Positions 1 to 41,845 of a stretch of 41,845 nt of DNA are shown here, piece by piece; the stretch's first letter is position 1; each line of letters starts with the position of its first letter. Made by a program: the position numbers and the translations under genes. Where the stretch lies: assembly GCA_031258155.1 (NCBI GenBank), contig JAIRNH010000061.1, positions 1 to 41,845 on the forward strand, given 5' to 3'. Origin of the DNA: Helicobacteraceae bacterium. GTDB lineage: Bacteria > Campylobacterota > Campylobacteria > Campylobacterales > SZUA-545. The notes under the pieces are model-generated. The model was not told where the DNA came from, did no database searches, and worked only from the letters and a program-made list of their open reading frames with translations.

Positions 1-3000
1 AGCGGCTATAATGGAGGTTTGGTTGTTTACCCAATTATCGGAGTATTTAGCGGCGTTTGCGCTTAGCGAGGACGATCCGCTTGATCCAATATTGGCGTTT
101 GAGCCTTGGGAGTATCCGAAAGAGGAGTCTTGAAGAGAGATAAGGCTAAAGTCGCCGCCAACCGTTAAGGATATATTGTCTCCGATTAACGAAGCGCCTT
201 TGATTACGGTATCGCCTCCCGAATAAAGCGATAGATCGCCGACTTGTATAAGGCTGTTTTGATAGTAGTTAGAACGATCGGAAGCCATAGAGAAGCCGCC
301 TCCTCCGCTAACGCCGACGCCAGCCGTCCCTACTGAGACGGAAGCCTCTACCTCTTTGGTTTGGGTTGAGGATTGGGCGGCGTTTTTAGAGGCTGATATA
401 TTGATATTATCGACTGCGGCGATAACGGCTTGGTTTGCCGTTAGGACGGAGCCTTCGACGGTTATATCGCCTCCGGCGTTCAGCGACAGAGCGTCGGCGC
501 TTAGCGACGAGGCTTTATTTGAAACCCGCGTTTGTTCCGTAACGGTCTGCGTTCCTTTAACCTCCATAGAGGCGTCGGCGTAGAAGCCGCCGGTTTCGCT
601 AGAAGCGGCGGCTTTAGCTCCGGCGGCGGCGACAGCCGTCGTAGCTTGGGCTAAATTGGCGACGGCGACGGCTATATTGGTTTCATAGAATTTCAAGTCG
701 CTTGCGTTAATTCGCGGATCGCGCTTGGCTTCGTCGTAAGCCCTTTTAGCTTCGTCGACGGCTTTTACGGCTTCAGACAGGTTGGCGACGGCGATATAAG
801 CGTCGTTGTAGCTGTTGCCAACGCCTATTGATAATTTGGTTTTTAGCTCGTTTAACTCCTCTTTTACTATGGCTATCTCTTCGGCGGACAGTATGTTGAT
901 ATTATTGGCGGCGTCGATAGAGAGCGTATTGGCGGCGTCGACGATCGAGCCTAATATGTTAACGTCGGAGCCTGAAACGATATCGATGGCGCCCGCGTTA
1001 ATAACGGAGGCTTTTTCAAACGATGTTTGCGTTTGATAGCTTTTATCCGTTTGCGTTCCCGTAACGCTTATGCTCGCGCGCGAAGAGCTAACCTCTACGC
1101 CGCCGCCCGTAATCGCCGATCGCGACGAAGATTCGCTTGTTTGGGCGGTTTCGGCGGCGGAGGCGATCGTAATATCGTTAAGCGCCGCTATAGATACGCT
1201 CCCGATAGCCTGTATATTAGCCGCCTCTAAAACGACGTTTCCGTCCGATCGCAAAGCAATATTATCGGCGGCGAGATTCGAGGACGAGCGTTCTACGATC
1301 GATCGTCTTTCGGAGTTTGAGCGATCCGTCGTAATATCAAACTCCAAGCCATAAGCGCCGGCGTAAAACGCCGCTCCCGCCACAACGGTTTTCAGAGCGC
1401 CTCTTAACCCCCAATAGCTCTCGTCCCACGACTCGTCGCGCAAGGCGACGCTATTTACGATAAGGTTATCAAGCGAGCGCCCGTCCTCCGATATATAGCC
1501 GCCTTTAGCGTCTGTGAGCGCCGAGCCGGTTTCGTCTTTAGCGACGACGATCGATCCTATGTTCAAATTGTTCTTGGCGTTTAGATTCGCCGCGCTTATA
1601 ATAATGTCGCCTTTAGCGTCTAGCGCGACGTCGTTCGCCCAAATACCGGCTTTGCCTAGACTTTCCGTATAGCTTCCCGTATCGGAACCGCTCTTGGCAA
1701 CGACGTTCTTTTTCTTCGTAACGCTTTGTTCGTATTGAGAATCCACCGCCGAAACGATCGCCAAGTCGCCTCCGGCGATCAAATTGACCTCTTGATCGGC
1801 TTTAATAAAAGAGCCGTAAACGAAAACGCCGTCGGCTATATCGGCGTTCATAGATCCGCCTACGTTCCATTCGGAACCGTCGTTAATCAAAGAACGCTCG
1901 CTCTTAACGGTCTTTTTTGAGGAAGAACCGAGTATGGAACTAGACGAGGAGGATTTTACGGAAGTTTTATCAGTTTCGTTAGCTACGGACGTTATTAACA
2001 ACGAGCCGGCTTGCAGATCGACGTCGCCTCCTACGAGCGCTTTCGTTCCGTAGAACAAAGCGTCGTCGTTTGCCTCTATACGCAGATTGCCTCCTATATT
2101 CAAAGCCGACGTTTCGTTGGTTGTAGAGTTTTCGGTAACGGCATAGCCGTTTTGACCGTAAAAGCGAGAGTTGCGCAACGCGACGGAATCGAATACAACG
2201 CTCTCTTGCGCGGACAGACGCGCGTCGCCGCCCGCGCTTATCGCTCCGGCGCCGTCTATGATCGAACCTCCCGTCATAACGTTTAGAGCGCCTTCAGCCG
2301 TAGTGGAGGCTATTTGCGAAATTACCTCGTAGCGATCTTGTCCGATCGCAAAAGAGTTCGTTGTAGATTGATTTATATAGTCGCCCTGCGCGGAGATTGA
2401 GAGCAAATCGCGCGAGGCTATAGAGCCTCCGACGTTTTTTATGTCGCCGTTTGCGCTAAGATACACGTTTTCGCCTAATATCGACGCGAGCGGATCGGAA
2501 ACGCCGTAAAGCCATGCGAGCGGGTTAACGGAGCTTTGATTTAGTATATCCGAGGCGCTTAAACGAAGCGAGCCGCCGGATTTAATCGTTCCGTTTATGT
2601 TGGCGATCGTTCCGTCGGAAGCGATCGAGAGTCGATCTTCGGCTTTAATAACGCCTGAATTGGAAAGCCCGTCGGCTATAAAAAAATCTACTACGTCAGC
2701 CTCTATGATAGCTCCGTTTTCAATAGCGATACGACCGCGCGAGGCTTCGCCAAGATATACCTTCGGCGCTAAGACGCTCTGTCCGCCTATATAAACGAAC
2801 TCATACCAGATAATATCGTTGGTTAAAACGGCGATCTGTTCGTCGGCAAGCGACACGCCGGGTTGAAGCTCCAAAGCCAACGCCGCCGACACGCCGTTTT
2901 CCAGTAGCGCGTTGAATATCTCCTCGTCGCTTCCTCTAGCTAAATAATCGGGCGACACTCTTCCAATCGCGTCTAAAACCAACCGCTGTTCGACGAGATT

Positions 3001-5484
3001 ATCTCCCAAACGTTTAACGTCCGATTGGGGGACGTAGCCGATTCGATCAAAGAAATACGAAGAGCCGAGCAGTTTATCTACGTCCGTAAACGCCGCGCGA
3101 CTTTCGATTAAATAGTTGCGATCCGCCGTTTGATTACGATTTAGCGCGTATAGAGCGTTTAGATCGCCTTGCTCGATCGCCTTGTCGCCTCCAATTAACG
3201 AGAGCGGATCCACAAAGCCTTCGTTAGCGGCGATTGATTGAATATTGTCCGCGTATTGGCCAAAAGAGAGATCCGAGACGACGGGAATATCCGAAACGTC
3301 CGACGACGCGCCGTTTTCCAGATTGGAAATAGAGCCGCTAATAGTCCCCGCCGCTTGAATATAGGAGTTTATAGAACCGGTTTGAGCGACGGTTTCAAGC
3401 GGAAAGTATTCTTGCCACGTTTTGGTCCTATGTCCGTACTGAACGCATCCGACAACAGGTATTTTGATTTTGCAATATTCTTCTTCTTTGCTTCTGGTTA
3501 CCTCCCCTACAATATACTTGCTTGCATAAAGAGGAAGCGAAATGTTGGCAAACGTTTCTCCTGTCGCGTAAATATCCCCGCCGCTTTGAATATACGAAAG
3601 ATTGTTTGTCAAAGAGCCGACGTTTAACTCCATATCCTCGCTAGATCGTATAACCGATCGCTCGCTTTCGTTTAACGTAGCCGCATCCGCATAAACGCTT
3701 TTTGTTTGATTGAGAATGTATTGGGTCGAATATACGCGATCGTAAGCGTTCGCTCCGGTTAAATATCGGTTGATTAGATCGGAGCTCGCGATATATAACC
3801 CGCCGCCGCTAAATATCCGCGATCCGTCGTTTAATACAAGATCGGCGCGCTCGCCGTCGCGATCTACGCGCAGAGATTGTCGCCCGTATATAACGCTATC
3901 GCCGGTATTGTAAAGATTGACCGCGTTTAGATAAAGATCGCCCTCGGAGTAGAGCGCCGCTCTGTTTTGGTTGTAAAGCGCCAGCGCGTCGATCGTCAGA
4001 TCCTCTTTCGCGGCTAGCGCGTAAGAGTCGTTGACGATTTTATTCGCGCCTTTTATATACAGCGAGCCTAAAGCGGCGTAATCTCTTTTTAGCTCCAGAT
4101 TATTTCCGCTTAATTCAATTACGCTTCGCTTGCCGCCGTTAATCCCGATTCTATCGTCTATCGCGAGATCGCTTCCAAACGAAACGATCAGATCGCGGCT
4201 TGATCGAAACTCGCCCGCATTATCGTGGGTATTCGCCCTTACGTCTAGCAACGCGTCCGCCGCCAAAATACCGCCGTCGTTTTCTAAGCGATCGGTCGAT
4301 ACGACGGTTGCGTCCGCCGCGATAACGCCCCGATTGTTTAGCGCTTGAGTCGCGATTGAGAGCCGATCTAAAGATCCTATCGATCCAACATTGTTTAGCG
4401 CGTCAGATCGTATATCGGTTTTGGTTTCGGATACGATAACGCCCTCGTTATCGATCGTTTCGGCGCTAAGGGCGAGAACGTTTTTGGCTTGAAGCGTCCC
4501 GCTATGCGCGAGCGAGTCGGCGTTTATAACGAGATCGCTAGCGTACAGCGTTCCGTTGGTTTGCGTATCTGTAGCGGCGATTAAGGCGGTTTTAGCGGCG
4601 TAAGCGTCCTTAAGTTGAAGCGAGCCGTCCGCTAGGATCTCAAGATCGTCCGCCAAAGCGACCAACGCCGCGTCGCTTTTAACGCCAAATCCCGCGTCCG
4701 TAGAGACGATTTTAATCGATCCCGCATACATAGAACCTAGCGCCGAAGCGTCGATGGCCAAACCGATTTGGTTGTCCGACGTTTGCGTTAACAGAGAGGT
4801 TATGGCCTTAGTCGCGTAATCAAACTCCTCGTTTCCAGCGTATATATTTATCCGCTTTGATCCTAATATCTCGCCCGTAACGCGATGAACTTTCGCGACT
4901 AAATCTACGCTGTCGGACTCTCTAGCGTCAAGCCCCAAAGCGCCTATTAGCAGCTCTTTGTCTCCCATATTGAAACGCAAATCGTCGAAGCCGGGTTTAG
5001 AGCCGCCTACGATTAGCGAAGCGCGAGAGGCGTTGATAAATCCGCAACCGTCGCAAGTTATGCCGTTTGGATTGGCGATAATCAGTTCGGCCTTAGAACC
5101 AAACACTTCAGCGTAGCCTTTTAAGTCGCTTCGCTTATTGCTTGTTACTTCGTTAAGTATGACTAAGGCGCGATCGTTGGCTTGGAAGTTTGGGTTTGCC
5201 ATAAGAGCGCCGCCCAGCTTTGAAACGCCGAGCTGATCGCTGTTGTTGAATATCGCGCCTTGCTTGTCTATGTTGAAATTGGAATAGGTGTTGCGCGAAA
5301 CGCCGTCGTTGTTTGGTCTGGCTATCTGTATAAGATCGACGCCGTTTTGCGCTTTATCGAGAGAAGTCTTAGAATTTGGATCAAGCTCTATCGACGCGGC
5401 GCGTAGCGGAGCTAACGCTTGAGAAAAGATAAGACATAAGGAGAGCAAAAAAGAGATTTGGGGTTTCGGACGGGTTTTTAGCAT
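1..5484 (-). CDS. Filamentous haemagglutinin-type exoprotein (TpsA/CdiA-like), C-terminus beyond window
   Basis: Large secreted beta-helical surface protein, expected to cross the outer membrane through a TpsB partner and to act in adhesion or contact-dependent inhibition. The minus-strand frame is open from the ATG at 5484 to the window edge (1828 codons, no stop seen). A signal peptide (about residues 1-29) precedes a TPS secretion domain with the hallmark NPNGI at 138-142 and Cys144/Cys147 in the context CDGCGFIN. The rest is hundreds of short degenerate repeats (patterns such as SGGD, L.I.A..I.N.G) typical of a haemagglutinin beta-helix. Start choice: GGAGG lies about 9 nt upstream of the ATG. 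No TpsB gene is in the window; it and any C-terminal toxin and immunity gene would lie to the left. The family assignment is firm; adhesin versus CDI toxin cannot be decided. Confidence 0.93.
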   Translation of the reverse strand, partial: MLKTRPKPQISFLLSLCLIFSQALAPLRAASIELDPNSKTSLDKAQNGVDLIQIARPNNDGVSRNTYSNFNIDKQGAIFNNSDQLGVSKLGGALMANPNFQANDRALVILNEVTSNKRSDLKGYAEVFGSKAELIIANPNGITCDGCGFINASRASLIVGGSKPGFDDLRFNMGDKELLIGALGLDARESDSVDLVAKVHRVTGEILGSKRINIYAGNEEFDYATKAITSLLTQTSDNQIGLAIDASALGSMYAGSIKIVSTDAGFGVKSDAALVALADDLEILADGSLQLKDAYAAKTALIAATDTQTNGTLYASDLVINADSLAHSGTLQAKNVLALSAETIDNEGVIVSETKTDIRSDALNNVGSIGSLDRLSIATQALNNRGVIAADATVVSTDRLENDGGILAADALLDVRANTHDNAGEFRSSRDLIVSFGSDLAIDDRIGINGGKRSVIELSGNNLELKRDYAALGSLYIKGANKIVNDSYALAAKEDLTIDALALYNQNRAALYSEGDLYLNAVNLYNTGDSVIYGRQSLRVDRDGERADLVLNDGSRIFSGGGLYIASSDLINRYLTGANAYDRVYSTQYILNQTKSVYADAATLNESERSVIRSSEDMELNVGSLTNNLSYIQSGGDIYATGETFANISLPLYASKYIVGEVTRSKEEEYCKIKIPVVGCVQYGHRTKTWQEYFPLETVAQTGSINSYIQAAGTISGSISNLENGASSDVSDIPVVSDLSFGQYADNIQSIAANEGFVDPLSLIGGDKAIEQGDLNALYALNRNQTADRNYLIESRAAFTDVDKLLGSSYFFDRIGYVPQSDVKRLGDNLVEQRLVLDAIGRVSPDYLARGSDEEIFNALLENGVSAALALELQPGVSLADEQIAVLTNDIIWYEFVYIGGQSVLAPKVYLGEASRGRIAIENGAIIEADVVDFFIADGLSNSGVIKAEDRLSIASDGTIANINGTIKSGGSLRLSASDILNQSSVNPLAWLYGVSDPLASILGENVYLSANGDIKNVGGSIASRDLLSISAQGDYINQSTTNSFAIGQDRYEVISQIASTTAEGALNVMTGGSIIDGAGAISAGGDARLSAQESVVFDSVALRNSRFYGQNGYAVTENSTTNETSALNIGGNLRIEANDDALFYGTKALVGGDVDLQAGSLLITSVANETDKTSVKSSSSSSILGSSSKKTVKSERSLINDGSEWNVGGSMNADIADGVFVYGSFIKADQEVNLIAGGDLAIVSAVDSQYEQSVTKKKNVVAKSGSDTGSYTESLGKAGIWANDVALDAKGDIIISAANLNAKNNLNIGSIVVAKDETGSALTDAKGGYISEDGRSLDNLIVNSVALRDESWDESYWGLRGALKTVVAGAAFYAGAYGLEFDITTDRSNSERRSIVERSSSNLAADNIALRSDGNVVLEAANIQAIGSVSIAALNDITIASAAETAQTSESSSRSAITGGGVEVSSSRASISVTGTQTDKSYQTQTSFEKASVINAGAIDIVSGSDVNILGSIVDAANTLSIDAANNINILSAEEIAIVKEELNELKTKLSIGVGNSYNDAYIAVANLSEAVKAVDEAKRAYDEAKRDPRINASDLKFYETNIAVAVANLAQATTAVAAAGAKAAASSETGGFYADASMEVKGTQTVTEQTRVSNKASSLSADALSLNAGGDITVEGSVLTANQAVIAAVDNINISASKNAAQSSTQTKEVEASVSVGTAGVGVSGGGGFSMASDRSNYYQNSLIQVGDLSLYSGGDTVIKGASLIGDNISLTVGGDFSLISLQDSSFGYSQGSNANIGSSGSSSLSANAAKYSDNWVNNQTSIIAA

Positions 5485-5523
5485 TTCGCGATTGCCTCCG
5501 GACGACAATATAAAGCGGCGACA

Positions 5524-5529
5524 ATTATA
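5524..5529 (-). promoter_or_regulatory. Probable -10 box of the haemagglutinin gene
   Basis: TATAAT on the minus strand, preceded directly by TG, about 40 nt upstream of the start codon. No good -35 box is visible, as is usual for Campylobacterota sigma-70 promoters. Confidence 0.5.
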
Positions 5530-5884
5530 CAGCAAACAGTTTAAAATCAAGCATAAATGTTGCGGACGGCGGAAGCCGAAATAAAAGCGTTGATTCGTTA
5601 GCGCGGTAAGTCGGGCTTAGCCGTCCGCGTCTAATCCGCTATCGTTTGCGTCGGCAGTCCTTACGGACGCTAAAGCGCTCGTATATTTTTGGAATTGGGA
5701 AGAGGCAGCCTTAAATTGCAAAATAGCAAGGCGCAAAAAGTTAATCGCGCCAGAAGATCGCTCGAAGCTCAAGATAACGCTTGAAATACCGAAAATCGCT
5801 TCGCTGGCTGACGAATGCCTGTTTTAACGTCGGGACTTTTTACGACTATATAGCCCGTTATATCTTCAGAAGCAATCGCTATCC

Positions 5885-6470
5885 ACCCTCTTGCCGCGTT
5901 CTTTTAAGGTATGCCGGACTGAATACCCGTCAATAATACGCTGGATATTATTATCGGGATTTTTGAAAACGAGACTGTCGCCCTGCTCGCTGAAAGCTAG
6001 TTCAATTCGGCGATCTTTTTATCGCATGCTTTCTCGACGGCAATTTTTCGTTAGAGCCTTGTATTTTTCAATAACGACGGCGATAAGTTTTTTTTGTTCT
6101 CGTTTGCGACTGCGGCGTAATATTTAGCGCGGCGCTACTCGACGCTTCTTGAGACGTTGGCGCTTTTGGATTCTTAACGCCCCTTTTCTTTCGGTTGTGG
6201 AGCTCCTTCGTTTTTTCAGGATGACTTACGCGCAAAAGCTCCGCAAAATGAATTAACGCCGTTACATTATCATGTAAGATAATCTTCTATTTTTAAGTAA
6301 GTTTTCAGCCCATTTTGCGCGTTTAGCGCCGTTTCTTGCCGCCTTATCAGATTCGCCGCCTCTCGTAAAGCCGCCGAGTTCCTATCGCCGATATTCGTCC
6401 GTCGCGCCTGTCCAGCGTTCGCAAGGTTTTACGCGCGCCAAATGCGAAAAACGATCGATTTTGACGATCT
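5885..6470 (-). pseudogene. Decayed, frameshifted coding remnant of unknown family
   Basis: Reading the minus strand gives protein-like stretches that change frame and meet stops. A stretch including IRRQETALNAQNGL changes frame near 6270, then a stretch including LIHFAELLRVSHPEKTKEL runs to about 6070. After a run of eight A's on that strand the frame shifts again to IAVVIEKYKALTKN, followed by a stop and then FSEQGDSLVFKNPDNNI, ending near 5886. The basic, charged composition would fit an old transposase, but no family motif is recognised. The rest of 5485-6573 shows no gene. Confidence 0.3.
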
Positions 6471-6573
6471 AGCTTAATTTTTAATCACGCTTACGCGCAT
6501 TTTTAGATTAGGGTATCGGCAAAATATACCGCTCAAAAAACGCTATGTAACGAAACAACAATAAAGGCGGGCA

Positions 6574-7209
6574 ATGCGATATAGATTAGGGGGCTTTACC
6601 TTAGCGGAGACGATCATAATCGTAGCGGTCGTCGGCATTTTGGCTATGACCGCTACAGTCGTCTTTCGAGAACCCGACAGGCTGGCTTTGGCTAGAGATC
6701 AAATTATCCTCCATATTCGTTACACGCAACATCTTGGCGTGATGGACGATAAATTCGATCCATCCGACGCTAACTGGCGTTTTAGGAGATGGCGATTAAG
6801 ATTTGAAAACACTGGATTTCCCGAATACGCGGGCGGGAAAGCAAACGGGTGGTCGTATTCTATTTTCGCGGACAAAGACAAAGGCGCCAATAACGCGCCT
6901 TCGCTGGGCGAACTAGCGAAAGACCCGCTTACAAAGCGGCTTTTAAGCGGCGGTTTCAACGACTCCCTCAAAAGCGCCGATCCTAGGGCAACTCCAGAAA
7001 TGGCGTTATGGTATTGGAGAGTTGAAACGCTTGTATTCACAAATTGTAACCGGAGTATCGCTTTCGACGAGATTGGTAGACCGTATAACGCGGGCGCTAA
7101 GACAATAAAGGCGCTGACTAGGACCTGCAAGATAACGCTAAAAGGCGAAAACGAAGAGAGCGCGAGCGTTTGCATCGAGCCTGAAACTGGCTACGCGCAC
7201 GAGTGTTAA
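6574..7209 (+). CDS. Type IV prepilin-like / type II secretion pseudopilin-like protein
   Basis: Probable minor pilin or pseudopilin, inserted in the inner membrane and processed by a prepilin peptidase. The N-terminus is diagnostic: a short basic leader ending in Gly7, then Phe8-Thr-Leu-Ala-Glu12 (Glu at +5 of the mature protein), followed by a hydrophobic helix to about residue 28. The C-terminal domain (about 180 residues) has four Cys, including one close to the end, and resembles nothing specific. 211 aa is normal for minor pilins. A purine-rich AAAGGCGGG precedes the ATG. It stands alone here; the only other pilus gene in the window is pilT at 13912. The class is confident, the exact role is not known. 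Confidence 0.8.
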   Translation: MRYRLGGFTLAETIIIVAVVGILAMTATVVFREPDRLALARDQIILHIRYTQHLGVMDDKFDPSDANWRFRRWRLRFENTGFPEYAGGKANGWSYSIFADKDKGANNAPSLGELAKDPLTKRLLSGGFNDSLKSADPRATPEMALWYWRVETLVFTNCNRSIAFDEIGRPYNAGAKTIKALTRTCKITLKGENEESASVCIEPETGYAHEC

Positions 7210-7255
7210 GCCAAGCGTAGCGCGCCGCGTAAAAAGCGCGCCTTTCAACCGCCCT

Positions 7256-7575
7256 CTCCCGTCATACCCGCGCGGAGCGATAGAAGCGTAAGCGCTTCGT
7301 AATCGAGCGGGTATCCAGACGCGCCGAAGGCGTGAAAGATATAGATTTTCGTATTTCTCCGAGCCTTATGAGAACGGATTCCCGCCTTCCTACCGCCTTA
7401 CCGCTCCTACCCGCGCGGGCGTTTCGCTGGAATGACAAAGAGACGAATGTTTTCATGGGTATGACAATGCGCGTTATATCGCCAGCTTCCCGTCATACCC
7501 GCGAAAGCGGGTACCCATCTTTAATGATTGTTGTTATAGATACTCGCTTGCGCGGGAATGACAAAAAGACGAAGC
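7256..7575. repeat. REP-like dispersed palindromic repeat cluster, locus 1
   Basis: Several modules of the type GTCATACCCGCG...GCGGGTATCC, plus a second module around GACGCGCCGAAGGCGTGAAA, are packed into 320 bp; one module at 7489-7510 is the compact form with CGCGAAAGCGGGTA. The same modules recur near 13251, 23370 and 28575. Short frames across the cluster translate to RESGYP-like peptides, which is a by-product of the repeat and not a gene. The rest of 7210-7762 shows no gene apart from the G10 tract. Confidence 0.75.
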
Positions 7576-7694
7576 GCTTAATCGCTTTCGCTTGCCAACA
7601 AGAAACGACGCGAGCGATCGTAATCGGCAAGCGGGCGATTTTCGCCAAAACGCCGAACGCTTAATTAGGCAAACGCTAGTCAAGCGCAACATCT

Positions 7695-7704
7695 GGGGGG
7701 GGGG
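7695..7704. repeat. Homopolymeric G10 tract
   Basis: Ten consecutive G residues in non-coding DNA, 58 bp beyond the stop codon of the minus-strand cytochrome b gene. Such tracts slip during replication in Campylobacterota. No gene that it would switch is evident; it could lie in the 3' end of the upstream transcript. Confidence 0.9.
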
Positions 7705-7762
7705 TCTGTATGTTACCCACGCATTTCGAACGCTTAGTTAAGCAAACGTAGCGGCGATTTGT

Positions 7763-8431
7763 TTATTCTCGCGCGTCCTTAAGTTTTGCGGCTTCCTTTA
7801 CTCCCTCTTGCCAAAGAGCGTGTCTATGGATCGCGTAATCCGCTTCGACCTTGCCGCTAAACATCGCGCTTAGCAATTTGCGGTTCGGCTTGAACAAAAA
7901 CGCCGCCAAATGTCCGACGATCCCAAGTATAACTAGGATCATTCCTAGATTGTGTAGCTGCGCCGTCCAGAGGTGAAGCGCGTCGGGTATATTCCAACCC
8001 GCGACGTTTTTCGCCATTTTGATTAGCCCCGTAACGATAAGCAATAACAGCGCAAAGGCGATAAAACCGTAAGCCAGCCGTTGTTCGGGCAGATATTTGC
8101 CGCTTGGCGGCTCCTCTTTAGAGCGTATCATCGCCCAAATAACCTGTAGCGAAGCCTTGAAATCGCCTTTTTTTGGCAGTATGTCAAACTCGCGTCGCAA
8201 ACCATGAGCGGTTATATGATAAGCGACGGCGGCAAGTAGCGCGATCGCAAAAACATAGTGAATCCACAGCGTAATTTGGTAATCCGCCGTCCATGCCATA
8301 GCGCTTAGATCGGCGAGCTTATAGCGTTTGTATGCGGGCAACTGCCCTATGCCGCTAAAGATCAATCCAAAAACGCTTACCGCGATAGTCCAATGAACAA
8401 TCCTGTTTGAAAGACTTTGGCGTTTAATCAC
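7763..8431 (-). CDS. Membrane b-type cytochrome, formate-dehydrogenase-gamma/Ni-hydrogenase cytochrome b type
   Basis: Inner-membrane di-haem-type cytochrome b subunit that would exchange electrons between quinone and a periplasmic Fe-S partner. The 222-residue protein has at least four hydrophobic helices. Candidate haem ligands are His in IVHW near residue 13, IHY near 53, YHITAH near 68-72, and LHLW/LHNL near 153-161. The layout fits the cytochrome b561/FdhI family. It is last in the minus-strand cluster and overlaps the Fe-S gene by 8 nt, suggesting translational coupling and one complex. No formate dehydrogenase or hydrogenase catalytic gene is adjacent; the only redox catalytic candidate is the flavoprotein at 11287-12660. 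Confidence 0.85.
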   Translation of the reverse strand: MIKRQSLSNRIVHWTIAVSVFGLIFSGIGQLPAYKRYKLADLSAMAWTADYQITLWIHYVFAIALLAAVAYHITAHGLRREFDILPKKGDFKASLQVIWAMIRSKEEPPSGKYLPEQRLAYGFIAFALLLLIVTGLIKMAKNVAGWNIPDALHLWTAQLHNLGMILVILGIVGHLAAFLFKPNRKLLSAMFSGKVEADYAIHRHALWQEGVKEAAKLKDARE

Positions 8432-9389
8432 GCTTGCCTCCTTTATATACCGCGATCGCCGCGCTTGCCGCAGCCGCGATCGGCGCGATTAACGCCGCGG
8501 CGAATAGAGCGTCCGCGCCTTTTAACTTGCTTTCAACGCCTACGGGCATTTGCGGGCGACCGTGCGCTTTGTCGCCGCCCTTTTTAGCCGCGATCGCCGC
8601 GTCGATCTCCTCGAAGGGAATCTTTGAAACATAAAAGGTCGCGGTTCCGCCGCCTTCGTTAACGCCGTAGATATATCCGCCGATCGCTTCGGCGCGCCGT
8701 TTTGCCTCTAGTTTCATATCGGCTTTATCGCCAAACATAATCGCGTTTTTAGGACACGCCGACTCGCACGCGGGTTTTTGATCGTTTGCCAGCGAATCGG
8801 CGCACATATCGCATTTATACATCGAGCCGCCGCCCATAAGTTTAGGCGCGATCTTTGTGTATATACCGACTCCCGCCTGCCGTTGCGGGATATTCCAAGG
8901 GCATACGTCGCGACATTTGCTTCCGCCCATGCAAAAATTAGCGTCTATGCCGACCGCGCCCTCTTTGGATTTGCCGATCACGCCGAAGGGACACAGCTTT
9001 TGACAGGCGGGATCGTCGCAGTGCATACAGCGGCGCGGCAGATAGATCGTTTGCCCCGCCGCTTCGATTTTCTCGACATACGTCCAATTATACGGCGTTA
9101 AACGGTTTATTACGTCGCGTTTGCCCGACCAGTCCTCATGACGCTTTTGGGGCCAGTAATCTATCAGATATTTTGGGTCTGGGCGAGGAAACCTATCGGC
9201 GTTCTTTTCGCGGCACGCGCCGACGCACGCGGGCGCGGGTAGTTTCGCGCACCCGTCGCATAGCGTTAGATCGATAATCGATCCTTGTTCGCGGCGCGGT
9301 TGGCTCGCCGCTTTCGCGTCCGAAGGCGCGAGCGCGGCGCACGAGAGCGCGCCGATCGCCGCCGTTTTGAAAAAACGTCGTCTGTCCAT
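8424..9389 (-). CDS. Tat-exported four-cluster Fe-S subunit with C-terminal membrane anchor (HybA/FdnH-like)
   Basis: Electron-transfer subunit of a membrane-bound periplasmic oxidoreductase (321 aa). Residues 3-8 (RRRFFK) with the following hydrophobic stretch form a Tat signal. Cluster ligands in order: Cys44/47/55/59; Cys121/124/129/133; Cys153/159/163; Cys193/196/208/212. In the third set the usual second Cys is Gly156 (C-M-G-G-S-K-C-R-D-V-C-P), so that site has only three Cys and may hold a [3Fe-4S] cluster. A hydrophobic segment near the C-terminus (about 290-312) would anchor it beside the cytochrome b encoded next. The start at 9389 was chosen because it begins with the Tat motif and lies 8 nt after the preceding stop; an in-frame start at 9461 would bury the signal. 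Confidence 0.87.
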   Translation of the reverse strand: MDRRRFFKTAAIGALSCAALAPSDAKAASQPRREQGSIIDLTLCDGCAKLPAPACVGACREKNADRFPRPDPKYLIDYWPQKRHEDWSGKRDVINRLTPYNWTYVEKIEAAGQTIYLPRRCMHCDDPACQKLCPFGVIGKSKEGAVGIDANFCMGGSKCRDVCPWNIPQRQAGVGIYTKIAPKLMGGGSMYKCDMCADSLANDQKPACESACPKNAIMFGDKADMKLEAKRRAEAIGGYIYGVNEGGGTATFYVSKIPFEEIDAAIAAKKGGDKAHGRPQMPVGVESKLKGADALFAAALIAPIAAAASAAIAVYKGGKRD

Positions 9390-9397
9390 TTTGAGCG

Positions 9398-9655
9398 CTA
9401 CTTGTTTGCGTCCGCGCCGCAACAATCGCGGCGGCAGTTTTCTCCGCGTTTGTCCGCGCAACGCCGCGTCGCAAATTTTACAAAGCTATAAAGCGGACAC
9501 ACGCCAATCGCGCCCGTAACGATCATAATAAGCCCGATCGCGCATAAAACCCATGAGAGATACGGACCAAAAGCGTTCAACAGGGTAATTACGCCGATCG
9601 CTAAGCCTAAAAGTATTCGAGCCGATCGGTCGATTACGCATACATTCCTTTTCAT
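9398..9655 (-). CDS. DUF2892 (YgaP-like) small inner-membrane protein with Cys-rich tail
   Basis: 85-residue protein with the DUF2892 pattern: an N-terminal RSARILLGLAIG helix, a second helix around IGLIMIVTGAIG and the terminal CPLY motif. DUF2892 domains are frequent partners of rhodanese and sulfide-handling proteins, which suits the SQR-like gene in this cluster. Beyond the usual end there is a basic tail with four further Cys (RRC, NC, DCC), which might bind metal or carry sulfur (inference). AAGGAG precedes the ATG, which follows the outer-membrane protein gene by 13 nt; the Fe-S gene begins 8 nt after its stop. It is therefore a mid-operon gene. Confidence 0.8.
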   Translation of the reverse strand: MKRNVCVIDRSARILLGLAIGVITLLNAFGPYLSWVLCAIGLIMIVTGAIGVCPLYSFVKFATRRCADKRGENCRRDCCGADANK

Positions 9656-9668
9656 CTTAAACTCCTTG

Positions 9669-11048
9669 CTAGTATTTGTAGCGGATATAAAACCGCAGAT
9701 CGCTCGCCTTATCGACGAGGTTTGGTTGATTTTTAATTTTTATCGGCGCGCCCTCTTCTCCAAAAAAGGCGTTAGACCCAGAGTAGTCGTAATCGATATA
9801 GGTATAACGCGCTTGGAAACTAAGTATCTCGCCCGCGATCGGTTGCGTATAGTAAATCTCGTACGCCTTGCCGCGCGCCGCCATTTTCGAGCCGATCGCC
9901 GTATCTTCGCCGTATGTGAAACCGCGCCAATACTTATCGCCGTAGTTAAACTCCGCCCCGATCGAGCCGCGTTCAGACCAGAATGCGGGAATCTGCGCTC
10001 CGACATAGACGCTTTGTCCTGTTTTGGCGTCGTTAGAGCCGAGCATTTTACGATCGCCGCTAGGGTCGCTTTGGCTTGCCGAGTAAGCGACGAAAAACTT
10101 GGTTTTATCCAGAAAATCGTTTATAAACTCGCCTACGCCCTCTTGAACATAGGCGACGGAAGCGATGTTGATCGCGCCAAAATCGCGAAAGCCGCTTTTG
10201 GGCGCGCCAGAAGCGTCAAGCTCGTAGCCGATAAGGTTTGTCCCTCGCGCAAGTTGCGTTATCACGCGATATTGCCCGTCGTAATACGGTTGAAAAATTA
10301 CGCCGAACATATCGATATTGTCTCTATGCGATTGAGTTTTGTCGCTCGCGTAATCCGCGCCGTCTTGGCTAAAGCGCGGCTTTGCGTTTGTTAGCCCGCG
10401 CCCCAAACATAGTTTGGCGTACATGCCGTCAACGCCCGTTAGCTTGTCGAGCCTAAACTGAAAGCTAGCGCCGTCGAACTCAACGTTGATCGCCTGACTA
10501 AGCGGCGATTGCGGCGCGTCGTCCTCGCGGTAGTGTAGCGGCAAACCGCCCGTGGAAGGACGGCGACCAAAACTCGCCGTATATGGAAGGTTTTCGCCGA
10601 TCGAGCCGTTATATAGAAAATACGCCTGCCGAACCTTTAGCGTATTGTCCGAAGCGCTTTCATTAACTATCCAGTCAAAATCGCCGTATTGCGGCGCGAC
10701 GTTACCCTGCGCGTGATTTACGCTATCGCCATATAGCTTGTTATAGGATAACTGACCAAAAAAGGCGACGGCGCTTTGCGGCTGATATTTCATATTAAGC
10801 CAAAGGCGCGTAGAGAGCAGATCGTTGTTTTTGGCCGAGCCGCCGTTCGCGAATTCATAGCGGATTACATCTACGCTAGAGCGCAGATCGACGCCGAACT
10901 TTAGATTATCCTGCGCGCTCTGTTTTCTTACCTCGCCAAGATCGTTTCGTAGGCGCGCTATTTCAGCTTTAAGCGCGTCGATTTCTGCGTTTTCGGCGGC
11001 GTAAGCGCCGCATAACAACGCCGTCGCAAAAACGGTTTTACGGATCAT
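9669..11048 (-). CDS. DUF3373-family outer-membrane beta-barrel protein
   Basis: Probable outer-membrane channel or barrel (459 aa from the chosen start). A signal peptide (MIRKTVFATALLCGAYA) is followed by a short coiled coil (residues about 19-45, ALKAEIARLRNDLGEV) and a long region of alternating Tyr/Phe-rich strands ending in an aromatic residue (RYKY), as expected for a barrel. It resembles the DUF3373 family, which is common in Campylobacterota and often sits beside respiratory gene clusters. The start at 11048 has AAGGAG seven nt upstream and begins with the signal peptide; an upstream in-frame start at 11114 would add 22 residues without a signal. Its place in the cluster suggests passage of an anion or sulfur compound (inference). 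Confidence 0.82.
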   Translation of the reverse strand: MIRKTVFATALLCGAYAAENAEIDALKAEIARLRNDLGEVRKQSAQDNLKFGVDLRSSVDVIRYEFANGGSAKNNDLLSTRLWLNMKYQPQSAVAFFGQLSYNKLYGDSVNHAQGNVAPQYGDFDWIVNESASDNTLKVRQAYFLYNGSIGENLPYTASFGRRPSTGGLPLHYREDDAPQSPLSQAINVEFDGASFQFRLDKLTGVDGMYAKLCLGRGLTNAKPRFSQDGADYASDKTQSHRDNIDMFGVIFQPYYDGQYRVITQLARGTNLIGYELDASGAPKSGFRDFGAINIASVAYVQEGVGEFINDFLDKTKFFVAYSASQSDPSGDRKMLGSNDAKTGQSVYVGAQIPAFWSERGSIGAEFNYGDKYWRGFTYGEDTAIGSKMAARGKAYEIYYTQPIAGEILSFQARYTYIDYDYSGSNAFFGEEGAPIKIKNQPNLVDKASDLRFYIRYKY

Positions 11049-11218
11049 TATTAACTCCTTGTAATATCTGAAATCATTAAACGGCGGCGCGGCAACGCCG
11101 ATTTTCCCGCGCAAATCGCGGCTTTACAGGCAGGCGAATTTGCGTAGCGAGGCGGCGCGCCGTCTTGTCGCTTTCGCGTTCGGCAAACGCGATTTGTTTC
11201 ATCCGCCGCGCCTTTTGT

Positions 11219-11257
11219 CGGCGATCGCGTATCGCGCCGCCAATCAAGCGATCGCCG
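11219..11257. terminator. Strong inverted repeat between flavoprotein and barrel genes
   Basis: Ten-base arms CGGCGATCGC and GCGATCGCCG separated by 19 nt, in the 238-nt gap inside the minus-strand cluster. It could reduce readthrough or protect RNA ends. No U tract follows, so a simple intrinsic terminator is doubtful. Confidence 0.35.
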
Positions 11258-11286
11258 CGCGAAAGACAGACGACAAAACGCGCCAT

Positions 11287-12660
11287 TTACGCGCTTGCTT
11301 TCAACATCGCTTTATACATTGGCATAAGCGCGCGCGTCTTAAGAAGCCACCACATCCAGCGTTCTTGCGTAGGGTCTAGCGGGGCGCTAGGCAGTAGCGT
11401 GTCCGATCCGTCCGCGCCCTTGTAGCCGAACTCAAGCATCATCACGCTGCCATAGTTGGTGATCAGCGGGCAAACCGTGTAGCCGTTATACTGTTGGCTT
11501 GGCGCTTTTCCTTGCATAACGTCGACGAGATTTTGCGCGACGATTTGGTAGTGTTTGCGCACGCTACCGCCTGTTTTGCCAAACGGCGTAGCCACAATGT
11601 CGCCCGCGCCAAAAATCTCTGGGTAGGTTTCGCTTTGAAGCGTTTTGATATTTACTTTCAAAAATCCCGACGGATTGGCTAGTTTTGGATTTTGCGCCAC
11701 AACCGCCGCGCCGCTTTGGTCTGGAACGATGTGAATAAAATCATACGGTTTTACGACATTTTCGCTCTTTTCCACTTCAATGCCAAGCTCTTCGTCCTTT
11801 ACTAGTTTTGCTACGGCGAAAGTCGCCTCGCGCCGTTTGGCGTCGATTTTTATAAGTTTGCTCTTGAACTCGTGCGACATCTCTCTTTTGTAATAGAGTT
11901 TTTCGATCGCCTCCGCATAGGCTTTCACGCCAAACCACGCGCCGCCCGTCATCATTTGAGTCAGATTCGCGTTATCGCGTTTGCCGTTTCGCCTTATGTA
12001 ATCCTGCGCCAAAAACGCGATCTTTTTAGGAGCGCCGCCGCATTTAAGCGGCGTAGCCGTTTCGCAAAAGAGCGCTGAAACTTTGTTTAGCTCGCTTTGC
12101 TTTGCCAACTCTTGCAACTGACCAAACGCGGCTGTCGCGCCTTCGTAAGCGTAGATCGAGGCTACGCCGTCCTTGCCTAGCATAGAGCGATTTAACCCGT
12201 CGATCGCCTCGTAGTTCAAATCTATACCCGCGGCTATAACCAAAAAATCATAACTTACCGTCTCGCCGCTAGAAAGCGTTACGAGTTTGCCGTCGGGATC
12301 AAGCGCGAGCGCCTTTTGTTTGATCCACTTTACTTTTTTGGGTATATAGTCGGCGTTGTCCAGCTTTGAATAATCGGCGCTAACCACGCCGCCCGCAATC
12401 AGGCTAAAAGCGGGTTGATATAGGTGCGTTTGCGTATCGTCGATAATCGTAACGTCGGGTTCTTCAAGTAATTCGCATAGCTTCGCGGCGGTCGAAACGC
12501 CCGCCGCTCCGGCGCCGATAACGACGATTTTACCTTTGGCGTTGATTGCCGCTAACGCTTTTGTCGGCGCGATCGCGGGGCTAAACGCCAACGCCGCGCC
12601 CGCGACGCCGGCGATCTTGAGCGCTTCGCGCCGTGAAATAGTCGTTTTCTCTCCAATCAT
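11287..12660 (-). CDS. Tat-exported sulfide:quinone oxidoreductase-like FAD protein
   Basis: FAD-dependent pyridine-nucleotide-disulfide-family oxidoreductase closest in motifs to the SQOR branch. Residues 9-15 (SRREALK) and the following hydrophobic stretch form a Tat signal, cleaved near residue 38, so it acts outside the cytoplasm. The FAD dinucleotide-binding motif is at 45-54 (IVVIGAGAAG). TPLKCGGAPKK (Cys207) matches the redox-Cys motif of SQOR. YTVCPLITNYG (Cys397) and the Trp-rich tail also match. At the second redox-Cys position of SQOR (GDC) this protein has GDI, Ile355. Other Cys are 62 and 199. AAGGA precedes the ATG. It heads the minus-strand cluster. Likely substrate is sulfide or another reduced sulfur compound, but the missing Cys makes the reaction uncertain. 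Confidence 0.85.
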   Translation of the reverse strand: MIGEKTTISRREALKIAGVAGAALAFSPAIAPTKALAAINAKGKIVVIGAGAAGVSTAAKLCELLEEPDVTIIDDTQTHLYQPAFSLIAGGVVSADYSKLDNADYIPKKVKWIKQKALALDPDGKLVTLSSGETVSYDFLVIAAGIDLNYEAIDGLNRSMLGKDGVASIYAYEGATAAFGQLQELAKQSELNKVSALFCETATPLKCGGAPKKIAFLAQDYIRRNGKRDNANLTQMMTGGAWFGVKAYAEAIEKLYYKREMSHEFKSKLIKIDAKRREATFAVAKLVKDEELGIEVEKSENVVKPYDFIHIVPDQSGAAVVAQNPKLANPSGFLKVNIKTLQSETYPEIFGAGDIVATPFGKTGGSVRKHYQIVAQNLVDVMQGKAPSQQYNGYTVCPLITNYGSVMMLEFGYKGADGSDTLLPSAPLDPTQERWMWWLLKTRALMPMYKAMLKASA

Positions 12661-12698
12661 TTATATTCCTTTCTCGTTTGAAAGATTGCAAACAGGAA

Positions 12699-12704
12699 AA
12701 TATA
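12699..12704 (-). promoter_or_regulatory. Probable -10 box of the flavoprotein cluster
   Basis: TATATT on the minus strand, about 39 nt before the flavoprotein start codon. It would place transcription start near 12692. Confidence 0.4.
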
Positions 12705-12720
12705 TCGGGTTTTTCCTTCA

Positions 12721-12742
12721 TTTATTCTTAAAAAAGAATAAA
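12721..12742. promoter_or_regulatory. Divergent-promoter palindrome, candidate activator site
   Basis: Perfect inverted repeat with nine-base arms TTTATTCTT and AAGAATAAA around AAAA; the core is TTCTT-N4-AAGAA, a 5-4-5 geometry like Crp/Fnr-family operators. Its centre lies roughly 40 nt from the inferred leftward start and 60 nt from the inferred rightward start, the usual positions of class II and class I activator sites. Confidence 0.5.
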
Positions 12743-12780
12743 AGAGCGTGTAATTTAAGCATAAAATAAAATAAATGTAA

Positions 12781-12786
12781 TATAAT
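12781..12786 (+). promoter_or_regulatory. -10 box of the small periplasmic protein gene
   Basis: Perfect TATAAT, 31 nt before the ATG at 12818, following an A/T-rich stretch. An AAGGGA ribosome-binding site lies just before the ATG. Confidence 0.65.
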
Positions 12787-12817
12787 AACGCCCCAAATCA
12801 ACATCAAAGGGACAATT

Positions 12818-13153
12818 ATGAGAAAGATTTTCATCGCTCTGGCGATTTTGACGCTCGCGGGAACGGCGGCTTTTGCGGACGCGGACGCCGATACGGGGCA
12901 ACGCATATACCTAAAAACGCTAAGCGATCATACGGGCATGAACGGCGCGGATTTTGCGGCGCTACATACTACGGCGGAGTGGAACGCGCTTTTTGACGGC
13001 GACGCGGAGGGGTTCGTTAAAGAGATTGGGCAAAAGTATCCAAACGCGTTGCCATATTTAAACGGCGAAATGTTCGCAAAGCACAGACGGTATCTGAAGG
13101 CGTTTATGGCGAGCTACTCCAAAGACAGCGGCAATTTCCCAAGTTGTAACTAA
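12818..13153 (+). CDS. Small periplasmic cytochrome-c-like protein lacking a haem motif
   Basis: 111 residues with a clear Sec signal peptide (about 1-20, ending in AFA). The remainder resembles small Campylobacterota proteins related to monohaem c-type cytochromes, with features such as YLKTL near the start, T-x-E-W-x-A-L-F in the middle, and a closing D-S-G-N-x-P-S-C. The CXXCH haem site expected after YLK is absent: the sequence reads LSDHTGMNG. The only Cys is in the final SC. It is divergent from the flavoprotein cluster and shares the intervening palindrome, so a role in the same process is likely but unproven. Family resemblance is from memory of motifs. Confidence 0.7.
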   Translation: MRKIFIALAILTLAGTAAFADADADTGQRIYLKTLSDHTGMNGADFAALHTTAEWNALFDGDAEGFVKEIGQKYPNALPYLNGEMFAKHRRYLKAFMASYSKDSGNFPSCN

Positions 13154-13159
13154 CTTAAC

Positions 13160-13194
13160 GCGCGATCGCTTCCAAAACAGGCGAGCGATCGCGC
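13160..13194 (+). terminator. Strong hairpin after the periplasmic protein gene
   Basis: Eleven-base arms GCGCGATCGCT and AGCGATCGCGC with a 13-nt loop, starting 7 nt after the stop codon. There is no T tract, so it may act as an RNA-stabilising end or a Rho-assisted terminator. Confidence 0.5.
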
Positions 13195-13250
13195 CGCGGA
13201 TCGAGCTAGGGGTCTAAGCGCGCCAAATAGGCGGCGCTTTGCCGCGCATT

Positions 13251-13342
13251 GTCATTCCCGCGAAAGCGGGAATCCATAAAAAGGTTAAAAGCCTATGCGA
13301 CGCGCCCATATTTCGATTATTTGAAAGAGACGGATACTCGCC
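13251..13342 (+). repeat. 92-bp dispersed repeat unit, locus 2 (inverted copy at 23474)
   Basis: Begins with the palindromic module GTCATTCCCGCG/CGCGGGAATCC and ends with CGGATACTCGCC. The reverse complement of 23474-23565 matches it over all 92 bp with four mismatches. Further repeat-like sequence (CCGCGCGGGTTG) continues to about 13382. Remaining sequence in 13154-13911 shows no supportable gene; it has one nine-bp inverted repeat (CTAAACGCT/AGCGTTTAG, 13748-13774). Confidence 0.85.
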
Positions 13343-13911
13343 TTTGATTACTAACCGCTCGCGCTTGCTCCGCGCGGGTTGCGTAATTTTTCGGCTCCAA
13401 GATGGATTTAGCCGTCCCAGAACGCCCGTTAAATAGCCTTTAATCGAAGGTTGTCGGCTCGACGCGCCGTTAAGCGCGCAATTACGGGCAATATAATCTA
13501 TCGGTTTGTTCCAAAGCGCAAAAACCGCCGTAAGTTCCGCGATCGGCATATTCGGAAAACAAAAAAGACGGGGGCTTTTGCGCAAACGATAGTCCGCGAT
13601 CGCGCATTGACATATACCGGCGGTTCTCTATCGCAAAAACGCAAAAGCCGCTTTAATAAAAATAAAAACGCGCGAAAACAATATAAGGCGCTCGGGGAAA
13701 CGCGACCCTAAACGTTTTGAATCCGCGTCTATCTCTTCGCGAGCGAGCTAAACGCTAAAGAGCCGAGCGTTTAGAAAACGCTTGATTCGCCCGAAACGCG
13801 AACAAAACGTCTCGGAAAAATAGTCGCTCTAGGCGCGATAGCGACAGATCAAACGCCGCCCAGCGCTTGGACGGCTAGACGACGAATTGCCCGGCGTTTT
13901 CGCGAAATTTG

Positions 13912-14997
13912 TTACCCCGCTAGCTCGCCGACGCCGAGCGCTTTTTTCATCTCGTCTTGATTCGACGCGTATTTCAGCGCGTTTTCTCTGTTGATCTCTC
14001 CGGCGCGGAAGGCTTTGATCAGCTCCTGCGTCTGCGTTTGCATCTTGGTTTGCGACTGCCCGATCTGCATTGTAGAGTAGATCTGGTGCAGTTTATCGTC
14101 GCGTATGAGGTTGGCGATCGCGGGGATATTAACCATAATCTCAAAAATCGCCTTTCGTCCGCCGCTAACTTTTGGCATAAGCACCTGCGAAACCACGCCT
14201 AAAAGCCCCATAGAAAGCTGCGTGCGGATCAAAGCTTGTTCGTCGGTCGGAAAAACGTTGATGATACGGCTGATCGTCTGCGGCGCGGAGTTGGTGTGAA
14301 GCGTGCCAAGCACCAGGTGCCCCGTTTCGGCGGCGGTAAGCGCGGTTCGGATCGTAAGCACGTCGCGCATTTCGCCCACTAGGATAATATCGGGGTCGGC
14401 GCGCAACGAGTATTTAAGCGCGTTAGAGAAACTGTGGGTGTCCTCGCCGATGCTTCTGTGCGAAACTATGCAGGTTCCGTGCGGGTGAATAAACTCCACG
14501 GGATCCTCGATCGTAATAATATGTCCTTTTTCCGTATGGTTTATCTCGTTGACTATCGCCGCCAACGTCGTCGTTTTGCCGCTGCCCGTTGGTCCCGTAA
14601 CGAGAATCAGCCCCTTTTGACGTTTGATTAGGTCTTTAAGCATAACCGGCAGGTGCAAACTATCGATCGAGGGAATTTGCGTAGGTATTATGCGAAACGA
14701 AGCCGTTACGTTGTGCCGTTCGTAATAGTAGTTGCAACGAAAGCGCCCGATGGTCGGCATATCGAGCGCAAAGTCAAGCTCTTTCTCCTCTTCAAATTTC
14801 TTCTTTTGCGAGTCGGTCAATACGGAGTAACACATAGTTTGAACCGTATTGCGGTCGAGCTTTGGCAAGTCGAGCGGCGTTATTATCGAGTGAATGCGCA
14901 CCTGAGGCTCGGCGCCGACAATAAGGTGCAAGTCGCTCGCGTCGTGCGCGATAACAGTTTTTAAGAGCTGATCAAGGCTCAAATCGCTTAGTTCCAT
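13912..14997 (-). CDS. pilT: Type IV pilus retraction ATPase PilT
   Basis: Hexameric cytoplasmic ATPase that powers pilus retraction (361 aa, the usual length). The N-terminal PAS-like domain includes DLHL near residue 22. The ATPase core has Walker A GPTGSGKT at 135-142, Asp box ITIEDPVEF at 161-169, Walker B IILVGEMRD near 204-212 and the His box TLHTNSA at 232-238. AAGGAG lies seven nt before the ATG. It is 22 nt downstream of gatC on the same strand. Pilus assembly genes are not in the window, apart from the prepilin-like gene at 6574. Confidence 0.95.
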   Translation of the reverse strand: MELSDLSLDQLLKTVIAHDASDLHLIVGAEPQVRIHSIITPLDLPKLDRNTVQTMCYSVLTDSQKKKFEEEKELDFALDMPTIGRFRCNYYYERHNVTASFRIIPTQIPSIDSLHLPVMLKDLIKRQKGLILVTGPTGSGKTTTLAAIVNEINHTEKGHIITIEDPVEFIHPHGTCIVSHRSIGEDTHSFSNALKYSLRADPDIILVGEMRDVLTIRTALTAAETGHLVLGTLHTNSAPQTISRIINVFPTDEQALIRTQLSMGLLGVVSQVLMPKVSGGRKAIFEIMVNIPAIANLIRDDKLHQIYSTMQIGQSQTKMQTQTQELIKAFRAGEINRENALKYASNQDEMKKALGVGELAG

Positions 14998-15019
14998 ACT
15001 CTGACTCCTTTTTTTTAGT

Positions 15020-15310
15020 TTAACCTACGACTCTAGGCGTGATAAAACTTTGACCGTCGGATTTAGGCGCGCGCGCGATTAGATCCTCAAAAACGGAGCG
15101 ATCCTCTTTAGGCTCGTCGGCGCGAAGCCTCGCCCGCGCGTTAAAAAGCGTAGAAATCGCGTCGATGCGGCTTGTGTCCAACTCGTTTAGCTTTTCCACA
15201 AAGTCCAAAATCTCGCTCAAGCTACGCTTAGCCGCTTCGCGCTTATTAGGCGCGATAGTCAGCCGCGAAAGCGTTTCCAAACGATTCAACAACTCGTCGT
15301 CAATTGTCAT
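15020..15310 (-). CDS. gatC: Asp-tRNA(Asn)/Glu-tRNA(Gln) amidotransferase subunit C
   Basis: Small subunit of the GatCAB complex, which amidates mischarged Glu-tRNA(Gln) and Asp-tRNA(Asn). 96 residues, the normal size, with the typical N-terminal helix LNRLETLSRLTI, a central LSEILDFVEKLNELDT segment and the conserved end FITPRVVG. The start codon lies inside the last codons of the MFS gene (11-nt overlap), so the two are probably translationally coupled. gatA and gatB are elsewhere, as is common in Campylobacterota. Confidence 0.93.
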   Translation of the reverse strand: MTIDDELLNRLETLSRLTIAPNKREAAKRSLSEILDFVEKLNELDTSRIDAISTLFNARARLRADEPKEDRSVFEDLIARAPKSDGQSFITPRVVG

Positions 15311-16607
15311 CGGTTTCCCTTTGAAGATAATCTAGCAGAGTTTTGCTTGAAATTATGGTCGGATCATAGCGCACAAATAGTTTTTCGGCGCGATAACACT
15401 CCACGACTCCGCGATATTTTTCAATCGCCTCTTGCGTTAGCGCGCGCGGCAGCTCGATCGCGATCGTTTTCGTTCGTCGCGGATTGTCCACGCCAAAAAT
15501 TAGCGCCAGCCAAACGACGCACAGAGCGCAGAGCGAAACCGCCAGCGCGGAGAGTCCGTAGCCCCCGTAAATCGCCCCCGCTCCCGCGCCGCCGACGAAA
15601 ACGCCGCAAAATTGACAGGCGTTGAACACGCCGAGCGCCGATCCGCGCTCGTCCGCGCGCGCGAATTTTGTCGCGCTCGACTGCATTAGCGGCTCTAAGC
15701 TGTTAAGCCCCACGAAAAGCGCCATAACCCAAAAAACAAAACTTTCCGGACAAATCGCAATCAAAATAAACGTCGCGATCAAAATAGCGACGCCTATTAG
15801 CATAACCGCTTTGACCGCGCCTAACTTTTCGCCCGCGCTAGTTCCAATTCCCATAGCCAAAACGCCGCAAAAAAGCGCGGGCAAATAGACGCGCCAAAGC
15901 GTGTCCAGCTCAAAACCTTCGTTTTGGGTCAAAACCATCGGAATCATAAAAAACGAGGCGGTCATAACAAAGCTGTGTAAAAACATCGCGATATTCAACC
16001 GCCGCAAATTACGATTGGCAAATACGCGGCGTATCTTATTGCCTCTGATAGGCTCGATCGGCGTGATTTTCGGCGGGCTAGGCGCGATCGCCAAAATCGC
16101 AAGCGCGGGAAAAACAAGCGCGAAACTAACCCAGAATAGCGAAGCCACGCCGAACTTCGCGCCCGCGAGCGGACCCACAAGCAACGCGACGACGAAGCTA
16201 CAGGCGATCGACATGCCCATCGCCGCCATCGCTTTGGATCGATTCTCCTCGTCGGTTAGATCGCCGATCGTAGCCGTGATAACGGCGCTAACCGCGCCTG
16301 CGCCCTGAATAAACCGCCCTATTATCAAAACTATCGCGTCGTCGGCTAACGCGCATATCGCCGAGCCGACGGCAAAAACGCACATTCCGATCGCGATCAT
16401 CTTCTTGCGCCCTAGCCGATCGCTGAGCGCGCCGAAAGGATACTGAAAGATCATCTGCATAAGCGCGTAGCCTCCGACCGCGAGTCCCGCCAAAAAAGGA
16501 GCGCCGCCCTTTAGGTTCGCCGCGTCGATCGCCAATACCGGCAAAACGAGAAAAAGTCCGAAAAATCTCAACGCCAAAATCGCGCACAAATATAAAATTG
16601 GCTTAAT
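15300..16607 (-). CDS. Major facilitator superfamily transporter, probable ATT start
   Basis: Twelve-helix drug/metabolite efflux-type MFS protein (about 435 aa). The signature GALSDRLGRKK between helices 2 and 3 is intact, as are RFIQGAGA in helix 4 and ALRFFGLFLVLPVLA in helix 1. A 50-residue soluble tail follows the last helix. The start is unusual: homologues begin about eight residues before LRFFGLF with Met-x-Lys, and here that spot (16607) is ATT, followed by AAG and preceded at normal distance by AAGGA. The frame is closed by a TAA at 16617-16619. The next candidate is TTG at 16589, without a ribosome-binding site and with a truncated helix 1. Substrate unknown. First gene of the MFS-gatC(-pilT) group. 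Confidence 0.85.
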   Translation of the reverse strand: MKPILYLCAILALRFFGLFLVLPVLAIDAANLKGGAPFLAGLAVGGYALMQMIFQYPFGALSDRLGRKKMIAIGMCVFAVGSAICALADDAIVLIIGRFIQGAGAVSAVITATIGDLTDEENRSKAMAAMGMSIACSFVVALLVGPLAGAKFGVASLFWVSFALVFPALAILAIAPSPPKITPIEPIRGNKIRRVFANRNLRRLNIAMFLHSFVMTASFFMIPMVLTQNEGFELDTLWRVYLPALFCGVLAMGIGTSAGEKLGAVKAVMLIGVAILIATFILIAICPESFVFWVMALFVGLNSLEPLMQSSATKFARADERGSALGVFNACQFCGVFVGGAGAGAIYGGYGLSALAVSLCALCVVWLALIFGVDNPRRTKTIAIELPRALTQEAIEKYRGVVECYRAEKLFVRYDPTIISSKTLLDYLQRETDDN

Positions 16608-16633
16608 AACTAATCCTTAACGTATTGGAAGCT

Positions 16634-16651
16634 CGGATCATATATGATCCG
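16634..16651. promoter_or_regulatory. Perfect 18-bp palindrome between divergent MFS and rdgB genes
   Basis: CGGATCATATATGATCCG reads identically on both strands. It ends five nt before the rdgB start codon and contains a TATGAT that could be the rdgB -10 box. It could be an operator overlapping both promoters. Confidence 0.5.
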
Positions 16652-16656
16652 CGATT

Positions 16657-17244
16657 ATGCGACTGATTTTAGCCTCCTCAAACAAAGGCAAAGCAAAAGA
16701 GATCGCCGCTTTGCTCGCGCCTTGCGACGTAACGGTTTACTCCGAGTTGATCGAGCCGATCGCGATCGACGAAAACGGCGCCGATTTCGCACAAAACGCG
16801 CTAATCAAAGCGCGCGCCGTTTTTGCGGCGTTAGGCGATCCTTCGGCGCTCGTTATCGCCGACGATAGCGGCGTCGTCGCGCCGATCTTGGGCGAAAACG
16901 TCCCCGGAATACATAGCGCCCGATACGCGGGGCTAGGCGCTAGCGACAAAGACAATCTAAGCAAAATGATCGACGCGATTAAAGCAAAAGGCGTAGATCG
17001 AACGCCGGCGTATTACGAAGCCGCGATCGCGCTTAAAAGCGAAAAGGGCGAACGAACGGCGAGCGGCAGGCTTGAAGGCGCGATCGTCGTCGAGTCGCGC
17101 GGCGCGTTTGGCTTTGGCTACGATCCGATCTTTATCCCTAAAGGTTTTAAGCAAACGCTTGGCGAGTTAAGCCCCGATATTAAAGCCTCGATAAGCCATC
17201 GCGCGAAGGCTATCGAGCGGATTAAACCGTTTCTTGGGTTTTAA
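16657..17244 (+). CDS. rdgB: Non-canonical purine NTP pyrophosphatase (XTP/dITP diphosphatase)
   Basis: Removes ITP, dITP and XTP from the nucleotide pool, protecting DNA and RNA. 195 aa, typical of the Ham1/RdgB family. Motifs: N-terminal LASSNKGKAKEI; IADDSGVVAPILG with the catalytic Asp pair; PGIHSARYAG; FGYDPIFIPKG; and SHRAKAIE near the end. There is no clear ribosome-binding site, and the only plausible -10 (TATGAT, 16643-16648) ends 8 nt before the ATG, suggesting a leaderless or nearly leaderless transcript. It is divergent from the MFS gene. Confidence 0.95.
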   Translation: MRLILASSNKGKAKEIAALLAPCDVTVYSELIEPIAIDENGADFAQNALIKARAVFAALGDPSALVIADDSGVVAPILGENVPGIHSARYAGLGASDKDNLSKMIDAIKAKGVDRTPAYYEAAIALKSEKGERTASGRLEGAIVVESRGAFGFGYDPIFIPKGFKQTLGELSPDIKASISHRAKAIERIKPFLGF

Positions 17245-17311
17245 CGCGAGAGAGATCGCTTTTTGCGATCAAAAGAGCGTTTTATAGGGTCTGCGCGGAA
17301 AATAGTTTTGC

Positions 17312-17317
17312 TACAAT
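17312..17317 (+). promoter_or_regulatory. Probable -10 box of the TIGR03546-TIGR03545 fusion gene
   Basis: TACAAT about 30 nt before the ATG at 17348, in an A/T-rich stretch. The preceding GATCGC/GCGATC hairpin (17254-17270) may end the rdgB transcript. Confidence 0.4.
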
Positions 17318-17347
17318 GCAGTAGAAATTAAACCAAAGCGCAACGGC

Positions 17348-19684
17348 ATGTATGACGTTTTTATAAAGTTTATGCGGGCGCTGAACTCGGCGGATCGCTC
17401 TTGGCAACTCTCTTTGGCTTTGACGCTAAGCGTGTTCGTAGGGCTTTCGCCCGTTTTCGCGCCCCATCTGATCGTCGTTTGCTTGCTGGCGTTTTTTCTT
17501 AACATAAACATCGGGATTTTTATCGTAGGTTGCGGCATTTTCGCGGCGATCGGCTACGTAGCCGATCCGTGGATCGAGTCTTTGGGCTACTATATTTTGA
17601 CTCTGCCGAGCTTAGAAGGGCTTTGGACGAGCGCGTATAACAACCCGTGGATAAGCCTCTCAAACTTCAACCATACGATGATCTTAGGCTCGTTAGCCGC
17701 TTCGTTGATTATCGCTATTCCCGCATTTTTTGTTTTTCAGATTTTGGCGAAAAACTACCGTTTTATTCTCTCGAAGATCCCGCTGCTTCGCGCTATGCTA
17801 GAAGAGCCAAAACCGAAAAAGCCTAGCCTGTTTCGCTGGTTGGGGTTGATCGCTTTTACGGCGTTGTTTGGCGGCGCGGCGGTTTTTTGCGCGTTTTTTC
17901 TCGACGCGATCCTAAAAAATTATCTTGAATCGGCGTTAAGCGAACCGATTGGCAAACAGGTTACGATCGACAAGCTACAAACTTCGTTCAGCCCGCTTTC
18001 GATCGCGATTGAAGGCGTGCAGATTCCCGATCGCAAGGATAATATGAAAAACGCCGTCGCAATCGAACGCGTCGCGTTTAATCTCGACATGGCGCGCGCC
18101 TTTCACAAAAAAGTTTTGATCGACGAGCTTGCGGCAAACGGCGTAGTTATTGGACAAGCGCGCCTTTCTCCCTCCAAAGATCTGCCCAACCCCCCCGCGC
18201 GAGAAGAGGTTAAATCGGACGCGAAAAGCGCCGAATCTAGCGAAGGCGGATCGTTTTTTAACGAGCTGTCAAAAGAGCTGCCCGATCCCAAAACGATCTT
18301 GAAAAACGAAAATCTTTTAACGCTGACGGAGAGCAAAAAGATCGAAGCGCGCTTAATAGAGATTAAGACGTATTGGAACGAAATCGCGAAAACCAAATTT
18401 GACAAAAAGGCGTTTGCCGATCTGGAAAAACAGTATAACGATCTAGCCGCTAAAGCCAAGAAAATCACAAACGAAAAAGATTTAGCCGAAGTATTAAGCG
18501 CCGCGCGGACGCTTCAAAAAGCGCTAAAAGAGCGCAAAGAGGAATACGCGAATCTCATTAAACGTTTTGAAACCGAGCGCGACGAGGCGAGAAACCTTAT
18601 TAAACGTCTCGCGGAGCTGCCAAAAGAGGATTACGAGGCGCTTCGCAAGAAATATAGTTTCGATATAGGCGGCTCGCTTAATCTCGCCGAGGCGTTGCTT
18701 GGAACGGAGATTGGCGACTACATCGATCAGGCGCTAGAGTGGTACGAGCTGGCGCGCCCGTATATCAAAGACGCGCTAGAGGCAAGATCGCAGATTAAAG
18801 GCGATCCGCTTCCTAAACCCGAACGCGGCAAGAGCCGCGTGGTAACTTTCGCCGAATACGATCCCAAACCGAACTATCTAATCAAAAAGGCTACTTTCGA
18901 TCTGACGACAAAAGAGGGTAATCTCTATCTAGCGTCGCTAACGGGCGCGACGGACAATCAAAAAATCACCCGCGCGCCTATGGAAGCGCTACTTAAAAGC
19001 GAGCGGGTCAAAGATTTTGATTCCCTCTCGTTCAACTGGATTCGCGATCGCTATAAAAATAACGACGATCGTTTCGCGCTTAAGTGGATCGGCGCGTATC
19101 AGCGCGGCTTTAGCAAGGGCAAGTTTTTTATGAAGAGCGCCAAGATGGATTGGAGTTTTGCCGGAACGATCAAAGAGGGGAGGCTCGAATCCAAGCTAGA
19201 GGCGCTTTTCAGAGAGACCGCGCTCGGCGTTGAAAAACCTAAAACCGAGCTTGAAAAACTGCTGTCCGACACGCTAGAAGGATTAAACAAGTTCAGCGTT
19301 TCGGTTAGGCTATGGGGCGCTCCGCTAAAACCCGACAGCTCGCTTTCAAGCGATCTTGACGATCAGCTCAAAAAGCGATTCAAAGTCGCTTTGGAAAAAC
19401 GGCTTAAAGCCTATGAAGCGGAATTAAAAGCGCAGATCGAGGCTATCGCGAAAAAAGAGCTTGCCAAACTCGGCGCGGGCGAGGCGGATATAGCCGCGAT
19501 CGAAAAGGTTATTAAGGGCGAAGCGAGCCTAATTGTCGCGCTGGAGGAACGAACGGGCAAAAACCTCTCCGAAGAGGGGCTGAAAAAGGAGTTGCAAAAA
19601 GCGTTGCAGGAAAAGGCGAAAGCCGAACAGAAAAAACTTGAGGATTCGCTCAAGCAAAAACTGCGAGACGCGCTTAAAAAGTAG
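17348..19684 (+). CDS. Fusion of TIGR03546-like membrane domain and TIGR03545-like AsmA-type domain
   Basis: 778-residue envelope protein of unknown function. Residues 1 to about 140 form three or more hydrophobic helices and resemble the TIGR03546/DUF2062-type family (ADRSWQLSLALTLSVFVGLSP). A linker with a further helix (about 165-190) leads to a long region resembling TIGR03545: an AsmA-like opening (VTIDKLQTSFSPLSIAIEGVQI), a very charged coiled-coil segment (about 290-440), a beta-rich part, and a Lys/Glu-rich helical tail (about 675-778). In other bacteria the two families are usually neighbouring genes; here they are one reading frame. AsmA-like proteins act in envelope lipid transport, so a role there is a reasonable guess. 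No strong ribosome-binding site precedes the ATG. Confidence 0.75.
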   Translation: MYDVFIKFMRALNSADRSWQLSLALTLSVFVGLSPVFAPHLIVVCLLAFFLNINIGIFIVGCGIFAAIGYVADPWIESLGYYILTLPSLEGLWTSAYNNPWISLSNFNHTMILGSLAASLIIAIPAFFVFQILAKNYRFILSKIPLLRAMLEEPKPKKPSLFRWLGLIAFTALFGGAAVFCAFFLDAILKNYLESALSEPIGKQVTIDKLQTSFSPLSIAIEGVQIPDRKDNMKNAVAIERVAFNLDMARAFHKKVLIDELAANGVVIGQARLSPSKDLPNPPAREEVKSDAKSAESSEGGSFFNELSKELPDPKTILKNENLLTLTESKKIEARLIEIKTYWNEIAKTKFDKKAFADLEKQYNDLAAKAKKITNEKDLAEVLSAARTLQKALKERKEEYANLIKRFETERDEARNLIKRLAELPKEDYEALRKKYSFDIGGSLNLAEALLGTEIGDYIDQALEWYELARPYIKDALEARSQIKGDPLPKPERGKSRVVTFAEYDPKPNYLIKKATFDLTTKEGNLYLASLTGATDNQKITRAPMEALLKSERVKDFDSLSFNWIRDRYKNNDDRFALKWIGAYQRGFSKGKFFMKSAKMDWSFAGTIKEGRLESKLEALFRETALGVEKPKTELEKLLSDTLEGLNKFSVSVRLWGAPLKPDSSLSSDLDDQLKKRFKVALEKRLKAYEAELKAQIEAIAKKELAKLGAGEADIAAIEKVIKGEASLIVALEERTGKNLSEEGLKKELQKALQEKAKAEQKKLEDSLKQKLRDALKK

Positions 19685-19801
19685 CGAGAGCCAAAGCGGG
19701 GGATAAAATCTTCGCTTTCGCGATCGATTGCGTTAAACGCCGCGCGACAAGCTAAACTTGAAACAGCGGCATATACGGTAAAGGTTTATACGCTTCTTGA
19801 G

Positions 19802-19822
19802 TATAATGCGTCAAAATTTGAC
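19802..19822 (+). promoter_or_regulatory. -10 box and palindrome upstream of the Hcp-like gene
   Basis: TATAAT at 19802-19807, followed at 19810-19822 by the palindrome GTCAAAATTTGAC covering the expected transcription start. The arrangement suits a repressor site. A GGGGGG ribosome-binding site lies before the ATG at 19844. Confidence 0.5.
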
Positions 19823-19843
19823 TTAATTGGGGGGATAATAGAT

Positions 19844-20797
19844 ATGTTGGTTAAATCGGCGGCGATTTTCGCCGTTTTCTGCGCCGCGGCGTTTGCCAGC
19901 GCGCAAAGCGATTACGAAGCGGGGGCGAAAGCCGAAGACGCTGGGGATTATCAAAAGGCGGCGAGGTATTACGAAAAGGCGTGCGACGCAAACCACGCGG
20001 CGGCGTGCAACGATTTGGGCTTTTTATACGGCGAAGGACAAGGCGTTTCGCAAGATTATAAACGCGCCGCCGCGCTTTACAAAAAGGCGTGCGATAAGGG
20101 CGAATATATGTTAGCCTGCGCCAATCTAGGCTACGCCTACGACGAGGGCGAAGGCGTGGCGGTCGATCACGTAAAGGCAAACGAGCTATATAAAAAGGCG
20201 TGCGACGGCGACGACGCGCTTGGTTGCAATAATCTTGGCTACTCCTACGAAATTGGCGAAGGGATCGGAGTCGATCTAGAGCAAGCGCGACGGCTTTACG
20301 CAAAGGCGTGCGACGGCGACGAGCCGCTTGGCTGCTATAACCTCGGCGATCTCTACAAAAATGGAAACGGGGTAAAAAAAGATTTGAAAAAAGCGGCGCA
20401 ATACTATGAAAAAGCGTGCGATAGCGGCGAATATATGTTAGCCTGCACCAGTCTAGGCTACGCCTACGACGAGGGCGAAGGCGTGAGGGTCGATCACGTA
20501 AAGGCAAACGAGCTATATAAAAAGGCGTGCGACGGCGGAGAGCCGCTTGGTTGCAATAATCTTGGCTACTCCTACGAAATTGGCGAGGGGATCAATGTCG
20601 ATCTAGCGCAAGCGCGACGGCTTTACGCAATATCATGCGACGGCGACGAGGCGCTTGGCTGCTATAACCTAGCCGAAGTTTACAGAAATGGAACGGGGAT
20701 AAAAAAAGATTTGAAAAAAGCGGCGCAATACTATGAAAAAGCGTGCGAATTGGGCGACGAGGACGCGTGCGAGGAGGTCAAAGGTTTAAAGAAGTAA
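19844..20797 (+). CDS. Secreted cysteine-rich Sel1-repeat protein (Helicobacter Hcp-like)
   Basis: 317-residue exported protein with signal peptide (1-20, ending ASA) and eight Sel1-like repeats of about 36 residues, each built as A..Y.KACD.G...(G/A)C.NLG..Y..G.GV..D. The paired Cys in each repeat (KAC and GC/AC seven residues apart) is the hallmark of Hcp proteins, where they form one disulfide per repeat in the periplasm or outside. Function in such proteins is protein-protein interaction or host contact; the partner is unknown. Repeats 3-5 and 6-8 are almost identical at DNA level with a 327-bp period, so part of the gene was duplicated recently. Confidence 0.9.
   Translation: MLVKSAAIFAVFCAAAFASAQSDYEAGAKAEDAGDYQKAARYYEKACDANHAAACNDLGFLYGEGQGVSQDYKRAAALYKKACDKGEYMLACANLGYAYDEGEGVAVDHVKANELYKKACDGDDALGCNNLGYSYEIGEGIGVDLEQARRLYAKACDGDEPLGCYNLGDLYKNGNGVKKDLKKAAQYYEKACDSGEYMLACTSLGYAYDEGEGVRVDHVKANELYKKACDGGEPLGCNNLGYSYEIGEGINVDLAQARRLYAISCDGDEALGCYNLAEVYRNGTGIKKDLKKAAQYYEKACELGDEDACEEVKGLKK
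20101..20754 (+). repeat. 327-bp direct duplication inside the Hcp-like gene
   Basis: Two adjacent copies, beginning at 20101 and 20428, align with constant 327-bp offset (checked at two anchors: CGAATATATG, and GCTGCTATAA at 20331/20658) and differ at scattered bases. The period is 109 codons, so the frame is kept. Confidence 0.85.
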
Positions 20798-20856
20798 CCG
20801 CGCCCTCGTAAAAAAACCGAAGCGTTGCGTTTAGCGTCGAATATCGAAAGAGGCGA

Positions 20857-22917
20857 ATGAAAAGAACGGCGGCGATTAGCAAGATGACGTGCGCTAGTTG
20901 CGCGTCGCGGATCGAGCGAGCGTTAAACAAACTTGAAGGCGTAAAAAAGGCGAGCGTCAATCTGGCGAGCGAAAAGTTGACGATCGAGTATGAAAATATC
21001 TCGTTCGAAGCGATCAAAGCGCGCGTCGAAGCGCTTGGTTTTGGCTTGTCGGATAAGCGCGCGGAGAGCGACGAATCCGACAAAGTTTTGCGCCTCAAAC
21101 TGATCGCGGCGATCCTTTTCGCCGCGCCGCTTTTATATCTCGCGATGGCGCCGATGACCGGCTTAAAAAGCGTAAGCGATCCGCTGCTTAACGCGATTAT
21201 TCAGGCGTTATTGACGGCGCCTATTATCGCCGTCGGCTATCGTTTTTATCTTGTCGGCTTCAAAACTCTTTTTGCTCTCTCGCCCAATATGGATAGCCTG
21301 ATCGCGATCGGAACTTCGGCGGCGTTTGGATACAGCCTATTTAATACGATCCGTATCGCGCTTGGCGATTTGCACGCCGCGCATAATCTCTACTACGAAA
21401 GCGCGGGCGTAATTATCGCGCTGATACTGCTTGGCAGAACGTTGGAAGCCAAAAGCAAATCGCAGGCGAACGAGGCGCTTAAAGCGTTGTTGGATCTCGC
21501 GCCCAAAACGGCGATCGCCGTTGAAAACGGCGCGGAGGTTGAAAAGCCGATCGGCGAAATAGCGATCGGCGACGCGCTGATTGTAAAACCGGGCGGGCAT
21601 ATCCCAATCGACGGCGAAGTGATCGGCGGGCGGAGCTTAGTTGACGAGTCCATGCTAAGCGGAGAGAGTCGCCCCGTCTCCAAAACGATCGGAGACGCGG
21701 TTTTTGCGGGGACGATTAACCAAAACGGTTTTTTAACCTTTCGCGCTTCCGCGACGACGGGAGAAACGGCGCTTATGCGAATAGCGCGAATGGTGGAGGA
21801 GGCGCAAGGCTCCAAAGCGCCGATCGCGCGTCTAGCCGACAAAATTAGCGGCGTTTTTGTGCCGGTTGTCTGCCTAATCGCGGTTGCGGCGAGTTTGGCG
21901 CAGTATCTCGCAGGCGCGGATTTCGCCTTTGCGCTGAAGGTTTTCATCTCGACGCTAATTATCGCCTGCCCGTGCGCTCTAGGGCTTGCCACGCCCGCCG
22001 CGATTACGATCGCGACCGGCTTAGCCTCTAGGCGCGGCGCGTTGATTAAAAGCGGCGAGGCTTTGGAGCGGCTTGGGAGGGTTTCGACGATCTTTTTTGA
22101 TAAAACGGGAACTCTAACGGAGGGCAAGATCGGCGCTAGTTTTAACGGCGATCGCTCTCTTTTGCCGACGCTCGCCGCCGCCGAAGCCAAAAGCGAACAC
22201 CCGATCGGCAAAGCGATCGCCGCCTTAGCTAAGCCGCTATGCGAGGCAGAACGTTTCGAGGCTATCGCCGGCTTTGGCGTAAAGGCGGTCGTAAACGGCG
22301 ACGAAGTGGAAATCGGCTCGCAAAACGGGGAGATAACGGCTACGATCAACGGAGAACCGGTCGGAAGTTTCGCTATAGCCGATCGTCCAAAAGCGGACGC
22401 TAAGGCGGCTATCGAAAAGTTAAGAACTTACGGCGCAGAGATCGTTATGCTTACGGGCGATAATGCCAAAACCGCCGAAACGATCGCTAAAGCGCTAGGA
22501 ATCGAACGCTACGAAGCCGCTTTGCAGCCGCAAGACAAGGCGGTTTTGATCGCCGCCGCGCAAAAACGAGGCGAGATAGCGGCGTTTGTCGGCGACGGGA
22601 TCAACGACGCGATCGCCTTGACGCAAGCGGACGTAGGGGTTGCGATCGGCGCGGGAACGGATATAGCGATAAAAAGCGCGGACATAGTGTTAATGCGCGG
22701 CGAATTGATAGCGATAGCCGAAGCGATAGCGATCGGTCGCGCTACGATAAAAAATATCAAACAAAACCTATTTTGGGCGTTTTGCTATAACGCGATCGGC
22801 GTTTCATTCGCCTGCTTTGGCGCGCTAAACCCTATGATCGCGGCGCTAGCTATGAGCTTAAGCTCCGTTTCGGTTTTGGCGAACGCCTTGCGTCTTAAAA
22901 AGCTCAAAATCGATTAG
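20857..22917 (+). CDS. copA: Copper-exporting P1B-type ATPase
   Basis: Inner-membrane pump that expels Cu(I) using ATP. 686 aa, within the usual range for a protein with one metal-binding domain. The N-terminal HMA domain has MTCASC (Cys12, Cys15). TM6 carries the CPC site in CPCALGLATP near residue 370. The phosphorylation motif DKTGTLT is near 415, SEHPIGKAI (nucleotide binding) near 447 and GDGINDAIAL near 580. TM7/8 hold YN and MSLSS, the Cu(I) (P1B-1) signature. GAGGCG precedes the ATG, 59 nt after the Hcp-like gene, so the two may be co-transcribed. No copper regulator or chaperone is adjacent. Confidence 0.93.
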   Translation: MKRTAAISKMTCASCASRIERALNKLEGVKKASVNLASEKLTIEYENISFEAIKARVEALGFGLSDKRAESDESDKVLRLKLIAAILFAAPLLYLAMAPMTGLKSVSDPLLNAIIQALLTAPIIAVGYRFYLVGFKTLFALSPNMDSLIAIGTSAAFGYSLFNTIRIALGDLHAAHNLYYESAGVIIALILLGRTLEAKSKSQANEALKALLDLAPKTAIAVENGAEVEKPIGEIAIGDALIVKPGGHIPIDGEVIGGRSLVDESMLSGESRPVSKTIGDAVFAGTINQNGFLTFRASATTGETALMRIARMVEEAQGSKAPIARLADKISGVFVPVVCLIAVAASLAQYLAGADFAFALKVFISTLIIACPCALGLATPAAITIATGLASRRGALIKSGEALERLGRVSTIFFDKTGTLTEGKIGASFNGDRSLLPTLAAAEAKSEHPIGKAIAALAKPLCEAERFEAIAGFGVKAVVNGDEVEIGSQNGEITATINGEPVGSFAIADRPKADAKAAIEKLRTYGAEIVMLTGDNAKTAETIAKALGIERYEAALQPQDKAVLIAAAQKRGEIAAFVGDGINDAIALTQADVGVAIGAGTDIAIKSADIVLMRGELIAIAEAIAIGRATIKNIKQNLFWAFCYNAIGVSFACFGALNPMIAALAMSLSSVSVLANALRLKKLKID

Positions 22918-22927
22918 ATCGCCTCCG

Positions 22928-22967
22928 CGCGCAACCGCAGACAAAGCGCGATTTGCGCGGCGTTTTA
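22928..22967 (+). terminator. Possible terminator of copA
   Basis: Arms CGCGCAA and TTGCGCG around an 18-nt loop, followed by GCGTTTTA, starting 11 nt after the copA stop. The stem is short and the T run modest. Confidence 0.4.
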
Positions 22968-23364
22968 CTTTGGAAACGACAAGAGGGCTTAACGGCTTTT
23001 AGGCAAGGCGGTCGCTCTGCGCTTTTAAGAGGAATTATATTCGTCTAGATCGTTTGGCGGCAGGCGCCGTAAGCTATAAGCGCGCAAAAACAGAGCGATA
23101 TTTAACGCCCATAAACGCGGCTTCAAAAAGCCAAAAGTAACGCCGTATCGGTTTAGTTTAGTGCGTTAAGATTTTTTAAGCGTTTCTTAAAAAGCCGCGT
23201 TTTATTACAAACGTTTGACGCAACTTTTATATTTACTGTTGAAACGCAAAACCCTAATCGCGGCGATAATGATCGAGAGAATGTAACGCGCGCGAACGAG
23301 GTTTATTGATTTTTTCAGCGCGTTAAAGCCGACAAACCCGCCCCGCAAATAACTTTATTCTCGC

Positions 23365-23640
23365 TCTTTCCCCGTCATACCCGCGCAAACGAGTATCCAG
23401 ACGCGCCGAAGGCGTGAAAAGGTTTGCGTCATGCCCGCGCGGGTGATAGAAGCGCAAGCGCTTCGTAGTCGAAGGCGGGTATCCGTCTCTTTCAAACAAT
23501 CGCGATATGGGCGCGTCGCATAGGCTTTTAACCTTTTTATGGATTCCCGCTTTCGCGGGAATGACAAGAATGTGGATTTCCGCCTTCCTAATGCGCCTTG
23601 CGTTCCTACTAAAGCGGGAGCTTCGCGGGTATGATGGGGA
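23365..23640. repeat. REP-like dispersed palindromic repeat cluster, locus 3
   Basis: Contains CCCGTCATACCCGCGCAAACGA, the GACGCGCCGAAGGCGTGAAA module shared with locus 1, an AAGCGCAAGCGCTTCGTAG element, and at 23474-23565 the inverted copy of the 92-bp unit at 13251. A further partial module lies near 23610. In the rest of 22918-24133 no gene is supportable; 23718-24056 holds a TTG-started minus-strand frame without a ribosome-binding site that I do not accept. Confidence 0.8.
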
Positions 23641-24133
23641 GAAACGGGAATAACAGTGCGCGTTATGCCGCGCGCTAGCCTAATTTCTCCAGAGCAGGCG
23701 GATCGTTTTGCGGCGGTTTAATTACTTAGAGCGCCAACTTTGCTAAGGGTTTTGCGATTGTCTCCAAAACCGCTTAAACCAAGCCGACCTAAAGAAACGC
23801 AAATAAAGCTACTTTTGGACAAAAACAAAGCCTCGCAATGCGAGCGGTAAACGGGTTTAAGAGCCGATAAATCCGCATCGCAAATAGCTTCGCCGCTAAG
23901 TTTTATTCGCGCCCTTACGTTCCGAAACGCTTTTCGACGTTTAGCAAAGAACTCGCCGCGTTTTATCGATATAGCCTCCGATAAGATCGAGAGCGTTTTG
24001 GGGACAAATCGTTGGCGCGAGGCGACAAGCTGCGGCGCGACTTGGGATCGGAGCAAAAACTTGCCCTATGCATAAAATAGGCTAACGTTTATGCGGAGCT
24101 CTCGCTTTTGCGGCGCGCAAAGCGATCAATCTT

Positions 24134-26152
24134 TTAGCGCCGATTAGCCGTTAGTGTGACGAGGTCGGCTTCGTATAAAAATTGGCTTGGCGCGTAGTCG
24201 ATTTTTTTGTAGGCGTCTCTTGCGGCGAAAGATAGAAAAAGACTCTCTTTCGCGCGGGTAACCGCTACGTAAAATAGCCTGCGCTCTTCTTCTATCGCGC
24301 CGCCTTGACTCATCAGCTTGCGATTTGGAAACCGTCCGTCCATAAGATCAATCACAAAAACCTCGTCAAACTCCAGCCCTTTGGCGGCATGAACGCTTAA
24401 GAGATTAACGCCGCCGCCTTCGCTCATCTCGCTTGAGCCAAGCGCCATAGCGTTGATAAACCGCTCGCTTGTCTGATAACGATCGGACAGCTCTTTTAAC
24501 GTCCGCGCCTTCTCGTAAATCCGCTCTTTGGCGCTTTCTAAAAGCGCCTCGTTAAGCGCGCCGTTTTTGGTGGCGCGTTGTTTGGCTAAGCGGTTTGCAA
24601 TCGCGTCGAACAGCGTCGAGGCGATAATTTTTTCCAGCCGTTTTTTTGGGCTTGGCGTCGATTGCAAAGCTCCTAACAGCTCCCAAAAGGCGCCCAAAAA
24701 CTTAGCGCTTTCGCCGTTAAGACGCGGGTGCGCCAAAAGCGGGTGGTTTTCAAAACCGCGCGGCAAACTTTCGCCGTTTGTTTTGCGCTTCGGCGCTTCA
24801 AGCCCGAACAGTCCCGCCTCTTTCGCGGCAAAAAGCGGCTTGTTAAGCGATTTTGGCTTGAGAAAACCGCGCAAAAAATCGCCTTCGCCAAGCTCCAAAC
24901 TCGCGTCGTATAGCTCCCTCGCGCCGTTAGCGCCGTAGCCGGAAGCGTATTCCATGATATGGACGAAAGCGAGCAGATCGCGCGGGTTGATCGCAAGTTC
25001 CATCAGATCCAGCGCGGCTTTGATCTCGCGCGATTCAAAAAAGCTAGCGCCGCCCCTGCGTTTGCAAGATAAGCCAAGCTCTCTTAACGCCGCTTCGATT
25101 CCGTCGGCGCTAGAGTTGTTGCGGAAAAGGACGGCGATCGCGTTTTTGTCGCGACCGGACGCCGCGATCTTGGCGGCGATCGCGCGATACTGCTCGTAAA
25201 GCTCGTCATACATTAGCAGACGGGGCGCGGAGCCGACATGCGCTTTGATCGGCTGCAACGTCTTTTCATAAACCCGCCTATTGCGCGCGATCACGCGGTT
25301 TGCTAAGCTCAGAATCAACGGCGTTGATCGGTAGTTTTTCGTCAGCGTCCAGATTTTCGCGTTTTTATAGCGCTTTTCAAAATCGGAGATGATGCTTATG
25401 TCCGCGCCGTTAAAGGCGTAGATGCTCTGATCGTAATCGCCCACGCAAAAAAGCGACGGCGGGTTTATCGCTTCTAAAACGGCGTTTTGCAGCGGGTTAG
25501 TGTCTTGATATTCATCCACCAACGCTTCGCGATAGGGATTTTTCGCGCCCTCTAGCAACGCGCGGCGCATTTGAATAAGCAGATCGTTAAATCCCGCGAA
25601 TCCCAGCTCTTCTTTTAGCGCGTCAAACTCGTCGGACATTTGCCGATACAGCTCGGCGTTTGCCTTGTGCGCGGGATTTTTCGACGCCAAATAGTCGCCA
25701 AAATCCTCCTCGCCGCGATTTTCAAACAAATTTTTGTAATCAAATAGCGCGGAACAGCTCAATACGTTTTGCGCGCCGAACGATCTAAAAGCGTATTTAT
25801 CGTAAACGGTTTTGAACAGCGTTTTAAGGTCCGAAGGACGTTTTAGCAGTATATGCTTGCCGATTTTTTTAAGCCACTTATAGCTAACGGAGTGAAAAGT
25901 TCCCGCCATTACGCTATCGGCGGTTTTTTGGTCGAACGCTTTGGCGATTCTCGCGATCATCTCGCCCGCCGCTTTGTTGGTGAAGGTTAGCAACAATATC
26001 TCTTCGGGCGCGACGCCCGCGTTAAGCAGATAAGCGATCCGCCCTACGATCGCGCTGGTTTTGCCCACTCCCGCGCCGGCGATAATCAGGTTGTATCCAA
26101 GCGGCGCTTTCGCGGCGGCGAGTTGCTCTTCGTTTAATCGCGAAAGCGGCAT
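24134..26152 (-). CDS. UvrD/Rep-family superfamily 1 DNA helicase
   Basis: ATP-dependent 3'-5' DNA helicase in repair or replication restart (672 aa, Rep/PcrA size). Motifs in order: Q-motif LNEEQLAA; Walker A AGAGVGKTSAI; Ia LTFTNKAAGEM; II DEYQDTN; III GDYDQSIYAFNGAD; IV LTKNYRS; V LLSVHAAKGLEFDEVFV; VI FYVAVTRAKE. AGGAT precedes the ATG, which lies 20 nt after the transketolase stop, so it is probably the second gene of a tkt-helicase transcript. Whether it is the orthologue of UvrD, Rep or PcrA cannot be settled from motifs. Confidence 0.93.
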   Translation of the reverse strand: MPLSRLNEEQLAAAKAPLGYNLIIAGAGVGKTSAIVGRIAYLLNAGVAPEEILLLTFTNKAAGEMIARIAKAFDQKTADSVMAGTFHSVSYKWLKKIGKHILLKRPSDLKTLFKTVYDKYAFRSFGAQNVLSCSALFDYKNLFENRGEEDFGDYLASKNPAHKANAELYRQMSDEFDALKEELGFAGFNDLLIQMRRALLEGAKNPYREALVDEYQDTNPLQNAVLEAINPPSLFCVGDYDQSIYAFNGADISIISDFEKRYKNAKIWTLTKNYRSTPLILSLANRVIARNRRVYEKTLQPIKAHVGSAPRLLMYDELYEQYRAIAAKIAASGRDKNAIAVLFRNNSSADGIEAALRELGLSCKRRGGASFFESREIKAALDLMELAINPRDLLAFVHIMEYASGYGANGARELYDASLELGEGDFLRGFLKPKSLNKPLFAAKEAGLFGLEAPKRKTNGESLPRGFENHPLLAHPRLNGESAKFLGAFWELLGALQSTPSPKKRLEKIIASTLFDAIANRLAKQRATKNGALNEALLESAKERIYEKARTLKELSDRYQTSERFINAMALGSSEMSEGGGVNLLSVHAAKGLEFDEVFVIDLMDGRFPNRKLMSQGGAIEEERRLFYVAVTRAKESLFLSFAARDAYKKIDYAPSQFLYEADLVTLTANRR

Positions 26153-26172
26153 AGCTTATCCTAGCGCGAACG

Positions 26173-28092
26173 CTACGCTAGCAGGCTTTGAGCAAGAAGC
26201 GCGATCCGATCGGCGTTAAAACCGAAATGATCGAAAAGCTCGTCCGACGGAGCGGACGCGCCGAAACTATCCATTCCCACGACGGCTTCCGCAAAGCGAA
26301 ACCACTCGTTGGCGCTTGCCGCTTCAATCGCGATCGCGATCGTTTGCGGATCGATAATCGTCTCGATATACTCGTCGTCCTGCTCGGCGAATAGATCAAA
26401 ACAAGGAACGCTAACTACGTTCGCCGCCGCGCCTAAGTCGCGGAGTTTGTTCATAGCCGCAAGAGCCAGTCCGACTTCGCTCCCGCTTGCCATTAGCGTT
26501 ATTTTCGCGTTCTTCGAGGTTTTAAGCAGATAGCCGCCTTTGGCTATGTCGCCTACGACGCCGACGCGATCAAGAGCGGGCAAATTCTGACGGCTTAACA
26601 CAAACGCCGAAGGCGCGTCAAGTTTGAGCGCGATCTTCCACATGGCTATATTTTCGTATCCGTCGGCGGGGCGAAAGACGTAAAAGTTTGGCAACGCGCG
26701 ATAGGCGCTAAGATGTTCGATTGGCTGGTGGGTGGCGCCGTCTTCGCCCACGCCGATACTGTCGTGCGTCCAGATAAAAAACCGTTTGGCTTTCATCAGC
26801 GCCGCGGTTCTAATCGCGGGTTTTTGGTAGTCGCTAAAGACGAAAAAGGTCGAGTCAAACGGGATAAAAAGCCCATAAAACGCGATCGCGTTGCAAATCG
26901 CGCTCATCGCGTGTTCGCGTATTCCAAAACGGATATTCGCGCCCTGCGGCGCAACGCCCAAATTTTTAAGCTCCGTCTTGTTGGAGCCGGCGAGATCGGC
27001 GCTGCCGCCGATAAATCCGGTCAATGCTTTAGCGATAGCGTTTAATATCTCGCCGTTCGTCTCGCGGGTCGCCTTTGACGTTTTGTCGAAAGTAGGATAT
27101 TGGATTGAGTCAAAATCAGGGTTTAGCAGTTTTTCAAGCGTCGGTTTTTTGTCCGATTTTTTAACGCGATCGTTCCACTCGCGCTCTAGCAACTCGCCTT
27201 TTTCCAGCGCGGTTCTAAACCAAGTCAGCGCGGTTGGCGGGATATAAAAAGGCTCGTCGCTCCAATTGGCTTTGGCTTTGGAGGCGGCTATTTCGCCTTG
27301 ACCTAACGGCGCGCCGTGCGTTTTAGCGCTGCCCTCCATGCTCGCCGCGCCTTTGGCGATCGTGGTTTTGGCGATGATAATCGTAGGCGCGCTCTGTTTT
27401 TTCGCGCTCTCGAGCGCCGCGTCGATCTGCGCAAAATCGTGTCCGTCTATGGCGATCGTGTGCCAGCCTTGCGCTTGAAATCGCGCCGCTACGTCCTCGT
27501 TAAAGCATATTTCCAACTTGCCGTCGATGGTAATATCGTTGCTATCGTAGATTACGATCAGGTTGTCAAGACGATTAAATCCCGCGAACGAGGCGGCTTC
27601 GTAACTTATCCCCTCCATAATATCGCCGTCGCCGCAAAAGCACCATACCTTATGATCGATAATCTCTTTGCCCAAAAGCGTCTCCGCGCGTTTTTGCGCG
27701 AACGCAAAACCGACCGCGTTGGCAAATCCTTGCCCCAAAGGTCCCGTAGTAACCTCGATCCCTTCGGTATGAACGCGCTCCGGATGCCCCGGCGTTTTAG
27801 AGTTAAAACGTCTAAATTTTTTTAGATCGTCTATGCCGATTTGGTATCCCCACAGATGCAAAAGCGCATAGATTAACGCGCTGCCATGCCCGCCCGAAAA
27901 GACGAGGCGATCGCGGTTTAGCCATTTGGGATTGCTCGGATTGTGTTTGAGGTGAAAACCAAACACGCTTGCAATATCCGCTAAACCCATAGGCATGCCG
28001 GGATGACCGGAGTTTGCTTGTTGAATCATATCCGCCGCTAGAAAGCGGATCGTATTTGACATTTCGCCAAGCGGCGCGTTTTCAAGAGGCAT
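26173..28092 (-). CDS. tkt: Transketolase
   Basis: Thiamine-diphosphate enzyme of the pentose phosphate pathway that moves two-carbon units between sugar phosphates. 639 aa, near the usual 650. Motifs: substrate loop SGHPGMPMGLAD near residue 29; GGHGSALIYALLHLWGY; the ThDP/metal motif GDGDIMEGISYEA near 153; HDSIGVGEDGATHQP in the pyrimidine-binding domain; and a C-terminal SGSEV domain. It is upstream of the helicase gene on the minus strand. The rpiB gene of the same pathway lies 4 kb away in another operon. Confidence 0.95.
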   Translation of the reverse strand: MPLENAPLGEMSNTIRFLAADMIQQANSGHPGMPMGLADIASVFGFHLKHNPSNPKWLNRDRLVFSGGHGSALIYALLHLWGYQIGIDDLKKFRRFNSKTPGHPERVHTEGIEVTTGPLGQGFANAVGFAFAQKRAETLLGKEIIDHKVWCFCGDGDIMEGISYEAASFAGFNRLDNLIVIYDSNDITIDGKLEICFNEDVAARFQAQGWHTIAIDGHDFAQIDAALESAKKQSAPTIIIAKTTIAKGAASMEGSAKTHGAPLGQGEIAASKAKANWSDEPFYIPPTALTWFRTALEKGELLEREWNDRVKKSDKKPTLEKLLNPDFDSIQYPTFDKTSKATRETNGEILNAIAKALTGFIGGSADLAGSNKTELKNLGVAPQGANIRFGIREHAMSAICNAIAFYGLFIPFDSTFFVFSDYQKPAIRTAALMKAKRFFIWTHDSIGVGEDGATHQPIEHLSAYRALPNFYVFRPADGYENIAMWKIALKLDAPSAFVLSRQNLPALDRVGVVGDIAKGGYLLKTSKNAKITLMASGSEVGLALAAMNKLRDLGAAANVVSVPCFDLFAEQDDEYIETIIDPQTIAIAIEAASANEWFRFAEAVVGMDSFGASAPSDELFDHFGFNADRIALLAQSLLA

Positions 28093-28245
28093 TTAGGATT
28101 CTTTCGGAAAAAATAGGGCGCTAGTTTAGCAAAAGCGAGATTTACCGCCCGACATTCATTTTCGGTTTGCAAGTTTTATCAAAAACTGCGTTGCGGTAAC
28201 GCATTCCGTCAAGGCAAACTTCGACGAGCGTTAGGGGGCGTTATC

Positions 28246-28560
28246 ATGAATTCGCAATTACTTTCAACCTCGTTTAAAAAAATTCCCCTCTGTGTGTAAT
28301 TAGCCTAACTTTTCTAATGTTGTTGGCGGGTTGCGGCGGCGGAGGCAACGACGACAATAAGCAAAAGTCTTCTCCTTCGATCGTATGGCAAAAAAGTCTT
28401 GGCGGTAGCTCCACTGACTGGGCTGCTTCCGTCCAACAGACAAACGACAACGGCTATATTATCGCGGGTTCTAACCGCTCTAACGACGGCGATGTAACGG
28501 AAAACCAAGGCGGCGCCGACTACCGGATCGTAAAACTAAAACAACGCCGCGTAAGGAGAC
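28246..28560 (+). pseudogene. Broken lipoprotein gene (frameshift in A7, truncated by a repeat)
   Basis: An ATG at 28246 with AGGGGG upstream begins MNSQLLSTSFKK, then meets a stop at 28297-28299. If the A7 run (28276-28282) had one more A, the frame would join a classic lipoprotein signal, VISLTFLMLLAGCGGGG, with the lipobox Cys encoded near 28332. The mature part has a repeat seen in secreted beta-propeller-like lipoproteins (WQKSLGGSSTDWAASVQQ then NGYIIAGSNRS and DYRIVKL). After VKLKQ the sequence runs into the repeat cluster at 28575 instead of a second repeat. Either a dead gene or the remains of a phase-variable one. Confidence 0.6.
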
Positions 28561-28574
28561 GTAACAACGCCGAC

Positions 28575-28775
28575 TCGCCCTTCCCGTCACTCCCGCGAAG
28601 CGCCCGCGCGGGTAGGAGCGCAAGGCGCGCAGGATTGCGAGAATCCATTCCCATAAGACTTGGCGAAACGAGGAAATCTATCTCCTTTTCACGCCTTCGG
28701 CGTATTTGGATACCCGCCTTTCTTCGCCATTGCGGGCGGAGACTGCCCTATCGCTTCGTCGCGGGTATGGCAAAG
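28575..28775. repeat. REP-like dispersed palindromic repeat cluster, locus 4
   Basis: Carries CCCGTCACTCCCGCGAAGCG, CGAGAATCCATTCCC, the CACGCCTTCGGCG module in opposite orientation to locus 1, and GGATACCCGCC...GCGGGTATGGCAAAG. It interrupts the lipoprotein pseudogene. The remaining sequence to 28975 shows no gene. Confidence 0.7.
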
Positions 28776-28975
28776 AGGGCGCGACGCGGGTTGAAACGCG
28801 AACTCAAACCCCGCGCGCGAGTCAAACCAATGCCGCGTTTTAACGAAGGCGGGTCGTTTCTCAAAACTTTGCGGCGCGTTAGCGCTCGTCGTTGGCTATT
28901 AAACGCGCGATTTTTGCTTAAAACCGCGTTAAAGGTTATTTTGATCGGGCAAAACCTAGCAAGCGCGATAATTCG

Positions 28976-29458
28976 TCAAGCCGTCGCCGTTTGTTGCTCC
29001 TCTCTAAGGAACCTGACGTATTTTGGAATGGTGGGGATATAGGTTTCATCGTCCCATAGCGTACTTGTGATCATCAGATCGGCGCTGTAGCGGTTGCAGG
29101 CGATCGGCACGTTGTGGATTCTGCATTGGCGAAGCAACATCTGAATATCCGCTTCGTGCGGTTGCGGATTAAGATCGTCGATCAAAAAGATCGCCAGATT
29201 GATCTCGTGGCGCACCACCATCGCCGCGATCTCCGCGTCGCCGCCTAAGGGTCCCGAATTTAGGCGGATAATCTCCGCTTCGACCCCTTTTTCGTCAAAC
29301 GCTTTTTGGATAAGACCGCCCGTAGTTCCCGTGCAAATAAGTTTATGATGAGATAGCGTCTCGGCGTTAAAGGTAGTCCATTCAACCATATCCACTTTGC
29401 GCTGATCGTGCGCCACGATAGCTATCGCCAATCGTTTATTTAGATTCAGCCGTTTCAT
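28976..29458 (-). CDS. mgsA: Methylglyoxal synthase
   Basis: Converts dihydroxyacetone phosphate to methylglyoxal, a phosphate-releasing bypass of lower glycolysis. 160 aa (Escherichia coli enzyme 152). Motifs: N-terminal [10 protein letters not shown]; phosphate-binding CTGTTGGLI; the catalytic-region [25 protein letters not shown]; and IHNVPIACN. Last gene of the rpiB operon; its ATG overlaps the trpB stop by 4 nt, implying coupled translation. Confidence 0.95.
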
Positions 29459-30669
29459 TGCTCCTCCTTCGATTCGGAAAATCTTAGCATTTCGCGCGCT
29501 TGTATCATATCTTTATCGCCGCGACCGGAGATATTTACTATGGCGGTTTTGCCCTTCAAATCCAGCTTGCGAAGATAGGCGACGGCGTGCGCGGATTCAA
29601 AAGCGGGAATAATCCCCTCCGCGCGGCTTAACCAGACAAACGCTTGGAGCGCTTCGCTATCGGTTATCGCGTCGTATTTGACCTTGCCGCTTTCCTTTAA
29701 CGCCGCGTGTTCCGGTCCAATCCCCGGATAATCTAGCCCCGCCGAAACCGAGTGCGCCTCCAAAATCTGCCCCTCGTCGTCTTGCAACAGATAGCTTAAT
29801 TGCCCGTGCAACACGCCGGGCGCGCCTTTGGAGAGGCTCGCGCCGTGCTTGCCGCTCTCAAGCCCCAAGCCGCCCGCTTCGATCCCCACGCATTGCGTCC
29901 GCGGATCGTCGAGAAAATAGTGAAACGCGCCCATAGCGTTACTACCGCCGCCAATGCAGGCGATCACATAGTCGGGCAGTTTGCCGCAAAGCTCCAAAAT
30001 CTGCGCGCGCGCCTCGTAGCTGATAATCGCCTGAAAATCGCGCACCATCATAGGGTAGGGGTGCGGACCCGCGACCGTGCCGATAATGTAAAACACGTCC
30101 CTTGCGTGAGTAACCCAGTGGCGGATCGCCTCGTTCATCGCGTCTTTTAGCGTTTTCGAGCCGCTTTTTACCGAATGCACCTTCGCGCCTAGCAGCTCCA
30201 TTCTAAAAACGTTTAGCGCCTGACGCTCCGCGTCGCGCGCGCCCATAAACACCTCGCATTCAAGCCCCAATAACGCGGCGATTGTCGCCGTTGCCACGCC
30301 GTGCTGCCCCGCGCCCGTTTCGGCGATCACTTTGGTTTTGCCCGTTTTTTTGGCGATCAAACCTTGCAAAACGGTGTTGTTGATCTTGTGCGAACCCGTG
30401 TGGTTGAGATCCTCGCGCTTTAAGAAAATATTCGCCTGCAACTCGTCGCTTAAACGTTTGGCGCGATACAACGGCGAAGGGCGACCGACGTAGCTTGCGA
30501 GCAGATCGTTCGCCTCGCGCCAAAACGTTTTGTCGCCTCTTAGCGCGCGATAGGTCGCTTCAAGCTCGATCAATAACGGCATTAGCGTTTCGGGAACAAA
30601 CCGCCCGCCGAATTTGCCAAAATGTCCGTTTTGATCGGGGTCTCGTTTTGAGGGCGAGGGAATATACAT
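29455..30669 (-). CDS. trpB: Tryptophan synthase beta chain
   Basis: Makes tryptophan from indole and serine with pyridoxal phosphate. 404 aa, typical of TrpB1. Motifs: [12 protein letters not shown] at the N-terminus; the PLP lysine in [10 protein letters not shown] (Lys95); [10 protein letters not shown]; the phosphate-binding GGGSNA loop; and SGRGDKD at the C-terminus. The rest of the trp operon, including trpA, is not adjacent. Start and stop overlap apt (1 nt) and mgsA (4 nt), placing it firmly in the rpiB-mgsA operon, an unusual home for this gene. Confidence 0.96.
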
Positions 30670-31223
30670 TATTCGCCCTCGACGTCCAAAATCGCGTAAA
30701 AATTCGTCAGCTTTTTAATCTTCTCCGCGCCTTTTAGATCAAACAGGTTGATCACAAACGCCGCCTCGACGCACTTTGCCCCGACGCGCTCGATCAGCCT
30801 GATCGAGGCTTCCGCCGTGCCGCCCGTAGCTATGAGATCGTCTATAAACAGCGCTCTCGCGTTTTTAGTGGAGCCAAAGGCGTCGATATGAATTTGCACT
30901 TCGTCAAACCCGTATTCAAGCGCGTATTTTTCGCTTGCGGTAGTATATGGCAGTTTGCCCGGTTTGCGAATAGGCGCGAAGCCTACGCCAAGCGCGATCG
31001 CAAGCGGCGCGCCAAAGATAAACCCTCGCGCTTCCGAGCCGACTACAAAGTCGATGTCGGCGTTTTTATAGCGATCGACGAAATGATCTATAACCGTCTT
31101 AAAGGCTTTATGATTGCCTACAAGCGTAGTTATATCCTTGAACTGAACGCCGGCTTTGGGAAAATCCGGCACGTTTCGAATTGTTTCCAGCAAAAAAGCC
31201 TTTTGATCCGCCGAAATAGCCAT
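30669..31223 (-). CDS. apt: Adenine phosphoribosyltransferase
   Basis: Salvages adenine to AMP using PRPP. 184 aa, normal. Motifs: [14 protein letters not shown] near the N-terminus; [22 protein letters not shown]; and the PRPP-binding [13 protein letters not shown]. Its stop overlaps the trpB start. It follows the coiled-coil gene by 9 nt. It shares ribose-phosphate chemistry with rpiB in the same operon. Confidence 0.96.
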
Positions 31224-31232
31224 TCTTGTCCT

Positions 31233-31568
31233 TTATAATAGAGCTTCGATCTTGCTTTCAAGGTCTTTAATTTTATGACGAATCCGCTCGTTTTCAATAC
31301 GGTATTGCGCGTTACGAGATTTGAACGCCTTAACGTCGTTTCGCAGACGATTCATCTCCTCGTTGAGAATGTCGGTGTTGCCTAAACTTCGCTGCAATTG
31401 TATCTGATACTTGCGGATAAAAATTTCGGCTTCTTTTAGCGTCTCTTTTAACGCTTGGTTGCTTTTATGCTCTTTTTCCATCAAGTTTTTGTAGTAAAAG
31501 GCTTTGAAAAACAAAAACCCAATCGCCAGCAGCACGATCGTTATATAAAGCCACTCAAAAAAGATCAC
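31233..31568 (-). CDS. Small membrane-anchored coiled-coil protein, unknown function
   Basis: 111 residues: one N-terminal transmembrane helix (about 4-24, LYITIVLLAIGFLFF) followed by a nearly continuous charged coiled coil to the C-terminus. Nothing identifies a function; similar short proteins are seen in Campylobacterota. The start overlaps the rpiB stop by 4 nt and the stop lies 9 nt before apt, so it is a genuine operon member. The N-in/C-in or N-out orientation cannot be read with certainty. Confidence 0.8.
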   Translation of the reverse strand: MIFFEWLYITIVLLAIGFLFFKAFYYKNLMEKEHKSNQALKETLKEAEIFIRKYQIQLQRSLGNTDILNEEMNRLRNDVKAFKSRNAQYRIENERIRHKIKDLESKIEALL

Positions 31569-32005
31569 TTAGCTTCCAATTCGGCTATTTTTTCGATTCT
31601 CGCGCTATGCCGCCCGCCCTCGAACTTCGCGCCAAGCCAAGCGTCTAGGATCGATTCCATCGCTCCGAATCCTATCGCTCGCGCCCCAAAACACAGTATA
31701 TTCGCGTCGTTGTGCGCTCTTGCCATCGTAGCGGCGTAAGCGTCGTGACATAACGCGGCGCGAACGCCCTTAAACTTATTGGCGGCTATGCTCATTCCGA
31801 TCCCCGTTCCGCAGATTAGGACGCCGCTTACGCCGCCTTTTTGAACCTCGACACAAACTTTAGCGGCGTAATCGGGATAATCGACGCGATCGCGGTTATA
31901 CGCGCCCATATCCACGATCTCGCGCCCGCGTTTTCGCAGATATTCGATCGCGGCGTTTTTCATATCGATCGCCGCGTGATCCGAGCCGATAACAATTTTT
32001 TCCAT
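31565..32005 (-). CDS. rpiB: Ribose-5-phosphate isomerase B
   Basis: Interconverts ribose 5-phosphate and ribulose 5-phosphate. 146 aa. Motifs: IGSDHAAIDMK at the start; the catalytic Cys in GVLICGTGIGMSIAANK; and RAALCHDAYAATMARAHNDANIL. First gene of the operon. No ribosome-binding site precedes the ATG, and a perfect TATAAT (32013-32018) ends only seven nt before it, so transcription should begin at or next to the A of the ATG. Confidence 0.95.
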   Translation of the reverse strand: MEKIVIGSDHAAIDMKNAAIEYLRKRGREIVDMGAYNRDRVDYPDYAAKVCVEVQKGGVSGVLICGTGIGMSIAANKFKGVRAALCHDAYAATMARAHNDANILCFGARAIGFGAMESILDAWLGAKFEGGRHSARIEKIAELEAK

Positions 32006-32012
32006 AACGCAA

Positions 32013-32018
32013 ATTATA
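32013..32018 (-). promoter_or_regulatory. -10 box of the rpiB operon, leaderless arrangement
   Basis: TATAAT on the minus strand, followed by seven nt (TTGCGTT) and then the rpiB ATG. Confidence 0.6.
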
Positions 32019-32133
32019 GCGACATAATTTTAGACGCTTTAGCGGGCGTTTTGAACGCCCGCCGAACGACCCTTGCTAAACTTAAATTGACGGCGAGAGG
32101 GGCGATCGCGCGTTTAGATTTACGGATATAAAC

Positions 32134-33711
32134 CTATTTTCGCGATTTGCGCAAGTCGCGCAGATACGCCGCCACGCGGTATCCGTCGTGCCACGGAACT
32201 CGCGCAAAAATAGCCTCCGTAGGCAACGCCTCGCCCATTTTTGTCGTAAGCTCCCAATCAAACTTTCCGTATCCGTCCTGAAAGGCTTTGCTTAACATCT
32301 CGTCTTTATCTTCCATCGCGGTTTTGGAGCGCTGGTTTTGTAGCAATTCCGAAAAATTGTCGATCAGCTCGGATTTTCGATTGAAGCCAAACATGCTAAC
32401 CGCCTTCGTATTGCAATCGATCAGGTTAAGCTCGTCGTCCCACAAAAAGGCGGCGATCGGCGTCGCGTCTAGCAACGCCAGCGGTATCTCTTCCGCCTCT
32501 TTAACGTTTTTGTCTTTGGTTACAATCTCGCGCAGATCCTGAATATACGCCGCGAGACAACGAACGCCGTTCCAATCCATGCTTTTTAGCGTTATCAGCA
32601 CGGGCAACTCTTTGCCGGACGCCGTTGCCTCCATCAACTCGAAAACATGATAGCCTTCCTCCAGCGCGACGACGATATTTTTGCGCCTTATCTCCTCGGT
32701 GGGTTCTCCGTTTGGCTGAAACGCCGGCGAGTAGTGAAAGAAATGTTTGAGCATGTCCTCTTTGGAGTTCGTTTCAAAAAGACGCATAGCCTCCAAGTTG
32801 CAATCGATCGCCGTTACGCCGTCGTCGAAAAAGACGCAGGCGATCGGCGTCGCGTCTAGCATAGCGCGGACGCGCTCGTTGGCTAAGCGTTCGTTTTCCT
32901 CTTTTTTCTTGATTTCACGCAGATCGATGCAGTATATGACGTAACCGCGCTCGCTTCTCCAATCGGCTCGAACGACGACCAGCTTCGTGGGCAGAGGATC
33001 TCCTTTGGCGTCTATGTAAAGCCATTCGATTTGCGAGCGTCCCTTATCGTCGCACTCTCTAAGCGCCGTTTTTATTTTTTCGGAGCTAAGAGCGCCGTCC
33101 GGCTGATATTCGGGGTGAAATTCCTTAAAACGGCGCAATAGCTCGGCTTTGCTCGCCGCGCCGAACATACGCTCTATTTCCGCGTTGCAATCTATAATGC
33201 GGTTGTTCTGATCGCGCAACGTGCATCCGATCGGCGCCTTGTCCAGAAGAAAGCGCGCATTTTCGTTCGCGATATAGGAGCTTAACGCGGTCGCGTCCAG
33301 AAACAGCACCTTCGCGCCGAGAAATTTTTTGTGTTCGTTGATTATTGGAACAGATTGCACAATATAATGGTGTTTTTTGTCGTCTTTTGGAAACTTTAAC
33401 TCTAGCTGTTTTTCTTGAGTGGCGCCCGTCCACCTGATCTCCTCGAACGCCTTTTTCGCGCCCGCGATCAATTCGTCGCCGCCTTCAAACAGCTTATAAA
33501 CGTCGTTAAAATGTTTATTGATGGCGGCGTGGCTATTTTCAATCCCCACGGCGCGCGCGAATTCGTGGCTGCAAAAGTCAATAAAACCGTTCTCGTTTAT
33601 ATACATAATGCGGTTTGGTTCATATTTCAGCGTTAGACACGCTCGTTCGCCTAAGCGAATCTTCTCTTTGAAATCGTCGCGCTGCAAGTTTTCATTTACG
33701 GTAGGTTGCAT
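32134..33711 (-). CDS. Soluble protein of four PAS-like domains without an output domain
   Basis: 525 residues containing about four PAS-type modules (roughly 25-140, 150-275, 285-410 and 415-525). Three carry the same core, A(P/T)PIxx...D...xxIDCNxEAxxxF, and end in YxxDLRE. There is no transmembrane helix, kinase, GGDEF, EAL, HD or methyl-accepting domain, so it is probably a sensor that works with a partner. The start at 33711 has GAGGA upstream; a TTG at 33756 would extend it by 15 residues but lacks such a site. A G15 tract lies about 100 nt upstream of the start. The nearest gene on its 3' side is the rpiB operon, 128 nt away. Confidence 0.82.
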   Translation of the reverse strand: MQPTVNENLQRDDFKEKIRLGERACLTLKYEPNRIMYINENGFIDFCSHEFARAVGIENSHAAINKHFNDVYKLFEGGDELIAGAKKAFEEIRWTGATQEKQLELKFPKDDKKHHYIVQSVPIINEHKKFLGAKVLFLDATALSSYIANENARFLLDKAPIGCTLRDQNNRIIDCNAEIERMFGAASKAELLRRFKEFHPEYQPDGALSSEKIKTALRECDDKGRSQIEWLYIDAKGDPLPTKLVVVRADWRSERGYVIYCIDLREIKKKEENERLANERVRAMLDATPIACVFFDDGVTAIDCNLEAMRLFETNSKEDMLKHFFHYSPAFQPNGEPTEEIRRKNIVVALEEGYHVFELMEATASGKELPVLITLKSMDWNGVRCLAAYIQDLREIVTKDKNVKEAEEIPLALLDATPIAAFLWDDELNLIDCNTKAVSMFGFNRKSELIDNFSELLQNQRSKTAMEDKDEMLSKAFQDGYGKFDWELTTKMGEALPTEAIFARVPWHDGYRVAAYLRDLRKSRK

Positions 33712-33811
33712 AGTCTTATCCTCAATTATTGTTTTTATTTTGTAATAATAACCCAAATTAACATTAACGCGGCTAATACGGTTTAACGGATTTGATTAAA
33801 AAATAGGTAGC

Positions 33812-33826
33812 GGGGGGGGGGGGGGG
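33812..33826. repeat. Homopolymeric G15 tract upstream of the PAS gene
   Basis: Fifteen consecutive G (C on the transcribed strand of the PAS gene), 101-115 nt before its start codon and within or just upstream of its promoter region. Tracts of this length are highly slip-prone. Confidence 0.92.
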
Positions 33827-33987
33827 CTTTTGACCTATTTAGCTATTTATAAAAGCGCTTAAAAAAAGAGCAAAGCGTCGTTTATAGATAGTCGAACAAA
33901 CGCCGAAATCCGCCTTGCCGTTTTTTGGATTTCGCTTTTATTAAGGCGGCAGCTTTATCTTAGTAAAGTTATATATTTATCAATTCC

Positions 33988-34308
33988 ATGTTTAGGATCG
34001 AAAGAAAGACGCTCTTTGCGACCAAGCCGATAATAGCCGCGATCGCTCCAATTGCGTTGCGCGCGTTTGAGCGCGGCGATTTACAAGAGGCGAGGGCGAT
34101 ACGATCGGACGATCGGAATCGATCCAAACCATACGTTCGCTTACAATAATCGCGCCTCTCTTACAATGATTTAGGCGAATATAGCAAAGCGATCGCCGAA
34201 CGACGCGATCGCTTATAATAATCGCGTAAACGTTTGCGGGAAATTAGGCGATCTAAAGAGCGCTACAAAAGACGCTCGCAAGGCGATTGCAGGTTGTTGT
34301 AAAACCTA
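33988..34308 (+). pseudogene. Frameshifted TPR-repeat gene fragment
   Basis: Three overlapping frames carry consecutive pieces of a tetratricopeptide protein: an ATG at 33988 opens a 53-codon frame containing ALRAFERGDLQEARAI; then AYNNRAS (from 34139) continues in another frame as YNDLGEYSKAIAERR; then AYNNRVNVCGKLGDLKSA and KDARKAIAGCCKT end at a stop near 34308. The periodic AYNNR...LG(E/D)..(K)A pattern is typical of TPRs. At least two frame changes make it non-functional. Confidence 0.55.
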
Positions 34309-34429
34309 AGAAAGAGAAACTTAACCGCGATAAACAAAAAAACGCCCCCCTCGCGCCTATATAGCAAATCAAGACGCGCAAACGTCGATCGCTGGGGGTA
34401 AAAATCGATCAAGCGCCGCATTTTTTGAC

Positions 34430-34690
34430 TTTCGTTTGCGTTAAAGTTCGTAGTTTTGTCTTGGCGGAGCTATCCAAACTTGAAATAAGCTATCCGCCGA
34501 AACGAAGCGGCAGTCGTTAGAGATCGGCGAACTAAGGGGCGACAATAAAGCGCTTAGGGCGGAACAAGTCGCGATCAAACGGCTTATTGGAACTGTTCTA
34601 TCGGGAACGCCGGATATGATCGCTAACATGTTTTGTATTAACCGCGTTTTATTCGCTTGTAAGAAACCGACAAAGTTATAACGGCGCGGG
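34430..34690 (+). pseudogene. Gene fragment of unknown family
   Basis: A plus-strand frame from about 34509 reads LEIGELRGDNKALRAEQVAI and goes on to a stop at about 34680; just upstream another frame has AELSKLEIS. The helical, charged character looks like the end of a real protein that has lost its start. Elsewhere in 33712-35303, including 34740-35010, short hydrophobic frames (for example VAQSLVILCISPS) occur, but no intact gene is visible. Confidence 0.25.
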
Positions 34691-35303
34691 TTCGTCGCTA
34701 AACAAGAAAGTCAAAAAACGCATTTTCAATCAAAAAATGTAAACGTCGCAAAAACGCTTGAGCGCCAGTCGCTTTATTCGCGCCTTTATATCGTCGCGCA
34801 ATCGCTAGTAATTTTATGTATCTCGCCGTCAATTCGCGCCGCGAGAGACTTCGCCGCCCGATCGCCTTATCTGTATTTGTTTGAAATTGTTATCGCGCTC
34901 TATTTTTCAGGTAATAGCAAGTTTAGCAAACGACGACGCCCGATCTCAAACTCCCGATTCGCGTTTCATCTTAGTTCGGTCGCGCATTCTACTCTCCTTC
35001 GCGATCAGAGTCGCCGAATTTGATCGCGCTCCATCAGGAACGCTGGTAGCGGTCGCCAAGCTGCCTGCTCTTGTTTTTTTCAATGGGCGGCTACGTTCAT
35101 GGGTTTGAGAGCGAAAAACGCGCCAACTTCCTAAGTCAATTCTCCGCGCAACGCCCCAGAAGGGCTTATCGGCTCGTTAGCGCGGCTTGCTTGTTTCAAA
35201 GATATAACAAGCGCCCCGTATCGTTCTAACATTTGTCGTCAAGAAGCGAAACGCGCGCGAAAAACGCCGCTTTTATTGAACGTAAAATCGCTAGAATTTC
35301 AAC

Positions 35304-36098
35304 GTGAAACTAAAACTGATCGTATGCGTTAGCGCCTTGTGCGCCCTGATAACGCTTTGCGTCGTCGGCTATAGCGATCCCTTTGCGTTCAACAAAGACG
35401 AGATTTTGCTAAGTCCAAGCGCGGAGCGTTGGTTCGGCACGGATCGGCTGGGGCGCGATCTGTTTAGCCGCGTTATCGCCGGCGCTAAAAATTCGCTAAT
35501 TATCGGCGTTTTGAGCGCGATAATCTCAAGCCTGATCGGGCTTATCATAGGCATTACCGCCGGCTATTTCAAAGGAAAAATAGACAGGGCGATTGTCGTG
35601 GCGATCGATCTGTTTTTGACGTTTCCAACATTCTTTTTATTGTTGACTCTTGTTAGCTATATGGACGCGAATCTGTTTTTGCTTATCGTCGTCATCTCCG
35701 TTACGGGCTGGATGGGGACGGCGCGAATGATCCGAAGCGAGGCGTTCGCGATCGGAAGCAAGCCTTTTATCAAGATACTGCAAACGGCAAACGCGTCGTT
35801 GTGGAAGATCGTTTTCAAATACTACGCGCCGCTTTTGGCGCCAATTTTTTTGGTCGGTTTCACGTTTGGCGCGAGCGGAGCGATTTTGGCGGAGAGCGCG
35901 TTAAGTTTTCTAGGGCTCGGAATTGCGCCGCCGAATATGAGCTGGGGCAGTCTATTGGCGGAAGGCAAGGCGTTGATAGATATTGCGTGGTGGGTCAGCT
36001 TTTTCCCCGGGCTGTTTATTTTCGCCGTTACATTCGCGCTTTTGAGCCTAAGCGACTATTTGCAAAAACGATTCAACAGCCGTGAAGCCCTATCTTGA
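35304..36098 (+). CDS. ABC transporter permease, DppC/OppC type
   Basis: Inner-membrane permease of a peptide/nickel-type ABC importer (264 aa). It has the N-terminal helix, the family motif WFGTDRLGRDLFSRVIAGAKNSL, six hydrophobic helices in total, and the EAA-loop region (GASGAILAESALSFLGLG and PPNMSWGSLL). The start is GTG; a TAGAAT lies six nt upstream and no ribosome-binding site is seen. No DppB, solute-binding or ATPase gene is adjacent, only degraded DNA upstream, so the rest of the transporter must be elsewhere. It overlaps the TIGR02757 gene by 17 nt. Confidence 0.9.
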   Translation: MKLKLIVCVSALCALITLCVVGYSDPFAFNKDEILLSPSAERWFGTDRLGRDLFSRVIAGAKNSLIIGVLSAIISSLIGLIIGITAGYFKGKIDRAIVVAIDLFLTFPTFFLLLTLVSYMDANLFLLIVVISVTGWMGTARMIRSEAFAIGSKPFIKILQTANASLWKIVFKYYAPLLAPIFLVGFTFGASGAILAESALSFLGLGIAPPNMSWGSLLAEGKALIDIAWWVSFFPGLFIFAVTFALLSLSDYLQKRFNSREALS

Positions 36099-36831
36099 TT
36101 CGTTATTAGCGGAGTGCGGACTGGACGAAAACAATCCCGATCCGCTTCTGATCGCCCGCGATCTGCCCGACGACGCGGCGCTAATTTGCGCGTTGTTTGC
36201 TTACGGCAACGTCAAGGCGATGATCGCTTTTTTGCGCTCGCTTGATTTTAGCTTGTTAGACTGCGACGAGAACGCGATCAAAGGCAAATTAGTCGATCGC
36301 TATTATCGCTTTCAGAGCGTCGAGGATACGCAAAACGTTTTTATCGCGTTCGCGAAAATGCGCAGAGATAACGTAACGCTCGAACGCCTTTTTACCGAAG
36401 CGTATCAAAAAAACGGTTTTTTATCCGCTCTGTCAAATATGATCGCTATCTTAAAGAGTTACGCGAAAGCGCGGACATTCGGACTTAACTTTCTGTTCTC
36501 CAAGCCGTTTGATCACCGCAACCCAAAAGGGGCGAGCGCGTTAAAGCGCTATCTTATGTTTCTTCGCTGGATGGTTCGCGACGGTTTTCCCGATCTAGGC
36601 AGATGGCGCGGCGTAAAAACTTGCGATCTATTGATCCCGCTAGATACTCATAGTTTTGCGCAGGCTGGCAAACTCGGATTACTGAAACGTAAAAGCGCCG
36701 ATCTGCTTGCCTCTATCGAGCTTACGCAAAAATTAAAAGAGTTCGATCCAGACGATCCCGTTAAATACGATTTCGCGCTCTACCGCTTAGGGCAAAACGG
36801 CGCTAAACGTCAAAAAAGCGCCGCATCATAG
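36082..36831 (+). CDS. TIGR02757 (DUF2400) family protein
   Basis: 249-residue protein of unknown function from a family widespread in Campylobacterota and Bacteroidetes. Supporting segments: DPLLIARDLPDDAALICALFAYGNV near the N-terminus, a central AMIAFLRSL, and a C-terminal RWMVRDGFPDLGRW followed by LLIPLDTHSFAQAGKLGLLKRK; this part recalls helix-hairpin-helix glycosylase-fold proteins. GTG start inside the permease gene (17-nt overlap), hence translational coupling. Its end overlaps the convergent CARF-nuclease gene by 29 nt. Confidence 0.88.
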   Translation: MKPYLDSLLAECGLDENNPDPLLIARDLPDDAALICALFAYGNVKAMIAFLRSLDFSLLDCDENAIKGKLVDRYYRFQSVEDTQNVFIAFAKMRRDNVTLERLFTEAYQKNGFLSALSNMIAILKSYAKARTFGLNFLFSKPFDHRNPKGASALKRYLMFLRWMVRDGFPDLGRWRGVKTCDLLIPLDTHSFAQAGKLGLLKRKSADLLASIELTQKLKEFDPDDPVKYDFALYRLGQNGAKRQKSAAS

Positions 36832-37915
36832 CCGTTAGTTTTTGCGTCTCTAGCGTCGGCTCGTAGTAGATCAAGATATTGTTTAGCTGCGCTCTGGATA
36901 ACGCGCCTTTTTCAAAATTTTTGTGTATGCGTTTACCGCGTTTTAACGCCTCTTTGCTTTCCGTGCTGGCTACGTTAATAATCATTACCTTGCCGTCCGC
37001 GTCCATCTGCTCTAATAGCGCGTCGTATTTGTAGATAAGGTTTTCCCCATCGACGCGATCGCGGAATTTGCACTCGACAATATAGAGATGATTGTTTTTT
37101 ATCATTAAAACGTCAAACTCGTTTTGTATAGTAACGCCGTTAATTGTTTCGTAACATATCTTGGCGCCAGACATAATATCGTCAAAACTTAAACGGCTTA
37201 CAAGATGATATATTTGCTCTTCAAAAAGCTCGCCTAGAATATAGTTAATGTTTATTGGTCGTCCGCGCCGATTTACCGCGCCTATCTTATATAGCGGACG
37301 AATAATCGCCCCGTATAGCTCTTCGTTAATATCCTTTTCCTCCATAACTCGTTTGCGATACTTTTGAAACAGTGAAAAATTATTGGTTATCTCTTGGACA
37401 AACGGTCTTCTTCGTTCCAAGTCGCTCGCGTTTTTCGCCTCGACGATCTGATAACCTTTTGAGATGATATGATCGTCGATCTTCATATTATGTTTTATCG
37501 ACGTTTTTTCTAACCCGTTTATAGTTAAAACGGAGAGATCGTTTGAGTAGCGCCCATATATTAAAAGCCTAGCGCCAACGTCTAGTAACTCTTTAGATAG
37601 CAAGATTGCCATATCCGCCTGCCCGTCGCTAAGATTGATATAGAGTTGATCGGGCGGCGCAAACTGCGCGATCGACGACGATAGTTTGACGATTGATTGA
37701 AGATCGCAGTTTTCAAGACGTATTTCTCGAAGCGTGCATTTAAGGCGGTATTTGCTTCTAAGAGCGCTTAGCCCCCTAACAATTCTAGCCGCGTTTTTAT
37801 CGTCGCGCTCGTTGGCGTTATAGACCAAAACATGCAGGGTGATTTCGGATTTGAACTCAAAAAATACAGGTAAGATCGACGAGTCAAAATCGCCAAGCAA
37901 CGAGATCAAAACCAT
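36803..37915 (-). CDS. Stand-alone Card1/Can2-like CARF-nuclease (DUF1887-like)
   Basis: 370-residue protein with a Rossmann-like N-terminal half resembling a CARF domain (1 to about 150) and a C-terminal PD-(D/E)XK nuclease domain. Nuclease residues: Glu229/Glu232/Glu233 in LGELFEEQIY, Asp268 in NEFDVL and Glu281-x-Lys283 in YIVECKFRD. In type III CRISPR systems such proteins are switched on by cyclic tetra-adenylate and cut nucleic acids. The loop that in Card1 reads TGGTK is SDGQA here (residues 96-100), so ligand binding may differ. No cas gene or array is in the window. It is convergent with, and overlaps, the TIGR02757 gene, and is downstream of groEL behind a strong hairpin. Similarity is from motifs only. 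Confidence 0.72.
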   Translation of the reverse strand: MVLISLLGDFDSSILPVFFEFKSEITLHVLVYNANERDDKNAARIVRGLSALRSKYRLKCTLREIRLENCDLQSIVKLSSSIAQFAPPDQLYINLSDGQADMAILLSKELLDVGARLLIYGRYSNDLSVLTINGLEKTSIKHNMKIDDHIISKGYQIVEAKNASDLERRRPFVQEITNNFSLFQKYRKRVMEEKDINEELYGAIIRPLYKIGAVNRRGRPININYILGELFEEQIYHLVSRLSFDDIMSGAKICYETINGVTIQNEFDVLMIKNNHLYIVECKFRDRVDGENLIYKYDALLEQMDADGKVMIINVASTESKEALKRGKRIHKNFEKGALSRAQLNNILIYYEPTLETQKLTAMMRRFFDV

Positions 37916-38010
37916 GATCGCCCAATCCGCGCGCGCTTTAATTTTTGCCGCGCAAAAACTAAGAAGCCGGCAATCATAACATATTCAAAGAAAGACGCGA
38001 GGAAGGAGCG

Positions 38011-38042
38011 GGGGCGCTAGGCAATCCGCCCCCTAGCGCCCC
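38011..38042. terminator. Strong hairpin downstream of groEL
   Basis: Perfect eleven-base arms GGGGCGCTAGG and CCTAGCGCCCC with a ten-nt loop. The T-rich tail (GTTTTGTT) is on the plus-strand side; for the groEL transcript there is no U run, so it may act mainly as an RNA 3' end or a barrier. Confidence 0.6.
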
Positions 38043-38070
38043 GTTTTGTTAGCCGCGTTTAGCGAATGGA

Positions 38071-39717
<1,647 letters not shown>

Positions 39718-39999
39718 TTATTTGCGAACGCCCAAAACGTCGTCGTTCTTTTCGCTGTTGTTTAACACAACGTAATCTTTACCGTCGATCTTGATCTCGG
39801 TACCCGCGTATTTGCCGAAAACGACTATATCGCCGACGGCGATTTCGCCCTTTTCCTTGATTGCCTTGCTGATCGCCACGACTTTGCCGTCGAGCGGTTT
39901 TTCCTTCGCGTTATCGGGAATGATGATGCCCGAAGCGGTTTTGGTAGGCTCTTCGCTTCTTTCTACAAGAATGCGATAGCCAAGAGGCGTGAATAGCAT
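39718..39999 (-). CDS. groES: Co-chaperonin GroES
   Basis: Seven-subunit lid of the GroEL chamber, 93 aa. The N-terminus [12 protein letters not shown] and the mobile loop [20 protein letters not shown] are clear, as is [27 protein letters not shown] precedes the ATG. First gene of the heat-shock operon with groEL. Confidence 0.98.
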
Positions 40000-40036
40000 T
40001 GATTCCTCCTAACGAGTAATTTTTGAAGTTGTGATT

Positions 40037-40063
40037 TTAGCGCTCTAAACCTTAGAATGCTAA
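40037..40063 (-). promoter_or_regulatory. CIRCE operator (HrcA site) of groESL
   Basis: TTAGCGCTC-N9-GAATGCTAA. Each arm differs from the consensus (TTAGCACTC / GAGTGCTAA) at one base, and the nine-nt spacer is exact. It lies immediately downstream of the -10 box, where HrcA would block transcription. Confidence 0.9.
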
Positions 40064-40067
40064 AAGC

Positions 40068-40097
40068 ATTATACAACATTTAGTCTATCATTGTCAA
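40068..40097 (-). promoter_or_regulatory. Consensus sigma-70 promoter of groESL
   Basis: On the minus strand TTGACA (40092-40097), an 18-nt spacer and TATAAT (40068-40073). Both hexamers are perfect. Confidence 0.9.
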
Positions 40098-40159
40098 GTA
40101 TGCCTCCGACGATTGCCGTTAAACGCCCGTTAAATCGCGGTTTAAGGGGCGATCTGGGC

Positions 40160-40165
40160 TATAAT
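40160..40165 (+). promoter_or_regulatory. -10 box of recN, leaderless arrangement
   Basis: TATAAT followed by seven nt (TGCGCCT) and the recN ATG at 40173; no ribosome-binding site fits between them. Confidence 0.55.
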
Positions 40166-40172
40166 TGCGCCT

Positions 40173-41693
40173 ATGATAAAAAGGGTGTCGATCAAGGACG
40201 CGCTCACCTTTAAGAGCGTCGTTTTGGAGCCTCATATCGGACTAAACGTCTTTTCAGGTCCCTCCGGCGCGGGCAAATCGATACTGATGGACGCGGTTTT
40301 ATCGCTCTTTGGTCTGAAAGATAGCGATGCGGCGCAAGCCGAAGCGGTCGTTACGAATATCAAACTTCCGAGCGACGCGCCGATCGCGGAGGGCGGCGAC
40401 GAGATTGTCGTTAGGCTGATCAAAAAGGATAAGGTTAGATACTTCATCAACGACGCGCAAATCGGCAAAAGCGCGTTGAAATCGCTATTCGAGGGCGCGG
40501 CAAGACGCTTAAATCAAAAAGAGACTTCGGATATTTCCTCCGCCAATCTGCTTTCGCTGTTGGATTTGCTTGCGGATAACCAAAAAACGCGCCTAGAGTT
40601 TGCCGAAACCTACGCGGCGCTTAACGCGAAAACGGCGGAGCTCGCGGCGCTAAGAGGCAAAGACGCAAACGCTAGAGAGTTGCGGGAGTTCGCGAGATTC
40701 GAGCTGGATAAAATAACCGCGATCGCGCCTAAAGAGGGCGAATACGAGCGACTGCTGGCGCTGAAAAAGCAGCTATCCAAAAAGGAGAAGATTGCGCAAA
40801 TGCTTCAAGGCGCGCGAGATTTTAAGGAGCTGGAAAACGAAGCGTTTGCGCTTTACGACGCGCTAAATCTTGATCGCGCCGTTTTTGAAGAGGGAATGAA
40901 CGATTTAGCGTCCGCGATTGAAACGGCGCAAAACGATCTCGACGAGATCGAGGCGACGGAGCCAGAGGCAATGCTTGATCGCATTGAAAAACTTTCGGGT
41001 TTGATCAGGCGTTACGGAAGCGTCGGCGAGGCGTTGGCGCGCGCGGAGGAAAAGAGAAAAGAGCTAGAATCGTTCGAGTCGCTAGAATCCGATATAAAGA
41101 GCGCCGCGCGCGAGGTTCAAACGCTGGAGGGCGCCGCGCGCGATTTGGCGAAAGTTATCAAGAAGTCGAGAGTTGCGGCGCTTAAACCGCTGGAGACCAA
41201 AATCAATCTTTATCTGACGCGGCTTCGCATGAGCGCGGCGCAATTGGAGTTGAGCGAAACCGAGTTGGACGAACAGGCGGGGCAAAAAGCGGCTATTGTT
41301 TTGGACGAGGCGGCGATCGACAAGATCAGCGGCGGGGAGTTGAATCGTTTGCGTCTCGCGCTGTTGGCGGTTCGCGCGGAGCTTGGCGGCGCGACGGAGC
41401 GGACGATGCTGTTTTTGGACGAGATCGACGCGAACGTTAGCGGCGAGGAGTCGGCGAGCGTGGCGACGACGCTTAAGTTTCTTTCAAGCCGCTATCAGAT
41501 TTTTGCGATCAGCCATCAATCGCAATTAACGGGCAAAGCCGACGCGCACTACTTGATAACGAAGGAAAACGGCGAAAGTTTCGCTCGACTTTTGGATCGC
41601 GCGGGGCGCGTCAGAGAGATCGCCCGCATTATCAGCGCGGACAAGATCACCGACGCGGCGCTTGAACACGCCGAAACCCTGCTATCCGAATAA
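40173..41693 (+). CDS. recN: DNA repair protein RecN
   Basis: SMC-like ATPase acting in double-strand-break repair. 506 aa, the short form found in Campylobacterota (about 550 in E. coli). Walker A is GPSGAGKS at 29-36; a central antiparallel coiled coil (about 150-350) follows; the ABC signature ISGGELNRLRLALL lies near 385; Walker B is MLFLDEIDANVSGEE near 412; and the His switch is FAISHQSQL near 447. It is divergent from groES and appears to have a leaderless promoter. Confidence 0.93.
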   Translation: MIKRVSIKDALTFKSVVLEPHIGLNVFSGPSGAGKSILMDAVLSLFGLKDSDAAQAEAVVTNIKLPSDAPIAEGGDEIVVRLIKKDKVRYFINDAQIGKSALKSLFEGAARRLNQKETSDISSANLLSLLDLLADNQKTRLEFAETYAALNAKTAELAALRGKDANARELREFARFELDKITAIAPKEGEYERLLALKKQLSKKEKIAQMLQGARDFKELENEAFALYDALNLDRAVFEEGMNDLASAIETAQNDLDEIEATEPEAMLDRIEKLSGLIRRYGSVGEALARAEEKRKELESFESLESDIKSAAREVQTLEGAARDLAKVIKKSRVAALKPLETKINLYLTRLRMSAAQLELSETELDEQAGQKAAIVLDEAAIDKISGGELNRLRLALLAVRAELGGATERTMLFLDEIDANVSGEESASVATTLKFLSSRYQIFAISHQSQLTGKADAHYLITKENGESFARLLDRAGRVREIARIISADKITDAALEHAETLLSE

Positions 41694-41703
41694 ACGGCGA
41701 TAA

Positions 41704-41805
41704 TTTATCCCCCGCGATCGCGTCCTCGCCGTTATCGGCGAGTGCGGCGCGGACGTCAAAAAGGTTCGCCTCGCGCTTGAAAACGCCGTTTCGTCTATCG
41801 CGTAA
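41704..41805 (+). other. Short protein-like remnant after recN
   Basis: A 33-codon frame without an evident start, bounded by stops, reads IGECGADVKKVRLALENA near its end. It looks like the end of a former gene, but I recognise no family. The hairpin CTCGCCG-TTAT-CGGCGAG (41725-41742) lies in it and may end the recN transcript. Confidence 0.2.
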
Positions 41806-41845
41806 ATCGGCGTTTGAGTTTTTTTGGCGAGGATAGTTTCGCGAA

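Follow-up and report, generated by a model that had tools for sequence, protein, structure and literature searches.

A probable stand-alone CARF–PD-(D/E)XK nuclease with a diverged putative ligand pocket beside groESL in a Helicobacteraceae genome without detected type III CRISPR genes

The gene at positions 36803–37915 (minus strand, ATG to TAG) of the window, i.e., the whole analysed stretch of 41,845 nucleotides of contig JAIRNH010000061.1, encodes a protein of 370 aa for which the assignment of a CARF domain and a PD-(D/E)XK nuclease domain is secure. A search for DUF1887/CARF profiles, proposed in the initial annotation, identifies the PADLOC profile CARF4--CARF_PDDEXK (PDLC01891) over residues 1–332 with an E-value of 3e-74 (profile positions 1–291 of 319) and the Pfam profile Card1_endonuc over residues 226–306 with an E-value of 1.6e-9, above the Pfam cut-off. 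The CARF domain (approximately residues 1–150; 37466–37915, minus strand) is delimited by the PADLOC match, the structural model and the fold matches, and the nuclease domain (approximately residues 200–370; 36806–37318, minus strand) by Pfam PF09002 and the invariant residues E232, D268, E281 and K283 (37220–37222, 37112–37114, 37073–37075 and 37067–37069, respectively, all on the minus strand). The catalytic Glu, Asp and E-x-K of the Can2/Card1 (DUF1887) nucleases are thus all present, and the four residues do not vary across a 29-member alignment of relatives, so that the nuclease center is intact, as it had first been read. An AlphaFold2 model built from nine orthologs has the CARF fold, on which the annotation depended, with full-length matches to VC1899 (1xmx, E-value 3.4e-17), Can2 (7bdv, 6.9e-16), Card1 (6wxw) and Cdn1 (9u49); the strong fold matches are limited to these four proteins and Can1. 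The mean pLDDT of the model is 66.5 and falls below 50 at residues 93–115, the pocket loop, which weighs against the functional interpretation given below. By profile and fold alike, the product is a full-length member of PDLC01891 within the Can2/Card1/VC1899 superfamily, and the initial identification of a Card1/Can2-type CARF nuclease is borne out.

The neighboring genes, groES, groEL, a recN-like gene, a gene of the TIGR02757 family and an ABC permease gene, are the housekeeping genes they had been taken for, and the nuclease gene shares 29 nt with the TIGR02757-family gene, which is convergent to it. The order groES-groEL-nuclease, with groEL directly upstream of the nuclease gene on the same strand (groES, 39718–39999, and groEL, 38071–39699, both minus strand in the window), is found in six genomes (the window genome G000, G007, G010, G004, G005 and G001), with groES beyond the retrieved stretch on short contigs only; in G009, an additional ORF separates groEL from the nuclease gene, and in G011 and G006 the two genes are not adjacent. 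The gap downstream of groEL contains an 11-bp hairpin (38011–38042, minus strand) that is probably a terminator, although its tail is poor in T; relatives have hairpins in the corresponding position. Closer to the nuclease gene lies a probable promoter of the extended -10 type, TTTGAATATGTTATGATT (37972–37989, minus strand), which was recognized by sequence comparison and has near-identical counterparts in the same gap of G007 and G010. Given the hairpin and the conserved -10-like box, the nuclease gene probably forms a transcription unit of its own, driven by its own promoter rather than by read-through from groESL, and an operon with groESL is unlikely. The window also contains, at positions 1–5550, a gene for a very large hemagglutinin/TpsA-like protein that runs past the contig end.

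Over its 1.1 kb, the nuclease gene has the lowest GC content in the window (42.5% vs 51%), a feature that is frequent in acquired genes and that counts against the interpretation favored below; a dip relative to the surroundings is common to all nine family orthologs checked. A viral or mobile origin was considered and rejected, no relative being found in viral contigs or phage records and the closest plasmid match, from Arcobacter, showing 31% identity.

Profile searches of the window genome assembly (97% complete, 71 contigs) detect no Cas10, RAMP, mCpol or SMODS cyclase (cyclase profiles PF18144 and PF18182), and CorA of the type found in Cas10 loci was not found in this genome either. The only cas1 gene belongs to an operon on another contig (L052, G000:C23) that reads as type I-C by gene order and protein starts rather than by profile. 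Thus, the initial description of the gene as lying outside any CRISPR context holds with respect to type III, including the specific concern that a type III locus might reside elsewhere in the genome, and has to be qualified with respect to these type I-C-like cas genes.

In phylogenetic analysis, the ten orthologs from the bacterial family of the window form a single clade with 100/100 support, and G014, the eleventh sequence from the family, is placed outside this clade. Ortholog identity tracks groEL identity (rho 0.96, 7 genomes). The best explanation is that the gene is vertically inherited and derives from a subfamily whose other members act together with type III CRISPR loci. The dN/dS ratio is 0.07–0.11 (about 0.09) in 10 of the 10 pairs tested within the genus and 0.075 for G004/G005, values that are approximate given that dS is near or above 1 and that indicate purifying selection. 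One could suppose that the gene is a fading remnant drifting to loss, its conservation reflecting only the recent separation of the genomes, and its apparent absence in three family genomes (G008, G002 and G012) might be cited in support. However, two of these (G002 and G012) are incomplete, and in the third (G008, 99% complete) the groEL contig stops 272 nt past groEL, so that the absence is uncertain; furthermore, the dS values, combined with the low dN/dS, and the retention of all catalytic residues in orthologs down to 55% identity make this possibility very improbable.

A census of 399 sampled genomes of the order, in which Cas10 was counted only for PF22335 matches with E-values below 1e-13 and weaker matches (approximately 1e-4 to 1e-9) were taken as GGDEF cyclases and left out, detects a full-length relative in 33 genomes. 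Such a census of genomes with the gene and without type III had been suggested at the outset, and 18 of the 33 indeed lack Cas10; in three cases (G068, G022 and G317) the genome is a single contig that lacks cas1 as well. The relative is nevertheless more common with Cas10 (15 of 86 Cas10-positive genomes vs 18 of 313 others, p = 0.001), so that association with type III is a genuine feature of the subfamily, but not an obligatory one. Within the family, 7 of 11 genomes with the gene, including that of the window, lack Cas10, and the 100% complete genome G004 carries the gene without Cas10, RAMP or cas1. Together with the dN/dS values, these counts uphold the proposal of a solitary and probably functional nuclease. 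Two observations count against it: at least four of the gene-bearing family genomes (G003, G006, G007 and G010) have a type III locus on a different contig, and in G005 a RAMP fragment is located about 11 kb from the nuclease gene. In G010, a second, divergent CARF nuclease gene (L058:720–1802) is located by a HAD-like gene, in addition to the groEL-linked ortholog.

These type III loci suggest an alternative in which the nuclease is a resident effector in trans, kept by the lineage and answering messengers (cyclic oligoadenylates or SAM-AMP) from type III loci that are gained and lost through horizontal transfer. The Cas10 proteins on the other contigs of the four genomes have the GGDD motif, the order-wide enrichment points in the same direction, and it has been proposed that type III loci share effectors (PMC11229360). 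However, the majority of the gene-bearing family genomes have no Cas10; the type III loci inspected in the family possess effectors of their own (a CARF-HEPN Csx1 in G007, CARF-like ORFs in G006 and G003); and pocket residues common to the Cas10-linked sister sequences are lost exactly in the clade of the window (see below). A role in trans therefore appears unlikely.

The initial annotation had suggested a different ligand on the basis of the loop S96-D97-G98-Q99-A100 (37616–37630, minus strand), which replaces the TGGTK loop. The residue calls are correct, the loop aligning with T-G-G-T-K99 of Can2, and the argument built on them fails: relatives adjoining Cas10 in G344, G325, G359, G055 and G028 contain a T-D-G-L-[S/A/V] loop without lysine, the CARF proteins of G366 and G056 also lack the loop lysine in loops of other kinds, and the Cas10 encoded in each of these loci contains the GGDD motif. 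Loss of the lysine is thus subfamily-wide, a clade-specific ligand switch through the loop was rejected, and the loop alone is no argument for a solitary role or a gene-specific ligand.

The conclusion itself receives support from other positions of the CARF domain. Five Cdn1 residues, T9, Q11, T37, K104 and Y124, are reported as cA4 contacts conserved across the clades of the Can2 family (PMC12825302); a profile alignment places L7, D9, N33, A100 and Y120 at these positions, so that only the tyrosine is retained. A column-by-column comparison between the ten clade members and 15 sister sequences reveals 31 CARF columns with a conservation of 80% or more in the sisters. Of these, five (D33, F52, E69, D70 and S71) are lost in the window clade, whereas all five are retained in sister clades B and C, each of which includes orphan genes as well as Cas10-linked ones. 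The window protein contains N33 (37817–37819, minus strand) where 15 of 15 core sister sequences have Asp, aligned with Cdn1 T37, and N69-C70-D71 (37703–37711, minus strand) in place of the E-D-S of the sister clades, beside the E72-E73 position of Cdn1, with E69 aligned with E73. In Cdn1, this acidic pair reads adenine (PMC12825302). Three points weigh against this argument: the pair is also missing from Card1 and Can2 (PMC12825302), the lost columns show no significant excess of known pocket contacts (Fisher p = 0.56), and the alignment at 69–71 is less certain because of a 5-residue insertion in G011.

The altered pocket might instead reflect a relic comparable to VC1899, with gating lost and a weak constitutive nuclease activity or a housekeeping role, e.g., in RNA turnover or DNA repair, remaining. 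The best fold match, VC1899, is likewise an orphan, and its RNase activity is weak and does not depend on cA4 (PMC7969007); among the orthologs of the window protein, evolution is faster in the CARF half than in the nuclease half (dN of about 0.14 vs 0.07); and the gene resides among housekeeping genes. However, G8, F10, D11, S12, N94, S96, D97, R122 and N125 are invariant in the nine closest orthologs, so that the pocket seems to be kept rather than abandoned, and an ungated nuclease is expected to be costly. Loss of gating is accordingly a rather doubtful account, if a slightly better one than the effector in trans.

Taken together, these observations are best compatible with a stand-alone nuclease that has been maintained, is gated by a ligand and does not recognize cA4 as Can2 and Card1 do, a reading to which we assign a probability of roughly one half. 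Such a protein would form a homodimer with a CARF dimer interface that binds a small nucleotide-like ligand other than cA4 read in the Can2/Card1 fashion; ligand binding would close both nuclease domains and trigger metal-dependent cleavage of ssRNA or nicking of DNA, and this activity could lead to dormancy or an abortive response to infection or stress.

Genomic context and domain fusions of the more distant relatives provide a possible clue to the messenger. Among the loci with Cas10 and a CARF gene, those of G325, G344, G359 and G056 include a CorA gene (by Pfam, slightly below the cut-off in G359) and that of G366 includes one recognized by similarity and broken by stops; CorA was not found at the loci of G028 and G055. 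CorA thus occurs in 5 of 7 Cas10-positive genomes with an adjacent CARF gene vs 10 of 79 others (p = 0.0015 without correction for shared ancestry). In G366 (L096:11012–12895) and G066 (L057:2533–4371), the CARF–PD-(D/E)XK protein is itself extended by a C-terminal NrN-like DHH phosphodiesterase domain with a correctly placed DHH motif and 40–43% identity to the NrN half of NrN-CorA; these proteins occupy divergent tree rows, so that inference from them to the clades closest to that of the window is indirect. CorA is a SAM-AMP effector, NrN is a SAM-AMP phosphodiesterase, and nrn-corA fusions occur in A. butzleri (PMC10600005). An Arcobacter plasmid (CP134857.1) carries a type III-B locus with cas10, an NrN-CorA fusion, a WYL regulator and a NERD helicase (L102:1–10086), with a DUF1887 CARF nuclease gene a few genes away; the Arcobacter plasmid relative of the window protein retains D33 and E69-D70-S71. 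Given the CorA neighbors and the NrN-type fusions, the subfamily may sense SAM-AMP. Extending this, it is conceivable, if improbable, that the lysine-less PDLC01891 proteins read SAM-AMP or another messenger distinct from cA4, and that the lineage of the window is an orphaned offshoot that lost the acidic residues and responds to a further signal. In the literature searched, neither the CorA/NrN link of the subfamily nor the clade-wide pocket change was found described.

Other relatives are encoded in distinct contexts. In G068 (L044:7155–13125) and G302 (L047:7599–13571), whose genomes contain no detected Cas10 or RAMP, a CARF nuclease gene is the last in a six-gene non-CRISPR operon, preceded by genes for two unknown proteins, a MotA/ExbB-like protein, a ZorB/MotB-like protein and a membrane SAVED protein (assigned by profiles in L044 and by gene order and similar protein starts in L047). 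This operon resembles a Zorya-like system, so far undescribed, in which the SAVED and CARF proteins would be the receptors, and nothing relevant on CARF or SAVED together with MotAB or Zorya was found in the literature searched. In G120 (L048:88–4770), a CARF nuclease gene is followed by genes for a NERD-plus-kinase protein, a second kinase and a 240-aa unknown protein, which looks like another defence operon. In G056 (L097:1554–4802), a gene for a T7-like single-subunit RNA polymerase (PF00940) directly follows that of a divergent CARF nuclease, and in G361 (L056:8838–10874) a PF00940 polymerase gene is located one small ORF past such a nuclease gene.

If the window clade is still ligand-gated, CARF nucleases can leave CRISPR and become stand-alone sensors that are retained over long periods with a remodeled pocket, and the Cas10-linked sisters together with the ten orthologs constitute a panel for the residues that set the messenger. 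The CorA/NrN link further raises the question whether some CARF proteins read SAM-AMP, which the literature searched assigns to CorA only. Orphan DUF1887/CARF genes have been recognized before (PMC4012209, PMC7969007), so that the novelty is limited to the variant; for a Campylobacter DUF1887 CARF protein, the literature searched contains nothing relevant.

Among the known systems, VC1899 (DUF1887, Vibrio cholerae) resembles the window protein in organization, with a CARF and a PD-(D/E)XK domain, an intact active site, no type III system and a pocket without cA4 contacts (PMC7969007). It differs in its sequence (14% identity in the fold alignment) and in having Arg at the site of Can2 Lys99 where the window protein has Ala; the latter, in addition, belongs to a clade that is conserved across one bacterial family and often occupies a single locus. 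Can2 and Card1 share with it the domain architecture, the catalytic Glu/Asp/E-x-K and the pocket tyrosine, whereas the window genome lacks a type III locus and the protein has lost Lys99 and three other conserved cA4 contacts. Cdn1 of Psychrobacter lutiphocae (9u49, 8z4i) has the same fold, and the sister clades carry an acidic motif at its E72-E73 position; in contrast, the window clade retains neither this motif nor the T37-equivalent Asp, and the Cdn1 gene lies within a type III-B locus (PMC12825302). A further comparison is with the other Campylobacterales members of PDLC01891, which are full-length, 23–34% identical outside the clade, and mostly have a [S/T]DG loop without Lys, but many of which adjoin Cas10 and CorA and most of which retain D33 and E69-D70-S71.
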